From Liopterus haemorrhoidalis (lineage: Eukaryota > Arthropoda > Insecta > Coleoptera > Dytiscidae): DNA of 64,000 bases. The position numbers were made by a program, and so were the translations under genes. The stretch lies in contig OZ020618.1 of the NCBI GenBank assembly GCA_963971575.1, positions 29,626,540-29,690,539 on the forward strand, written 5' to 3'. Shown in pieces: positions 1 through 64,000 of the stretch; the first letter of the stretch is position 1, and each line of letters starts with the position of its first letter. The notes beneath the pieces were generated by a model. The model was not told the DNA's origin, did no database searches, and saw only the letters and a list, made by a program, of their open reading frames with translations.

Positions 1-152
1 AATTCATCGAAAATCAATTCATCGAAAATCAATTCATCGAATATCAATTCATCGAAAATCAATTCATCGAAAATCAATTCATCGAAAATCAATTCATCGA
101 AAATCATTTCATCGAATGATCAATTCATCGAATGATCAATTCATCGAAAAAA
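1..152 (+). repeat. Minisatellite arm, 15-bp unit AATTCATCGAAAATC
   Basis: About ten units, mostly AATTCATCGAAAATC. The last ones are 16 bp and contain ATGATC. It continues off the left edge of the window. Confidence 0.9.
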
Positions 153-560
153 AAATATTTTGTAAATATTTGAGAGGAATGCCGAGGGGATCGGAAAGCC
201 AAAAAAAGCAGTGGTCAATAAAAGTTGACAGACTACACTTATTAAATAACTATCATACTTGGTCTATTAATAATTTTTTAATTTTCCATTCAGAAAATAC
301 GCCAGGTAAAAGATACCTGTTGGATTATTTTGAAATCGAACAGGGCTCCTTAGATCAGAAAAACCCGGTTAATGGGATCATAAATGTACTAATACACCCA
401 TTCTTAAAGGATTATAAAATGGTGTTTCCCCATCTGTTAAGTCTTAAGGGTTTTGTGTTATGTACATAGTTTTACTATTCATATTTACTATACCACACAT
501 GATTTGTTCAATGTACGGTGATTCTAAACAGGTGGAATTGTTATGTTAGTGTGAGTTTGT

Positions 561-815
561 TTTGTCATTAAACTAGATGATGGGTAGCTCGCTTCGCTCG
601 GCTTCTTCTAACCAAACCCTTACTAACCTAACCTAACCTAAGATAGTGTTTTGACATTAAACTAGAAGATGGGTAGCTCGCTTCGCTCGGCTTCTTCTAA
701 CAAAACCCTTACTAACCTAACCTAAACCTAAAATAGTGCTTTGTCCTTAAACTAGAAGATGGGTAACTCGCTCCGCTCGGTTTTAGACTTTTACTAACTA
801 AACCTAACCTAATTA
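561..815 (+). repeat. 90-bp tandem repeat with telomere-like CCTAA runs
   Basis: About 2.7 copies of a 90-bp unit. Each has ATTAAACTAGA, GATGGGTAGCTCGCTTCGCT and a run of TAACCTAACCTAA-type motifs. CCTAA is the complement of the TTAGG insect telomere repeat. A degenerate single copy occurs at 21400-21550, preceded in both places by GATTCTAAACA, so this is a dispersed unit rather than a telomere. Confidence 0.75.
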
Positions 816-1078
816 CCTTGTTTTTAGGCGCATAGTACTTTATTTTCCCCCATATTAGCCCAATTAAAATGCGTATCATTGTGTATGAATTTATAAAAAT
901 TATTTACATGCAATTGCCCATAACCTGTCTTATTAAACCTTAAAAACAAAACATTTATTTCTTTTATTATATAAATTTTCTTATTATATTTCTTTATTTA
1001 CATTCAAACACTATGTCACTTTATTTACCTTTTTTTAAACCATATAAAAAAATTTACGCAATTATTTCTTAGTCTGTC

Positions 1079-1268
1079 TACTTTTACAAAATATTTTTTT
1101 TCGATGAATTGATCATTCGATGAATTGATCATTCGATGAATTGATTTTCGATTAATTGATTTTCGATGAATTGATTTTCGATGAATTGATTTTCGATGAA
1201 TTAATTTTCGATGAATTGATTTTCGATGAATTGATATTCGATGAATTGATATTCGATGAACTCGTCGG
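1079..1268 (-). repeat. Inverted minisatellite arm
   Basis: About eleven units of TTGATTTTCGATGAA, the reverse complement of the left arm. The variant units fall in the mirrored order. An apparent minus-strand frame rich in IHRKS is only the translation of this repeat. Confidence 0.9.
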
Positions 1269-1370
1269 TTACCCAATCCCACTAACCGGGCCCGCCACAG
1301 GTGGACACCCGAGGAGCAGGAAGACCTGCTTCAGGTTTACGAGGCAGCGTCACCCCATCGCAGGGGCTAC

Positions 1371-2493
1371 ATGGTCAGAGTCCACTCACAATGGTGTGAA
1401 AATCATCCCGAGCTGGACTTCATGACGCAACTAAATCTGCGCGACCAAGTAGCACGCCTGCGACGCAGGATGAGGCGATCGAGACGAAGACAGTCGAGAA
1501 GGTTGTCCCAAATACCGGTACAGCCATCGACACCTGCAAGCCCACCAACGGGAGGTGGGCAGATAGCCACTGGGTCTTCCCCAGTTAATGCAGGAATAAC
1601 ATCCTCTTCACCGGAAAAAAATCTTCGTGAAGATTTTCTAGCCCTTCTCTCGCCTCATTCTGAACGCACCCGACTTGGACACAATAACTTCAAAGTTCGT
1701 GCTGATGACCTCACGCAACTTAATGAGCTTATTGACAAGCAAATTTCCCCTCAGAGTAGTCTCTGGGAAATCGACTGTGCTGTATACGCTGCAGCAGCTG
1801 TGCAGACGCCAAAGCGGGCTTTGGCCTCTAAGGCTTTTAACGGCAAACTGCGTATACAGCAATTAGAGAAGAATGACGCGTTCACGCCAGGAAGCTTCTC
1901 ATATTCAGTGTGCTATTGATGCTTTACGAAGTATTAAGCCGCTAAGTGTGAATACTAAGCGCATATTACATCAATTGCGCATAAAGCATCACACACTGAA
2001 TTTGTCCACTCTCTCTCTGCTAAAGCAGAAAGCGGTGGACAAATTGAGAGCGCTAGCCCTGGCAAGAAAGAACATGTTACGAGTCCACCCGGAGATAGAG
2101 AGATGCATTGGGCAACTTATGTCCCTCTGAAAGACACAATTTGTTGTCCCAAGTAGATCAACCGCAGTGTCGACAGAGTGGATACATTTCAAGCGTGGCG
2201 TTTTCCAGGGAGATTCCCTAAGCCCGCTACTATTTTGCATCTCACTTCTTCCTCTATCGATCGAGCTTAGGCGCGGCAGTGGCTACATGGCGGGTCTTCC
2301 GTTGAAGCGTAAGCACAAAATTACCCATCTCTTTTACATGGATGATTTGAAGCTCTACGCCTCGAACGAGAGGAATTTGCAGACCGCCTTAGATGCTGTT
2401 GCTGAGTACACTGCCGCGATAGGTATACAATTCGGGTTGGAAAAATGCGCTGTTTTTCATATATACAGAGGAAAAGGGGTTGGACAACGGTGA
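1371..2493 (+). pseudogene. R2-like non-LTR retrotransposon, 5' part (broken)
   Basis: Three frames are needed to read it. 1371-1919 begins with a basic region (RLRRRMRRSRRRQSRR) and continues into 1873-2130 by a shift near 1870. After a deletion, 2133-2493 gives reverse transcriptase palm motifs: RGVFQGDSLSPLLF and the catalytic FYMDDLKLY. The fingers and early palm of the RT are missing between about 2130 and 2165, so the copy is internally deleted. The upstream sequence abuts the foldback arm directly. No intact start or poly-A-bounded unit exists. The family assignment rests on the downstream zinc knuckle and endonuclease. Confidence 0.7.
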
Positions 2494-3740
2494 AGATGTT
2501 CAATTGGTTGATGGGAGCATTATAAAACATCTTAATGCCGAAGGGTCTTACACATTTCTTGGCATCAGTGAAAGGGGTGTCCAGGATGTCACTTTTATTA
2601 AGCAGGCCCTTCGCAGCAAGTATATGGCACGTCTGAGGCAGATATGGAGATCATGTCTGTCTGGCAAGAACAAGATCGCTGCCACAAACATGCTTGCTGT
2701 CCCATTAATTTCATACACTTTTGGTGTAATGAAATGGAATGTTGATGATCTTAAGGATCTCGACAGAAGAACCAGAAAGATCATGAACATCAACCGAAGT
2801 CTTCACCCGAAATCTTCTGTGCAGCACATTTACCTCCCTCGTCAAAATGAGAGTCGGGAATTACTTAATCTGGAGTGTTTACACGATCGACTCGTCCTGG
2901 TTACAGCTAACAGTATCCTCAGAAGTCAGGACCCACTATTACAATTCGTTAGTGAGGACGAATTTAGCGGCAAAGGGGCGTTTCTTTACCAGGCAGCGCG
3001 AAGAGCAGCAACGAGATTTAACCTGGCAGACTTGAGTCCCGCCAGGGAAAACGCTGGAGTACAACTCTCTCGTGAGGAGTACAACAGAGTTACCGGTTCG
3101 GTGGAACGAGGCGAGACAGACATGTTGACAAAAGAACACATGAGTAAAAGTATGCACTCTGTGTTCTTCAAACATATTTAAAGTCTAGAGTTGTCCACTG
3201 AACACACGTTCTCGTTTCTTAAGTCTGCTGGTTTGAGATCGGAAACAGAAGGTTTTGTGTTTGCGTGTCAGGATGGTGTTATAAATATTTTGGCGTACAG
3301 GGACCGCATATTCCAAATAGCGGAGTCCACACTCTGTACGTTGTGCCACCACCATTCTGAAACGATTATGCACATTCTGTCTGCTTGTCCATCTCTTGCA
3401 GCGTCGAGCTACGTGTCTCGACATAATGCTGCTCTCCGCCTGCCTCTACTATCATCTTAGACATGCCTATGGTATTGACCAAATACCGGTTATACCGTAC
3501 GTCCCTTCCGACATAGAATCGGTGGTGGAAAATTCCAAGTGCCGAATTTTTTGGAATTACTCCTTCCCCACCTCGAGGTTACTGACAGCCACTAAGCCGG
3601 ACATAACCCTTCTGGATATCTAGACCAAACAGATGTTTGTGATCGAATTCTCAAGTCCAGCTGAGAAGAATATCTCTCTCAAGGAGGAGGGAAAAGAGGT
3701 CCAAGTATATGGAACCGGTTTGACACGCGTTCATATGTGA
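2480..3740 (+). pseudogene. R2-like retrotransposon, 3' part: RT thumb, CCHC knuckle, restriction-like endonuclease
   Basis: 2480-3181 is a 233-aa frame continuing the RT (YTFLGI, then a thumb region with PLISYTFGVMKW). After another shift, 3191-3460 holds a Cys/His knuckle (CTLCHHH then HILSACP). 3396-3623 reads into KPDITLLD and stops at a TAG (3621). Past that stop the same frame gives FVIEFSSPAEKN followed by KEE. The D...E...K order of KPD, IEFS and KE is the restriction-like endonuclease signature of R2-clade elements, which cut their target before target-primed reverse transcription. At least four disruptions make this copy dead. The 3' end is probably in the A-rich tract at 3775-3830. 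Confidence 0.8.
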
Positions 3741-3839
3741 GTTGCAACGACTTATGACCTCACTCAAGAAATAATGAAAAAGATGAATAAAATATGATAA
3801 AATAGAATTTTATAATAATAAAATTTATAGAATATTGAA

Positions 3840-5160
3840 TAAACTCTGCTTGGTCTCACAAAATTGCAAGTAATTAATTACCTGGTTTTAAACAAACCTG
3901 ACTCTGGAGGGAAATCCAGATCAAAAATAGTTTTTTAACAAAATACAAGTTAGGTAATTAATATACGAATGTATATTTATTAAAAAATTGAACACAATGC
4001 AGGGGATCCTGAATCAAATATAATACTCACTGATTTTAGACGGTTTTATATTTTATAATAAAAAGACACATGAGCTTACCTCGATAGAAAAAATATTAAT
4101 TCGTACTTAATATAAGGAATGCATATTAACTAAAATTGCAGATTAATCAGGGGATACTGATGTGATAATATACTCTGAAAGTGGCGGTTTTTAACACTGT
4201 CAAAATAACTAAAACTCTAAAAGTTTCTGAAAGTTTAGTTAACTATAACCAAATAGTTAGAAAATTCACAAATTAATATTACACCTACATTTTTTATTCA
4301 TTTGTTAAAAAAATATATGTATCATATTTTTACATAAATAATTATATAATATTTTTACAAAATACATAATAATTTTTTTTGACAAGCATTATATTAACAC
4401 ATGCACAACACATTTACAACAGAAATACATTCATTCATAATAATACACGTTAAGGTCGAATGTACTACAAAGAGATTACCTATACATTGGACTCCAATGA
4501 TTGGAGTCTTAAACCAGATTGTTGTATTGTTTTACTGTTATCATTAGATTTACATACGATTTAGCATTATGATATACAGTTAAGTATAGTTTTGCGGAAG
4601 TTTGCGTAACTCATGCTAAATATATCAATAGATCTATCTTTAACAAAAAAACTGTTATATAATGTTGTCATTTTATACAGTGGACTATTTCTGCAGTGTT
4701 CTGTGCTAGTTCGTTTGCAAATAAAGAGTGTATCTCTAATTCTAAAGTCACGAGATAGTACACTTATAGATATATTAAATAATGCCAAATAACAGTCGAT
4801 GAAATTATAAAATAACTAGATTAGCCCTTTGACAACAAATAGTATTATACAATATACTATGAATATGAATCGCAACAATTGCATTTCTAAGCAAAGTTAA
4901 TCTTTCAAAAAACTTATTCTAGTTGCCCACTTGGAAAATTATAATAATATTGGATAAAATAATATGAATACCAGATAGGTAGCTGAGAAATTTTTCTAGC
5001 AGTGTCAGTAGTTATTTTTTCCTTAAAACTCTGTACCAGAAAAGACTTGTAATAGTATTTTAAAAATCCATTCGTGTATTTTTTGAAACTCTTGTGTTGC
5101 GATTAATTAACATATCACTTAACAACTATTATTATTTTCCGGAATCTTTCAAACGAAAAC
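3840..5160. other. AT-rich intergenic stretch, nothing recognised
   Basis: No homology-like frame, TIR pair or tandem repeat seen. A 73-codon minus-strand frame at 4567-4788 has low-complexity coding character and no recognisable motif. Confidence 0.5.
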
Positions 5161-5339
5161 ATGGCGCATTATATGTCAATATACACTTCGGTAAGCTTCG
5201 GAATATTTCGTTACATTTCGGAATCTTGCTTCAAATTTGTATTAGACGACAGCATTGACGTCATATACATAATTATATACTACCTCATCGGACGACAGGC
5301 ACGCACGCACACAGCCACCCAGGGACACACGTTGGTGTA

Positions 5340-5947
5340 TTATATTATAGATTATATTCGTAGATTCTTAGAGAATAAATTTGCAAAATATTGTTCATAT
5401 CGGTCAAAGCATATAGGAGTATCTAGAGTTTCTTGTTTATACCTACGAAACCCTAGACAATTCTATATGTAATTATATTTGTAGATTCTTAGAGAATAAA
5501 TCTGCAAAATATTGTTCATATCGGGCAAAGCATATAGGAGTATCTAGAGTTTCTTGTTTATGACTACGAAACCCTAGACATTTTTATATGTAATTATATT
5601 CATAGATTTTTAGAAAATAAGTCTGCAAAATATTGTTCATATCAGTCAAAGGATATAGGAGTGTCTGGAGTTTCTTGCTTATGCCTACGAAACCCTAGAC
5701 CATTTCTATATGTAATTTTATCCGCAGTTTTTTAGAGAATAAATCTGCAAAATATTGTTCATATCGGTCAAAGCATATAGGAGTGTCCAGAGTTTCTTGT
5801 TTATACCTACAAAACCCTAGACATTTCTATATGTTATTATGTTCGTAGATTCTTAGGGAATAAATTTGCAAAATATTGTTCATATCGGTCAAAGCATATA
5901 GGAGTATCTAGAGTTTCTTGTTTATGTCTACGAAATCCTAAACCAAA
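5340..5947 (+). repeat. 121-bp satellite array, left block
   Basis: Five units. Each carries GAATAAATCTGCAAAATATT, CATATCGGTCAAAGCATATA and TACGAAACCCTAGACA. The period measured between successive TAGATTCTT motifs (5362, 5482, 5603) is 121 bp. Divergence is about 5-10 percent by eye. Confidence 0.9.
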
Positions 5948-6853
5948 CAGGGGTCGGTAAACCGAGGCTCACGAGCCGCATGCGGCTCTTTAAGGATATT
6001 CGTGTGGCTAAGTAAGTTAAGCTACACATCTAACATACTAAAACCTTCTAAGGAAGTGCAAACTAATTTTTCTCATTAATTTAAATCCATACTTATTACA
6101 TGTTGTGATTTATTCATGTATATTTATGCACTACTTGTTAAATGATGCTAAAAGATCAGCTGTGGCCACCACAGGACCGACCGCCATCATAAAGTACTTG
6201 TATAAAATACATTCTAGCAGCAGAGTAGAAAAAACTTGGCCTAATATTTTGTAACAGAGATATTATTTATCATGACCATGGAAACGTTACATATAAGTAT
6301 GAAAAAATAGATAATTAGAAAAAAAATCAAAATTTTCAATTTTTGGTTCGTTTTATCAAAAAATGTCTCAAATAAAAGTTGTTAGTTATTGCTTTTGTAG
6401 CTACTTTTGTAAAATAAATTTTTTCGAAATATTTTTCTTATGTTAAATATTCGCAAAAATCTTAAAATCGACACGAGTAAACTCCCATTTTTAGTCAACC
6501 GATTTTTATTAAAAGTTGATCCATTTGTGCCATTGATGTCAAGAGCTTACAAATGAAGTTTCAAAAAATTCTTCTAGACGAATATGCTCTGCACGTGTAT
6601 ACAGACAGACGGACAGACAGACCGACAGACATCATGCTAAAAATAGTCAAAACGTTATGTAGAGACCTCAATTCGTGGAGATCCATCAAAATCTCGAAAT
6701 GTCATAATCAGTATGATCACAATACCTCCCTTATATATGTTGGTGGTAGGTAAAACGTCATGTATTAAAACAAAATTATGGCTCTTTAAAATGTTTCCAG
6801 ATGCCCTAAAGGGTGAATTTGGCTCTTTAGCCTCTAAAGTTTGCCGACCCCTG
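5948..6853 (+). mobile_element. Non-autonomous hAT-like element inside the satellite
   Basis: Ends are CAGGGGTCGGTAAAC and its mirror ...GTTTGCCGACCCCTG, a typical hAT terminus of CAGGGG type. Subterminal GGCTCTTTA motifs are also mirrored. The element splits a satellite unit. The flanks TCCTAAAC (5936-5943) and CCCTAGAC (6854-6861) look like a diverged 8-bp duplication, with four extra bases (CAAA) on the left. The interior is mostly a copy of repeat family R. Confidence 0.75.
6157..6757 (+). repeat. Dispersed repeat family R, uninterrupted copy
   Basis: Begins CAGCTGTGGCCACCACAGGA, which folds on itself (CTGTGG/CCACAG). It contains a CAGACAGACGGACAGACAGA tract and ends CCTCCCTTATATATGTTGGT followed by a GGTAGGTAAAA variant. 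ACCGACCGCCA near the start is mirrored by the terminal TGGCGGTCGGT of other copies. Other copies lie at 17804, 44728, 44910, 46792 and 52015. No protein. The class is unknown. This copy and 17804 show the empty TATATA site used by later insertions. Confidence 0.8.
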
Positions 6854-6989
6854 CCCTAGACATTTCTATATGTAATTATACTCTTAGGTTCTTAGAAAAT
6901 AAATCTGCAAAATATTGTTTATATCAGTCAAAGCATATAAGAGTGTCTAGAGTTTCTTTTTTATGTATACGAAAACCTAGACATTTTTA

Positions 6990-7049
<60 letters not shown>

Positions 7050-7830
7050 AACTAAGAGCAGAAGTCATAAGACTTGTATAGCTCTAAATACTGTACAATT
7101 ATGAGTATGTGTATATGTTATTTTTTCCGCAGTTTCTTAGAGAATAAATCTGTAAAATATTTTTCATATCGATCATAGAATATAGGAATGTCTAGAGTTT
7201 CTTGTTTATGCCTACAAAACCCTAGACATTTCTATACGTAATTATATTTGTAGATCCTTAGAGAATAAATATACAAAATATTGTTCATATCGGTCAAAGG
7301 ACATGGGGGTGTCTAGAGTTACTTGTTTATGCCTACGAAACCCTAGATATTTCTATATGTGGTTATATTTGTAAATTCTTACAGAATAAATCTGCAAAAT
7401 ATTGTTCATATCGGTCAAAGGATATGGGGGTGTCTAGAGTTATTTGTTTATGCCTGCGAAACCCTAGATATTTGTATATGTGGTTATATTCGTAAATTCT
7501 TACAGAATAAATCTGCAAAATATTGTTCATATCGGTCAAAGCATATAGGTGTTTTAAGAGTTTTTCGTTTTTGCCTACGAAACCCTAGACATTTCTGTAC
7601 GTAATTATATTCGTAAATTTTTAGAGAATAAATATGGAAAATATTGTTCATATCGGTCAAAGGATATAGGAGAGTTTAGAGTTAAGAGTTTAGAGTTTAT
7701 GCCTACGAAACTCTAGACATTTAAATACATTATTTTATTCGCACTTTCTTCGAGAAGAAATCCGCAAATATTATTCATGTCGGTTATAGTATGTAGCGGT
7801 GTCTAAAATTTCTTGTTTGTCTCCGAAATC
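6854..7830 (+). repeat. 121-bp satellite array, right block
   Basis: About eight further units of the same satellite, more divergent toward the right end, where the last unit (7730-7830) is only partly recognisable. An (ATT)n microsatellite interrupts one unit. Confidence 0.85.
6987..7049 (+). repeat. (ATT)n microsatellite
   Basis: About 21 uninterrupted ATT units inside a satellite monomer. The poly-isoleucine frame across it is not a gene. Confidence 0.95.
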
Positions 7831-7913
7831 AGACGCATCATCCCGAATTATTCCGACCGTACGAACAGACATAAGCTTTTTATATATTAGGGATGTTTCA
7901 TTTTGTAATGCGT

Positions 7914-8086
7914 AACTATAGCTTGTTTCTTTGGTTTATGCGGAACTAGATTTTCAATTTTAGTAACTTTAACCGATTAAGTGAGGGTTTCGATCATTTT
8001 GTTTAGGAAAAACCCACTTCAAACCATGGAAAGTGAGACCATGACAACAAAAATGAAAATTCCGGTTAGTTCCGTCTAACGTTTGG
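7914..8086 (+). mobile_element. Short MITE of the GGAACTAGATTTT family
   Basis: The left side has TTATGCGGAACTAGATTTTC and the right side TTAGTTCCGTCTAACGTTTGG. The same termini and interior (CCGATTAAGTGAGG, CCATGGAAA) appear in the 168-bp copy at 12597 and, with longer interiors, in the CAGTCTGTTCC family. The outer TIR bases are degraded here. Confidence 0.5.
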
Positions 8087-8130
8087 CCTATATGAGGGAA
8101 TCTTTATTTTTTATGTTATGTATTTATAAT

Positions 8131-8470
8131 ATAGTGCGATCATTAAATCCTGACCGTTACATAATGATAAACAATGGGTTTTAAAATATGAAAACTATAT
8201 TCTAATCCACAGTTGAAAATCCCAATTTAATAAAGAACCAATCAGATTACTTCGTTGGTCCGAACTCACCCGAGGAATGTGTTTCTAACTTAATATTTGT
8301 ATCAACTCATTAGCGTGTAGAGAAAAATAGTGTTCATTTAATAATCAGTTCGTATAAGGCAACAATAATAGAATGTACTCCTATGTGTACATGTCCTTGG
8401 AAATAAGTTTGATAACTAAGTGTTTCTGTCAAGTATTGCTTAACGTTCAAGAAATAATGATCGCACTGTA
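8131..8470 (+). mobile_element. MITE with TIR AGTGCGATCATTA, copy 1
   Basis: Ends AGTGCGATCATTAAA and AATAATGATCGCACT, flanked by TA-like bases. It is an inverted-orientation homologue of 8846-9162: the segment around AAACAATGGGTTTTAAAATA reappears there as its reverse complement. Confidence 0.7.
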
Positions 8471-8778
8471 CCATCTTAGAGTAGTAATTCTGAAATGGCA
8501 CCTTTCAAAATATTTGACAAATAATGGACATTAATGACAATCTGATATTTGAATTTTTTTAATGAATTTAACCTTAACACTATAGGTGATTTCGTTTTAC
8601 TTACTACTGTTTCAGAAAAATTATATCACTTCATTTAACTGTTGCGTTCGTTTTACTGCATACCTGAAATATATATTTTAGTGAAACGCATAATTTTATC
8701 AGAAGCACCCAAATGGTAACTATTAAACTTACATCGCTTCACTAACAAACCGAACCTATAAATCATATCAAGCGACAG

Positions 8779-8827
8779 CTAAGAACAGAAGCTACTGTTC
8801 TGTTCTTCTGTTCTTAGAAGCTAACGA
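8779..8827 (+). repeat. Perfect 13-bp hairpin
   Basis: CTAAGAACAGAAG (8779-8791) pairs with CTTCTGTTCTTAG (8815-8827) around a 23-nt loop that itself contains CTGTTCTG. Confidence 0.8.
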
Positions 8828-8845
8828 AGTAGTTATTGCATTATA

Positions 8846-9162
8846 AAGTGCGATCATTAATTCGAGAGAAGCATTTAGTTATCAAACTTATTTTCAAAGA
8901 CATGTACACATAAGCGTACATTTTATTTTTATTACCATACACGAATTAAATTAACACTTTTTCTCTACACCAATGAGTTGATAACAAATATTAAGTTAGC
9001 AACGGATTTTCGTTGTTCCTCGGGTGATTTCAGGCCAACGAAGTAATCTGATAGGTTCTTTGTTAAATTGGGATTTTCAGCTGTGAATTAGAATACAGTT
9101 TTGATATTTTAAAACCCATTGTTTACCATTATGTAAAGCTCAGAAATTAATGATCTCACTGT
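8846..9162 (-). mobile_element. MITE with TIR AGTGCGATCATTA, copy 2 (opposite orientation)
   Basis: Bounded by AAGTGCGATCATTAAT and TTAATGATCTCACT. The interior is the reverse complement of copy 1. Together the two make a large imperfect palindrome separated by about 375 bp. Confidence 0.7.
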
Positions 9163-9179
9163 AACATGTCCTTCAGTAC

Positions 9180-9650
9180 TTGGAACCAAAATCCTTTGTA
9201 TGGTTTCATTTATTGAAAAATTAAAATCTTCATGACCCATGGTTCATACTCTTAATTAACAATAATACGGACAATAATGACAAATATGCAGTTTATTGCG
9301 AAATAGAAATAGATTCTACCTTAAACACGTTTTACTTTGATGTCAGCCTACCTTGTCGTAAGTTTCTATATATTAATTCACCGTTAAGTGAAGCGGACGC
9401 CTTCGTTTTATTTTTTATAGAATTACAAACCCATCACTTCTTCTAAGTTTCAAAATAACTAAAGTTAAGCGATGGTAAAACGAAAACCTACAATGAATCC
9501 TAACCAAAAATTGAAAAGCCAGGTTAACTAGTTCACATGGTTTCATAAAAGTCCATTTACAACCCAACAATCATCAAAGTCAATCAAAAAAATATATATA
9601 ATATAATATTTAAATTATTTTGTATCATGATTTGAATTGTTTTTCTCCAA
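9180..9650. other. AT-rich spacer, nothing recognised
   Basis: No motif, TIR or coding signal beyond AT-rich simple sequence. Confidence 0.5.
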
Positions 9651-9651
9651 A

Positions 9652-10290
9652 TTAGCATTTCAAAAAAATTTTATACACCATACTTAAACTTAAGTTATTA
9701 AAACAAACGATTATATTTAAAGGTTTAATAATTTGCATGTCATCAGCAAACATGAACATCATACTGTTAGAAGAAGCTTTAAAAAATTCAAATGTGTAAA
9801 TAACACAAAAAAGTGGGCTTAAAATTGCGCCGTGGGGAACTTCTCTTAACAAATTTGATAGAAAGTAGATCTCCATTTATAGTAATCCTTTGAGTATGGT
9901 CTGTAAGATAACTTGTTAAGATTTTGAGCGCAGTATCGAACCCTAAGTATCTTAATTTTGCTATAAGTATTTCTGGATTTAGAGAATCTAATGATTTTTA
10001 AAGGTCCAAAAGTTCCATGAAAGTCATCATGTTTTTGTCAGTGGCGTATAAGATTTTGGCAGTAATATGTAATAAGGATGATGTACTGTAATAATTTCTA
10101 AATCCCAAATTGATTATGAGGAATTACTGAATGTTACTCAAAGAGGATTGAATGGAGATGATTGAATGTAAACGGGTTCGACTTTTTTGGCACCATGCTT
10201 GGATTCAAGGCTTCTTTCCAAGCATTTATAAATGTTCCTTGCGTTATGCAACAGTTCGCTGAAATAATCAATTTAAGCATTTTTATATCT
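9652..10290 (-). pseudogene. Jockey/CR1-type reverse transcriptase relic
   Basis: Read from high to low coordinate, the minus strand gives in order: QGTFINAWKEALNPS with KKSNP (about 10250-10150), IPHNQFG, LLHITAKILYATDKNM (about 10080), SLNPEILIAKLRYLGFD with a YLTDHTQRITING stretch (about 9990-9870), and VPHGAILSPLF followed by FADDMQI (9652-9876). These are successive RT blocks of a Jockey/CR1-like LINE. The usual PQG is PHG and several frame changes and stops intervene. Neither the endonuclease nor the 3' end was found, so this is an internal fragment. Confidence 0.75.
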
Positions 10291-10299
10291 AGTGAAATC

Positions 10300-10827
10300 T
10301 CTATCTGTTAGAATTAGATTTAATAGACCTAAATAATATTTTCTAAATCATTTTCATTTACTGTTTTAAAGAAAAACATGAGATTAGGATTGAGCTTACT
10401 AGAATAATAAAACAAAATTGTGTTCTGGGCCCTGTAGCACCATTCTACTGTGCACTGCGTTGCCATGTAAAATTTTTAAATTGCAAAATGCAAAGCATAG
10501 TTTCCTCACTTTGCATTTATTCATTTGTTGCTAAAACGAAATAAAATATAATATATTTTGTCAACTGTCATCACGCCTGTGTCATCGGTATACAAAAATT
10601 TCGAACCCCGCCAAAACCATGTGGCGGTTATCTGATGAGTGTAGCACACAATTTCCACCAGGAGGCAGTTGTGTTGGACACCCCCTCGCCACCCCCCACC
10701 CCTGAATACTCCACAAACTGGAATTTTAAATCTTATCTATTTAAATATGGCAGTTATTGTGAATGTGACCTGCACGTGGCGTGTTTAATGTTCTGTGGTG
10801 CAAAGAATTTTAAGTGATCAATAATAT
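10300..10827. other. Spacer; short unrecognised frame
   Basis: A 60-codon plus-strand frame at 10635-10817 contains a proline run (TPSPPPTPE) and four Cys. It has no recognised family and is probably chance. Nothing else was seen. Confidence 0.4.
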
Positions 10828-11190
10828 ATTAATTAGGAAATATTGGCCCATCAGCTGAAATCAAACTTATATGTATTGTATATTTTACTTTTTTTTGATA
10901 TGTTCGATATTTGAAATATTTGATATCAATAACATATTAATTAGAAAAAATTGGCTCATCAGCTGAAATCAGACTTATATGTATCGTAGATTTTATTTAT
11001 TTTTTTTGTTATGTTCGATATTTGATATTAAATATTTGAAATGTTCGATATCAATAATATATTTATTATATTTTTTGCAAATTTTGGCCCATCAGCTGAA
11101 ATCCGACTTATGTATATGTATAGCATATTTTACTTTTGTTGGTGATGTTTGATATTTGAAATGTTCGATTTATTGCAAATATTGGCAAAT
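10828..11190 (+). repeat. About 118-bp tandem repeat, three copies
   Basis: Each unit has TTGGCCCATCAGCTGAAATC, ACTTATATGTAT, a T-run and GTTCGATATTTGAAAT. Unit starts are near 10828, 10935 and 11050. Confidence 0.8.
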
Positions 11191-12270
11191 ACTTTTTTTC
11201 TTCTGCTATTTATGCTATTTATGTACCTATTATATAATTGTGTATGTTAGATTATTATTATATATGTACAATAAAAAGCTCAATTTTATATTATGTGTTT
11301 CTTTATAACCCCTTTTTATTATTAAACATGGATACATTTTCGTTTTATATAAAATTTTATTACAATTTCGAATTGTATTAAAATTTTATGTAAAACGAAA
11401 ATGTATTCATGCTTTATCAATTGTAATTTTTTTGGAATAATAAATATGAGTACATTCAAATTTCGCGGTTTCATTCAATTTAGTACGTGGTGAATCTCTA
11501 GTTAGCGTTAGTTACGCTGAACAAAATTTTGACACAGAGATGGCACTTCTGTTAATGTGTTCTGTGACTGTCATTTTTTGCAAAAAATTTGCAAACAGTT
11601 TTGTCGCTTTACAGTTTTTGCACTTAAGTAAAAGTAAAAATGTTACGAATATTACTACCCGTCAACAATGACGGATTTATAACATACAAATTTCAATTTC
11701 TTGTATGTATGTGTATTTGGTTTTATTTTTTAACGTATCTTAATTTCGTATAATTAACCAAAAAATATACCACCATGTCAGGTATTTTCGAAAAACAACA
11801 TGACTCACTATGTAAAGAAAGGAATATTAAAAGAAAAGATGCAGAAAGGATGGTAAAGAACTAAGTTAATACAGTCAAAAACATTTTTTTTTTTTTTGTT
11901 AAAAACTCGTAATTGTTGTTGGGTTAAACAACCTAGTGTTATAATATTGAAATTAAAAAATATGTACTCACTTTGGAAGAATTAGAACTAAGCCTTTTTT
12001 AAAAACATCTGCACGCTGTTTTAACACAAAACTAACACTATTTTAATACTAACTTTTAATTATTTACACTATTTTTAAACACTGTTTCATTATTTTTTAT
12101 TTTAAACACGTTCAAATCTTGCAAAAAAATTATTCTAGCTGAGCATTTTTAACTTGTTTATGCCAAAAGATTTCGTTTATCACTGGGATTATAGGATTAA
12201 CATGTGACCTTAGGAAAAAATGACGTCACAACGTTACCCAGATCACATACACACACTTGCTAATTATATA
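11190..12270. other. AT-rich spacer with a possible mini-exon
   Basis: Mostly featureless. At 11775 an ATG in a good context (ccaccATGT) opens a 27-codon frame (MSGIFEKQHDSLCK...) that runs into ATG|GTAAAG, a possible 5' splice site. No partner exon was recognised, so no gene is called. Confidence 0.3.
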
Positions 12271-12274
12271 TGTA

Positions 12275-12450
12275 CGATAATTCGACTGACGAAAGCGACA
12301 TAGAAGAAGTTAATTGTTAATGGCGTTCAGAATGTGTAGACAAGAAGTAGAATATGTATTACAACAAATAGGGCCTTTGTTAATAATAAAAATAACATGA
12401 ATCAATCTTTAACTGCTAAAGAGCAATTACTATTAAGTTTACATTGGCTT
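12275..12450 (+). pseudogene. PIF/Harbinger transposase N-terminal relic
   Basis: Two frames read FRMCRQEVEYVLQQIGPLL (12312-12385) and then NQSLTAKEQLLLSLHW (12398-12445). An RFR-plus-leucine-rich helix followed by a K/E-LLL-L-W segment is the conserved N-terminal layout of Harbinger transposases. An acidic DESDIEE stretch precedes it. The DDE domain is absent. Confidence 0.55.
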
Positions 12451-12596
12451 CCACTTTTACATTTTTTTTTTCTTTTAGTTAAATCTTAATTTGTTAATTT
12501 ATTTTCTTTGTATTTGTATATTTATAATAAGTACATCTAAATGTAATGCTTCAAATTAATTTAATTAATTTACAGTTTAGATTATAGGCTATTCCA

Positions 12597-12764
12597 AACG
12601 TTTAGGCGGGACTAACTGGAATTTTAATTTTTGTAAGTTGTCATGAGCTCTTCTTTTATGGTTTGAATTAGACTTTTGCTAAACAAAATTATCAAAAGCC
12701 TCACTTAATCGGTAAAAGTTACTAAAATAGAAAATCTAGTTCCGCCTAAACGTTTGGAATAGCC
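12597..12764 (+). mobile_element. 168-bp MITE, TIR GGCTATTCCAAACGTTTAGG
   Basis: Perfect-looking TIRs of about 24 bp: GGCTATTCCAAACGTTTAGG at the left and its complement ending CGTTTGGAATAGCC. It is flanked by TA on the left and TT on the right. Related by termini to the CAGTCTGTTCC family. Confidence 0.85.
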
Positions 12765-13131
12765 TTTATTTTGTTTCATTTGCACTGCTATAATAGGATA
12801 ACATATTTCCAGAATTGTCATTTTGTATTACTGTTTCCACAAATTTGTTTTTACAAATAAAATAGTATATTATTATACGAGTTTTAGAAAACGATGTATT
12901 GTCACACAAGTTTGGAGTATGACGAGCGAAGCGAGGTGTGTACCAAAGAATCAAGTGTGACAATATGTCGTATAAAACGAGCATAATATACTATTTTTTA
13001 TGCTTTGCATAACTTATTTTATAGAAATTTTAAAATATCACTTATAAAAAATATCGGAATACAATCTAGGGATTTTTGTGAAATGCGGTCACCATAGCAA
13101 CCATGTATATTAAAACAATTTCTATGATATA

Positions 13132-13721
13132 ATCTGTCTCAATTTGTAATACGAAACTAGATCTGGTTACTTTGGTGACTGTTGTGGTGTAAACAGACTT
13201 TGGCGTATCCGTGTGAACCAATACTATGATACAGTCTGTTCCAAACGGTTAAGCGGAACTAGATTTTGCAATCTAGTTACTTTCATCGTTTAAATCGTGC
13301 TTTTCGGCCGTTTTGTTTAAGCTTTGTAAATCATACTTACAATAAACATTTTTTGGTAATTTTTTTCATCATTTTAAAATGTCATTTTCTTTATATGTTA
13401 ATTTTTTGTGTCATTCTTATTACAAATTTCCCAATTATTTATATTTTTGTCATTAAAATATATAAAAAAAATAATTGACATTGACATTTATCATTAGTTT
13501 CCATGGTTTCATTGTTGGAATTTTAAATTTTGACATTCCAACGGGAAAAAATAAAACAACCCTAGCAAGGTCCCTTCTCGTGACAACCTAAAAGAACAAA
13601 ATTCCCATTTAGTTCCGCCTAACCGTTTGAAACAGACTGTAATATTATAAATGTATTGTCAATATACAACATAAAAAATGAACTTTTCCTGTTAGTTCCG
13701 TATTACAAAATGAGACAGATA
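13132..13721 (+). mobile_element. MITE family 2 (TIR ATCTGTCTCATTTTGTAAT), split by family 1
   Basis: Left end ATCTGTCTCAATTTGTAATA, right end TATTACAAAATGAGACAGAT. The interior has GGTTACTTTGGTGACTGTTG and TGTATTGTCAATATACAACA. A complete family 1 MITE sits inside, so this copy is the older one. Confidence 0.85.
13232..13639 (+). mobile_element. MITE family 1 (TIR CAGTCTGTTCCAAACGG)
   Basis: TIR CAGTCTGTTCCAAACGGTTA with TA on both sides, the Tc1/mariner target pattern. The interior has CTTTCATCGTTTAAATCGTG, CCATGGTTTCATTGTTGGAA and a TAGTTCCGCCTAACCG right end. The short frame MQSSYFHRLNRAF... recurs in every copy and has no coding constraint, so it is not annotated as a gene. Confidence 0.9.
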
Positions 13722-13739
13722 ATAACACAACACACAATA

Positions 13740-14205
13740 ATTTGACAGATACAAAACAACAAATCTTCTTTTTGAATTTTCTTAATAATAATATTATAAA
13801 ATAATTATTTGACATGGAAATACTTACAAATTGTATTAAATAAACATTTAAAAATATTTGAGGTTATCAATGAAATCTCTAAAAGTCACCAAAAACAGTT
13901 TAACAATAGCTTCTATTATTAAACTGTTTTCAGTGTAACAATGATATTATTGTGAACGCAAAGTATAACAAAGTATATATATTTTGTGATCATTTTTTCC
14001 AACACTGCAACTGTCATCTCATGACAGCTGTCATATTTCTGCACACAGATTAATAAAACTAATTTAGTAAATTATTATAAACAATATCAACAAAATTAGT
14101 GTTTTTTGTAAAGTTAACAGTGTTAGAGAATCCGAGAGCACTCAGTGAATATGAACGAATTGCAAGTACTGTATTAAATGCAATATTTGTTCCACTATAG
14201 AATAT
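13740..14205. other. AT-rich spacer, nothing recognised
   Basis: No TIRs, repeats or coding signal seen. Confidence 0.5.
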
Positions 14206-14211
14206 TGGAAC

Positions 14212-14994
14212 CAGGGGCGAACCAGGAACGAGGTTGTGAAGCGCCTGTGGCAAGTGTCTAACTTGCGCCCCTCTAATAATATTTTTATATACTAATTATA
14301 TACTAATTAGATATATGTAATACGTTTAATTTTCTAATGCCCGATAGCTAAAAAAAGAATTATACCGAGTTATACCTAACTTGAATTAAAACAGTATACA
14401 TTAACATTCAACTCTCCATTAATCTTTCCACAGAAATATATCATAACTAGAGTTAAAAATTTAACTCTCTTTAGTAGTGGGTCCTTCCCGGGATTTCCCG
14501 GGTGAGAATCCAGGGAAATTAGTTGTTTTTAATAATCTTGATTCTCAGGATTCACGTTTTAAATTCCGATAATTTCAAGTAATAACAGAAAATAACAAAC
14601 ACACGTGTTTAGAGGCGGATTTAACACATAGACGTGGAGAAGTTAATACAAAATAATAAAAACACACGCAATAACCCAAAGGATATATCTAACGGCGCGC
14701 TACGTATGGCGTTGTTTGTATGTCGTTGTATGTTTGAGTAACTTTTGATGGTTATTTTAGGCTTCACATAATAATGATTACAAACGTATGACCTCGTAAA
14801 ACAAATAGAAAAACATAAATCTTCGCTAGTCACAAGAAACTAAAAATGTTAAGAAGAAAATCCAAGAAAACAATTAACAAATATCATAGCTACGAAAAAA
14901 AAAACTTGTATGGTTATCGAAAATTTCTCTTGCGCCCCAAAACTTAGTTGCTCGTGGCGGGCGCCTCTTTTGCCACGCCCTCGTTACGGGCCTG
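14212..14994 (+). mobile_element. Non-autonomous hAT-like element (AGGCCCGTAACGAGG type)
   Basis: The right end read inward is CAGGCCCGTAACGAGGGCGT, followed by GGCAAAAGAGGCGCC. The left end has CAGGAACGAGG and GCGCCTGTGGCAAGTGT, matching the second copy at 24444-24843. The left terminus is partly duplicated (CAGGGGCGAAC then CAGGAACGAGG), so the exact start is uncertain. No transposase inside. Confidence 0.65.
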
Positions 14995-15190
14995 CTGCTG
15001 TTAACGATAAGTGTAGGGATATGCGATACTGAGAAAGTATCGATATTTGGGTATCGTATCAAAACAAAGTATCGATATTTTCAAGTATCGAAAGGAAAAA
15101 TTAATATATTTTCTATAAAACGTAAAATACATTTTATTCTTATAATAATAATTTAATTGTTTTACAATAATAAATAGATTAAAGTATAAA

Positions 15191-15606
15191 GGCTATTCCA
15201 AACATTTAGGCGGAACTAATTGGGAATTTCGTTCTTTTAGGTTGTCACGAGTCAAGAGAACAAACCTTGTTTGGGTTATTTCATTTTTCAGGTTGGTATG
15301 TGAAAATTTAAAATTCCAACAGTGAAACTGTTCTGTGAGTGAAGCCATGGAAACGAATGCCATTTATTAAAAAGGTTAATACTGTTTTACATATTTTGAA
15401 GACAAAACAAATAAATAAATGGGAAATTTTTATTAACAATGTTAAAAAATTAAAATGCAATGAAAAGGACATTTTATTAGTTAATTTAATCTATAATTTG
15501 AAATGTGAGTATGATATACAAAGCTTAAACAAAACGACATAAAGTCCGAATTAATAGATAAAAATTATTAGATTTCAAAGTCTAGTTCCACCTAAACGAT
15601 TAATCA
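15191..15606 (+). mobile_element. MITE family 1-like copy with GGCTATTCC end
   Basis: Left GGCTATTCCAAACATTTAGG, then GTTCTTTTAGGTTGTCACGA as in family 1. Right CTAGTTCCACCTAAACGATT. The outer right TIR is lost. Confidence 0.65.
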
Positions 15607-15699
15607 TATGATATTTTTGGTTATTATTAATTGATAACTTTATTTAATTTCCCAGAAATTACTTAGTTGTATTGTTGAAACACTGGTCGGTAGATGACT

Positions 15700-16070
15700 T
15701 TGCTTTCTTCTTTTTAATAAAGTCCCTAGATTACTAGGCCTTCAGAACATTCGTTCTTGCCCACCTGGAGCATTAAACTCAACCGCTACTCATTTCTACA
15801 CAATATACGGCTATAATTTGCGTTCAATCAGTTCAAATGCTCACGAGCGAAACGCAATATTCCACCTCGATAATTTGCGAGAAAAGCCTGACAAGTTACA
15901 GGTCTTGTTTTCTGAATCGTCTTTGGACTGTTCGTGATGAAATTGCCAAATTTTGAACTTCTTCGACAATTAGGGTAAGAATTCAGTCGTTTCGAGCGCT
16001 TGTGCGATATTCTAATACTGCGGTTATTTTCATATAATGGTGCAGCTCGTACAACGTCTTCCGGCCCCAT
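15700..16070 (-). pseudogene. Tc1-family transposase relic
   Basis: The minus strand starts MGPEDVVRAAPLYENNRSIR, which fits the N-terminal helix of insect Tc1-type transposases. A second frame supplies IAQALETTEFLP. The first frame resumes as ANYRGGILRFAREHLN at 15828-15890, the block just before the first catalytic Asp. Downstream, SLMLQVGKNE is readable after stops. Frames alternate, the middle and the catalytic residues are gone, and the copy is dead. No TIRs were assigned. Confidence 0.55.
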
Positions 16071-16079
16071 TTTAATTTT

Positions 16080-16780
16080 ATTTCACAAAAAAAGACTTGT
16101 AGGACTTTAGAAATTCTTCAGGTGGATAACTATTGGCAAAATTTTATTTTAACAATGAGTTATTTGTATTAAAACTTACGTACTTAATATGCGATATTAT
16201 ATAGTCTTCGTCCAAACGGGCATTATTTATTGTTACATCCTGTTTAGTTAACAACAAAAAATATTTGTTTATGCAGACATTGTATTTCTTCCCAATACGT
16301 ATAGTTTCCTAATAAAACGGTTAAATAATTTTTTATCAGCCTTTAAAATACAACATTAAGACAGTCCCATTTTTTTGTCTGCGAGTGTATATGTTTTTTT
16401 TGATTTTTTTATATATATATATTTTTTTCATATTCGATTAATCGATTAATCGATTATTTTCTACCAATTTAATCGAATATCGATTATAACATTTCGATTA
16501 AACAAATGATCAATTAATCGATTAATTAAGTTTTATTTCCATCTCTAGCCGTTACAGCTGTTAAAAGTCGACTGAAAGCATTCAAAACAATGATGTTTAA
16601 ATGCAAATTGTAACTCTGTGAAGGGTTGTATTTTAGTCGAAATCAAAAATAGTAAAAAATTGTAAAAAAAAGTAATTAAAAATTTCGTTGTGCTTATTAA
16701 GAAATTTAAATATATCTTGCAGTGCACTACAGCTGTATCCAACAAAAAAATAAAAATTAGAGTGTGTTAAAACATTAGCA
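16080..16780. other. Spacer with ATCGATTA-rich tract
   Basis: At 16434-16530 the sequence is built of ATCGATTA/TAATCGAT motifs (TTCGATTAATCGATTAATCG), giving strong local self-complementarity. Similar AAGTATCGATATTT motifs occur at 15025-15100. Nothing coding was seen. Confidence 0.5.
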
Positions 16781-16796
16781 TGTGAACACGATGCTA

Positions 16797-16995
16797 CATA
16801 GCGGAAAAACTGTCAGGACGCAAGGCACCGTCATAATAGTTATTTGTGTACCATGGCCAAAAATTAGATCTTTTTCGGCCGCATCTGAATTTGAAGGCCG
16901 ATGTGCAGCTGAGGCCTTCAAACAGATGGGAACGAAAAAGATCTTTTTGACAAAGGTGCACATTATATTTTTTGGGCAACCAAAAGTAATTTTTA
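16797..16995 (+). repeat. Dispersed repeat family 3
   Basis: Shares ACAAAGGTGCACATTATATT and TTTTTGGGCAACCAAAAGTA with 44186-44375 in the opposite orientation. The frame across it is not conserved between the two copies. Confidence 0.6.
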
Positions 16996-17382
16996 GAAAA
17001 ATTAAATTTATTTATTTGCATTGGTTTATTTATGGTTATTGACCATTTATTACAATTATAAATGTTTGTAGCTCCTTTTCTGTATATTTTCTTTATTTTA
17101 AAAGTTTGAAACAAACTATGCATTGGTAGAGCTGATGCAAGTAGTAGTACTTGTACCAGCTCCGTTATTGTCTGACGAGTTGCTGTTATCTTTAAGAATC
17201 TTATTAGCGATTGCGTAGTACGTATCAGTGTTTCGACATGTAAACACTTATAAACATCGGGTATAATGAACATCGGTTTTAACATACTTCCAGTTTAGTG
17301 TTCATGTAAAGAAGAAATGTTTGCTTAGAATCTTCATTTTCTTCTTATCTTGTTGGATTCAGTATAACACCATCCCGCCAGT

Positions 17383-17557
17383 CAGGGCCGGCGCGAGGCA
17401 TGTGCAGCATATGCGGCGGCACATGGTCCCGCGCTCAACAGCAGGCCCCGCTGTTCAACAACAGGCCCCTCGCATGCTCTTTACCTGGATCTGGGAGGTG
17501 AAGACCTTTTTTTTGCTCTTCTCGCACATGGCCCCGCAAACCCTAGCGCCGGCCCTG
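17383..17557 (+). mobile_element. 175-bp hAT MITE with perfect 8-bp TSD
   Basis: Termini CAGGGCCGGCGC and GCGCCGGCCCTG. Flanks are CCGCCAGT on both sides (17375-17382 and 17558-17565). An 8-bp duplication and CAGGG ends are diagnostic of hAT. GC-rich relative to its surroundings. Confidence 0.95.
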
Positions 17558-17803
17558 CCGCCAGTGTACATATATCTTGCTTAGAATCATTAAGTTTATA
17601 TTAAAATCAGAGAACTAGATAGTCATGATTTTTAATATTTTAATCTTCTTATCGCATCTTATATCGTGTGTCTAAAAAATATCGTATAACCAATTCCTAG
17701 AAATAATATTTCTTATAGATAATTTTTTATTGTTACAATTTGATCAGATATGGATGTACATAAGTATTCTAGATAATATTTTTTCAAGTCTCAATTAAAA
17801 AAT

Positions 17804-18293
17804 CAGCTGTGGCCATCACAGGACCGACCTACATCACAAAGTACTTGTATAAAATGCATTCTAGCAGCAGAGTAGAAGTAACTTGGCCCAATATTTTCTA
17901 ATAGAGATATTGTATATCATGACCATAGAAACATTACATGGAAGTATAAACAAATAGATACATGGAAAAAAAATTGAAAAATTTTTCAAATTTTTTTCGT
18001 TTTATCAAAAAATATCTGAAATAAAAGTTGTTAGATATTGCTTTTATAGCAACTTTTGTTAAGTAAATTTTTTCGAAATATTTCTCTGTTGTGAAATATT
18101 CGCAAAAATCTTAAAACCGACACGTTTTACCACTTTTACCGAAACTTGATCAACTTGTGCCATTGATGTCAAAAGCTTAAATATGAAGTTTATCTACACG
18201 TGCACACAGACAGACAGACAGACAGACCGACAGACATCATGCTAAAAATAGTCAAAACGTACCTCCCTTATATATGTTGGCGGTCGGTAAAAA
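17804..18293 (+). repeat. Repeat family R, uninterrupted copy
   Basis: CAGCTGTGGCCATCACAGGA at the start, a (CAGA)n tract at 18207-18231 and CCTCCCTTATATATGTTGGC plus GGTCGGTAAAA at the end. Slightly shortened in the part after the CAGA tract. Confidence 0.85.
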
Positions 18294-18489
18294 TTATATA
18301 TTCTACGATTTACTCCCTACCTTAATCGTTGTTAAATAGGTATGAAGAAAAATGTTTTTAGATCAATTATTTAAATCACTGAAAAAAAAAATCATCCACA
18401 ACCTTTAATTTCAGATACATATTTCTCACTATTAACAATGTATTATTTGATTTTTAAGTAAATATAGTTAATATATTTATTTAGTTATT

Positions 18490-19517
18490 ATCTGTCTCAA
18501 TTTGTAATACGAAACTAAGAGGAAAATTTAATTTTTTATGTTGTCTATTTAAAATATCATCTTAGGGTGGTACTGCTGAAATGGCACCTTTCAAAACATT
18601 TGACAATTCATATTTGACATTAAATTATATGTCAATTTATTTTTTTAATTGAAAAGTATTTTTATACAACCAAAATAAGAACATAACATCAGAAAATATG
18701 CATAAGAGACAACAATTAGATAAATATACAAAAAAACACATATATAACGCTTATGGAAAACTTTTAGAAAAAATTGGAACAAAATTAAAAAGAAGCGAAA
18801 TTATAGACCTTGTGGCAGATATTTTGTCGTAAATCTTGGTGTCCTTTTTGTTGTGAAATATAAAATAATTTACCCATTTCAATTTCTTTAGATTTCTGAA
18901 GGAGAAGTAAGAAAAATTTTAAATGAAGGTGTAGAAAATTTAAGACCGACGAACATGGGAAGAAGTTATAATAAGAAAACAGATAGAACCACAGACTACA
19001 TGTTTCGAAAAGATTTTTAGAGAAAAATTTGGGATTTACAGTCTGTTCCAAACGGTTAAGTGGAACTAAATGGGAATTTAGTTCTTTTAGGTTGTCACGT
19101 GAAGGGACCTTGCTTGGGATATTTAATTTTTCACGTTGGGATGTCAAAATTTAAAATTCCAACAATGAAACCATGGAAACGAATGACATATGTCAAAATT
19201 AAATATATTTTTTAGATATTTTAATGACAAAAAAATAAATAAATGGGAAATTTGTATTAAGGATGACACAAAAAATCAAAATATAAAGAAAATGGCATTT
19301 TAAAATGATATTAACCTTAACCAAAAAATGTTTATTGTAAGTATGATTTACAAAGCTTAAACAAAACGGCCGAAAGGCACGATTTAAACGATGAAAGTAA
19401 CTGTCTGAACTAATGAAAGGTGTTACTTCAGAATTACCACCCTAAGATGATATTTATATATACAACATAAAAAATGAAGTTTCCCTGTTAGTTTCGTATT
19501 ACAAAATGAGACAGATA
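18490..19517 (+). mobile_element. MITE family 2, long copy with insertion
   Basis: Ends ATCTGTCTCAATTTGTAATA and TTACAAAATGAGACAGAT, with about 115 bp of mirrored subterminal sequence (ATCATCTTAGGGTGGTA against TACCACCCTAAGATGAT). The interior at 18697-18831 holds a 44-codon frame (MHKRQQLDKYTKKHIYNAYG...). After a gap with a TTTCTTTAG acceptor there is ISEGEVRKILNEG, which resembles an N-terminal helix-turn-helix of IS630/Tc1-type transposases. If so, this longer copy preserves part of the parent element. A family 1 MITE is nested at 19039. Confidence 0.75.
19039..19404 (-). mobile_element. MITE family 1, nested copy, right end truncated
   Basis: CAGTCTGTTCCAAACGGTTA at the left with the interior in reverse order relative to 13232. 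The right end stops after GATGAAAGTAACTGTCT. Confidence 0.8.
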
Positions 19518-19528
19518 ATATCTAATAA

Positions 19529-19925
19529 AGTCTGTTCCAAATGGTTAGGCGGAACTAGATTTTGCAGTCTAGTTACTTTCATCGTTTAAATCGTGCTTTT
19601 CGGCCGTTTTGTTTAAGCTTTGTAAATCATACTTACAATAAACATTTTTTTGTTAAGGTTAATATCATTTTAAAATGTAATTTTCTTTATATTTTGATTT
19701 TTTCTGTCTTTCTTAATACAAATTTCCCATTTATTTATTTATTTTTTTATTAAAATATGTAAAAAAATAATTTAATGTTATTCGTTTCCATGGTTTCATT
19801 GTTGGAATTTTAAATTGTGACATTCCAACGTAAAAAATGAAATTACCCAAGCAAGGTCCCTTCTCGTAACAACCTAAAAGAACGAAATTCCCATTTAGTT
19901 CCGCCTAACCGTTTGAAACAGACTG
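19529..19925 (+). mobile_element. MITE family 1 copy
   Basis: AGTCTGTTCCAAATGGTTAG to CCGTTTGAAACAGACTG, with the interior as in 13232. Confidence 0.85.
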
Positions 19926-20038
19926 TATGTATTTTTGTTTTTTATATTTTATCACGATATTTCATTGATAATCGTAATATTTTTTTACTATTATACGAGT
20001 AATAATCGAAAGTTTGATGAAATAAATATTAATATATA

Positions 20039-20443
20039 CAGTCTGTTCCAAACGGTTAAGCGGAACTAGATTTTGCAATCTAGTTACTTTCATCGTTTAA
20101 ATCGTGCCTTGCGGCCGTTTTGTTTAAGCTTTGTAAATCATACTTACAATAAAAATTTTTTGGTTAAGGTTAATATCATTTTAAAATGTCATTTTCTTTA
20201 TATTTTGATTTTTTGTGTCATTCTTAATACAAATTTCCCATTTATTTATTTTTTTGTCATTAAAATATAAAAAAAAAATATTTAATTTTGACATATATCA
20301 TTCGTTTCCATGGTTTCATTGTTGGAATTTTAAATTTTGACATCCCAACGTGAAAAATGAAATAACCCAAGCAAGGTCCCTTCTCGTGACAACCTAAAAG
20401 AACTAAATTCCCATTTAGTTCCGCTTGCCTTTGGAACAGACTG
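20039..20443 (+). mobile_element. MITE family 1 copy
   Basis: CAGTCTGTTCCAAACGGTTA to CTTTGGAACAGACTG, TA on both sides. Confidence 0.9.
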
Positions 20444-20639
20444 TATCTTTCTATTATTTATTATGATTTATTCCTGCTAGATACCGTAAACAAAATAAAA
20501 GTAATTCATGCAATAGTGGTTAAGTTTAAATGCTTTCAAATTAACGTTAGTATAAAAATTGATATGACGTGTGAATTTTCACAGATTTCAGAATTTCATA
20601 TGTATTTAGTGAGTAAAAGAGGTTATCGATACTATTATA

Positions 20640-21046
20640 CAGTCTGTTCCAAACGGTTAAGCGGAACTAAATGGGAATTTCGTTCTTTTAGGTTGTCACG
20701 AGAAGGGAACTCGCTTGGGTTATTTCATTTTTCACGTTGGAATGTCACAATTTAAAATTCCAACAATGAAACCATGGAAACGAATGACATGTCAAAATTA
20801 AATTATTATTTTTTATATATTTTAATGACAAACAAATTAATAATTGGGAAATTTGTATTAAGAATGACACAAAAAATCAAAATATAAAGAAAATAACAAT
20901 TTAAAATGATATTAACCTTAACCAAAAAATGTTTATTGTGAGTATGATTTACAAAGCTTAAACAAAACGGTCGAAAAGCACGATTTAAACGATGAAAGTA
21001 ACTAGATTGCAAAAGATAGTTCCGCCTAACCGTTTGGAACAGACTG
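20640..21046 (-). mobile_element. MITE family 1 copy, opposite orientation
   Basis: CAGTCTGTTCCAAACGGTTA to CCGTTTGGAACAGACTG, TA on both sides. The interior runs in reverse order. Confidence 0.9.
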
Positions 21047-21082
21047 TAGTAAGGTATCTGTAAGACATTGACAGTTTGAAAA

Positions 21083-21336
21083 TTTTCTAAAAACCTTATC
21101 GATGGCGATTGCGAAATAGTTTGTAATAATCAGTCTGTAATGATTATTGCAAAAGACCCAGATCATCATGATAGAACGAAGCACATAGATATTAAATTTC
21201 ATTTTATTCGTGACCGTGTCAAAAATAAAGATGTCAAAATGACATACTGCCCATATCAAATGATGGTTGCAGATTTCCTTACCATACCAGTTCCTAAAGT
21301 AAAATTAAAATTTTGTTGTGATCAGGAAAAGGTACG
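21083..21336 (+). pseudogene. Ty1/copia RNase H fragment
   Basis: The frame reads VCNNQSVMIIAKDP, HHDRTKHIDIKFHFIRD, VADFLTIPVPK and KFCC. This is the C-terminal end of the copia RNase H domain: a DNQSA-like motif (here NNQS), then HxRTKHIDxxxHxxRD, then the ADxLTKPL motif at the end of Pol. Only about 80 codons survive. GACATTGACAGTTTGAA just upstream (21064) also occurs in the LTR-like sequence at 23168, consistent with one rearranged copia element. Confidence 0.8.
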
Positions 21337-21399
21337 TGTTTACAACATCCCACTTCCCACTTACGCATGCGTCAAACACATGTCATTTGTTTAATATAC

Positions 21400-21550
21400 A
21401 GAGATTCTAAACAAGTGGGACTGTGCAGAACTTTTATTTATGTCATTAAACTGATGGGTAGCTCGCTTCGCTCGGCTTCTTCTAACCAAACACTTACTAA
21501 CCTAACCTAACCTAAGATAGTGTTTTGTCATTAAACTAGAAGATGGTTAG
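21400..21550 (+). repeat. Dispersed copy of the 90-bp CCTAA-containing repeat
   Basis: GATTCTAAACAAGTGGGACT, then GATGGGTAGCTCGCTTCGCT, then TACTAACCTAACCTAACCTA, in the same order as at 521-640. Confidence 0.75.
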
Positions 21551-22340
21551 CACAAATTATAAAACAAGGAAGATAGCGGACTCCCATGTTACGGCTTTGG
21601 ACAGCGATAGTTGCGACATTCGTGGTTGTAATATGAACTAGGATTAGATAGTATGCAACCCGCAGTGCACACAAATATATTTTTATATTTTAAATTGCTA
21701 TGATTCGCGCGATCATTAATTTTCTACCAAAATTGAAAAATAAAATGTAATTTTGGTAGAAAATTAAAGATTGCCTTGAACCGAAAATTATGATTTATTT
21801 ATTTACGACTCTCCTAATTAATTTCCTAAAATTAAAATTATAATTGTTAAAAGTTAATACTTCAGTAAGCATTAAGTTTTATTATTTTATTTGCAAGCAA
21901 GCATATGAAATAAATAAACAAGTATTTATTTTTTACTTTTATATTTACTTTTATTGTACATATTAAATGTAGTCTGTGCCATTTTTTTTATTACACTATT
22001 TATATTTCTTTTTCATTTACCATTTAAAATATTATTAATTACACTACACCATTTGAAAATAAAAAATGTGGTGCTAATATTTAAAATTTCTTATAAAATT
22101 CATCACTGTCACAATCACAATTTACTGTCACCTATCGTTACAACGTCAAAAACAATTGCCGCAAATTGCCGATAATGAAGTGTTCTCAAAATTTTGGTTA
22201 AACAAAAACGCTTTAAGCGCTGTCGGTGGATGGAATATAACTTAAAACCGTTTCAAGGCCGTGTATATGAGTTTCATACCCCTGATGGTTAGCTCGCTTC
22301 CAGAAACCATTGTTTTAGAGCCACTGACAATTCTTGAATT
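21550..22340. other. Spacer with one long hairpin
   Basis: No gene or TIR pair seen apart from the hairpin at 21718-21765. Confidence 0.5.
21718..21765 (+). repeat. Perfect 17-bp hairpin
   Basis: AATTTTCTACCAAAATT (21718-21734) and AATTTTGGTAGAAAATT (21749-21765) are exact complements around a 14-nt loop. Confidence 0.85.
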
Positions 22341-22346
22341 ATCTAT

Positions 22347-23008
22347 ACAATGTTCCGTAACTGCACACCTAACTACCGCGGTCGCGGTTGCGGTAAAGTC
22401 GTGGTAAGTTGTGGTTACCCAGTGGTTACCTGAAAACGCGTTTTAGTTACGGAACGGTGGTCACACCTCACAGTTCATAAAACAGACAACTGAACTGTCA
22501 TTTTATGGACGTTATAGGTTATAGATATTCCCTTACAAACTTATTAATAAAAATATTTGTTTTATTAGTACTTGTTTACAATGGCACATTATATAAGAAC
22601 ATATATGATTTTTCCCGATATTATTGTTCACGACATCGATCAATATTACTAAAAATCAGTTACTTACACTCATTCTTACTGTTTTAATTACAGACTGTAG
22701 TAAAATAATATAATTTACTACTTGCACTACAAAGAAACGATTAATTCTCTCCACTTAATTCTCGCCTTATTGTAATGGTTTTGAAATTCCCGCCTTTTGT
22801 AGTTTACATTAGATCTGAAGTTATTAGTGGGAGGAAATAACCACACTAACCGCGATATTTCCACGGTTAGTTTGGTTACAAAAAAGTAACCAAAATTTTC
22901 AGTAACCGCGTTCCAAAACCTAACAATTTTCCTGAAAAGGTTAATGTCGTACACTTTCGGAACGGGAAACTTCAACCGCGGTTACTTTCGTTGAGTAATG
23001 GAACATTG
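22347..23008 (+). mobile_element. Non-autonomous DNA transposon, TIR CAATGTTCC, TA target
   Basis: TA|CAATGTTCCGTAACT on the left mirrors AGTAATGGAACATTG|TA on the right. ACCGCGG motifs are mirrored further in (CTACCGCGGTCGCGG and CAACCGCGGTTAC). Two short frames inside (22505-22687 and 22727-22975) lack recognisable domains. Confidence 0.8.
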
Positions 23009-23149
23009 TATTAGTGTAGTCGTTATGTGCTGCCATCTGTATAGAGTTTGAAGGGGGATATTGTAAACATTGTCCCAGTTAAGTTTATTGCAGTATCATT
23101 GTTCTTAGTTCAATTCCTTCTCAAACTTAAAACTTTGAATTTATTTAAG

Positions 23150-23330
23150 TTTGAGGGGGGTGTGTTAGACATTGACAGTTTGAACTGACAGTATGTTGTC
23201 AGGTTTTTTTAAATATAATATATAATAATAAAAAACATATTTTGTATACATCAATTTTAGCCTAGAATAAAACATATATAGTTTCTCGTAATCTCAATAC
23301 TTTATTCAGAGGTATATCTCAATAATATCG
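23150..23330 (+). repeat. Copia-like polypurine tract and 3' LTR start
   Basis: AAGTTTGAGGGGGGTG is a polypurine tract, followed at once by TGTTAGACATTGACAGTTTG, which opens with the TG of an LTR. The right LTR end was not defined. It probably belongs with the RNase H fragment at 21083, with 22347-23008 and other DNA inserted between. Confidence 0.5.
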
Positions 23331-23339
23331 ATACAAGTA

Positions 23340-23920
23340 TTTTAGTACTTATACTTTTTTCAATATTTTAATTGTATGAAGAATTCGAATATGTTTTGGA
23401 TAGTACAAACTCTGGGACATCATGGACAAATTTAGCATCCCTAGTAAACTTACCAAGATGAAATTTTCTTGTCATTTACTTCTGCTTCTTAATCTAACAT
23501 CGTAAACGCCGTGTAGTGATCACATGATTATGTGTCAAAAATTTAATTGACTTCATCAGTAGACGTTCGTGGAAAAAAATAGTGGGATAGGTTTCCTTTG
23601 CTTTTCTCACATGCTAGTTGCCTACAATACCTTGAAATGTGTTAAACTTCTCAATACTTATTTTTTATTATTTACGTTTTTGCTTAGGTGAATAAGTGAT
23701 ATATTTAAAGTTTATTAATAAATAGTTTGTAACACCGAAACACCCCTTTGTAATAAATGAAAAATTTTGAGATGTCATATTTAGAATTATTTAGGTCATC
23801 TTTAGAATCATGGTTTGAATCTGTCATCGTACCAAATTACGTAAAAATATGTCCAGCCGTCTTTGCGTAATCTCGGACAAACAGAAAAAAAAAATTTACG
23901 GATATCTTATAACACTGTTC
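23340..23920. other. Spacer, nothing recognised
   Basis: AT-rich, without a coding or repeat signal that I can support. Confidence 0.4.
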
Positions 23921-23924
23921 ATCA

Positions 23925-24150
23925 TCATCAAGTGTCATATCTGATGCAGACTTCGGCTATCACGGAACGCCAGTTGTCTCTATTCTCTACAATATTAATC
24001 AAATATTTTTGTGTCAGTGTCACTAATGATATTATCAATTAAAGTCATTCTTCTTCTACCCCGTTCTCTCGTTTTATCACACTGCACACTACACATATCC
24101 CACTCAATGTTTCTCTGTCGTAATATGATCGAAAAATAATATTTGTAATT
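23925..24150 (-). pseudogene. LINE C-terminal relic (CR1/RTE-like end)
   Basis: The minus strand gives IKRERGRRRMTLIDNIISDT and, after a shift, VENRDNWRSVIAEVCI. GRRR-x-T-x-x-DNI followed by (D/N)R-x-x-W-R-x-x-x-x-EA is the usual C-terminal end of CR1/RTE-type LINE polyproteins. A GATGATGATG tail-like run follows. Confidence 0.6.
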
Positions 24151-24158
24151 TTTTAAGT

Positions 24159-24420
24159 TTGCTGACCACTTGTCTTTCTGTTTTCAATTATGCTAACACT
24201 TCACTGTTTGTCATTTTTGCGGTCCACGAAATCTTTAGGCACTTTCAGTACACGCCTTCTCTTGTTCCTTCTTTAAATTTCATTTCTCCACAATTCTTCA
24301 TAATATGTTCCATGGTCTCTCTTTCCTCTCCACACATGCTACACATCCTTTGTTCATCCGTTCTCCAGTACTAATTTTCCAAATCTAGCTTTTACCTTCT
24401 TTTTTAATCCATTACTTTGG
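24159..24420 (-). pseudogene. LINE C-terminal zinc knuckle fragment
   Basis: The minus strand reads YWRTDEQRMCSMCGEERETM then EHIMKNC, a C-x2-C-x8-H-x4-C knuckle placed after the RT in L1/R1-like insect LINEs. It is separated from the rest of that LINE (24858-26896) by a hAT MITE. Confidence 0.65.
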
Positions 24421-24443
24421 ATTTTGAGGTACTCCAGTATTTG

Positions 24444-24843
24444 CAGGTCCGTAATGAGGATATTTAGCGCCGGTGGCAAGTGTGCAAGTTGCGCCCTTTA
24501 GAATATTTTGGCGCCCCTATTGCGAATGCTGAAAATACAGTATAATACAGTAATTAATAATAACAATTAATACAGTAAAATACAGTAATTTTATTCAATT
24601 TTGCTCACTTTCAAATACATGTGATGAGCAAAAAAAGGTCCTCACCTCTAAAATACAAGTGATGAGCAAAGAAAAAAGGGTTCGCACATCCAAAATACAA
24701 GTGATGAACAAACAAAAAAAAGGTCCTCATCTCCAACATACAAGTAATGAGCAAAACAAAAAAAAGGACAGCAACTAAAAATTTTGCGCCCTCAACACAG
24801 CTGTGGCAGGCGCCTATTTTCCCACGCCCTAGTTACGGGCCTC
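24444..24843 (+). mobile_element. Non-autonomous hAT-like element, second copy
   Basis: CAGGTCCGTAATGAGG at the left, CTAGTTACGGGCCTC at the right. The flanks AGTATTTG (24436-24443) and GGTATTTG (24844-24851) are an 8-bp duplication with one mismatch. GCGCCGGTGGCAAGTGTGC matches 14240. It carries the AAATACAAGTGATGAG minisatellite. Confidence 0.8.
24605..24770 (+). repeat. About 45-bp minisatellite, core AAATACAAGTGATGAGC
   Basis: Four units of CTCACCTCTAAAATACAAGT plus GATGAGCAAA and a poly-A stretch, inside the hAT-like element. The same core recurs in other elements at 33875, 48541, 61690 and 61995. Confidence 0.85.
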
Positions 24844-24857
24844 GGTATTTGTATCGT

Positions 24858-25900
24858 CTAAGTTTTCTTGTATTTACTGTTATATCTCGAATTTTTTAAC
24901 CTCTCTCTTCTTTCTTGTCCTTGGATGGCCCTCATTCTATCTGTTATTTCTAGTGTCACATCTTGTCCTTCCGACCTCTTTCTTGATATTTCCTTAGTTG
25001 AGTAGCCATTATACTCTAATCGCTTCCTTCTTTTTGCTTTCCATCTGGATTGCATCTTTCCTTGTATCTCTTTTCTCTCTAATCTGTCCAGTACTGATAT
25101 AGAAAGTTTTTTCCTAGATGTCTTATTATCCTCTCTTTGAATTTAATGGCTCTTTTTCTAGCTTCTATTCTGATCTTGTCTAATTTCACTTCCTCTAATA
25201 AAATATACTCTGGTGTACATTTGTCTAGGCCCAACATCTATTTAATGTATTTATTTTGCACCACTAATTTTCCCTGATCTTCCCACTCCCATATTTCAGC
25301 GCCATACATCATTATGCTCTTGACTATAGAGTTGAACATAAGCATCCTTATTTTCTATTCACCACTCACCTATTCCCCACACTTATGGCAAGGCTAACAT
25401 AGCTTTCCTTGTTAGAGTCCGAATATGTTCTTCTAGGCCCCCGCTGCCTTTAAATACGTACCCGAGGTATTTGTATTCCTTCGTTTATTTTACCTCTTCT
25501 TCTCCCCAATTCCATTTGTTTTGAGTCTACCTCCTCCTTTTTTAAACAACATTATATTTGAATTAGCTGCGCTTAGCTTTAGTTTTTTCTTTTGTAGAAA
25601 CTTGTCAAAACATTTAAGGAGTTTCTTCATTTCTTCTTCTGTTTTAGCTACAATGGCAATATCAAAGGCTGAGTCAAAGGCTGCTTTTAAATCGGCGAAA
25701 AACACATACAGTTTGCCTCTTTCCTTTGCCAGGTCTCCACCTATTCCATAATTTAGGATATAAAGATTGTCAATTGTTCCTTTCCCTTTCCTGAATCCTG
25801 CTTGATTGTCTAGAATTAGATCCTGTTATTCTACCTCTTCCTTCAACTTTTGTTCTAAAACCATGGCATAGATTCTGTAGAATAGAATATGGGTTTTATA
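24858..25900 (-). pseudogene. L1/R1-like LINE, RT and C-terminal region (decayed)
   Basis: 25490-25705 carries RT blocks D to E: FFADLKAAFDSAFDIAIVAK, where the AFD/ADD blocks are merged by a deletion, then EEEMKKLLKCFDKFLQKK and LSAANSNIMLFKKGGGR. 24858-25055 gives RWKAKRRKRLEYNGYSTKEI and QGQERRERLKNSRYN, a charged linker found between RT and zinc knuckle in this LINE group. Multiple stops and shifts. The plus-strand frames over this region are low-complexity shadows. Confidence 0.7.
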
Positions 25901-25953
25901 ATCCCTTTCCTCTCCCTCTCCATACCTTATTTATGACTTCTGTTATTTTGTTG

Positions 25954-26400
25954 TTAGAGTCCGATTGTTAGAGTTAAATCCCATCCTATTATAAGGTTAC
26001 CTTCCTGTGTTGGGTCTAAACTTTGATCTACTTTCCTGCATATTTCTTTCATTCTTTTATCGCAGTAAATTGTCATTATTCTCCATTCTTTACCTCTTAT
26101 TTTTACTTTCTTTTCTACATAGTGATTTTTGCTTTCTTTCTCTTTTATTTCTTTTTTAACTCCTGTCAAGATACCTCCTTTTGCTCGACCCTTCTTATAT
26201 TTTCTTGTCGCATATTTGTTTTTCCAAATAAAGTTATCTGGTAATTCATTTTCCCAACTTTTTCCTCCAACCATGTTTCTGTTAGTCCTATTATATCAAA
26301 CTTTTCTATATATTCCCAAAATTCTTCATCTTTTTCTTTTAATCCTTTTAACATTTCAAAATCCTACCGATATTGTACTAATTTGTTCCTGTTCGTTGCC
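25954..26400 (-). pseudogene. LINE apurinic-type endonuclease relic
   Basis: The minus strand reads FDIIGLTETWLEEK (26166-26354), then NKYATRKYKKGRAKGGILTG and NLIIGWDLTLTIG (25954-26274). TETW holds the catalytic Glu. IIGWDLTLTIG stands where IIGGDFNARTG is expected, so the catalytic Asp-Phe-Asn is lost. This is the N-terminal domain of the same LINE as 24858-25900. Confidence 0.7.
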
Positions 26401-26638
26401 TTGTCGTTCCTTTTTCTCCTGTTCATTTTGGTAATTAGCTAATAGTTTTTTGAATCTTGTTTTAAAATGTTTTGCATATTCTCCCATTCAAATCTTTCCC
26501 TATCTATATCTATTCATTTGTATCCAATTTTGGTCTTTTTCCCTTTCCCACCTTCTTCTTTTGCGTGTTGCCTAATTTTTGCTTGGATCCTTCTCGCGCT
26601 CTTTGTCAGATTATGGTCGATGTAGATATTCTTACCTC

Positions 26639-26896
26639 TCAGTTCTTTTTATTAGCTATTATCTCTTTCTTTTGTTCCCAACTTTTTATTTTTGCAATAA
26701 CCACTTCCTTTCCCGGTATTTGTCCTGTTGCGTATACTTCTAACAGTTCTACCTTTACTTTTAAAGAGGTTTTAAAAAAGTCTGTAACTTGCTCCAGTAA
26801 TTTGTTTTTCTTCGGTTTTGATAATGCTTTTAATATAATTTTCATAGTGTGACTCATCAAACTAATCGTCTGTAATAACATTGTTAGACACACCAT
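26639..26896 (-). pseudogene. LINE ORF1-like fragment
   Basis: An 85-codon minus-strand frame, rich in Lys/Glu and probably coiled-coil (KKNKLLEQVTDFFKTSLKVK, then IAKIKSWEQKKEIIANKKN). Its position upstream of the endonuclease and its composition fit a LINE ORF1 or inter-ORF linker. There is no zinc knuckle. Confidence 0.45.
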
Positions 26897-27670
26897 TTAT
26901 GTTTTGAGTACTTATAGTTAATTTAGGTGTACTCTTATATGCTAATCAAAAATATGCAAACAGAATTTTACAATCACCCATAGTTTCCTAGTAATAGACG
27001 AATAAAGGGTTGTTTTTAAGCAGGTAGTATATTTTTCACCCGAACCTCCGGAATATCTGATTTAAAAAAAAATACGCTGTCACATGTCACTTTTCGATTT
27101 TCAATATATATCAGATTTGGAATTTTTCTAGTTTGTCACTATGACTCCTGAGTGGGGGCGGCAACACTCAGTAGGCACTATGGGAGAAGTAACAAATCAT
27201 TTTAAAGCCTATTAAATTATCTTTTAAACGATGATTCGTTATCGAAATTGCATTGAATAGTTACTGAAAAATCGAGGTTTAAAATTTCAAGGGCATTCAG
27301 TTTTGAACCTCGATTTCTCGTAAACTATTTGAGAAAATTTCAAAAACGACCAACAGTTGTATAGAGAATTTAATTTGCTTTAATAAGATGTATCAATCAT
27401 TTTGTTTGCCAGGCAAGCTCGCTTAGGGGTCACAGAAATGAGAGTTGGAAAAGGTGTCAGTAGGTGTATCTTATGAGCTAAAATCTAAGTCTAACATATT
27501 ACTTTATAAAAGTCAATTGGTTCAAAGAATAAAACGGAGAAACACTTTCCTAAGGCCATTCTGTATAAAGTTTTATTGTTGACAAAATAAACCTGCATCA
27601 ATGGACATTGGAATATCAACAGGAATAGGCAAATAGATAAATGTTTATCCATTCTAGTATTTTTTTTTTT
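26897..27670. other. Spacer with a hairpin at about 27269-27317
   Basis: AAATCGAGGTT (about 27271) and AACCTCGATTT (about 27306) form an 11-bp stem. No coding signal. Confidence 0.45.
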
Positions 27671-27795
27671 TATTTTACTAAGGCCCGGTATTTTTGCCGT
27701 GCAGTTATCTATAGGAATTACTCTCAATGGGATAATATTATCCTCCTGATATTCACTAGGATAAATTACTCTCTGTATTTCCAACTATAGTTATA

Positions 27796-28129
27796 ATCTG
27801 TCTCATTTTGTAATACGAAACTAGATCTGGTTACTTTGGTGACTATTGTAGTGTAAACAGACTTTTATGGAAACATGTGAACTTGTAAACCTGGCTTTTA
27901 AATCTTTGGTTAAGTTTTATTATATCGAGGTTATATTCACTACAAAACTAGTATGTCAGATAACAAATTGACATGTCAAAATTGCGATTAACATGTCAAA
28001 ATTGTGATAGACATGTCAAATATTTTGAAAGGTGCCACTTCAGAATTACCACCCTAAGATGATATTTTAAATATACAACATAAAAAATGAAATTTCCCTT
28101 TTAGTTTCGTATTGCAAAATGAGACAGAT
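27796..28129 (+). mobile_element. MITE family 2 copy nested in Harbinger element
   Basis: AATCTGTCTCATTTTGTAAT to GCAAAATGAGACAGAT, with the family interior GGTTACTTTGGTGACTATTG and TACCACCCTAAGATGATA. Confidence 0.85.
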
Positions 28130-28413
28130 AATATCACGTAGATAACTGTTCTGATGGATAACAATATTTTACGATGTTTTCTTTGTTGGTATTACCAGCG
28201 TTGTGAAAAGAGAGACATATACGCGAATAAAAGAGAGATAGGTACAACTCTCAAAATAAATAGATATAACCTAAAAAAACTTATTTTGTTAAACTTTATA
28301 CAGAAAAATGTGCGACAAACGCCAATTTCAATATTTCCGAAACAAGGCAACTTGTAAATCTTGTGTTAAAATGTAAAAATGTTATAGAAAATAAAGCTAA
28401 TGACGCTGTAAAT

Positions 28414-28692
28414 CTAAAAGACACATAAGAGGCCTGGTAAAAAATATGTATTATGTTCAATGCAAACTGCGGACAGAATAGAAATGCAAAAACATTGAAG
28501 ATAGAATATGATGTTTTTTTTTTTCTTTTTAATTTGGTGGAATATTTTGTGAAGCATGATATTAAATGCATTTTTCACTAAGCGAAATCGATTAATAAAT
28601 TCTGGTCTAACACGAACTATGTATGGACGTTCTAAATTGTCTACAATCTCTTCATCATCGTCTGTTAGCAAATCTTTAAAATCGAAATCCAT
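28414..28692 (-). pseudogene. Harbinger transposase N-terminal fragment
   Basis: An ATG-started frame: MDFDFKDLLTDDDEEIVDNL, then ERPYIVRVRPEFINRFRLVK and NAFNIMLHKIF. An acidic start, an RPxxxRxR segment and FxNRFRLxKxxF are the conserved N-terminal features of PIF/Harbinger transposases. Beyond residue 55 the frame degenerates into poly-Lys and non-homologous sequence. The DDE catalytic domain is not present, so it is a truncated relic. Confidence 0.6.
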
Positions 28693-29172
28693 GATTTCCT
28701 TCTTTACTAATAAATGTAAATTATCTAAAAATAATCCACAATGTTTTTTCTAATTTCAGTACAAATTAAAGTAGATTACTAAATTGTTTTGAATTTATTT
28801 TGATATGGGTATTTATAATAACAATAATAAAATAGTACACATAAAGGAAACAGGTGTATGTAATATGTATATAAAGTGTGGTTATGTCTAATATGCACAT
28901 AATACCTGTTATATTATATATTTTACGTATATCTGCTTATATTATGAACATATATTTATCAATAAAATGTTTTTTTACACCTACCTGTCAAAATCTGTCA
29001 TTTTTATCCAATGGATAACATTTATCAGTACCTACACGGTGGGAATAACTTATCCTGTGAATAATCTAGTTACTCTATAGATAAATAATTGGAAATACGC
29101 AAGAAATCGTTTATTTCTGGTATGGTTGGAAATACCGGGTCTTATTAAGATATATTTGAAAGAGTTAGTAAA

Positions 29173-29633
29173 ATGCAAGTTGTCTTTAAATACGTTTTGG
29201 TTAGTATATATGGTGTATTTGTTTTTTTTTTTGTCTTCTACTCAATTGATCGTTCTGATGAATTTCCAGTACCAAAGCCACAAGTTAATTTAGACGAATA
29301 TGATGTTAATCAAAATAGTCATTATAAGTCACAGATAATTTCCAAGAGATTGTTAATGTATTTGGTGCCAAAAAAAAAAACTTTAAAAAAGATTAGAAAT
29401 AAAGCGTTAAAAATGCTTATAAAGATATGGACTGTAACTTGTCTTTAAAAATTCAGTTTATGGATTCTCATCTTGTTTTTTTACCGGAAAAATTGAGTGA
29501 TATTAGCGATGAACACGGTAAACGTTTTCATAAAGATATTTTAGCCATGGAAAAGAGACATCAAGGCAAGTGGAGCCCTAACTTACTTGCATACCATGAC
29601 TGGACACCACGAAGAGATGTACCGCAAGTATAA
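29173..29633 (+). pseudogene. Fragment of a transposon-associated insect protein
   Basis: Two overlapping frames. The second (29427-29633) reads DCNLSLKIQFMDSHLVFLPE, then DISDEHGKRFHKDILAMEKR and HQGKWSPNLLAYHDW. I recognise the motif pattern (NMSLKxHFLxSHLxFFPENL, then SEEQGERFHQDIxxME-R-xQG-W) from numerous uncharacterised insect proteins that behave as repetitive sequences. Their function is unknown to me. The first frame (29173-29448) is only weakly similar upstream of it. The copy lies just outside the Harbinger right end. Confidence 0.5.
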
Positions 29634-29639
29634 TGTAGA

Positions 29640-30050
29640 CATAAATCAGTGGCAGTAAAATTTACGTAAGATATTATTATTGCAATGATTCATTTTGTGC
29701 CGAGTAATCCCACGAAAAGTATTAATTTTTTTTTTTGTTCTGAAGAATAATGACATATTGTTCCACCCTGTCCAATGACCCAAAAAGACTTGTACGATAA
29801 ACGGGCTAGTTGTTATGAATTAACATAAATAAAATTAACTGGTGTTATGATTACCTAAACTAATTGCACATTGTTGTTTCCAATTTTATTCATATGGAAG
29901 ATAATAGAAATATGAAGTCACAATAATATACAATAATTAATACATTTCAAAACAATTATATCTATGTTTAATTAGTACTATCAGAATTTATTTTGTATAT
30001 CTTGTTTACTTTCTCCATACTGGACATTGTTTTCCCGACACCAGCATTTT
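29640..30050. other. Downstream flank of PGRP exons
   Basis: No recognised element. It should contain the 3' UTR of the downstream PGRP exon. Possible polyadenylation signals (AATAAA on the minus strand) lie around 29990 and 29885. Confidence 0.3.
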
Positions 30051-30099
30051 TTCAACTTGATTACCATCTTGCAATAGTACTCCTACTTTCTGTTGGTCT

Positions 30100-30653
30100 T
30101 TAGTTAACAACATCATTATCAGGTGAGTTGACCCAGTGTGGCCAAGTTTTCATATCTGCATAAAGCATATCTCCTGGACTTTGTGTTAGTGACAGTTGTC
30201 TATGAGCTAATAGCTTATAATCTTTAACAATGTAACCTTTGTCAACACCCAACTCTATCAATTTTTTCGCAGCCAATATCTGTTTAGGAGACGGAATAAT
30301 CTTATTGAATGTTCCAATAAATGCTATACCAATAGCTTTCGAGTTGTATCCGTAAGCAAATGCTCCTTCACTAGTCCAGCCTCGACCTTCATAAGCTAAA
30401 CCATCTCCACCAACCAGGAAGTTGAAACCTATATCCCACCAACCATTACTGTCTACGTGGAAAGATTGAATATAACGAACTTTTAGTACACATGCAGTTT
30501 GAACTGAACAGTTATCTGTTGCTGAGTGGATTATCACTACGTAAGGTACCGGGGTTTTCAGGGGATTTGCTGGTTGCACAGGTGGTTGGGCAACCCATTG
30601 AAATCTTGATATTATTTTTAGTTTTGGTTCTAAAGTGACATTTGCCCCAGAAT
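30100..30653 (-). CDS. PGRP-domain terminal exon, copy 1 (non-catalytic)
   Basis: Peptidoglycan recognition protein exon encoding a whole PGRP/amidase-2 domain. It starts after a 3' splice site (TTTAATTTCAG|AT) in a codon split 1/2, so at least one upstream exon is required and was not found. The upstream-looking ATG (at 30681) is in the intron. In exon numbering, His43 (VVIIHSATDNC) and His151 (LLAHRQLS) occupy zinc-ligand positions. The catalytic Tyr is Phe77 (DIGFNF) and the ligand Cys is Ser159 (TQSPGD), so no amidase activity is expected. Cys49/Cys55 form the conserved disulfide pair. PGRP-LC/LE-type recognition receptors share these features. The DAP-contact Arg of that group appears replaced by Ser (YNSKA). 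The 183-aa frame ends NDVVN, made by a 22-bp insertion relative to copy 2. Confidence 0.85.
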
Positions 30654-30870
30654 CTGAAATTAAAATAACATTAAAAAACATGGTACATGAAAAATTTTAT
30701 AGAATATCTATGAAGTGACCGTATAAAATTTTTGACACAAAATAGATTAATTTCTGAGGTACCGTAAAACGGAGTGAACTTGACCAGTTTGTAGGTTCAA
30801 ATTATCATATCTCTGTGAACGTTAATAATTGTTTTATTTACTCGTATTTCATACTAGTATTTCTTTTAAT

Positions 30871-31448
30871 TTATTTATTACCATCTTGTAATAGTACTCC
30901 TACAACATCATTATCAGGTGAGTTGACCCAGTGTGGCCAAGTTTTCATATCTGCATAAAGCATATCTCCTGGACTTTGTGTTGGTGACAGTTGTCTATGA
31001 GCTAATAGCTTATAATCTTTAGCAATGTAACCTTTGTCAACACCCAACTCTATCAATTTTTTCGCAGCCAATATCTGTTTAGGAGACGGCATAATCTTAT
31101 TGAATGTTCCAATAAATGCTATACCAATAGCTTTCGAGTTGTATCCGTAAGCAAATGCTCCTTCACTAGTCCAGCCTCGACCTTCATAAGCTAAACCATC
31201 TCCACCAACCAGGAAGTTGAAACCTATATCCCACCAACCATTACTGTCTACGTGGAAAGATTGAATATAACGAACTTTTAGTACACATGCAGTTTGAACT
31301 GAACAGTTATCTGTTGCTGAGTGGAGTATCACTACGTAAGGTACCGGGGTTTTCAGGGAATTTGCTGATTGCACAGGTGGTTGCGCAACCCACTGAAATC
31401 GTGATATTATTCTCAGTTTTGGTTCTAAAGTGACATTTGCCCCAGGAT
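30871..31448 (-). CDS. PGRP-domain terminal exon, copy 2 (non-catalytic)
   Basis: A tandem duplicate of copy 1: same 3' splice site, same phase, about 8 amino-acid differences over 183, and 191 codons ending GVLLQDGNK. Residues at the active-site positions are identical to copy 1 (His, Phe for Tyr, His, Ser for Cys), so it is also predicted to bind and not cleave peptidoglycan. The duplicated block includes about 200 bp of upstream intron (GACCGTATAAAATTTTTGAC through TTACTCGTATTTCATACTAG). Two complete domain exons with stops and matching phase fit mutually exclusive 3' exons of one receptor gene, as in fly PGRP-LC, or two tandem genes. Upstream shared exons would lie above 31660 and were not identified. 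Confidence 0.85.
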
Positions 31449-32046
31449 CTGAAATTAAAATAACATTAAAAAACATGATACATGAAAAATTTTATAGCAT
31501 ATCTATGAAGTGACCGTATAAAATTTTTGACACAAAATAGATTAATTTCTGAGGTACCGTAAAGCGGGGTGAACTTGACCTGTTTGTAGGTTCAAATTAT
31601 CATATATTTGTGAACGTTAATAATTGTTTTATTTACTCGTATTTCATACTAGAACATAGGTATTGAGGTCCACTATCAATAACTATAATTTTTTTATTTT
31701 TGGGCCGTTAGAAATGTTATTTTAAAAATAAAAAACTAGTGTGGTGTAGTTCACCCCGGCCGGGGGGAATATGTTGCTTGCTAAACAACTCGCATAAAGG
31801 AGTGAATTTGACCACAGAAAAATATTTTAACTAGAGCGCGGATTTTAAACATTTTGCTTATTGGCAGTACTTAAGCAGAACAAATTTTCGTTGAGATCTC
31901 AACGTTTCACAAAAAATTTTAACGTTTAACACCATTTTTATTTTGCTTATTTTCCTTTTTTTGTAGATTTAAGCTTATTTTTGCTTATTTGATGTTTATT
32001 GTGTTCATTATTTTAATGCTTATTTTTAAATTTTGTTTATATGATA

Positions 32047-33069
32047 TACTAGCAGTGTACCCGATGCTTCGCTACCGGAAAAAATACAGCCGTAGCCGGT
32101 TTAGACCGGGCCCATGTCGGAATGGGTTCAAATTAGTTTGGTGCGAATAGTTTAAGTATGGTCTAATTATATATTTTTGTTTTACTCTACCATTGTATAA
32201 ATATGTGCTTGTTCACAAATAATTTAAGTGAGATGTCATATTTCTGGAGGCCACAAACTGTTTTAAAGATGCCTATACTAAATCTCCCATCGGAGTGTCT
32301 CCCGATCTCCGTCATATCCCGTGAAATCTTAAAATGTTGGTAAAATAGTAGACAGAGTAGGTACTATTTTTTTCTGTTGTATGCAGGTCTAATATAGTTC
32401 TCTTTAAAACTCCTTTATCAAAATCGTCTATATTTCTTTTCGTACGATCCTGTTGTACACTTTTTCTAGGTGAAGAAAATTTCGAGGGTTCACTTTGATA
32501 GATTGTTTTTTTTTTTTTTTGAAATTCTTGTTACGCCTGTTGCAGCAGCCACTCAAGCAAAAACTGATTTGAAAGGAATAATAGGTTCCCCAGCCTCATA
32601 AAAGTCAAAATATAAGAAATTATTTCGCGACTTTGGCTAGTAATAGCGCGACCATTTAACTTACTTTTAAAAGGCATGTTTACTATTGTTAGATTTTCTA
32701 CCGACTGTACTCAGAGAGATGTTGCCCGCACGAACTACCGAGATTAAATGCGTCCCCACTCCTACATATTTGAGCCATTTACGATTTTGACCGAACACTC
32801 CCGATCTCAATATAATTGTACAACCAACTATTGAAGGGAAATTCCCGTGTTCTCACTGACGGTTTAATAAATATTCCAATGGTCCAATATAATTAAAAAC
32901 AAAATTATTAATTTCTTGTTTCTAATGGGACTTTTTTGACATTTTCGATTTTTCTAGTTATGATGAAGGCATTTTCTAACCTTATGCCAAATTTCAACTC
33001 GGTACCATATCTGGAAGTGGGTTAGAATTTCCGGACATATCCACAAATATTCTCTTTTATATATAAAGA
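32047..33069 (+). repeat. Dispersed element starting ACTAGCAGTGTACCCGATGC
   Basis: Begins ACTAGCAGTGTACCCGATGC plus TTCGCTACCGG and ends in TTTTATATATAAAGATT. The start and end motifs are of a kind common in insect dispersed repeats. There is no TIR and no recognisable protein. It interrupts the hAT element. Exact borders are uncertain. Confidence 0.35.
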
Positions 33070-33352
33070 TTCGTATTTCGTAATTGGCAAGCACACAAGT
33101 TGGCGAATTTCACCTTTTTATAATAAAATAATTATATTTTTATACATACCACGAAGGGATTCCCCGTTCTACCTGTACATGTAAACAACAGATGGCGCAC
33201 ATCGTAGTAAAGTAATACGCTTAAAACGTAGTACACCAGTACGAGTACACCATAAGATTTTCTGGTTAGTTACGCTACAAATTTTTCATTATAAAAAGTT
33301 AGTAGTAGTTTGCACACAGTTATTTTGGTGTACTAAAAGTTAAAGTGTATTA

Positions 33353-35060
33353 TGCCGAAAGACAAAGACAAATCTTTGCCTGCAAGTTGGGTGAAAGATT
33401 ATTCTGATTTAATCCAGGAAGGTTGGAGAATCTTTTGCAGATGTTGTATGAAAACAGTAAGTAAGAATTTTATTACATTATCGTAAAATTGAGATTAACA
33501 CCTTGATTGCGATATCACCTTGATAACCTTGAATGGACACTTTAAAGTACCTACTTAATAATTTTCAGCATTTATTAATAATTTGCTAAAATACCGATGT
33601 GTGGCATTTATCGTTTAGATTGGAAATATGAAATATCAATCCGTCATACAACATTAATCGAAAATCGAAAAAATTAAAATATACACTAGGCATTTCTCCA
33701 GTTATTATCAAAACTATTGTATTCCCAATTGTATTAATTTAATAGGTATGCAGAAGTCCGTTATATATTTTTTATAAGGAATTTTTAACTAAACATTTCT
33801 AACTATCTATTTAAATGGATAAATCTGTAATCAAAAATGAAGAAAAATTAACATATATAAATTAAATAATTTTTTGGTCATCACTTGTATTTCGAAAGTG
33901 AGGACTTTTTTTGCCCCCCCCCCCCAAGAAAAATTCCTGGGTGCGCTTGCATTCAAAATATAAGTACAAATTCTCATCAAAAAAATCTAAAAAAGGGAAG
34001 GCACCGCGAAACAACAATCAAACACACTCGCTGGGACCCAGTAGCCTACAATCTTCCCAAAACAAATTTTCATATGATTTATGCAACGCCATGGCTACCG
34101 CAAGTATTTCCTTTAAAAAATTGGTAAATAAATCTTTCAGACAATTTCTTGAAACATACTGTAACAGATATTCTCAGCGGAAGCTTACATCGAAAAAAAT
34201 ATTTGGACGAAGTTTATATAAATATGTTTACCGACATAAAAAGTACTATAGGAAATAATTACAAATGGTTCACCTAAGATGAAACAACTGGTAGTTGCGG
34301 ACGATATGTTGTCATTTTAATTTTTGTGAAGATGTTGAATCCAAAAAATCCTATCGGGTATTTTGCAAGGAACTACAATTGGTCAATCATACAACTACAA
34401 AGTTGTGTGATTGACCAATCACACAACAATCACCAGATTTGTGCAACAAGGATTCGTCAAACTTTATCTACCTAATCGCGTTTCGAGCGAAAAAATAATT
34501 TTAATGCTGTCCGATGCAGCACTTTATATGGTTAAGGCAGGAATTTCTCGAAAAATATTTTATTAAAATTTAATTCACTGTACTTTACTTGCCCATAAAT
34601 TATCACGAGTAACTGAAACAATAAGGCTTCAATTTCCGTTAGTTAACGATTAGATTGGAAAACGAAAAATTGAGTACGAATGGAAAACGAATTTTTGTCA
34701 AAGCACCACTTAGAGTATAGCCTTTCAAAGGACAACGTCAGAATATTTTATTGCCACCCGAGTAGATATTAACAATTTAGGGAACTTGGTTGGTGGCTGC
34801 AATGTATTATGCAATATATATTTAAAAATATTTCAAGAATTTGTGACAGAATTACCTGAAATTGTCGCGATATGCCCATATTTTAAAAAGTAATATTATA
34901 GAACAAAATTTAGCTTAACTCTTTTCAAAGATGTTTTAGAAAAGAATGAAGGGTTTGATAGCCTCTACAAAATTTCCATGGTATTACAAGGAAATTATAC
35001 TGATGATTTCAAAGTATATAAATGTCCCTTTGAACATTTTTAAGTATGCTCCAATTAAGT
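33353..35060 (+). pseudogene. hAT-type (BED-finger, CGGBP-like) transposase relic
   Basis: Exon-like 33353-33452 encodes MPKDKDKSLPASWVKDYSDL with EGWRIFCRCC, the first half of a BED zinc finger, and ends at a good donor (ACA|GTAAGTAAG). From 33960 the frames give SYDLCNAMATASISFKKLVN with KSFRQFLETYC, then DETTGSCGRYVV (about 34280; usually DETTD), later VKAPLRV (about 34700) and GTWLVAAMYY (34780), all in the expected order of the insect hAT-like family with DETT and LPPxPVLTRWGTWL blocks. Numerous stops and frameshifts; a poly-C run at 33914 marks one insertion. Confidence 0.65.
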
Positions 35061-35455
35061 CGGTAATGTAGAATTAAGCGTCCCCATTTATAAAATAATA
35101 CTAACAAATAAGAGACGATCAATGGAAAACATGGATCAATGGAAACAAAAATATGTAATTAAAAATTGTTATAAACCGAAAGGCTGACTGATAAATTATT
35201 GAGTATATGATTGATTTATTATATTATTATTATTATTATTTTGAAAGATATAAATAAAATTTATTAATCAGGTACTATATTTGTCTTTTTTTGTAGTGCT
35301 TTTTACTTTTTGCACCTTCTGCGTTTTTTTAGATTTTTTTTCGATTTTTCGTACTTTTGTCTTCATTTTAGGTGCTTTTTAATCACTTTTTTGTGCTTTT
35401 TATAGGAGATAGGCCCTTATATTTGCAAAATAAATGCTTATAAATCTGCGCTCTG

Positions 35456-35877
35456 TTAATAACATTACAAATTCAGAAAAAAAAATAAAATAAAAACTAT
35501 TCATACTAATAAAATAAATCTAAATATACAAGAAACAAAATTAAATAACTGATATTCGAGTCTATTCGCTAAGAAAGATGTTAAAATCTCAATGTTTTAA
35601 AATTAATTTCGCCACAGTGAATATTTAAATTTACACGGAAATATTGGGTTAAGATTTTCTTAGCACTTGACAATTGTCAAAAACGTTAAAACGTAGAGCA
35701 TGTGAGTGCAAAAATATAGCTTCTTAACAAGGTATTTTAGCATCTCGCGTTAACAAATATGATATTAACGCTTACCTTAGCAAATACTCTTACAGAATAG
35801 TGTTTTTCGAAAAGGCGTTAGACATGGTTTTAAAATAAAATGTTTAACCTGACGCTAATTTTACGTCTTACAGAATA
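35456..35877. other. Host spacer left of the Polinton
   Basis: AT-rich, no gene. It ends in CAGAATACAC; the CACCCG target site starts at 35878. Confidence 0.5.
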
Positions 35878-35883
35878 CACCCG
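35878..35883 (+). repeat. Target-site duplication CACCCG, left copy
   Basis: Identical to 41789-41794, immediately outside the inverted repeats. Confidence 0.9.
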
Positions 35884-35963
35884 AGTAGATAAGGTAAGCT
35901 ACCTCTGTGACACTCGATGACCACGGTCATCCGAAGCGGCCATAAACAAGGGGGTCTCCCTTG
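35884..35963 (+). repeat. Polinton left terminal inverted repeat
   Basis: Matches the complement of 41709-41788 at 77 of 80 positions. It contains the palindrome GATGACCACGGTCATC (7-bp arms) and CAAGGGGGTCTCCCTTG (6-bp arms). An inward-facing ATG sits in the first palindrome. Confidence 0.92.
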
Positions 35964-36024
35964 GTCTTTATACTTCTTGCAAGGTCACGCTGAAGAAAGA
36001 GATAACGAAACTCAACTTGGCTAA
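35917..36024 (+). CDS. Left TIR-initiated leader frame (35 aa)
   Basis: Starts at the ATG inside the left inverted repeat. Its first 15 codons are encoded by the repeat, so they are the same as the start of the minus-strand gene at the other end (MTTVIRSGHKQGGLP). It then diverges and ends at TAA. Too short to be convincing alone. It may be a first exon of a spliced plus-strand gene ending at 37426, since several GT donors follow, but no donor could be chosen. Confidence 0.35.
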   Translation: MTTVIRSGHKQGGLPWSLYFLQGHAEERDNETQLG

Positions 36025-36289
36025 TTGAATTTGCAGACAGGCGTGCAGCAGTGTTCTTTCAAGGTCATCGCTGTAGCTGAAGACGCCGTTGAGAGATGAC
36101 ATCACCACAGCCACCTGAAGATCTTCTTCAAGGAGACGTGTTGGGCCTAGGCAGATGTGTTGCAGGCTAGCCTAAATTTTAGGCGTAAAACAGGAAAAAA
36201 AATCCTAAAATTTTGTTTTCGTCTTTACCTAATAATCCTCGAGATACCTCACCCTACAGGGTGCGATTATTTTCTGCGGAAAAAATGTC
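36025..36289. other. Polinton left internal region, no gene recognised
   Basis: GC richer than the host flanks. Short open stretches only, without a recognised motif. Confidence 0.4.
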
Positions 36290-36366
36290 GAGGGATACGG
36301 CGGGAATCGAACCCGGGCTCTTTTGATTTCTAGCTGTCGTTTCTGACCGTTCAGCCATGCGAACAG
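36290..36366 (-). tRNA. tRNA-Ser-like relic
   Basis: The minus strand has a box A-like TGGCTGAACGG, a D-arm palindrome CTGA-ACGG-TCAG, CTAGAAA where the AGA anticodon loop of tRNA-Ser would lie, and a perfect box B GGTTCGATTCC with a mostly paired T stem. The acceptor strands (GTTCGCA and CGTATCC) do not pair, the anticodon stem is poor and the long serine variable arm is absent. Not a working tRNA; a degenerate gene or tRNA-derived SINE head carried inside the Polinton. Confidence 0.45.
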
Positions 36367-36829
36367 ATAACGCAACGTTGAAAATAAGAGTTGATAAGAA
36401 GCTGACAGACCGGCGAGCGTTATCTGCTTGAGGTCACATCGTCCCGATAAATTCTATTTTAAGATTTATCTCGGATTATCTGACTTACATTTTTAAATTT
36501 CATTTTTATTTTAATAAATGATTTTAATAACATTAATTATCTGTTATCCTCACGTGTTAAAAATGTGATTTAATAAATTATTATTTTTACACTTACTATA
36601 ATATATAAATACTTATCTGTCTCAGCGATTTAACCGAGATGTTTTGCATGTGCCTGAAAATTTATCAGAATAAAATTGATACAAAATCATTTTTCTTGTA
36701 AAATTTATTAGTCAGCTTAATTAAATTGATACATTAACCATTACTAATTATATTTTTCACTTATCGTTTCATATATATATAGATCTGAATTTCAGAAGTG
36801 TTATCATAGTTACAACATTAAGTTATTTT

Positions 36830-37125
36830 ATTATCGTTAGTGATGGTGTTACCAAAATTGTATTTGTTTAGGTAAGTTATTTTATTAATGGTGACACCAC
36901 TATTAACATTTGTTTAGGTGAGTTATTTTATTGTCGTTGGTGATGGTGTTACCAAAGGTGTTTTCTAAAATTGCATTGTTTAGGTGAGTGTTACCGTCAT
37001 CAACATTTGTTTAGGTGAGTTATTTAATTATCGTTGGTGATGGTGTTACCAAAGGTGTTTTTCAATATTGCATTTGTTTAGGTGAGTGTTACCACCATCA
37101 ACATTTGTTTAGGTGAGTGAGACCG
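36830..37125 (+). repeat. Tandem repeat with fused splice-acceptor/donor motifs
   Basis: Irregular units containing TTGGTGATGGTGTTACCAAA and CAACATTTGTTTAGGTGAGT. Six times a pyrimidine-rich TTTAG is followed directly by a consensus donor GTGAGT or GTAAGT (junctions before 36872, 36918, 36984, 37015, 37082 and 37113). A strong acceptor follows at 37185. Confidence 0.8.
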
Positions 37126-37185
37126 CCAATATAAGTTTTTTTTTTTTTAATTTATTTATTATTTTTTTTTTTTTTACTATTTTAG

Positions 37186-37426
37186 GACCACGCTCGACAC
37201 CGAGGAGGAGTTTGCTTTGTTAGAGAAAGCTTATCGGAGATTCAACTTCGAGTTGAGGGATGAGGAGGGAGATTCACGTCCACTCTTACTACCCTCAACA
37301 TCGTTGGTGATGGCGTCAACATCAACGGCGGCGCCAGCAGCACCAGTAGAAAGAATCTCCGATTCGGACGAGGAGGAAACAGACCAACCACCACTGAAGC
37401 GTGTGAAACGTTTTTTGGAATTTTGA
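37186..37426 (+). CDS. Polinton plus-strand exon: acidic protein with C-terminal basic patch
   Basis: The frame is open from a strong 3' splice site (T-run, CTATTTTAG|G at 37185) to TGA and lacks a credible ATG near its start, so it is probably a last exon of about 79 codons: TTLDTEEEFALLEKAYRRFN, then an Ala/Ser/Thr-Pro linker, an acidic casein-kinase-like SDSDEEET and a nuclear-localisation-like PPLKRVKR. No family recognised. It lies convergent to the minus-strand virion genes. The fused acceptor/donor repeats just upstream suggest its transcript is spliced. Confidence 0.5.
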
Positions 37427-37559
37427 TAAATAAATAAAAATCATATATAATAATATTAAAATTACATGTTTTATTATTTTGAAATACATTTTCCAATATA
37501 TTTTCCCATATATATACCAACTATGTTTTCAGCAATGATATAGTTAAAAGATTATTTTA

Positions 37560-38087
37560 TTATTTTTTAAAATACTTGCTCCAATTATATAAATAAAATA
37601 CATTTGCTTTAGCGCAATTTAAATCATTGCTGAAAACATGTGTTCTACAGTGGTGAGATTTTAATACGTTTTTCAATGTGTTAAATAATATACATCCTTC
37701 ATCTTCGAAATCATGTATTTCGTTATCGATAAACCGAGCCAACCATCTTTTCTTGTTCTGACCCTTTACGAAGACAGGAGCATCGACATCGATATTCCCT
37801 CGGATGAATGAAGACAGCTCCTCCGAAAGAAGAACGTCTTCGGAGTCGTTGTGATCGATCCAAGACATGCCGTGAACTTTATCACATAGAAAATTTAAAT
37901 GTCTGACGGTCACGTTGTTAAAATCTTTCATCATGGTTAGCGGGGTCCTAACGAATCTGTGATGAAGGTGGTCATTTGTAGTGTTCAGGATAGCGATTTC
38001 TTTACAGATGAAATCATCACAATGACTGAAGTTGAACCCCTGCACGTCAATCACATACATTTTCATAGTTTTTTTAATTGCAAACAA
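37560..38087 (-). CDS. Polinton-associated protein of unknown function (175 aa)
   Basis: An intact frame after the capsid gene. It opens MFAIKKTMKMYVIDVQGFNF, then has ICKEIAIL, FVKGQNKKRWLARF and IHDFEDEGC. I recognise this pattern from uncharacterised insect proteins that travel with Polinton capsid genes, but not its function. The hydrophobic-strand-Asp start (YVIDVQG), the EIAIL strand and the helix KKRWLARF suggest an RNase H-like alpha/beta fold, possibly an exonuclease relative; that is inference only. Translation probably starts at the first Met or at Met8 or Met10. It may encode a virion or replication accessory protein. Confidence 0.6.
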   Translation of the reverse strand: MFAIKKTMKMYVIDVQGFNFSHCDDFICKEIAILNTTNDHLHHRFVRTPLTMMKDFNNVTVRHLNFLCDKVHGMSWIDHNDSEDVLLSEELSSFIRGNIDVDAPVFVKGQNKKRWLARFIDNEIHDFEDEGCILFNTLKNVLKSHHCRTHVFSNDLNCAKANVFYLYNWSKYFKK

Positions 38088-38121
38088 GTTAACTCTTCGA
38101 ATTTATGAAGTGTACTGACTG

Positions 38122-39308
38122 TTAGATTACATTTACAGAACTTCTAAGAGGGTTATATGTCGCAAAACGATCATGTAAGATAAGACAGAACGCGCTTGTA
38201 TTGGCTGTCACATTTTTGCTAAATTCAAATTCCAACCTGATGTCTACACTTCCGGTTTTGAGCGTTTCGTTTTGGTGACTGCAGTCGATAACAGTCAGCG
38301 GCGCCTTCTCTATAAACCGTTTGAGGTTCAGACATAGTTCACTCGATTCTTTCTGGTAGTAAGATTTTTGGAAACGAACGTACATATCGTACAGACTCGC
38401 CCACTGTCTTTTATCGAAATTAAAATTTAAATTATCGTAGGGATAGACGCTGGAATTCAAATAAAGTTTAATGTTGGTTAAATTACAATGATCGAATGCG
38501 CTCATGTTCGCGGTGGCTTTATTTTTTCTATATGTTTGAAACGCGACTATGACCCAACGTGGTTTCTCTAGCTGGTTAGAAGTTTTGATGTTCCAAGTGT
38601 GTTGCGTAGTTTGCTGTAAAGATGGATACTCATGTATTTCCCAACCTCTGTGGGGCATATCCAAGTCTGCACCTTTATCGATGAAGTTGATCAGCTGGAG
38701 TTTCGTCTTATCGGACACTTGAATTCGATTTTTGGTTTTTCAGTCACCTTTGTAGTCAGCACGGAATTTAAATCTGATGAACTTCTGAGTAAAACGAGTT
38801 CTTGTCGGGTGTTGATGATTATCTTTTTGAAATCTTCAAAGTATCCCATGACCATGCACAGCGGAATGCAGACGTTGAAATTGCCATGTACATCTACCAC
38901 GTTAGGTTTTTCGAGATGGTTCCAACCGGTGTTTTCATAATAAACAGCGTTTTCAGGGCTGAAATATAGATAGCCCTTGATTGTACAAGTAACACCTGGA
39001 TTTCTCACACGATCTATGACGATTCCTCCCATTTCATAGCGGATCTCTTCGAACAGATGCAACAAACCGTTATTGATAAATTCCAGACTGGAGCTAGCGG
39101 CATCCTTATCATCAAGCAATTTTCCTGTTATGTTAATGGAGCTGTTACATGGTAAAGTGTAACTATCTTGTGTCTGGATAGGAATGCGAATCTCATCCGA
39201 GTTATTTAAACTGGTATTATTGTATGGAGGGTGATTGTGTTCAGATATATTAGTAATGTGGTTATCTTCAACGATGTGTTCACCGATATTCAATATGTGA
39301 AAACTCAT
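38122..39308 (-). pseudogene. Polinton major capsid protein (double jelly-roll type), frameshifted
   Basis: Two frames in succession. The N-terminal part (39308 to 38691) has DEIRIPI, FEEIRYEMGG, IDRVRNPGVTCTIKGYL and INTRQEL. The C-terminal part (38718 to 38122) has WEIHEYPSLQQTTQHTW, KPRWVIVAFQTYRKN, FDHCNLTNIKLYLNS and VIDCSHQNE. This order is characteristic of the Polinton/adintovirus hexon-like major capsid protein that forms the icosahedral shell. Each half spans about 200 aa, so the total is about 400 aa. The frame changes in A-rich runs at 38729-38740, consistent with a one-base slip that is either genuine decay or an assembly error. Otherwise the coding sequence is intact. Confidence 0.8.
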
Positions 39309-39436
39309 TGTTTCTACCGTTATCCTTTGCGTTTAATGAACGTTACACAATTGCACTTTAAGTATATCCGAAATTTTCTTATGCCCGATTGAACGTTCAA
39401 TTTTAATCTGAACCAGAACTCTTCGATTATTCTCAT

Positions 39437-39607
39437 TCAGTCGATCACCTCGAGACTGAGAGAACGTAAAAATTCTTTGTTTCTTCTTGTTAACAGTATC
39501 AGATCTTTCTTTCGAATGATTTTCTTTCTTGCCTTTTTAGATTTTATACTACTGTTGAAGATCACTGAAGCTGAAGGCACTAATGAAAAATTGTATCTTA
39601 ATACCAT
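39437..39607 (-). CDS. Polinton small basic protein (56 aa)
   Basis: Its ATG lies 2 nt after the stop of the penton-like gene, a viral-style tight junction. It is Lys/Arg-rich (SIKSKKARKKIIRKKD, LLTRRNKEFLRSL). Short K/R-rich proteins containing L-T-x-x-N-x-x-F-L-x-S-L are familiar companions of insect Polinton capsid genes, but no function is known to me. It could bind DNA or be a short structural peptide. The remaining 39308-39436 is a noncoding gap before the capsid gene. Confidence 0.45.
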   Translation of the reverse strand: MVLRYNFSLVPSASVIFNSSIKSKKARKKIIRKKDLILLTRRNKEFLRSLSLEVID

Positions 39608-39609
39608 GA

Positions 39610-40204
39610 TTAAATATCTTTTTTTAAATGCAAACCCACTGTGACCAGTTGATTGTTGAAATTAATCAAATTTCCATCTTGATCTGTTATTTGTACTATA
39701 ACTTCGGTGATATATCGTGTATTGATTGGTAGATAAATAACATTGGGTCGGGTTTCTTCTATTTTGTAACCTGGGTTAACTTTTAGGTTGAAAGAATACA
39801 ATATATGAACGGGTATACCGTTTTTGTAAGAATTTGTAACTATGTTACAATTTACACATATCATATGAATTTTGGTGATGTTGACCGGATGCTCTGATGT
39901 ATGTTTTTTATTCGCTCTCAGTTTGCGCGGTTTGAAACCGAAAAGTTCACCGATGGAATTGGATTTGTGTTGCACATATTTTTCTATGTCTGCAATTTCA
40001 TAAGTGCCCGTAGGAAGCGTTATTTCATGGTCTCCGATGTGAAATTTGTTATTAGTCGAATCATTTCACATTCGGAATCATGTTATAACTTGTAAAATTG
40101 AGAAAACCGATGGTGTATGTTTCATATTCTTTAATTTCGATGGGTCTGGGGAAGGTCGATCTTAACACAGAACCAAACTCACTCATATTAATTAATTGAG
40201 ACAT
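39610..40204 (-). pseudogene. Polinton penton-like minor capsid protein, frameshifted
   Basis: The first frame starts at ATG 40204 (MSQLINMSEFGSVLR) and hits TGA at 40061-40063. The second frame takes over at about that point (NKFHIGDHEITLPTG) and runs to TAA at 39610. C-terminal motifs VNPGYKIEETRPNVIYLP and IVQITDQDGNLI match the minor capsid (single jelly-roll, vertex) protein found beside the Polinton major capsid gene. A one-base difference in an A3 run near 40064-40067 explains the break. The remainder is uninterrupted, so decay is recent or the base call is wrong. It lies upstream of the small basic gene with 2-nt spacing. Confidence 0.75.
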
Positions 40205-40270
40205 GGATATGATTGCAGGATCGAGATTCAAACACAAATAAATGAAAAGAACTAATACTGAATTATTTAT

Positions 40271-40597
40271 TTATTTATTACATAAAAATTTTAAACATAA
40301 ATGGCCGCAAATAAAAGTATTATAATTTTGGTATGAACAATAATTATATTTAATTTCGGGGGAACCATTAGATTTGAAATAATTCAATGCTTCCAGAGGC
40401 GGCTGCAAGTTACCAAAACTATCGAAATATACCACTCTGTTCCTCGATTTGATGTATGCCGTCCAATGGGTCCCGGGTCCTTTCTGATCATCTAAATTTA
40501 TGATTCCTAGTTCATTACTGCGTATCTTTTTAGGAAGTTTATTTCTCATGAATACTCCTCTAAAATCTGGTATATTTAGAAGTTTTACATATTTCAT
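40271..40597 (-). CDS. Polinton adenain-like cysteine protease
   Basis: A C5-type maturation protease. The His of GTHWTAY, the acidic residue of YFDSFG, the Gln of SYQNYN and the Cys of ICGHLCLKFL are in the adenovirus protease order (His-Asp/Glu-Gln-Cys), so the active site is intact. In adenoviruses and Polintons it cleaves precursor virion proteins. 108 aa from Met at 40597 is short. The same frame stays open upstream for about 60 codons with plausible homology (LPERPLTNFDL) but without an ATG, overlapping the pX-like gene in another frame. The start may therefore be lost, non-AUG, or reached by frameshifting. Confidence 0.8.
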   Translation of the reverse strand: MKYVKLLNIPDFRGVFMRNKLPKKIRSNELGIINLDDQKGPGTHWTAYIKSRNRVVYFDSFGNLQPPLEALNYFKSNGSPEIKYNYCSYQNYNTFICGHLCLKFLCNK

Positions 40598-40635
40598 AAG
40601 GTCGAAGTTTGTAAGCGGTCTCTCTGGTAAAGTTT

Positions 40636-41145
40636 TCAGTATAGCCTTTTTGTCATCGACCGATCCTTTCCTAAAAAAATACCAAGTCCTTTTTTGTATT
40701 GACGCAGGAAGACCCCCTTGCCGATCGCTATGGATTCCATAGTGCGGTTGTGACGTTGCGCTTCATGCAGGTTTCTCCTGGCCGCGCTGGCATCGTTAAC
40801 AGCTTTCGCTATTCCGGCCGCGCCGCCGCTGAGAGCTCGGAGGGCGCTGAGACCCGCAAATATCGGAATCAGAGGAAGGATGCCACCGGTTTTGGGTATG
40901 GTCACTACACGAGGTTTCGACGTCGACTTGATCGTCTTTTCAGCACCGATATATTTCATAGCCAGACGTGCAGCATCACGCAGATTATCGGGTTTGGAAC
41001 GGCGGATAAGCCTATCTAAAGCTTTGACAGCCCTCTGAAACCCTGAACAATTTCTCTTTCGACAACTCGACTTGTTCGTACTTTTCTTCCTGCTTTTCGC
41101 TCGACAACTCGACTTATTTTTACTCTTCTTACTTTTTGCAACCAT
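40636..41145 (-). CDS. Polinton pX/pVI-like core or membrane-active minor virion protein
   Basis: 169 aa. The N-terminal 45 residues are Lys/Arg/Ser/Cys-rich (KKSKNKSSCRAKSRKK) and suited to DNA binding. The central hydrophobic Gly/Ala block IPKTGGILPLIPIFAGLSAL with GGAAGIAKAVND resembles the adenovirus pX/pVI-like proteins described for adintoviruses. The C-terminus has repeated G-K-G-(V/L)-x-L-type motifs (GKGVFL, KKGLGIFLGK). Intact frame. Probably a protease substrate within the virion. The assignment rests on motif style and gene position, not on an alignment. Confidence 0.7.
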   Translation of the reverse strand: MVAKSKKSKNKSSCRAKSRKKSTNKSSCRKRNCSGFQRAVKALDRLIRRSKPDNLRDAARLAMKYIGAEKTIKSTSKPRVVTIPKTGGILPLIPIFAGLSALRALSGGAAGIAKAVNDASAARRNLHEAQRHNRTMESIAIGKGVFLRQYKKGLGIFLGKDRSMTKRLY

Positions 41146-41188
41146 CTTTACATACTAAACAAATTTTTACTATGCTTTGATATTTATA

Positions 41189-41755
41189 TTACACACGTTG
41201 TATCTTACTAGAGTTATGAGCATCATCATCATCATCATCATTATCGTCTTCAAATTTACGTTTCTTTGTCTCAGTACTGTGATATATCAACGGTTCTTCC
41301 TCAGTTAATTCATCAGGCTTAAACTTTTTAGAGCCACTTGCAGATATAAATAATTCATCATCATCATTTAATTTTCTTTTTCTAATAGTTTTGGATGCTT
41401 TTTGTCTATTGTGATATATTAATGGTTCGTCCTCGGTTAATTCATCACCACTTTTATCATTTAATTTTCTTTTTCTGTTAGTTTTAGGTGCTACTTTTTT
41501 TCTTTTACAAACTTTTTTTTCTTCGTTTTCTTCAAATACATTTCCATCAACTTCCATTTTTTCTTCTTTGCTAATATCAGTCAATTGTTTTCCATTCATT
41601 TTATTTTCTTTATCCATGTATGTAAATTGTTTTCGTTTTTTATTCTTAACCATCACATCTTTTTTAACTCGCTTTGAAGATGGTGGTTTAACTCGCTTTG
41701 AAGATAAGCAAGGGAGACCCCCTTGCTTATGGCCGCTTCGGATGACCGTGGTCAT
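41189..41755 (-). CDS. Polinton right-end Lys-rich protein with duplicated acidic motif
   Basis: Intact 188-aa frame whose ATG (41755) and first 15 codons lie inside the right terminal repeat. It is very rich in Lys/Arg and Asp/Glu. An internal duplication gives RKRKLND-x-DELTEDEPLIYH and later KPDELTEEEPLIYH, each with a basic KRK cluster, and there is a poly-Asp tract near the end. No family recognised. Composition suggests a nuclear, nucleic-acid- or histone-associated protein. It is first in the minus-strand gene series, so its promoter must lie in or outside the terminal repeat. Confidence 0.6.
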   Translation of the reverse strand: MTTVIRSGHKQGGLPCLSSKRVKPPSSKRVKKDVMVKNKKRKQFTYMDKENKMNGKQLTDISKEEKMEVDGNVFEENEEKKVCKRKKVAPKTNRKRKLNDKSGDELTEDEPLIYHNRQKASKTIRKRKLNDDDELFISASGSKKFKPDELTEEEPLIYHSTETKKRKFEDDNDDDDDDAHNSSKIQRV

Positions 41756-41788
41756 CGAGTGTCACAGAGGTAGCTTACATTATCTATT
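41709..41788 (-). repeat. Polinton right terminal inverted repeat
   Basis: Complement of the left repeat, with 3 differences in 80 bp. Confidence 0.92.
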
Positions 41789-41794
41789 CACCCG
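41789..41794 (+). repeat. Target-site duplication CACCCG, right copy
   Basis: Identical to 35878-35883. Confidence 0.9.
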
Positions 41795-42885
41795 ATTGAA
41801 ATTTTAAATTAAATATTCCGCGGCGACCAATAATCTGGGGCTACAAGCATCTTGACAATATCTTCCCACTTAATAATATCTGCTTCTTCTTTTTCAGACC
41901 AGGTAAATTTATTTGTTTCACATCTCTTAAAATATTTTATTGTTATATTTGTTAAAACCCTGTTATTTGACCAAAAAATTAAAAAAATATAAATTATGAA
42001 CGTAAAAAAATACTCTAAAGACAACACATTAAAAATATTTAAAAAATATGTATATAATTATCTATGTAAAAAGATAGTTAATTGGTAAATATTTTAAACA
42101 TTTTTTGACTTTTGTTCACCTCGTTTTACGGTATGTAAAATAAAGAGTTGCCGTGACTCCATGATAAGACGGTTGTCTACGGAACACAGGGACGCGTGTT
42201 AGTATTCCCCCTCCTTTTTACACCTTCTTCGAAATTTCATTTTGCGATATTGTGCAGTCAGTTCTGGGGTTGACTCAATTTCAAATATTTAATACTTAAA
42301 ATGATTACCATATACAGGGATAATAGGACGGTCGATATGTCACATTGATCACTTGGCTTTATTGGCAAGATATTGTGAATACGGTTAAAACGGTACAAGT
42401 AAAGACACTAATATTTATTTATTTATTTAAAGTAATATGTAGAATAACTTTTACCAGATCTATCCACCGCTGCTTGTTTCATTCTGGTTCCATCAGGATT
42501 AAGAGATCGTTTACGTTTGTTACTGAAACTATGAAATTCCACTAGATTTAATGTCAGTGAGATAATAAAGGTAGCAAACAGCAAAATTGAAATTATTGAG
42601 ATTATTTTGCATTTGGATTTCTTAATGCCACCTGAACACGAACTATCTGAAAAAAAAAAATGATATGATATAAATAAATGTTTCTAAGTCAGCGGTTTTC
42701 GGCCGTTAGCAATCGCGGACCGGTAAAAGAAGTAAAAAAATTAGCACACCGAGAAAGTTAAAACTATAATTAAATATTTCTAATTTTACCATATTTCCAA
42801 ACCAATCATATTTTTCAAAATATAATATACAACAGTGTTAATATGTGAAAAATATTAAATTCAAGTAATTTCGAGCAATATCATT
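41795..42885. other. Host spacer right of the Polinton
   Basis: Contains one weak minus-strand frame (41809-42027, ending KWEDIVKMLVAPDYWSP) that I do not recognise. ACCTCGTTTTACGGTATGTA at 42119 is the complement of the ACCGTAAAACGGAGTGAAC motif in the PGRP introns, a dispersed repeat. Confidence 0.4.
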
Positions 42886-42966
42886 ATCTGTCTCATTTTG
42901 TAATACGTAACTAACAGGGAAAGTTCATTTTTTAGGGTTTTGTAGGTATGACCAAAAAACCCTTAT

Positions 42967-42980
42967 ACCGTCATTTTGTC

Positions 42981-43037
<57 letters not shown>
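42967..43037 (+). repeat. (TCTG)n microsatellite
   Basis: About 17 uninterrupted CTGT units. Confidence 0.95.
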
Positions 43038-43038
<1 letters not shown>

Positions 43039-43513
43039 TCGGTAAAAATTGTATCCAAACGGCTAAACCTAGAGAGTTGAAATTTGGCATGCTTATACAA
43101 CTCTTTGACCCGCACATAGGAAAAATACTAAAACATCTAAGAAACATACCCCCCTAAAAATATAAACAAATATGTGCTCATCGAAAACAAAAATATTTAT
43201 TTTAAATTCTGAGTAGGGTATCAAATGAAAGCCCTTAGTACGTGGATTAACGATAAAATTTTTATTTTTGCAAAATAAATTATTTTGATGCGATTTTTGC
43301 CAAAATTGTGCAAAAAAAATTTTGTCCCACACCCTGTAGCCCAGAGGGTTTAAACTAAAAATCTAAAAAAATTCTAAGTAATGTACATTGGTGTGAACCG
43401 GAATAGTACAACAGGAATTTTTGATCAGATTATGTTTTCGGAAAATAACGCATTTTTTGTGGTTTTTGGTTCACAAAGTACAAAAGTTATACCAATGTAA
43501 GATACCCACATGC

Positions 43514-43600
43514 AAGGCGTGCGATAGCGTAATGGTTAGAGCACTAGTGTCGTAAGCTAAAATGCGCTGGAAACGGAAGGGTTTCGAGTTCGAATACGGA
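43514..43600 (+). tRNA. tRNA-like pseudogene or SINE promoter
   Basis: Box A-like TAGCGTAATGGTTAGAGCAC and box B-like GAGTTCGAATAC in the correct spacing. The T stem and acceptor do not pair well, so it is not a working tRNA. It probably gives polymerase III promoter character to the nested element. Confidence 0.5.
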
Positions 43601-44185
43601 GTGAATTTTATTTTTTCTGTTTTTTTTTTGCATTTTTATTATGTTGAAATTATTTTGTCTAAATTCTAGTTATATTTTGACAAATGTTGCATTTAATTTT
43701 TAAGAGCGTAAATTTAATAACCAGTCTTATTATATGATTAACAGACGATAAATTATTTTAAAAATATCGTTCATTTTGCCGTGATTACTACAAAGTAAAA
43801 TTCGTCCTACACACTCAGCATGCCGCCTTCACTTATTATATACCTGCGAAACCCTGAAATGTGTGAATATTCACACTTCACATCAATTTTTATGTTGTAT
43901 ATTGACAATACATTTATAATATTATCATAGTATTGGTGCAGACGGATACGCCAAAGTCTGTTTACACCACAACAGTCACCAAAGTAACCAGATCTAGTTT
44001 CGTATTACAAATTGAGACGGATTATACCAGACAAAAAGTAAATCTTTTTCGGTCTAGGCTTATTTTCTTAAGTTACAAGATCTCCATGGTTACACGGAAA
44101 CGACTGACAGTTAAACATTTATAATTGTAATAATTGTTCAGTGACCGTACATTATCCAATGTAAATAAATAAATTTAATTTTTCT

Positions 44186-44375
44186 AATAAAAATTACTTT
44201 TGGTCGCCCAAAAAATAAAATGTGCACCTTTGCCAAAAAGATCCTTTTCGTCCTTATCTGTTTAAAGTGCTCGGCTGTGCCTCGGCCTTTGAATTCAAAT
44301 GCGGCAGAAATAAATCTACTTTTTGGCTATGGTGCACTTTTTGGGCATGGACACAAATAACTATCCTGGAAGCAT
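44186..44375 (-). repeat. Dispersed repeat family 3, second copy
   Basis: CTTTTGGTCGCCCAAAAAAT and TGTGCACCTTTGCCAAAAAG mirror 16930-16995. A CTCGGCCTTTGAATTCAAAT segment mirrors GAATTTGAAGGCCGATGTG. Confidence 0.6.
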
Positions 44376-44727
44376 AGATTTTATAAAAAAGAATAATAAT
44401 ATGTAGTCACAGATTATCGTTAAAAACATGTATCATTTTTTCAAAGAACTGTTCAGTTTAGAGTAGGTATTATTTGTTTTAAAAAAGGATCAGTTATAAA
44501 GGAGGCTAAGTAAAAAACTCTATTGAAGATAAAGTAAGAATTCATTTTAAGTGTAAAATTTAATATAATTCCTAAAATTAAATTTTTTTGTTTTTCGAAT
44601 TGGTCAAGATTAATATTGATTGCTATAAATACTACGTATTTTATCTGAACTATTTTTTTTGTATTTCTATCATTTTAATTTTAATTTTAATAGACAGGTG
44701 AAACTACAAATGATGACAAAAAAAAAA

Positions 44728-44907
44728 CAGCTGTGGCCACCACAGGACCGACCGCCATCACAAAGTACTTGTATAAAATACCTACATTCTAGCAGCAGAG
44801 TAGAAATAACTTGGCCTAATATATTCTAACAGAGATGTTATTTATCATGACCATGGAAACGTTACATATACATAAGTATGAAAAAATTGAGACTTTTAGA
44901 GAAAAAA
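44728..44907 (+). repeat. Repeat family R, 5' partial unit
   Basis: The first 180 bp of an R unit (CAGCTGTGGCCACCACAGGA...), directly followed by a fuller unit, so R units are tandem here. Confidence 0.85.
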
Positions 44908-45370
44908 ATCAGCTGTGGCCACCACAGGACCGACCGCCATCGTTAAGTACTTGTATAAAATACATTCTAGCAGCAGAGTAGAAATAACTTGGCCTAATAT
45001 TTTCTAACAGAGATATTATTTATCATGACCATGGAAACGTTACATAAAAGTATGAAAAATAGAGAAAATTTTAAAAAAATTTACAAAAATTTGTCGTAAT
45101 TTTTCGTTTTATCAAAAAACGTATCAAATAAAAGTTATTAGTTATTGCATTTATAGCAAATTTTGTTCAATAAATTTTTTCGAAATATTTTTCTGTTGCT
45201 AAATATTCGCAAAAATCTTAAAATCGACACGAGTAAACTCCCATTTCTAGTTAACAGATTTTTACCAAAAGTTGATCAACTCGTGTCATTGATGTCAAAA
45301 GCTTAAATATGCAGTTTCATATAAATCCTCGAAATGTCAAAATCGGTATGATCACAATACCTCCCTTATA

Positions 45371-46768
45371 CAGTGAATTTATTCTTTTACGCAACATGTA
45401 CTATGTCATTACCATGGATATAGTTTTTGACAGCAATATAAATCGTGTTCATTTTCATTTGCAACATTACTAGCAAAATCAAAATATTTGATTGAAAATA
45501 CAAATTAAAAAAAAATAATAATAATAATAAATAAATAACTAATAAAAACTTATAATAAATTTTCAAAAGTTTCTCCGTTTAATTGCATACAAAATGTTAA
45601 GCGATCATAAAAATGATTCAAAACATTCAGCAATTGCTCTTGAGATATATTGTTGGATGCTTAAACAATTATGTCTTGCAGTTCAGCAACATCCCTAAGT
45701 TCTTCATTATATACTTTGGCCTTTAAATATCCCCAATAAAAAAAAATCATTGGGTGCCAAATCCGGAGATCTCGCTGGCCAATTCATCGACCCTCCTCTT
45801 CCAATCCAGCTTTTTGGGAAAGTTCTATGTAAATATTCTAGAATAATGGACTTATGCGCCATCATGTTGAAACCATACTTGTCCATTAATATTCAGGTTT
45901 TGCAACGCAGGTAATATTTGATTTTGCAAAAGGGCTAGATATTTTGCGACATTAAGGTTACCGTCAATAAAAAAAGGCCCTATAATATTGGTTCCTATTA
46001 TCCCTGCCCAAACATTTAATTTTTGCGGATTTTGAGTTCGGGAGGAATGAAACAAATGTAAATTTTCTCGACTCCAGTACCTAAAATTTTGTCTGTGCAC
46101 TTCACCATTTAGAGTAAACGTTGCTTCGTCTGTAAATAAAATTCTTTGAAGCATTATTGGGTCGGAATTAATTTTTTCAAACAATTCAAAACAAAAATCC
46201 ATACGTACTGCTGCGTCCCTTTCTACCAATTCTTGATGATTTTGAAATTTGTATGATCGAAACTTTTCTTTTTTTAAGAAATTAAAAACAGATCCAGTAC
46301 TGACACCAACGGTTTGTGCAATTGATCTTAAAGTATTTTGATTGTTTTCTTCCACTTGTAATAATATTTCCAACTGCTTCTCTTCTGTAAGCACGTGGGA
46401 TGTTGTTCTTTTTTTATTATGTTTTGACTTAAGACATCCTTCGCGATGAAATTTATTAACTAGTCTTGAAATTGTAGAGGGATTTGGTATTGGCCGATCT
46501 GGATAAGTTGCACTAAATACAGCAAAAACTTCTCTTAAACTCATTTGGGAATTATACCAAGTTACCTCATTCATCATTATTTCAGTTCATCATTATTTTT
46601 TCTTCATCTGTATATACATGTTGATTAATTTTTAAATCAGTAATGAGCGAAAGTATACACACTAATTGTCTATGTTGCAAATGAAAATGAACACGATTTA
46701 TATTGCTGTCAAAAACTGTATCCATGGTACTGACATAGTACATGTTGCATAAAAGACTAAATTCACTG
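45371..46768 (-). mobile_element. Mariner-like element A, 1.4 kb, about 100-bp TIRs
   Basis: Ends CAGTGAATTTATTCTTTTAC and, mirrored, CAGTGAATTTAGTCTTTTAT. Terminal inverted repeats extend about 100 bp (shared ACAGCAATATAAATCGTGTT). Flanked by TA on both sides. Encodes a broken transposase on the minus strand. Confidence 0.9.
45545..46577 (-). pseudogene. Tc1/mariner-superfamily transposase A, frameshifted
   Basis: The main frame 46577-45852 (241 aa) begins MMNEVTWYNSQMSLREVFAV, a helix-turn-helix region, then IAQTVGVSTGSVFNFLKKEK (second HTH), ILFTDEATFTLNGEVHRQNF (first catalytic Asp in FTDE), KLNVWAGIIG and WFQHDGA (second Asp). At 45852 the frame shifts. WIGRGGSMNWPARSPDLAPN (third catalytic Asp region) is read in another frame, then a further shift gives YWGYLKAKVYNEELRD. 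The catalytic triad remains recognisable, but at least two shifts and a stop inactivate the gene. Confidence 0.85.
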
Positions 46769-47212
46769 TATATGTTGGCGGTCGGTAAAAATTCAAATTT
46801 TTTTCGTTTTATCAAAAAATGTCTGAAACAAAAGTTGTTAGTAATTGCTTTTATAGCAACTTTCGTTAAATAAATTTTTGCGAAATATTTTTCTGTTGTT
46901 AAATATTCGCAAAAATCTTAAAATCTACACGGGTAAACTCCCATTTTTAGTCAACCGATTTTTACCAAAAGTTGATAAATTCGTGCCATTGATGTCAAGA
47001 GCTTAAATATGAAGTTTCATAAAAATCCTTTTAGCCCAATTTGCTCTGCACGTGTACACAGACAGACAGACGGGCGGACGGACGGACGGACAGACAGACC
47101 GACAGACATCATGCTAAAAATAGTCAAAACGTTATGTAAGGACCTCAATTCGTGGAGATCCATCGAAATCTCGAAATGTCAAAATCGGTATGATCACAAT
47201 ACCTCCCTTATA

Positions 47213-48518
47213 CAAGGTGTCTCAAAAGAAATTTTATATTTATTTAGCTTACTGCGTGAACGCAACGTATTCGAGGGGCGCGGGGGTTATGTCAATCGGT
47301 AGCCTGGCTCTTGGGAATTCAGTCGCTATGGAGCGTTTCTCGGGAGCAGACCGCGCGTTATGCGTGCGAGAGTTTTACAAAAACGGTAATTCGGCGACTG
47401 TAGCGCGTAGAAAATTCTGCAGTATTAGAGGTTTTCGCCACTTAAATGATGCGCCAAGCATTCCTCTCAATCGACATTGGGTTAAAAAGTTTGAAGAGAC
47501 TGGTACAACGCTGGATAAATCAAAATCCCGGCGACCTAGTTCATCAAGAACGGTAGAAAACGTGGAGAATGTTAATCAGTCTGTTCGTGACGACCCGAAC
47601 TTTTCAATTCGGAAGCGCGCAAGTGCTTTAAATGTGCATAGATCATCATTACATCGCATTATGCACAAAGACCTAAAGCTGCACCCCTACAAAATTCAAT
47701 TGGTGCAAGAATTAAAGCTCCAAGATGCCAGTCAGAGGCTTAATTTCGTAAATCAGGTGATTGAGCGATTTTCAACGTTTTCCAACATTTTGTTTTCGGA
47801 TGAAGCTCATTTTCATCTTAATGGCCACGTAAATAAGCAGATCTGCTGCTACTGGAGTGCAACGAATCCGAAACGCAAACATCAGAAACCCCTACATTCG
47901 CCTAAAGTGACCGTATGGGCTGTGATGTCGGCGCGAGGAATTATCGGCCCTTACTTTTTTGAAGACAAAAGGAGGCGTGCAGTTACAGTGAATTCAGAGC
48001 GTTATGTGGAGATGTTAGACAACTTCTTGGTACCTGAACTGCAAAACTGGCTATAACCAAAGAACATGGTTCCAACAGGACGGAGCAACTTCACACACGT
48101 CCAATATGTCTCTGCCACCTGTTCGTGAAATTTTCTCAGGCAAATTGATCTCCCGGAGAGGTGACATAAATTGGCCTCCACGCAGTCCAGATTTAACCCC
48201 TATGGACTTTTTCCTATGGGGTTATCTTAAATATAAAGTTTACGCCAATAAACCGACTTCACTGGCGCATTTGAAAGAAAATATCCGTCACGAAATGGCA
48301 GCCATCCCTGAGTCCACCTGCCGAGACGTCATAAGTAATTTTACTGTTCGATTAAACGAGTGCCGAGAACGCGAGGGTCTACATTTGGACGATATTATTT
48401 TTAAGAAATAAATCCCCAAAAAGTGTATTTTAATAATTAATAAACATTTTTTCTATATACGACTTACTTTTTTTTTTAATCGATCCACTAAATATAAAAT
48501 TTCTTTTGAAACACTTTG
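47213..48518 (+). mobile_element. Mariner-like element B, 1306 bp
   Basis: TIR CAAGGTGTCTCAAAAGAAAT on the left mirrors CAAAGTGTTTCAAAAGAAAT on the right (about 29 bp with ATTTTATATTTA). TA duplication on both sides. Structurally complete. Confidence 0.95.
47328..48411 (+). pseudogene. Tc1/mariner-superfamily transposase B, single frame break
   Basis: Nearly full length. The best start is MERFSGADRALCVREFYKNG (47328). HTH regions follow (NGNSATVARRKFC, then RKRASALNVHRSSLHRIM), then the first catalytic Asp in ILFSDEAHFHLNGHVNKQ, VTVWAVMSARGIIGPYFF, the second Asp in the QQDGA context (48075) and the third in WPPRSPDLTPMDFFLWGYLK. One shift occurs near 48050 (stop TAA at 48054), just before the second Asp. 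The rest stays open to FKK at 48411. It is more recent than copy A and belongs to a different mariner lineage by sequence and TIRs. Confidence 0.9.
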
Positions 48519-48540
48519 TATATGTTGCGGTCGGTAAAAA

Positions 48541-48665
48541 GTCTTCATTTCTAATATACAAGTGATGACGTAAAATAAAACCGTCTTACTTCTAAAATAC
48601 AAGTGATGACGAAAAATAAAACCGTCTTACTTCTAAAATACAAGTGATGACCAAACAAAAAACAT
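48541..48665 (+). repeat. About 50-bp tandem repeat, core AAATACAAGTGATGACG
   Basis: Three units with CTTACTTCTAAAATACAAGT and GATGACGAAAAATAAAACCG. Same core as the minisatellites at 24605 and 61690. Confidence 0.85.
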
Positions 48666-48669
48666 TCAT

Positions 48670-49235
48670 ATCTCTCATAACAATGAAATTAACTATACTT
48701 AACAGATCTCAAAAACACCTTGAATAGTAAAGAATTATCACTTACCTGCATTAAACTTTTTCCCAACGTCCATTCGAATTTCAGCCATTATAAGTTAGAA
48801 CTTATTATATATATAATTATTATATTATATATATAATCTATTATAGTGATAATAGATTATCACTATAAATTTAGATAGGTAGTGTATTATTTAACTATTT
48901 CCTTTTTTCATATATCTGAAATAAAATATTTTTTTATGTAAATGAACACTTTGAAAAAGAAAAGGCAGCTCTCGCGAAAAAACGTCCCGGAATGGCCAAA
49001 ACAAATGTTTTTAAAATTTTAAGTGGTGGTATCAAATGAAACCCCTTAATGCCTGGATAAACATGCACATTTTTATTTTTGAAAAATATTTAAAATTTTT
49101 AAAGAATCTCTTTTTGTGCCGTTGAAAAACAAATATTTTTTTAGAATATATTATTTATTATATATAATTATTGATTTGCCTAAGCCTTGCGGCTTTAAGG
49201 GTATTAACCATTACAAAATAAAATAACGTTCAATA
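48670..49235. other. AT-rich spacer with palindromic tract
   Basis: 48807-48873 is a nested AT palindrome (ATAATCTATTATAGTGATAA against TTATCACTATAAAT). No gene. Confidence 0.5.
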
Positions 49236-49239
49236 TTTG

Positions 49240-49610
49240 ACATTTGATAATTTTACAATCATTTTTATCTCATTTATTTGTTCTTCCTCCAGTGTGCCTC
49301 TCTTTCTTCCTATTTTCATCCCGGCTTCTCTCTTCAATCTTCTTCCTTCTTTCTTCCAGTTCTTACACCCATCTTTCTCCCTTGCCTTCCTCACCGATCA
49401 GTTCCTTTATCTCTTCTTCTCAGATTGCCATCTCCTTGCACTTTTTAGTTAAATGTTCCAAGGTTTCCTCTTCTTCCTTGTTCATTCTGCAGAGCTTGTC
49501 CTCTGGCTTTGCCCAGTACCTATTGTTCCTCTCTTCGGTGCCGCCTCTTAACCTCGCTATCCTCTTAACTCTACCCCCCGATCTTCTATTTTAGAATCAC
49601 CCCGATCACT
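49240..49610 (-). pseudogene. LINE C-terminal fragment with zinc knuckle
   Basis: The minus strand reads RIARLRGGTEERNNRYWAKP, DKLCRMNKEEEETLEHLTKK and C: a knuckle with one Cys changed (CRMN), then a Glu/Arg-rich tail (EELEERRKKIEERS). Same LINE group as 24159-26896. The Ser/Leu-rich plus-strand frames here are shadows. Confidence 0.6.
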
Positions 49611-49639
49611 CTATTTTAGAATATATTAAGTAGTATCAA

Positions 49640-49925
49640 ATGAAAGCAAGCAAGCCTGTATCTGCTGTTTGTCCGTTAAGCAAGGGCACGGACGTGAGTT
49701 CAACTCCTGCTTATGTCAAATAATTTGTGTAAAAGTATTTATACAAATTACAGGTTCTGCTTAGCCGTCCGCAACTGGCTATAAACTGTAGGTGCCTTTC
49801 GGTGTAAACTAAAAAATGTACGTAATACTGACCATAATACTCAGTTTGAATAATGTACATAGTTTGAAAATATGGTCATGAAACCTGCAAACAGGGGCTT
49901 AGGCTCAACTCAGGCTGTCGCGCCA
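49640..49925 (+). mobile_element. Possible SINE
   Basis: Box B-like GAGTTCAACTCCTGC at 49689, then CAGGTTCTGCTTAGCCGTCC, ACTGTAGGTGCCTTTCGGTG and a tail-like AGGCTGTCGCGCCAATGATG with ATG/ATA repeats. No clear box A. A SINE is plausible from composition and tail only. Confidence 0.35.
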
Positions 49926-50154
49926 ATGATGATAATCAAATGAAAGCTATTCAAACATAGATTAAGAAACAGAAAGTGATTTTTTAAAAGTTTACAAAAA
50001 ATGTATGTGAAGCGTGAATTTTCATACATTTCAGGGTTTTGTACGTATTTAATAAGAAGTAAGAAGCCAACATAATACAGAATGTCTATGAATATTTCAA
50101 AATCAACAATTTTTTTATAATCATTTTTATTTATTAGTTGAGTTCCAGCAAACA

Positions 50155-50345
50155 ATTTTATACGGGCCAGTACTGTTGAAGCACATAGTCCCCGGCATTG
50201 CAAGTAATGGGCCAGTACCCCGGTGTCCCCGTGGCCGTTAGCTGGCCTCTTGGTGTATCAAATACCGGCCCAGCAGCGGTAAAGTGCAAAATAATCGCAT
50301 TAGTTGCAAGATTTATTTCTGACGGGCCAGTGCTTATATTATTTA
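50155..50345. other. GC-rich island with repeated GGGCCAGT motif
   Basis: Three direct GGGCCAGT(A/G)C motifs (50164, 50210, 50325) in otherwise AT-rich DNA. The short minus-strand frame over it is not recognised. Perhaps a MITE whose ends I cannot define. Confidence 0.35.
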
Positions 50346-50349
50346 TACC

Positions 50350-52010
50350 CACTCTCTAATATTTCAAATGTAACATATGTATATTTACCTTATACCTACC
50401 CAGTATTAAAATAAATTAATGGTTAGGTGCAAAATAAATACTCATTTGGCCATTTCACCATCGTTGAATAAATTTATTTAACAAATAAAGTTAACAAAAT
50501 CGCACCGGTTTTAAACTATCAATGAAGAAATTAACGTTGCTGTCAATAGAATGATGCGATATTGTCAACTTTTTTTTGTCAATGATAGTGAAACAAAAAT
50601 AAAATGTAACATATTAACAAAAATAAGGAGTGCTCATAAAATGCTGGTAAAGTACTTCATATAGGACATAGGAGGAGTGCGAAATACAAATGTGAAGTAT
50701 ATTTTTAATACTGGCGTTGCACAAACTTTTAGTGCCAGCAATTTACCAACAGAAAAAGCAATTTGCCAGCATTCGGCCGATGGTTGAATGTTTGCTGGGG
50801 TATTACGAGCTTCCATTTAAATTTTTAAACAAAATTTAAAAAATTTGCGAAAATTTACTTTTTTTAATTTAATTTTTTATAATTTAATTTTTTGTCATAA
50901 TAAAATTAAAATATCCCAGCGTTTCTTTCTGCATTTGCTTCGTATTCAAGTCTTCATTAAATTAATAAGAAATATATTGATAAATGGGTTTATTTTTTTC
51001 CCTTTCAGAAACGTATTTCTCACTATTAGCAATGTAATATTTGATTTATAAGTATTTCACTACTATAAATGATTTATTAATATTTGATACCTTAAAAACA
51101 AAAAACTAAAGTAATTCAAACAATAGGTTGAATATCGACGTAAAAGTAGACGCAGCCTACTGAACACTATAAATTACACTCTGCACATATGAACTCGGTT
51201 GTCAACTGTTAAATTATTATATTTTTAATAGATATCAAAAAAAGATACACACTACCTTCGCCATTAATAGAAAAAGGCCATTACATTACTAGCTGTAATT
51301 TAGCCATGAATTAAAAAAATATATATTTTGTCAAAAACACAAAAACTGCATTATTTACCAAAAACGAAATCAGATCAAAAATTTCTCCCGTACGTTTCCG
51401 ATTTAAATCAATGTACATAACTTAGAATTTTTCTCAGATTCTTTGCGTTAAAGAATCATTACAACTTTGCGTTAAAGGGTGCTGGACGGTTTTTTTTTTA
51501 GTACAGTTTTATAAAGAATCGTTTTAAAATAAAAAAGAACTGCCTGCCGTTGCATAATCTATGTCTTCAGAGCTTTCTTTTGATACCACACGATAAATTT
51601 TAAAACAATTAATTTTCTAAGACACAAAAAATCGATATTTCTCGAAAAAATAATCTGATCAAAATTTCCTTTTGAACTATTCCAGTTCCCGTCAATGTAC
51701 ATTATGAAATTTTTTTTCAGATTTTTAGATCAACCTCTCTGGTAGATAGATTGGGGGACAAAAATTATTTGACACATTTTAGGCAGAAATCGCATCAAAA
51801 CATGTACCTATGTTTTTAAAATTTAAATTTTTGTTCATTAATCTATAATTTAAGACGTTTCATTTGATGTGCCACATTAAAATTAAAAAAATACAAAAAT
51901 CAAAAATTTCGAGCATATCAATTTGCAATATAGTATAACTAAATATATATAACTAATCTTCGTAAGATATAACAATTTAAATTTTAAATTTCAAATCTGA
52001 ATATGAAAAA
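50350..52010. other. AT-rich spacer, nothing recognised
   Basis: Short frames at 50634-50816 and 50845-51051 have no recognisable motif. No TIR pair or tandem array was found. Confidence 0.4.
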
Positions 52011-52116
52011 AAAATCAGCTGTGGCCACCACAGGACTGACCGCCATCACAAAGTACTTGTATAAAATTCATTCTAGCAGCAGAGTAGTTATTATTGTAAA
52101 AGACAATAACGTATTA

Positions 52117-52831
52117 AGCGGTGTCCACACTATGCCGCAGTTTGCCAGTTGGCAAGGCCATTTGGCAATGCCAGAAGTAATGTAGACGTGACCGTTGGCA
52201 CATGCCATCGTGCCAGCGGCATGCCAACAAGAATCGCTCGAGTGTCGGTCTCCTTCAAAGAAAGCCGATAAGAACGAAGAGTGGGGACGTTCCAACTGGC
52301 ATCACGCGGCTTTAGGCTTAAATTCGGGTTGTGATTCAGACGCCGATGAGCAACGTTGTTTATAGATGGAGTGGACAAACGAAAAAGTGCTTAATTTGAT
52401 CGATTTATACCGGGATCGTCCTGTTTTGTGGAACTGTCGTTTAAAGGACTATAAAGACAGGAATAAGAGATGTGACACTCTATTGGAAATTGCGGTTAGT
52501 TTTGGAGTACAAAAAGAAGAAATTGATAGAAAAATCAAGAACTTGGTATGTCATTTTTCGCGCGAAATAAAAAAGAGAGAGAAGGTAATAAGTCCTGTGC
52601 GTGATCTACTTTGAAGACTTGGACGTACCCAAAACCGTCGTTTGCGCCGTTTGTGTATTTTTTCTTCACTGTCAAGTATGATAACAGCAGCTGAAGCAAT
52701 TAGTAAATCTTCCTCGGAGAACATTGTGCGACTAAACTAAATGCCAACACAGATGTGGACGTTTATACAGCCACGGGCTTTGCCAGCTGGCCTTGCCAAC
52801 TGGCAAACAGCGGCATAGTGGGGATGCGCCT
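52117..52831 (+). mobile_element. PIF/Harbinger-like element, 715 bp, TTA duplication
   Basis: The left end AGCGGTGTCCACACTATGCC plus GCAGTTTGCCAGTTGGCAAG mirrors the right end read inward, AGGCGCATCCCCACTATGCC plus GCTGTTTGCCAGTTGGCAAG (about 55-bp TIRs). TTA occurs on both sides (52114-52116 and 52832-52834), the Harbinger target size. It carries a MADF-type frame and no transposase. Confidence 0.85.
52366..52614 (+). CDS. MADF-domain protein (Harbinger accessory protein), probably truncated
   Basis: MEWTNEKVLNLIDLYRDRPV with LWNCRLKDYKDRNKR and IAVSFGVQKEEIDRKIKNLV is a MADF/Myb-like DNA-binding domain (W...L...Y...LW...Y.....R). Harbinger transposons use such a second protein with the transposase. 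The frame starts at an in-frame ATG 250 bp inside the left end. After LVCHFSREIKKREKV it ends SPVRDLL at TGA, while another frame continues (RRLRRLCIFSS, AAEAISKSSSEN), suggesting a shift at the C-terminus. About 82 aa, one MADF domain. It could still be expressed, but function is doubtful without the partner. Confidence 0.6.
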   Translation: MEWTNEKVLNLIDLYRDRPVLWNCRLKDYKDRNKRCDTLLEIAVSFGVQKEEIDRKIKNLVCHFSREIKKREKVISPVRDLL

Positions 52832-53130
52832 TTATATTACGTTGACAATTTCATAATGTGTATTTATAATTTACAATAACCATGGAAACGTACCTGCAAA
52901 CATACAAAAAAAAATAATAATAATCATAAAAATGTCCCAAACAAAAATTGTTATTTATGGTTTTTATAGCAACTTTTGTTAAATAATTTTTTTCGAAATA
53001 TTGCTCTGTTGAGAAATATTCGCAAAAATCTTAAAACACGAGTAAACTCCCATTTATAGTTAACCGATTTTTACCAAAAGTTGCGCAACTCGTGCCATTA
53101 ATGTCAAAAGCTTAATGTCAACATCGGTAT

Positions 53131-53424
53131 AAGCAATTCACTTTTGTAAGAACAAACTAAGAGGGAATTTTGTTTTAAATAGTTTGAACCTTTGAAGCTG
53201 TATGTCATGTTGGTATTAAAAAATGTCACTTTTTTAAAATGTCAATCCATTTGACATATGTCATTATGAAAAATGATATCTTCATTATAGTGATCATAAC
53301 CTTATCAACCTAAAGTCGCTTTTACAGTGTAAGGAATATTTTAAATTGACATTAAAAGTCAGTAACACACCATAAAAGTAACCAAAATAACCAGATCTAG
53401 CGTGTTCTTACAAAAGTGAACAGC
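53131..53424 (+). mobile_element. MITE C1 (TIR TTCACTTTTGTAAGAAC)
   Basis: AGCAATTCACTTTTGTAAGA at the left, TTACAAAAGTGAACAGC at the right. The interior is shared with C2 in the opposite orientation. Confidence 0.85.
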
Positions 53425-53452
53425 GTATATGATTGCAATACCTCTTTATATA

Positions 53453-53716
53453 AGCTGTTCACTTTTGTAAGAACACACTAGGTCTGGTTATTTTGGTTAC
53501 TTTTATGGTGTGTTACTGACTCTAAATGTCAATTAAAAATATTCCTTACGCTGTAAAACCGACTTTAGGTTGATAAGGTTATGATCATTATAATTAAGAT
53601 ATCATTTTTCATTATGACATATGCCAAATGGGTACCAACATGACATACAGCTTCAAAGGTGCAAACTATTGAAAACAAAATCCCCTCTTAATTTGTTCTT
53701 ACAAAAGTGAACTGCT
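53453..53716 (-). mobile_element. MITE C2, inverted relative to C1
   Basis: AGCTGTTCACTTTTGTAAGA to TTACAAAAGTGAACTGCT, flanked by TATA on both sides at the R-family insertion site. The interior is the complement of C1. Confidence 0.85.
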
Positions 53717-53739
53717 TATATATGTTGGCGTTCGGAAAA

Positions 53740-54705
53740 TATATAAATAAACGTAGCTGGCAATGGAGAAATCTGAAAGTCAATTTCATCACAAAAAAAA
53801 AAAAAAATCGTCCAGATAATATTAAAAAAACATTTTCACTCAAATACATTCAGTTTACATAAATCTTTTATAAAATTTGAATGAGCTACAGTCATCAAAT
53901 TGTGTAATGTGATTGATACGAATAACACTTGATAGTTCATATTTCAATAAACCACTATATGGAGTATCAGTTCGATTTGTTTGAATTGCGGATAATAAAA
54001 TCTAACACTAGAAAATTTAATAAAAAATACCAATATTTTTACAGGCTCCTAAAAATGAAAAATTAAAAACGAACTAATTTCCTAGAAAAACTTTTTTTGT
54101 CTGAGCTCTATTTATCACTTATGGTTTATGACCATAAATGATACGATTCTTATCACTTATGGACATACTGGTAGGCTACGCAGATGACTACAGATGATTG
54201 GACGTTGAGATAACGACGACTTTTGTTTAAAGACCCTTTGTGAAAGGGCCCCTAAAAAATACGAACAGAATTAGTAACCACAGTTGCAATTTTAGTTTGA
54301 AACCTAATTTTAGTAAATCAAAATTAATAATGTAGTTCGCCCTCTACTGATAAAATCATAATAAATGTTATGTTCAATTAAAATGATTACACTTACAAAT
54401 TCCGAATATTATTTGGACTACTGTTTATTATTTATACTGAACACGATAAACTAATCGTACATACTGAATGATCAATTCAAAAACTTTTAATTTATTTACT
54501 TCTAGTCATTTCATCATAATAAATAGTTATCAAAAACAAAATGTTATAGCACTGGGTAATTCCAACCTACTTTTTTTATTTTTTTAAATTTTTTATGAAA
54601 CTTATCTAACCGTTTTATGAAGAAAACTATATATGAAATTAAATATGAAATTAAAATATTATTTTGACCAGGAAAAAATCTTTATATTTATAAATAATAT
54701 ATATT
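53740..54705. other. AT-rich spacer, nothing recognised
   Basis: Only a repeated ATCACTTATGG motif near 54115-54160. Confidence 0.4.
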
Positions 54706-54710
54706 ATATA

Positions 54711-55084
54711 ATTTCGTTCTTTTAGGTTGTCACGAGAATGGACCTTACTTGGATTATTTCATTTTTCACGTCAAATTTTAATGTCAAAATTTAAAATTCC
54801 AACAGTGAAAACATGGAAGCGAATGACATATGTCAAAAATAAAATGATTTTTTCCATATGTTAATAACAAAAATATAAATAAATGGGAAAGTTGTATTAA
54901 GAATGACATAAAAAATCAAAATATAAAGAAAATGACATTTTAAAATGATATTAACCTTAACCAAATTATGTTTATTGTAAGTATGATTTACAAAGCTTAC
55001 ATAAAACTGCCAAAAAGCACGATTCAAACGATGAAAGTAACTAGATTGCAAAATCTAGTTCCGCCTAATCGTTTGCAATAGCCT
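54711..55084 (-). mobile_element. MITE family 1 copy, left-truncated
   Basis: Starts inside the element (TTTCGTTCTTTTAGGTTGTC) and ends CCGCCTAATCGTTTGCAATA plus GCC. Confidence 0.75.
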
Positions 55085-55089
55085 TTATA

Positions 55090-55685
55090 TTAAAACAAGT
55101 TTCATAAGGCATGAATTTGACGCACGAATCGATATGATCGAAGTGAGGAAAAAGCCTTATGTAAAGAGTTTTTTATACTATTTTTTCTTTTTGCTGTTTT
55201 ATGCCTATTAAAATATTAAATTTGCATTGTATAATCATACATCCTAGTTAAGGGAATTTGGTATGTGAACGTAGCGATTGGCCGAACTGGTTTGACAGTT
55301 TTATATTTTTCAAAGTATATGTCAATTTTTGTTATTGTACCAATTTTACCATTTTTAGAAACTAAAATGTTTAGTGTGATAATAACGCTCATTATAACAC
55401 TCAATTCAGTTTCGTAATGACTCTCTTATGAATGCAAAATAAAAAAACAGATAGGTGAACAAAATAATTTATTTTGCCGCATGCATGACGTGAGAAGAAT
55501 TTAAAAATGCTTGAAGAGTACGTTCACCTACAACACTCTCATTATATGATATCACCCAAAATTACAAAAAAAAAACCGTATTGAATAATATTATTTATTT
55601 AGTATTAATAATTAGAAAATGGAGCTCATTTTTATATATCTTCATAGTCGTAGTTTTTAAATGTAAAATTGACACACATATTTTA
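55090..55685. other. Spacer, nothing recognised
   Basis: AT-rich; a short frame at 55216-55404 is not recognised. Confidence 0.4.
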
Positions 55686-55689
55686 AATT

Positions 55690-55957
55690 CGCAGTTACCA
55701 TTGTCAAGTATCACACAAGAACTAAAGGTAGACGATTACAGTGGATACGATACGTGATGAGGATGAAGGAGGACAGAATTGTTAGGAGGATATGGGAGGG
55801 AAGATTGAATACCCGTCGATCAGTGGGAAGACCTCACAAGAGATGGAGAGATCAGCTAAATGAAGATATAACAAGTATTGGTATAAAGGACACATGGAAA
55901 AACCTGACAATTAACAGATCAATCTGGAGTGCTCAAGTAAGCGAGGCTAAAAGTTAG
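55690..55957 (+). pseudogene. LINE reverse transcriptase C-terminal tail
   Basis: Reads LQWIRYVMRMKEDRIVRRIW across one frame change, then RRSVGRPHKRWRDQLNEDIT, DTWKN and INRSIWSAQVSEAKS. H/YVMRM-x-E-R, GRPxxRWxDQ and (D/N)R-x-x-W are the standard end of RTE/CR1-type LINE polyproteins. A GAAGAAGAAG tail follows the stop. Confidence 0.75.
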
Positions 55958-55979
55958 CCCGACTAACAGTACCCAAAGA

Positions 55980-56720
55980 AGAAGAAGACGTTACCATTGC
56001 TAACCATAAAAACAGAAAAACAGTTTGTATTTATTATTTTATAGGCACAGGCTCAAGAATAAAACTAAAATAAATATTGTCAAAATGTCTATCAAGATAA
56101 TTTTTTGATTAAAATAACAAAAATAAAATTGTATTTAAAATATTAATGCTTAACTTTTGTTGATATTTTCGACATTTCTTCATGTTTTCTTTTTCTTATT
56201 TTGTCAGCTTTAAAATTAGTCCACTGCTGAATATAAGCCTCCCCTTTTTTCTTCCATAGAAAAGGAAAAAAGTGGATTTCTGAGAAATAAATAAATCTAA
56301 AGAACAACGCTCTAAAATAGAGGACTCTCCTTTATAATACAGGACGTATAGTTACTGTAATTATATGAAGCTTGGTCCAGATTAGCGAACCGATCCTGTA
56401 ATGCACCGCGTAACGTAATGTTCGCTTGAAACCTACGTGCCCCGAACTTATTTAATAATTGTTTTTTTTTTTAATTCTGTTTTTTAATCTAAAATTTCAC
56501 CAAGTATTATTTAGAATAATAAGTAAATGTTCTATTATTATTATTTTTATTTACTTTTTTTTTGTTATTGAATGCTATTACTATATATTTTAGATTAAGT
56601 GTGAAATATTAATTGTTTAGATTTGCTTTTAATTATTTTATATGAAATTATATTTATATAGATAGTATTAATATTTGTTTATGTAGCAAAATATGCTAAA
56701 TATAGTCTATCTAATCTAAA
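55980..56720. other. AT-rich spacer, nothing recognised
   Basis: No gene. A GC-richer patch at 56380-56450 has no known motif. Confidence 0.4.
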
Positions 56721-56722
56721 TA

Positions 56723-56785
56723 GTAACAGTAACAGTAACAGTAGCTTAACAGTAGCTTACAGTAGCTTAACAGTAGCAGTAACAT
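56723..56785 (+). repeat. CAGTAAC/CAGTAGC short tandem repeat
   Basis: Units CAGTAA and CAGTAGCTTAA. The complement (GCTACTGTTAAGCTACTGTT) occurs at 57266-57312, on the other side of the left inverted arm. Confidence 0.8.
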
Positions 56786-56941
56786 CTACGGACATAATTC
56801 TTCAACATATATTTCTGTTAAAGCTAGTTTTCTGAAATTATAAAATCTTTTCTTTTTAGCATACTCATAATAATAATAAAATTGTTCGATTTGCGTATTT
56901 AAAATGTCAATACCAGTGATATTTCGAATACTTGCAGGTTT

Positions 56942-57264
56942 CGACCAGTGTGTCTTGCGGTACTCAACAAGCTATCAATTCTCAAATCAACTATCAATCA
57001 GTTCATTTCATTACAGGTTGTATACAGTACCCAACAAGCTCAGTGACTGTCGCTGCTTCCTACTCAGTACCTTATTATCCCACACGCAACGTGCCTTCTC
57101 ATTTAATCAAAGCAATAATATATCTCTTACCACTTTAATCATCGTCACTTTTAATCATCATCATCTAACTAGTTACCTTCGTACTATTTGTCTGTCAATA
57201 GACAAACGCTCGTCCATTCTGACATTTTTTATTATTATTTCTCTTTAGATCATTACATTTGCCA
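56942..57264 (+). repeat. Inverted arm, left (323 bp)
   Basis: Near-identical to the complement of 59064-59387 (CGACCAGTGTGTCTTGCGGT through ATCATTACATTTGCCA). Flanks the Penelope-like sequence on its 5' side. Frames across it are shared only because the DNA is duplicated. Confidence 0.95.
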
Positions 57265-57315
57265 CTGCTACTGCTACTGCTACTGTTAAGCTACTGTTAA
57301 GCTACTGTCCAACTA

Positions 57316-57903
57316 ATGAAGAATAATTTCCCTAGAACTCTCATTAATACAATTTTTTATAATAATTCTTATAATAATACTAATAACAATATAACATCTA
57401 ATATTAATTCTAAAAACATATATTTTAAATTTCCCTACATAGATAAAATCTCACTTAACATTGCTGAACTATTTAAACCCCTTAACATACAACTAGCATT
57501 CTACAATCTTAAAACGGTTAAAGAATTATATTCCCAATTAAAAGACCCGACACCTAAATTTAATACATCTTCAGTTGTCTACCACATCCCTTGCGCAGGG
57601 TGTGATTTGGGATATATTGGACAAACCAAACAATATCTACAAAAAAGAATTTACCAACATCCAAATAGTTGCCAAGAAAAATATAGAAACAAAAAAGAAA
57701 ATACTGCTCTTAGCACGCATTTCTTTGAAACCAATCATAAATTTAATTTTGAAGAAACCAAAATCCTAGATAGAGTTAAAAATTTAAATAAAAGATTAAT
57801 AAGCGAAAGCATAAACATCCAACGAGATAATAAAACGATAAACTTTAAAACCGATTGTAATACGATGAACGCCATCTATTGTAATATCTTTAATAACTTT
57901 TAA
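57316..57903 (+). pseudogene. Penelope-like element: C-terminal linker and GIY-YIG endonuclease
   Basis: 195 codons from MKNNFPRTLINTIF, a low-complexity Asn-rich linker. The GIY-YIG domain follows: VVYHIPCAGCDLGYIGQTKQ (the -IP-C..C-..YIG motif), LQKRIYQHPNSC (R of the active site), ALSTHFFETNHKFNFEETKI and LDR with KRLISESINIQ (catalytic Glu). The Cys pair and the H...E-T-x-H-x-F block are typical of Penelope endonucleases, which follow the RT. The open frame is uninterrupted, but the RT domain that should precede it is missing (inverted arm instead), so the element is 5'-truncated. Confidence 0.85.
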
Positions 57904-58454
57904 CTAAATATTTGCCGTATAGATTTCACTAGTTGCAATTTTTTACCTGTAGATTATTTCGAATTCAGACTTGTATTTTCAGTATCATTCTTATCACCAA
58001 GTTCAACGACCTTATAAACCATGGACACATATACCGATATATTTTATTATTTAACGTTTTATTTTAAAATTATGTGACTTTAACTAGGTATAGTAAAATT
58101 TATTTATGATTTATTTATTTTTATTTATTTATTTATTTATTTTAAATCAATTTTACGTAACTCATATTTTATTATTTAATGTTATAATTTTAAATTATGT
58201 GACTAACTAGGTATAACAAATTTTATTTATGTACTTATTTATTTTAATTATTTATTTATTTATTTTATATCAAATTTTGCGTAACTCATATATTTTTTAT
58301 TATTTGACTTTTTTATATTTAACTGTATTATCATCTATCTATAACTAATAATTATTCATGTAAACTTAGTACCGACACCATTCAGCTGTAATTTGATAAT
58401 GTATTCATATAAACAATATTAATTATGTAATTTCTAACTGATTCTAAATCTTTT

Positions 58455-58500
58455 TAGCTCTGAGGAAGATTTGATTAAAATCGAAACGTAAGCTTAGTTA
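58455..58500 (+). ncRNA. Candidate hammerhead-ribozyme-like core in Penelope 3' end
   Basis: CTGAGGA (58460-58466) fits the CUGANGA box. GATTT/AAATC (68-72 with 78-82) makes a 5-bp stem II with loop GATTA, and GAAAC follows at 58483. Penelope-like elements are known to carry hammerhead motifs in their terminal repeats. Stem III, stem I and the NUH cleavage site could not be paired confidently, so this is a partial core only. Confidence 0.35.
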
Positions 58501-58539
58501 AATAAACTTTTTTATTTATTTCTACACCTGTCCGACTCC

Positions 58540-59060
58540 CATAAACTTGACTATTATTTTAACAGAAATGCAAATTTAAAAAAAAAATTGAATCAAAATG
58601 AACGTAAAAATTTTAGTTCTCCCAAGTTCAATAATACAAAAGTACTAAGTTAAGTTTTTAACTGATGTGGTAATTGTGGAAACACAGACAAAAATTGACA
58701 GCCGAAAGGTGTCAAAGTTGTCTTGTAAGGTGTCAAAGATGTCTTGCTCTTAGGTCTGTACTAATGGTACATATTGGACGAATGTGCTAATATAAATGAC
58801 AGATTTTACAATTGATGCACATGCTATGTAATACTAAATGTGAACGATGTAATACTGTGCACATTGCTTGCACAGATCTTTTGTTACAGCTATTGCAGGT
58901 TTAGAACATATTTTAAAGGCGGGAGATAAATTCATTTAATGTATTCTTTGTTCTTTGGAGATCTTCAACCAGGACTAAAACAGTGGGAACCGTAGGGTTC
59001 TGCTTAATTTTACTTGTTTTACCAATGCGATTGATAACAGATCAAGGTGTAATTTACTTG
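58540..59060. other. Spacer between Penelope 3' end and right inverted arm
   Basis: No gene; a short duplicated AAGGTGTCAAAGTTGTCTTG motif at 58700-58745. Confidence 0.4.
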
Positions 59061-59063
59061 AAA

Positions 59064-59387
59064 TGGCAAATGTAATGATCTGAAGAGAAATAATAATAAA
59101 AAAATGTCAGAATGGACGAGCGTTTGTCTATTGACAGACAAATAGTACGAAGGTAACTAGTCAGATGATGATGATTAAAAGTGACGATGATTAAAGTGGA
59201 AAGAGATATATTATTGCTTTGATTAAATGAGAAGGCACGTTGCGTGTGGGATAATAAGGTACTGAGTAGGAAGCAGCGACAGTCACTGAGCTTGTTGGGT
59301 ACTGTATACAACCTGTAATGAAATGAACTGATTGATAGTTGATTTGAGAATTGATAGCTTGTTGAGTACCGCAAGACACACTGGTCG
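59064..59387 (-). repeat. Inverted arm, right (324 bp)
   Basis: Complement of 56942-57264 with only a handful of differences. Confidence 0.95.
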
Positions 59388-59397
59388 TTTTTGTTTT

Positions 59398-59925
59398 GTT
59401 GGCTCCGGATGGTCAGGGACCTCAAGGAGTTCAGAGGAATTCTGGATGGTCAGGGACCTCAAGGAGATGTGTTTGTTTTGTTTGACTCTGGATGGTCAGG
59501 GACCTCAAGGAGTTCAGAGGAACTCTGGATGGTCAGGGACCTCAAGGAGTTGTTGGACCTAAAATGGCCGTGTTTGTTTTGTTGACTCTGGATGGTCAGG
59601 GACCTCAAGGAGTTCAGAGGAACTCTGGATGGTCAGGGACCTCAAGGAGATGTGTTTGTTTTGTTTGACTCTGGATGGTCAGGGACCTCAAGGAGTTCAG
59701 AGGAACTCTGGATGGTCAGGGACCTCAAGGAGTTGTTGGACCTAAAATGGTCGTGTTTGTTTTGTTGACTCTGGATGGTCAGCGACCTCAAGGAGTTCAG
59801 AGGAACTCTGGATGGTCAGGGACCTCAAGGAGATGTGTTTGTTTTGTTCGATGCTGAATGTTCAAGGACCTCAAGGAGTTCAGTGAAACTCTGGATGGTC
59901 AGGAACCTCAAGGAGACGGGCAAAA
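59398..59925 (+). repeat. Hierarchical minisatellite, 37-bp unit in higher-order repeat
   Basis: Basic unit CTCTGGATGGTCAGGGACCT plus CAAGGAGTTCAGAGGAA. It alternates with variants ending AAGGAGATGTGTTTGTTTTG and AAGGAGTTGTTGGACCTAAA in a repeating order of about 190 bp. Two frames stay open through it; neither resembles a known protein. Confidence 0.9.
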
Positions 59926-59976
59926 CAAACATTATGTTTTCGTTTACTCTGTTTTATTTTGCAGTTATTAAATTCT

Positions 59977-60232
59977 GAAGATGCCGCGAGGACGTGGCAG
60001 GAGCAGGACGGCCGTGTTAGGATAATAAATTGTTTTATTTTCAGTTAAATTTAGATGAAGCCGCGAGGACGCGGCAAGATCAGGACGGCCGTGTTAGGGT
60101 CAAAACTAGTTCTTGGACCTCCTTTGTAATATGTTGCGTTAGTAACCATAACATAATAACATATATGTGACAGATTGTAAATAGACGTAGTAATAAACGC
60201 TTATATGTGCTTGGATTTGTGTGTTTTAAGGT
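59977..60232 (+). repeat. LTR-retrotransposon end with duplicated LTR start and possible PBS
   Basis: GCCGCGAGGACGTGGCAGGA and GCCGCGAGGACGCGGCAAGA are direct duplicates (59982 and 60060), each followed by CAGGACGGCCGTGTTAGG. TGTTAGG would be an LTR start. An AATAAA-like signal (60190) and GGTGGCGATTCAATCGGGGA (60222), a Gypsy-style primer-binding site, follow. Borders are not certain. Confidence 0.4.
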
Positions 60233-60239
60233 GGCGATT

Positions 60240-60795
60240 CAATCGGGGACGCAAACCAGTTTTTCGCTACATTTGCATGCATACAAACACATTCCTATTT
60301 ATCTTAAAAACAACAAATTTGAAAAGAATTTGGTTTCCTTTAGAGCGATCAGAATTTATAGTAGAACAACCTTATATTTTTATTTTTCATTAAAACTAAA
60401 TAGTTTTCGAGATGAATTGTAAAATATAATTTTCTGTATCTGTATCAATGTTAAAAATAGTTCAGCTGTTATCCGTTAGACTGCGGGCCGCGCGCTTTCT
60501 ATATCAAATTTATTTCCACATGCGCTTCGCCAATCGAAGCATTGCTTCTTTTATGGCTAGCCATAAACTGATTAGATTATATTAGACTCTATTTTGCATT
60601 ATTTTGCTACATAAACAAATATTAATACTTGGTAAATATAATTTATATGATATATTTAAAAGTAAATCTAAAGTATATAGTTTTAACTAAACATTCAAAT
60701 AACAAATAGGTAAAATGACATTTTTATTTTTATTCAGTAAGGCAATAAATAAAATAGCCGAAAAAGTTTAAAATATAGTTTATTGTCAGAATAAT
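60240..60795. other. Spacer, nothing recognised
   Basis: Short frames only. A GCGGGCCGCGCGC patch at 60483. Confidence 0.4.
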
Positions 60796-60799
60796 ATAA

Positions 60800-61470
60800 T
60801 AATATCTCTTAGGACCAATCAGGATTTTGTCCTAATCAACCCCTAAAGGGCTGAATCTACAATCGGGGTGAACTATACATCCCTTCGTATTTCATGTGTT
60901 TGTTGAGTTAAAACGTTTCTTTCTGGCACATAGGTGTCTTTTTAAAATATCTCGAAATGGTTTTGACATTTTTTTAAAATTTCACCCCTAAAGGGGTGAA
61001 TTATGGTTTCAAGGATTCTTTAATTTCTCTTAGGACCAGTAAAATATCGATTTGGTTTTTTCTTATAAAGATTACCAATACAAAGGCCGAAAACCCTATT
61101 TCAGGATTTTGTCCTAATCAACCCCTAAATAGGTGAATCTACATTCGGACTTAATTATACATCCCGTCGTATTTCCTGTATTTGTTGAGTCATAACATTT
61201 CTTTTTGGCTGATGGTTGTCTTTTTTAAATATCTTGAAATGGTTTTGACAATTTTTTAAAATTGCATCCTTAAAGGGTGAAATTCGATTTCAAGGATTCC
61301 TTAATATCTCTTAGGACCAATAAAATATCTTGATTTTTACATATAAAGATACAAATGCAAAAAACTTGCAGAAAGGATTTTTTTCCCAATCAACCCCTAA
61401 AGGGGTGAATTTACATTCGGAGTGAAATGTACATCCCGTCGTATATCCTGTGTTTGTTGAGTCATAGCAT
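60800..61470 (+). repeat. About 273-bp tandem repeat, 2.4 copies
   Basis: TCTCTTAGGACCA begins units near 60806, 61026 and 61311; TAATCAACCCCTAAA recurs at about 60834, 61106 and 61382. Each has CATCCCGTCGTATTTCCTGT and TTTGTTGAGTCATA. Confidence 0.85.
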
Positions 61471-61689
61471 TCTTTGTATAAATTCACGTGTATTTCAAAT
61501 GGATGAAAAATTCTGTTGTTTTATTATTTATTACTATTAAATAATAAACCATTATTAACTACTAATGACCAACATCAATTTCTCAGATTAAAAACACGGT
61601 ACTTAATGGTATTTTCATTTTAAGCTAGTAGATTATTCACTATAAGTAGGGTGACCAGATTTCAGTGAAGGGAAACCGGGACACAGGAA

Positions 61690-61872
61690 AAAAAAAGAAA
61701 GTCCTCACCACCCAGATCTAAGTGAAGATCAAAAAAAAAGGTCCTCACCTCCCAGATCCACGTGAAGAGCAAAAAAAAAGGTCCTCACCTCCCAAATTCA
61801 AGTGAAGAGCAAAAAAAGGTCCTCACCTCCCAAATCCAATTGAAGAACAAAAAAAAAGAAAAAAAAGGATCT
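61690..61872 (+). repeat. About 45-bp minisatellite, GGTCCTCACCTCCCAAATCC type
   Basis: Four to five units of AAAGGTCCTCACCTCCCAGA with TCCACGTGAAGAGCAAA, homologous to the 24605 array. Confidence 0.85.
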
Positions 61873-61880
61873 CACCTCTC

Positions 61881-62086
61881 CAGTGGCGGCGCTAGCGGGG
61901 GGTCCAGGGGGGCCCGGACGCGCCCAAAAACAGCCCTGGCCCCCAGTTGGCCCCCCCAGAATTTTTGGAGAAAAATGTATTTTAGGCGTTAGGACCTTTT
62001 TTTTAGGTCATCACTTGTATTTGCCCCCCTCAAATTTTACTAAAAAATTTTCTGGCCCCAGATTTTAAGAGCTAGCGCCGCCACTG
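61881..62086 (+). mobile_element. 206-bp hAT MITE with perfect TIR and 8-bp TSD
   Basis: CAGTGGCGGCGCTAGC at the left is the exact complement of the right end. CACCTCTC is duplicated (61873-61880 and 62087-62094). Very GC-rich. Confidence 0.95.
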
Positions 62087-62269
62087 CACCTCTCACATTA
62101 ACTAGTTGTAATATTTCTTTTCTTACAAATGCATAATTATGTAAAAACCGGGACAATCGACCGTCCCGAAAACATTTTTCGGGACACCGGGACAATGTAC
62201 CTAAAATCGGGACAATCCCGGAAAACCGGGACGGATGGTCACCCACGGTCACCCCTAACTATAAGGAAT

Positions 62270-62414
62270 ATTATTCACTCTACCGTCATATACATTTGTA
62301 AGTCTCTACTATAATTACCTGGACATGCACCTCCATATAGTTTGCATATCAATAAGCGATTCATTTGATGAACTCCTGTCGACGTTTTGAACTGATTCAT
62401 TTTCATTGACCTTA

Positions 62415-62446
<32 letters not shown>

Positions 62447-64000
62447 ATAATAATAATGGACGCTTGTCAAGACCTGAAAAACCCCAAATAATAATAATAA
62501 TGATAAATAATACTAATAATAATGAGAGTTAAAATTATTTATACAATTAAAAAAAATATATAAATTACATACAAATTTTCCAATTTTCTTTTATGATATT
62601 CTTTCATAGATTTCGCTCTTTTACTGCGTTTACGACTTTTTGATAAAGGTCTACGTGTGGGTGGCATATTGACCTAATAAAATTTTTTAAAAAATCTGTT
62701 TTTCAAAAATACGGTATTTGCTATGTAGCGTATTGACTATACAAGTATTTTGTATATGCGATTTAAATTTCAAAATATTCATCAACCTATTATCTGCTTA
62801 GAAGCAAGTTTTGATAGCTGTTTTGGCAAATATTCGAGCTAACTATCTCTCTCTAAGTTTGACTAGTGGCGCCTACGGACACCGGGCGGCGGATGTTATG
62901 ACAAGATAGGTTTCGAATCGCCATCTTAATTGATATTATCTTAAACGCTATAAAGCGTTCTAACATATATATATATATATTAATTTCATATGAGCTTCAT
63001 ATGTTTTTAAATGTGACAAATTACCACGGTTAATTTTTACTAATATTTAAAAAAATGCAAAATAAGACGACACGTTACAAAATTATTTTTCAGTTGATAA
63101 ACTGGCAATAAATCCAAAGAAATTGTTGTATCTACGATTGTTATAAACTCTATTTAACTAATTAAGTAAGCGTAAAATAGGTCTTTATGGGAAGAGTCAA
63201 AAGTAAAAACTTCCGTAACGTATCATTATTTCACTCTGGCCGTAAGCAAAATACAAATACCAGCGATACATTTTTGGCCTTCTAAACGCGTCTTCCGTGG
63301 GAAGAGGCGTCTAACCGAAGATTTTATGTTCATGCGTATATTTCGGATAAGCGGATATGATATTTTATCCGCATCCGCACGATTTAAATGATAATTTATC
63401 TGCAACCGCGGAAAGATCCACGGATTTGCAGGGCTAAATTTATTTTAAGAAAATGATACTTAAATGAAGAACATTGGTTAATGTTTCGTATGATCCCATC
63501 AAATCCAACTGGTTAGAGAATAAGCGCAAACTAGTTAGAATGAGATTGTTGAGTTATCTATATCCAGTCAGATTCACTCAAAATTAAACAAAAAATAAAT
63601 CAAACGCCTGCATACAACGGAGACATGTTGCTTCGTCGTAGAAGGAGATACAAAATCCAGCATAGATAATGATACAAAATAGACAATTCTTTTTCTTATT
63701 CCTTCTATACACGGCACGCGCCCATCACTAGTTCAAACTAGCATACAAACTTAATATAGATGTTGCATGTTTTTAAATATTTTTATTGACTATATTCATA
63801 ATATTTATTTCCAGGCAGTTCTACTGAATAAATTATTAATAAAAGCCTGAGGAAATTTTATACTGATTTATATAAAATTTAAGGTGATAGGTATTTGTAT
63901 TAAAGTTAGTAAATAACAATAAAATCGAATAGAAATATAATTTTAGGAATATTTAAATAAAAATAGAAAAACAAATTTCTATAATAGTATAGTAATTAAT
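62270..64000. other. AT-rich stretch with AAT microsatellites, nothing recognised
   Basis: (AAT)n at 62418-62460 and 62490-62525. CGGATAAGCGGATATGATAT with ATCCGC motifs (63353-63420) gives local self-complementarity. No gene, TIR pair or tandem array seen. Confidence 0.5.

Follow-up and report, generated by a model that had tools for sequence, protein, structure and literature searches.

Polintons insert by means of a retrovirus-type integrase, which leaves a 6-bp duplication of the target site. Among DNA transposons more broadly, non-autonomous derivatives keep the termini and have their mobility genes deleted. In the portions of the survey by Krupovic et al. (2014; PMC4028283) drawn on here, Polinton-like elements shorter than 10 kb were deemed incomplete and left out of the set; of 72 Polintons, 46 had a full-length capsid gene and 13 a split one, and nine elements without capsid genes were also without the protease and the ATPase. 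Excerpts of later work report that some genomes combine virion proteins of the adenovirus class while neither PolB nor integrase can be recognized in them (PMC11071296), and that three adintoviruses span 13.3–14.6 kb, the first of them carrying PolB, integrase, capsid, protease and FtsK (PMC8363768, likewise in extract). A virion-only or multipartite class of Polintons was not found in the extracts of open-access literature consulted, the nearest statement being that of PMC11071296.

The window analysed here (the whole 64,000-nt stretch of Liopterus haemorrhoidalis DNA) contains a 5.9-kb element with virion genes, which a preliminary description presented as a mobile, virion-only unit in need of a helper. 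Comparison with the rest of the host genome indicates that this genome harbours a 16-kb Polinton-type family, of which the element is very probably a decayed copy that two internal deletions likely shortened.

Results

The interval 35884–41788 is a real, bounded insertion. Comparison of the flanking sequences revealed the target duplication CACCCG on both sides (35878–35883 on the left, 41789–41794 on the right), matching the 6-bp length typical of Polinton/Maverick elements, and the two ends form inverted repeats that agree at 77 of their outermost 80 positions, which confirms the ends proposed in the preliminary description. A repeat scan located the inverted arms at 35883–35963 and 41709–41789, and the repeats begin with AG. 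The 80-bp repeat is present, as had been proposed, but it is a remnant rather than the full repeat of the family. The left arm (35884–36497, plus strand) comprises the complete repeat of ~613 bp, as judged by its alignment with both arms of the 16-kb kin, while the right arm (41709–41788, minus strand) retains 80 of the ~613 bp. Terminal inverted repeats, a further Polinton/Maverick hallmark, are therefore found in the copy (80 bp) and in its kin (~613 bp) alike.

Read from the right, the minus strand carries a Lys-rich ORF, a pVI-like gene and an adenain-like protease, followed by a penton-like gene and a small basic ORF, and then by the major capsid gene and a 175-aa ORF. The capsid gene (38122–39308) is broken near 38721, and both pieces match the double-jelly-roll Pfam family PF21738 (8.4e-74 and 3.5e-29), so this defining Polinton/Maverick gene is present, though broken. 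The penton-like gene (39610–40204), named from its position in kin and from motifs, is broken near 39964 and again near 40060. The protease ORF (40271–40597) was named from motifs and position, and the pVI/pX-like ORF (40636–41145) from resemblance and position. We take the penton, protease and pVI/pX labels from position in kin and motifs, the databases having returned only a sub-threshold Peptidase_C48 match for the protease-like ORF (0.041); PDB sequence searches with the protease, the penton piece and the capsid profile gave no match. The Lys-rich ORF (41189–41755) corresponds to the C-terminal part of a kin gene whose phospholipase A2-like N-terminal part is deleted, and its frame opens inside the terminal repeat because the deletion fused the tail of the gene there; one short frame at the left end likewise opens within the repeat. 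The 175-aa ORF (37560–38087) is also present in the kin and was assigned no function: no homologue was found at 1e-3 among 16 candidates, and AlphaFold run without an alignment gave pLDDT values of 28.7 for this ORF and 39.4 for the penton piece, too low for use.

On the plus strand, a tandem array of ~97-bp units with repeated AG/GTRAG motifs (36821–37118) is also present in kin, and 37186–37426 holds the 3' remainder of a longer kin ORF (144 aa from stop to stop, 7158–7592 of kin locus L009). Splicing of a small plus-strand gene through the AG/GTRAG repeats was considered and set aside, since the ORF in question is longer in kin. A stretch near 36296–36370, which we had presumed to be B box-like, was also discarded, as ARAGORN found no gene there and Rfam gave no match even at E 1.

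Every stop-to-stop ORF in the element with a length of 45 aa or more (42 in total) went into the Pfam scan, four of them in start-codon-trimmed form. Nothing other than PF21738 exceeded the curated cut-offs, and neither a retrovirus-type integrase nor a packaging ATPase was detected in any of the 42 ORFs. As a control, the same library recognizes the integrase and the ATPase of the kin; it does not recognize their polymerase-like ORF, so the Pfam negative is informative for integrase and ATPase only. For a protein-primed PolB, the alignment shows instead that the corresponding kin block is missing from the copy. The gene content initially described thus stands for the capsid, penton-like, protease-like and pVI-like genes and for the lack of integrase and ATPase, with the correction that neither the capsid gene nor the penton gene is intact.

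To place the element among its relatives, the host genome was searched with the terminal repeat, as the preliminary description had proposed. The search returned 40 matches (41 candidates, 40 scored), 22 of which are close (90–100% identity) and fall at 14 places, as eight pairs and six single arms. The arms of the present copy are 5.9 kb apart; three pairs are spaced at ~16.0 kb and the others at ~16.9, 18, 30 and 73 kb. The other 13 places were compared whole or in part, that with the 73-kb spacing by its two ends only. The preliminary description had held that its proposal would fail if all other copies proved full-length with polymerase and integrase and this one showed a unique internal deletion junction. 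Kin with matching ends do carry the integrase, but they are not all full-length: every module is visible, at least partly, at six of the 13 places (C10, C5, C3 at 52.2 Mb, C16 at 22.6 Mb, C1, and C11 at 31.45 Mb), and the remaining seven are truncated, rearranged, reduced to a lone arm, or partly covered. The ATPase was found at 12 of the 13 and the integrase at 11, and a virion-only structure at none of them, one of the 13 being a lone arm.

The copy read most closely opens on the left with the ~613-bp arm, a 244-aa ORF, overlapping ORFs of 898 and 381 aa, and a plus-strand ORF. The middle comprises, in order, the 175-aa ORF, capsid, penton, protease, pVI and a phospholipase A2-like/Lys-rich gene, and the right side the ATPase, a 357-aa ORF, an rve integrase with a chromo domain, and the second arm. 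The other fullest kin feature identical blocks in identical order, and across the six fullest the virion block shares ~95–99% DNA identity with the 5.9-kb copy. Pfam identified the rve integrase (3.3e-14) with its chromo domain, a Pox_A32-type ATPase (2.5e-5) and the phospholipase A2-like part (1.5e-12). The 898- and 381-aa ORFs gave no polymerase match in Pfam, PHROGs or PDB; we label them polymerase-like on the basis of DNA polymerase B motifs. Kin with matching termini thus carry an integrase and an ATPase by Pfam and a polymerase-like gene by motifs only.

Within three kin copies the terminal repeats align over 612–626 bp at 98.9%, 99.3% and 99.8% identity, and such near-identity makes some insertions look recent. 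Target duplications of 6 bp were found in four of the six kin pairs checked (C10, C5, C3 and C1), with none clear in C16 and C11. The family would insert through its own retrovirus-type integrase, the enzyme presumably responsible for the duplication observed. A genome search with the capsid gene (106 candidates, 40 scored) yielded 41 rows. Of these, 24 are long (85–100% identity) and fall at 20 places, and there is one further 100-bp fragment; 12 of the 20 are among the 14 close-repeat places, and the other eight show 85–96% identity (C16 near 22.94, 29.58, 32.98, 34.23 and 39.23 Mb; C2 near 26.97–26.98 Mb; C7 near 31.31 Mb; C1 near 49.39 Mb).

Aligned to the plan of its kin, the 5.9-kb copy is interrupted by two large gaps and some short ones and has a shorter tandem array, but otherwise runs without a break. 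The left gap of ~5.6 kb (about 1720–7339 of L009) accounts for the polymerase-like ORFs and the 244-aa ORF, and its junction, at 37176–37183, adjoins a poly-T tract. The right gap of ~4.1 kb (about 3788–7876 of kin locus L010) accounts for the phospholipase A2-like part, the ATPase, the 357-aa ORF, the integrase and the inner part of the terminal repeat, of which 80 bp are left in the right arm; its junction, at 41685–41709, contains a short duplicated filler. Elsewhere in the copy, 36662–36806 resembles at 90% a ~147-bp stretch of the left missing block, a kin repeat that does not lie at the junction.

We compared 24-mers across both junctions with the other fetched loci. At the right junction, none of 32 was found. 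At the left, five of 22 occur in two other loci, and none of these five begins before 37176, which places them to the right of the junction. Within the fetched loci, 24-mers spanning either junction were seen in the window only. Control 24-mers from beside the junctions were recovered in kin at 60 of 60 and 43 of 48 for the right junction and 56 of 56 for the left, and at 26 of 50 inside the variable tandem array at the left junction. Neither junction is therefore shared with the other loci compared, as anticipated for a single copy with internal deletions, an alternative that the preliminary description had itself raised and that the kin plan also supports.

These data bear on whether the copy represents a maintained class of virion-only, satellite-like Polintons. 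The gene content of this one copy would suit such a class, as would the genomes with adenovirus-class virion proteins but no recognizable PolB or integrase mentioned in the extract of PMC11071296. We nonetheless consider such a class extremely unlikely: the missing genes sit at matching places in kin, both junctions are unseen in the other fetched loci, neither the capsid gene nor the penton gene is intact, and in place of several independent reduced insertions there is one among the 14 close-repeat places. A mobile virion-only unit dependent on a helper is accordingly unsupported, the kin holding the missing genes and the junctions being unique among the fetched loci.

Both broken virion genes were examined against the kin. 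The capsid gene carries a 31-bp deletion near 38721. Seven of ten kin alignments have the 31 extra bp, two (from a single copy) are interrupted there, and one has a gap of 16, which suggests that part of the loss may not be private to the 5.9-kb copy. The penton-like gene carries a frameshift near 40060 and, near 39964, a 123-bp deletion; each of the 11 loci that could be aligned to both flanks of this deletion has the extra stretch. Lacking an intact capsid or penton gene, the copy would be unable to form virions by itself. At 2765 sites where the kin agree, it bears 14 private substitutions, a count that excludes indels and rows shorter than 70% of the piece; 13 are nonsynonymous and one synonymous, they fall 8, 4 and 2 by codon position, and none creates a stop. 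Variation among the kin is itself nearly even across codon positions (39, 24 and 30), so this test of drift does not set the copy apart, and the entire family has the look of decaying insertions.

A short element within a repetitive family also raises the question of whether a 16-kb copy was collapsed during assembly. This is very unlikely, given that the copy has its own substitutions, its own short deletions and a distinct target duplication; the filler at the right junction, too, would be unexpected from a plain collapse.

A search with the C-terminal half of the capsid found 25 proteins, with relatives from beetles and from a wasp among them. With a 347-aa beetle relative, 1068 proteins were matched at E up to 1e-3, and among the 120 matches listed is the hexon of Bos-associated insect adintovirus 2. 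In a tree of 129 rows, the unnamed rows nearest to the sequence from the window fall inside a 27-row group, together with named sequences of leaf-beetle, seed-beetle, longhorn and pollen-beetle. IMG/VR yielded no relative by protein or alignment scans, and no match to the terminal-repeat pattern.

Discussion

The 5.9-kb element is best explained as a decayed member of the 16-kb family, from which one deletion would have removed the polymerase-like block on one side and another the ATPase–integrase block on the other. The poly-T tract at the left junction and the filler at the right suggest that end joining or replication slippage may have been involved, and the deletions probably followed insertion. 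Counting against this explanation, both losses fall neatly on non-virion blocks, and nothing is missing from the target duplication or from either outermost end. The intact ends and 6-bp duplication, together with integrase-bearing relatives in the same genome, are what would be expected had a shortened replicating genome, akin to a defective-interfering one, been copied and inserted once in trans by full-length relatives and then decayed. We regard this helper-dependent route as unlikely, since only one such copy exists among the 14 close-repeat places and the truncated and rearranged kin show how often resident copies lose parts in this genome. With the copy read as a deletion derivative, a candidate for a new kind of mobile element falls away, one suggested by a copy that, viewed without its host genome, resembled a complete satellite. 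As a side result, the analysis reveals a 16-kb Polinton-type family in the host genome, some copies of which are apparently recent.

The copy resembles the Polinton/Maverick elements of insects (adintoviruses, Eupolintoviridae) in its double-jelly-roll capsid gene, 6-bp duplication, AG-starting terminal inverted repeats and virion genes, and the resemblance of its 16-kb kin extends to the rve integrase with a chromo domain and the Pox_A32-type ATPase. It differs from them in having no integrase, ATPase or polymerase-like block, in a right repeat of 80 rather than ~613 bp, and in its broken capsid and penton genes. Like non-autonomous derivatives of DNA transposons, it keeps its termini without mobility genes; unlike them, it shows no sign of multiplication, its junctions occurring in a single copy among the fetched loci. 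By size it belongs with the incomplete Polintons of less than 10 kb set aside in the consulted portions of Krupovic et al. (2014; PMC4028283), and in comparison with those, both termini are kept here and the full-length kin have been identified.

Age and gene content of the full-length kin

Copies of the Polinton-type family of about 16 kb, whose terminal repeats match those of the decayed 5.9-kb element in the window, differ in their state of preservation. Within each of three copies (C10, C5, and C3; loci L009-L014), the two terminal repeats are 98.9-99.8% identical across 612-626 bp aligned, so that, judged from repeat identity, some insertions of this 16-kb family look recent. In another copy (C11:31445898-31476385; loci L023-L026), several kb of inserted DNA split the capsid gene.

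The kin also feature long polymerase-like ORFs, designated by their motifs, at L009:2914-5610 and L009:5538-6683; these motifs we take to be of the polymerase B type. Neither ORF was recognized by Pfam or PHROGs, and a PDB sequence search with the longer of the two (L009:2914-5610) returned no polymerase among its results. That such ORFs escape these searches calls for caution over profile-based negatives.

Repeats, motifs and neighboring genes

Within the left part of the window element, a tandem array of approximately 97-bp units (36821-37118) contains six copies of an AG|GTRAG motif, any one of which could be read as a 3' and also as a 5' splice site, and a longer version of this array is found in the kin. 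On the minus strand, 36296-36370 contains a B box-like sequence, comparable to those of tRNA-derived elements; neither ARAGORN nor Rfam gave a match to this stretch. Outside the element, two nearly identical Amidase_2-domain ORFs lie in tandem on the minus strand (30100-31491) and probably encode peptidoglycan recognition proteins. Other mobile-element remains comprise reverse transcriptase, transposase-like ORFs, and a GIY-YIG ORF (2131-2493; 45852-46586; 47124-48411; 57301-57903).

A phospholipase A2-like gene

One of the genes in the virion block of the 16-kb kin, at L010:3289-4272, encodes a phospholipase A2-like domain (Pfam PF08398, 1.5e-12). A phospholipase A2-like domain is also present in parvovirus capsids.
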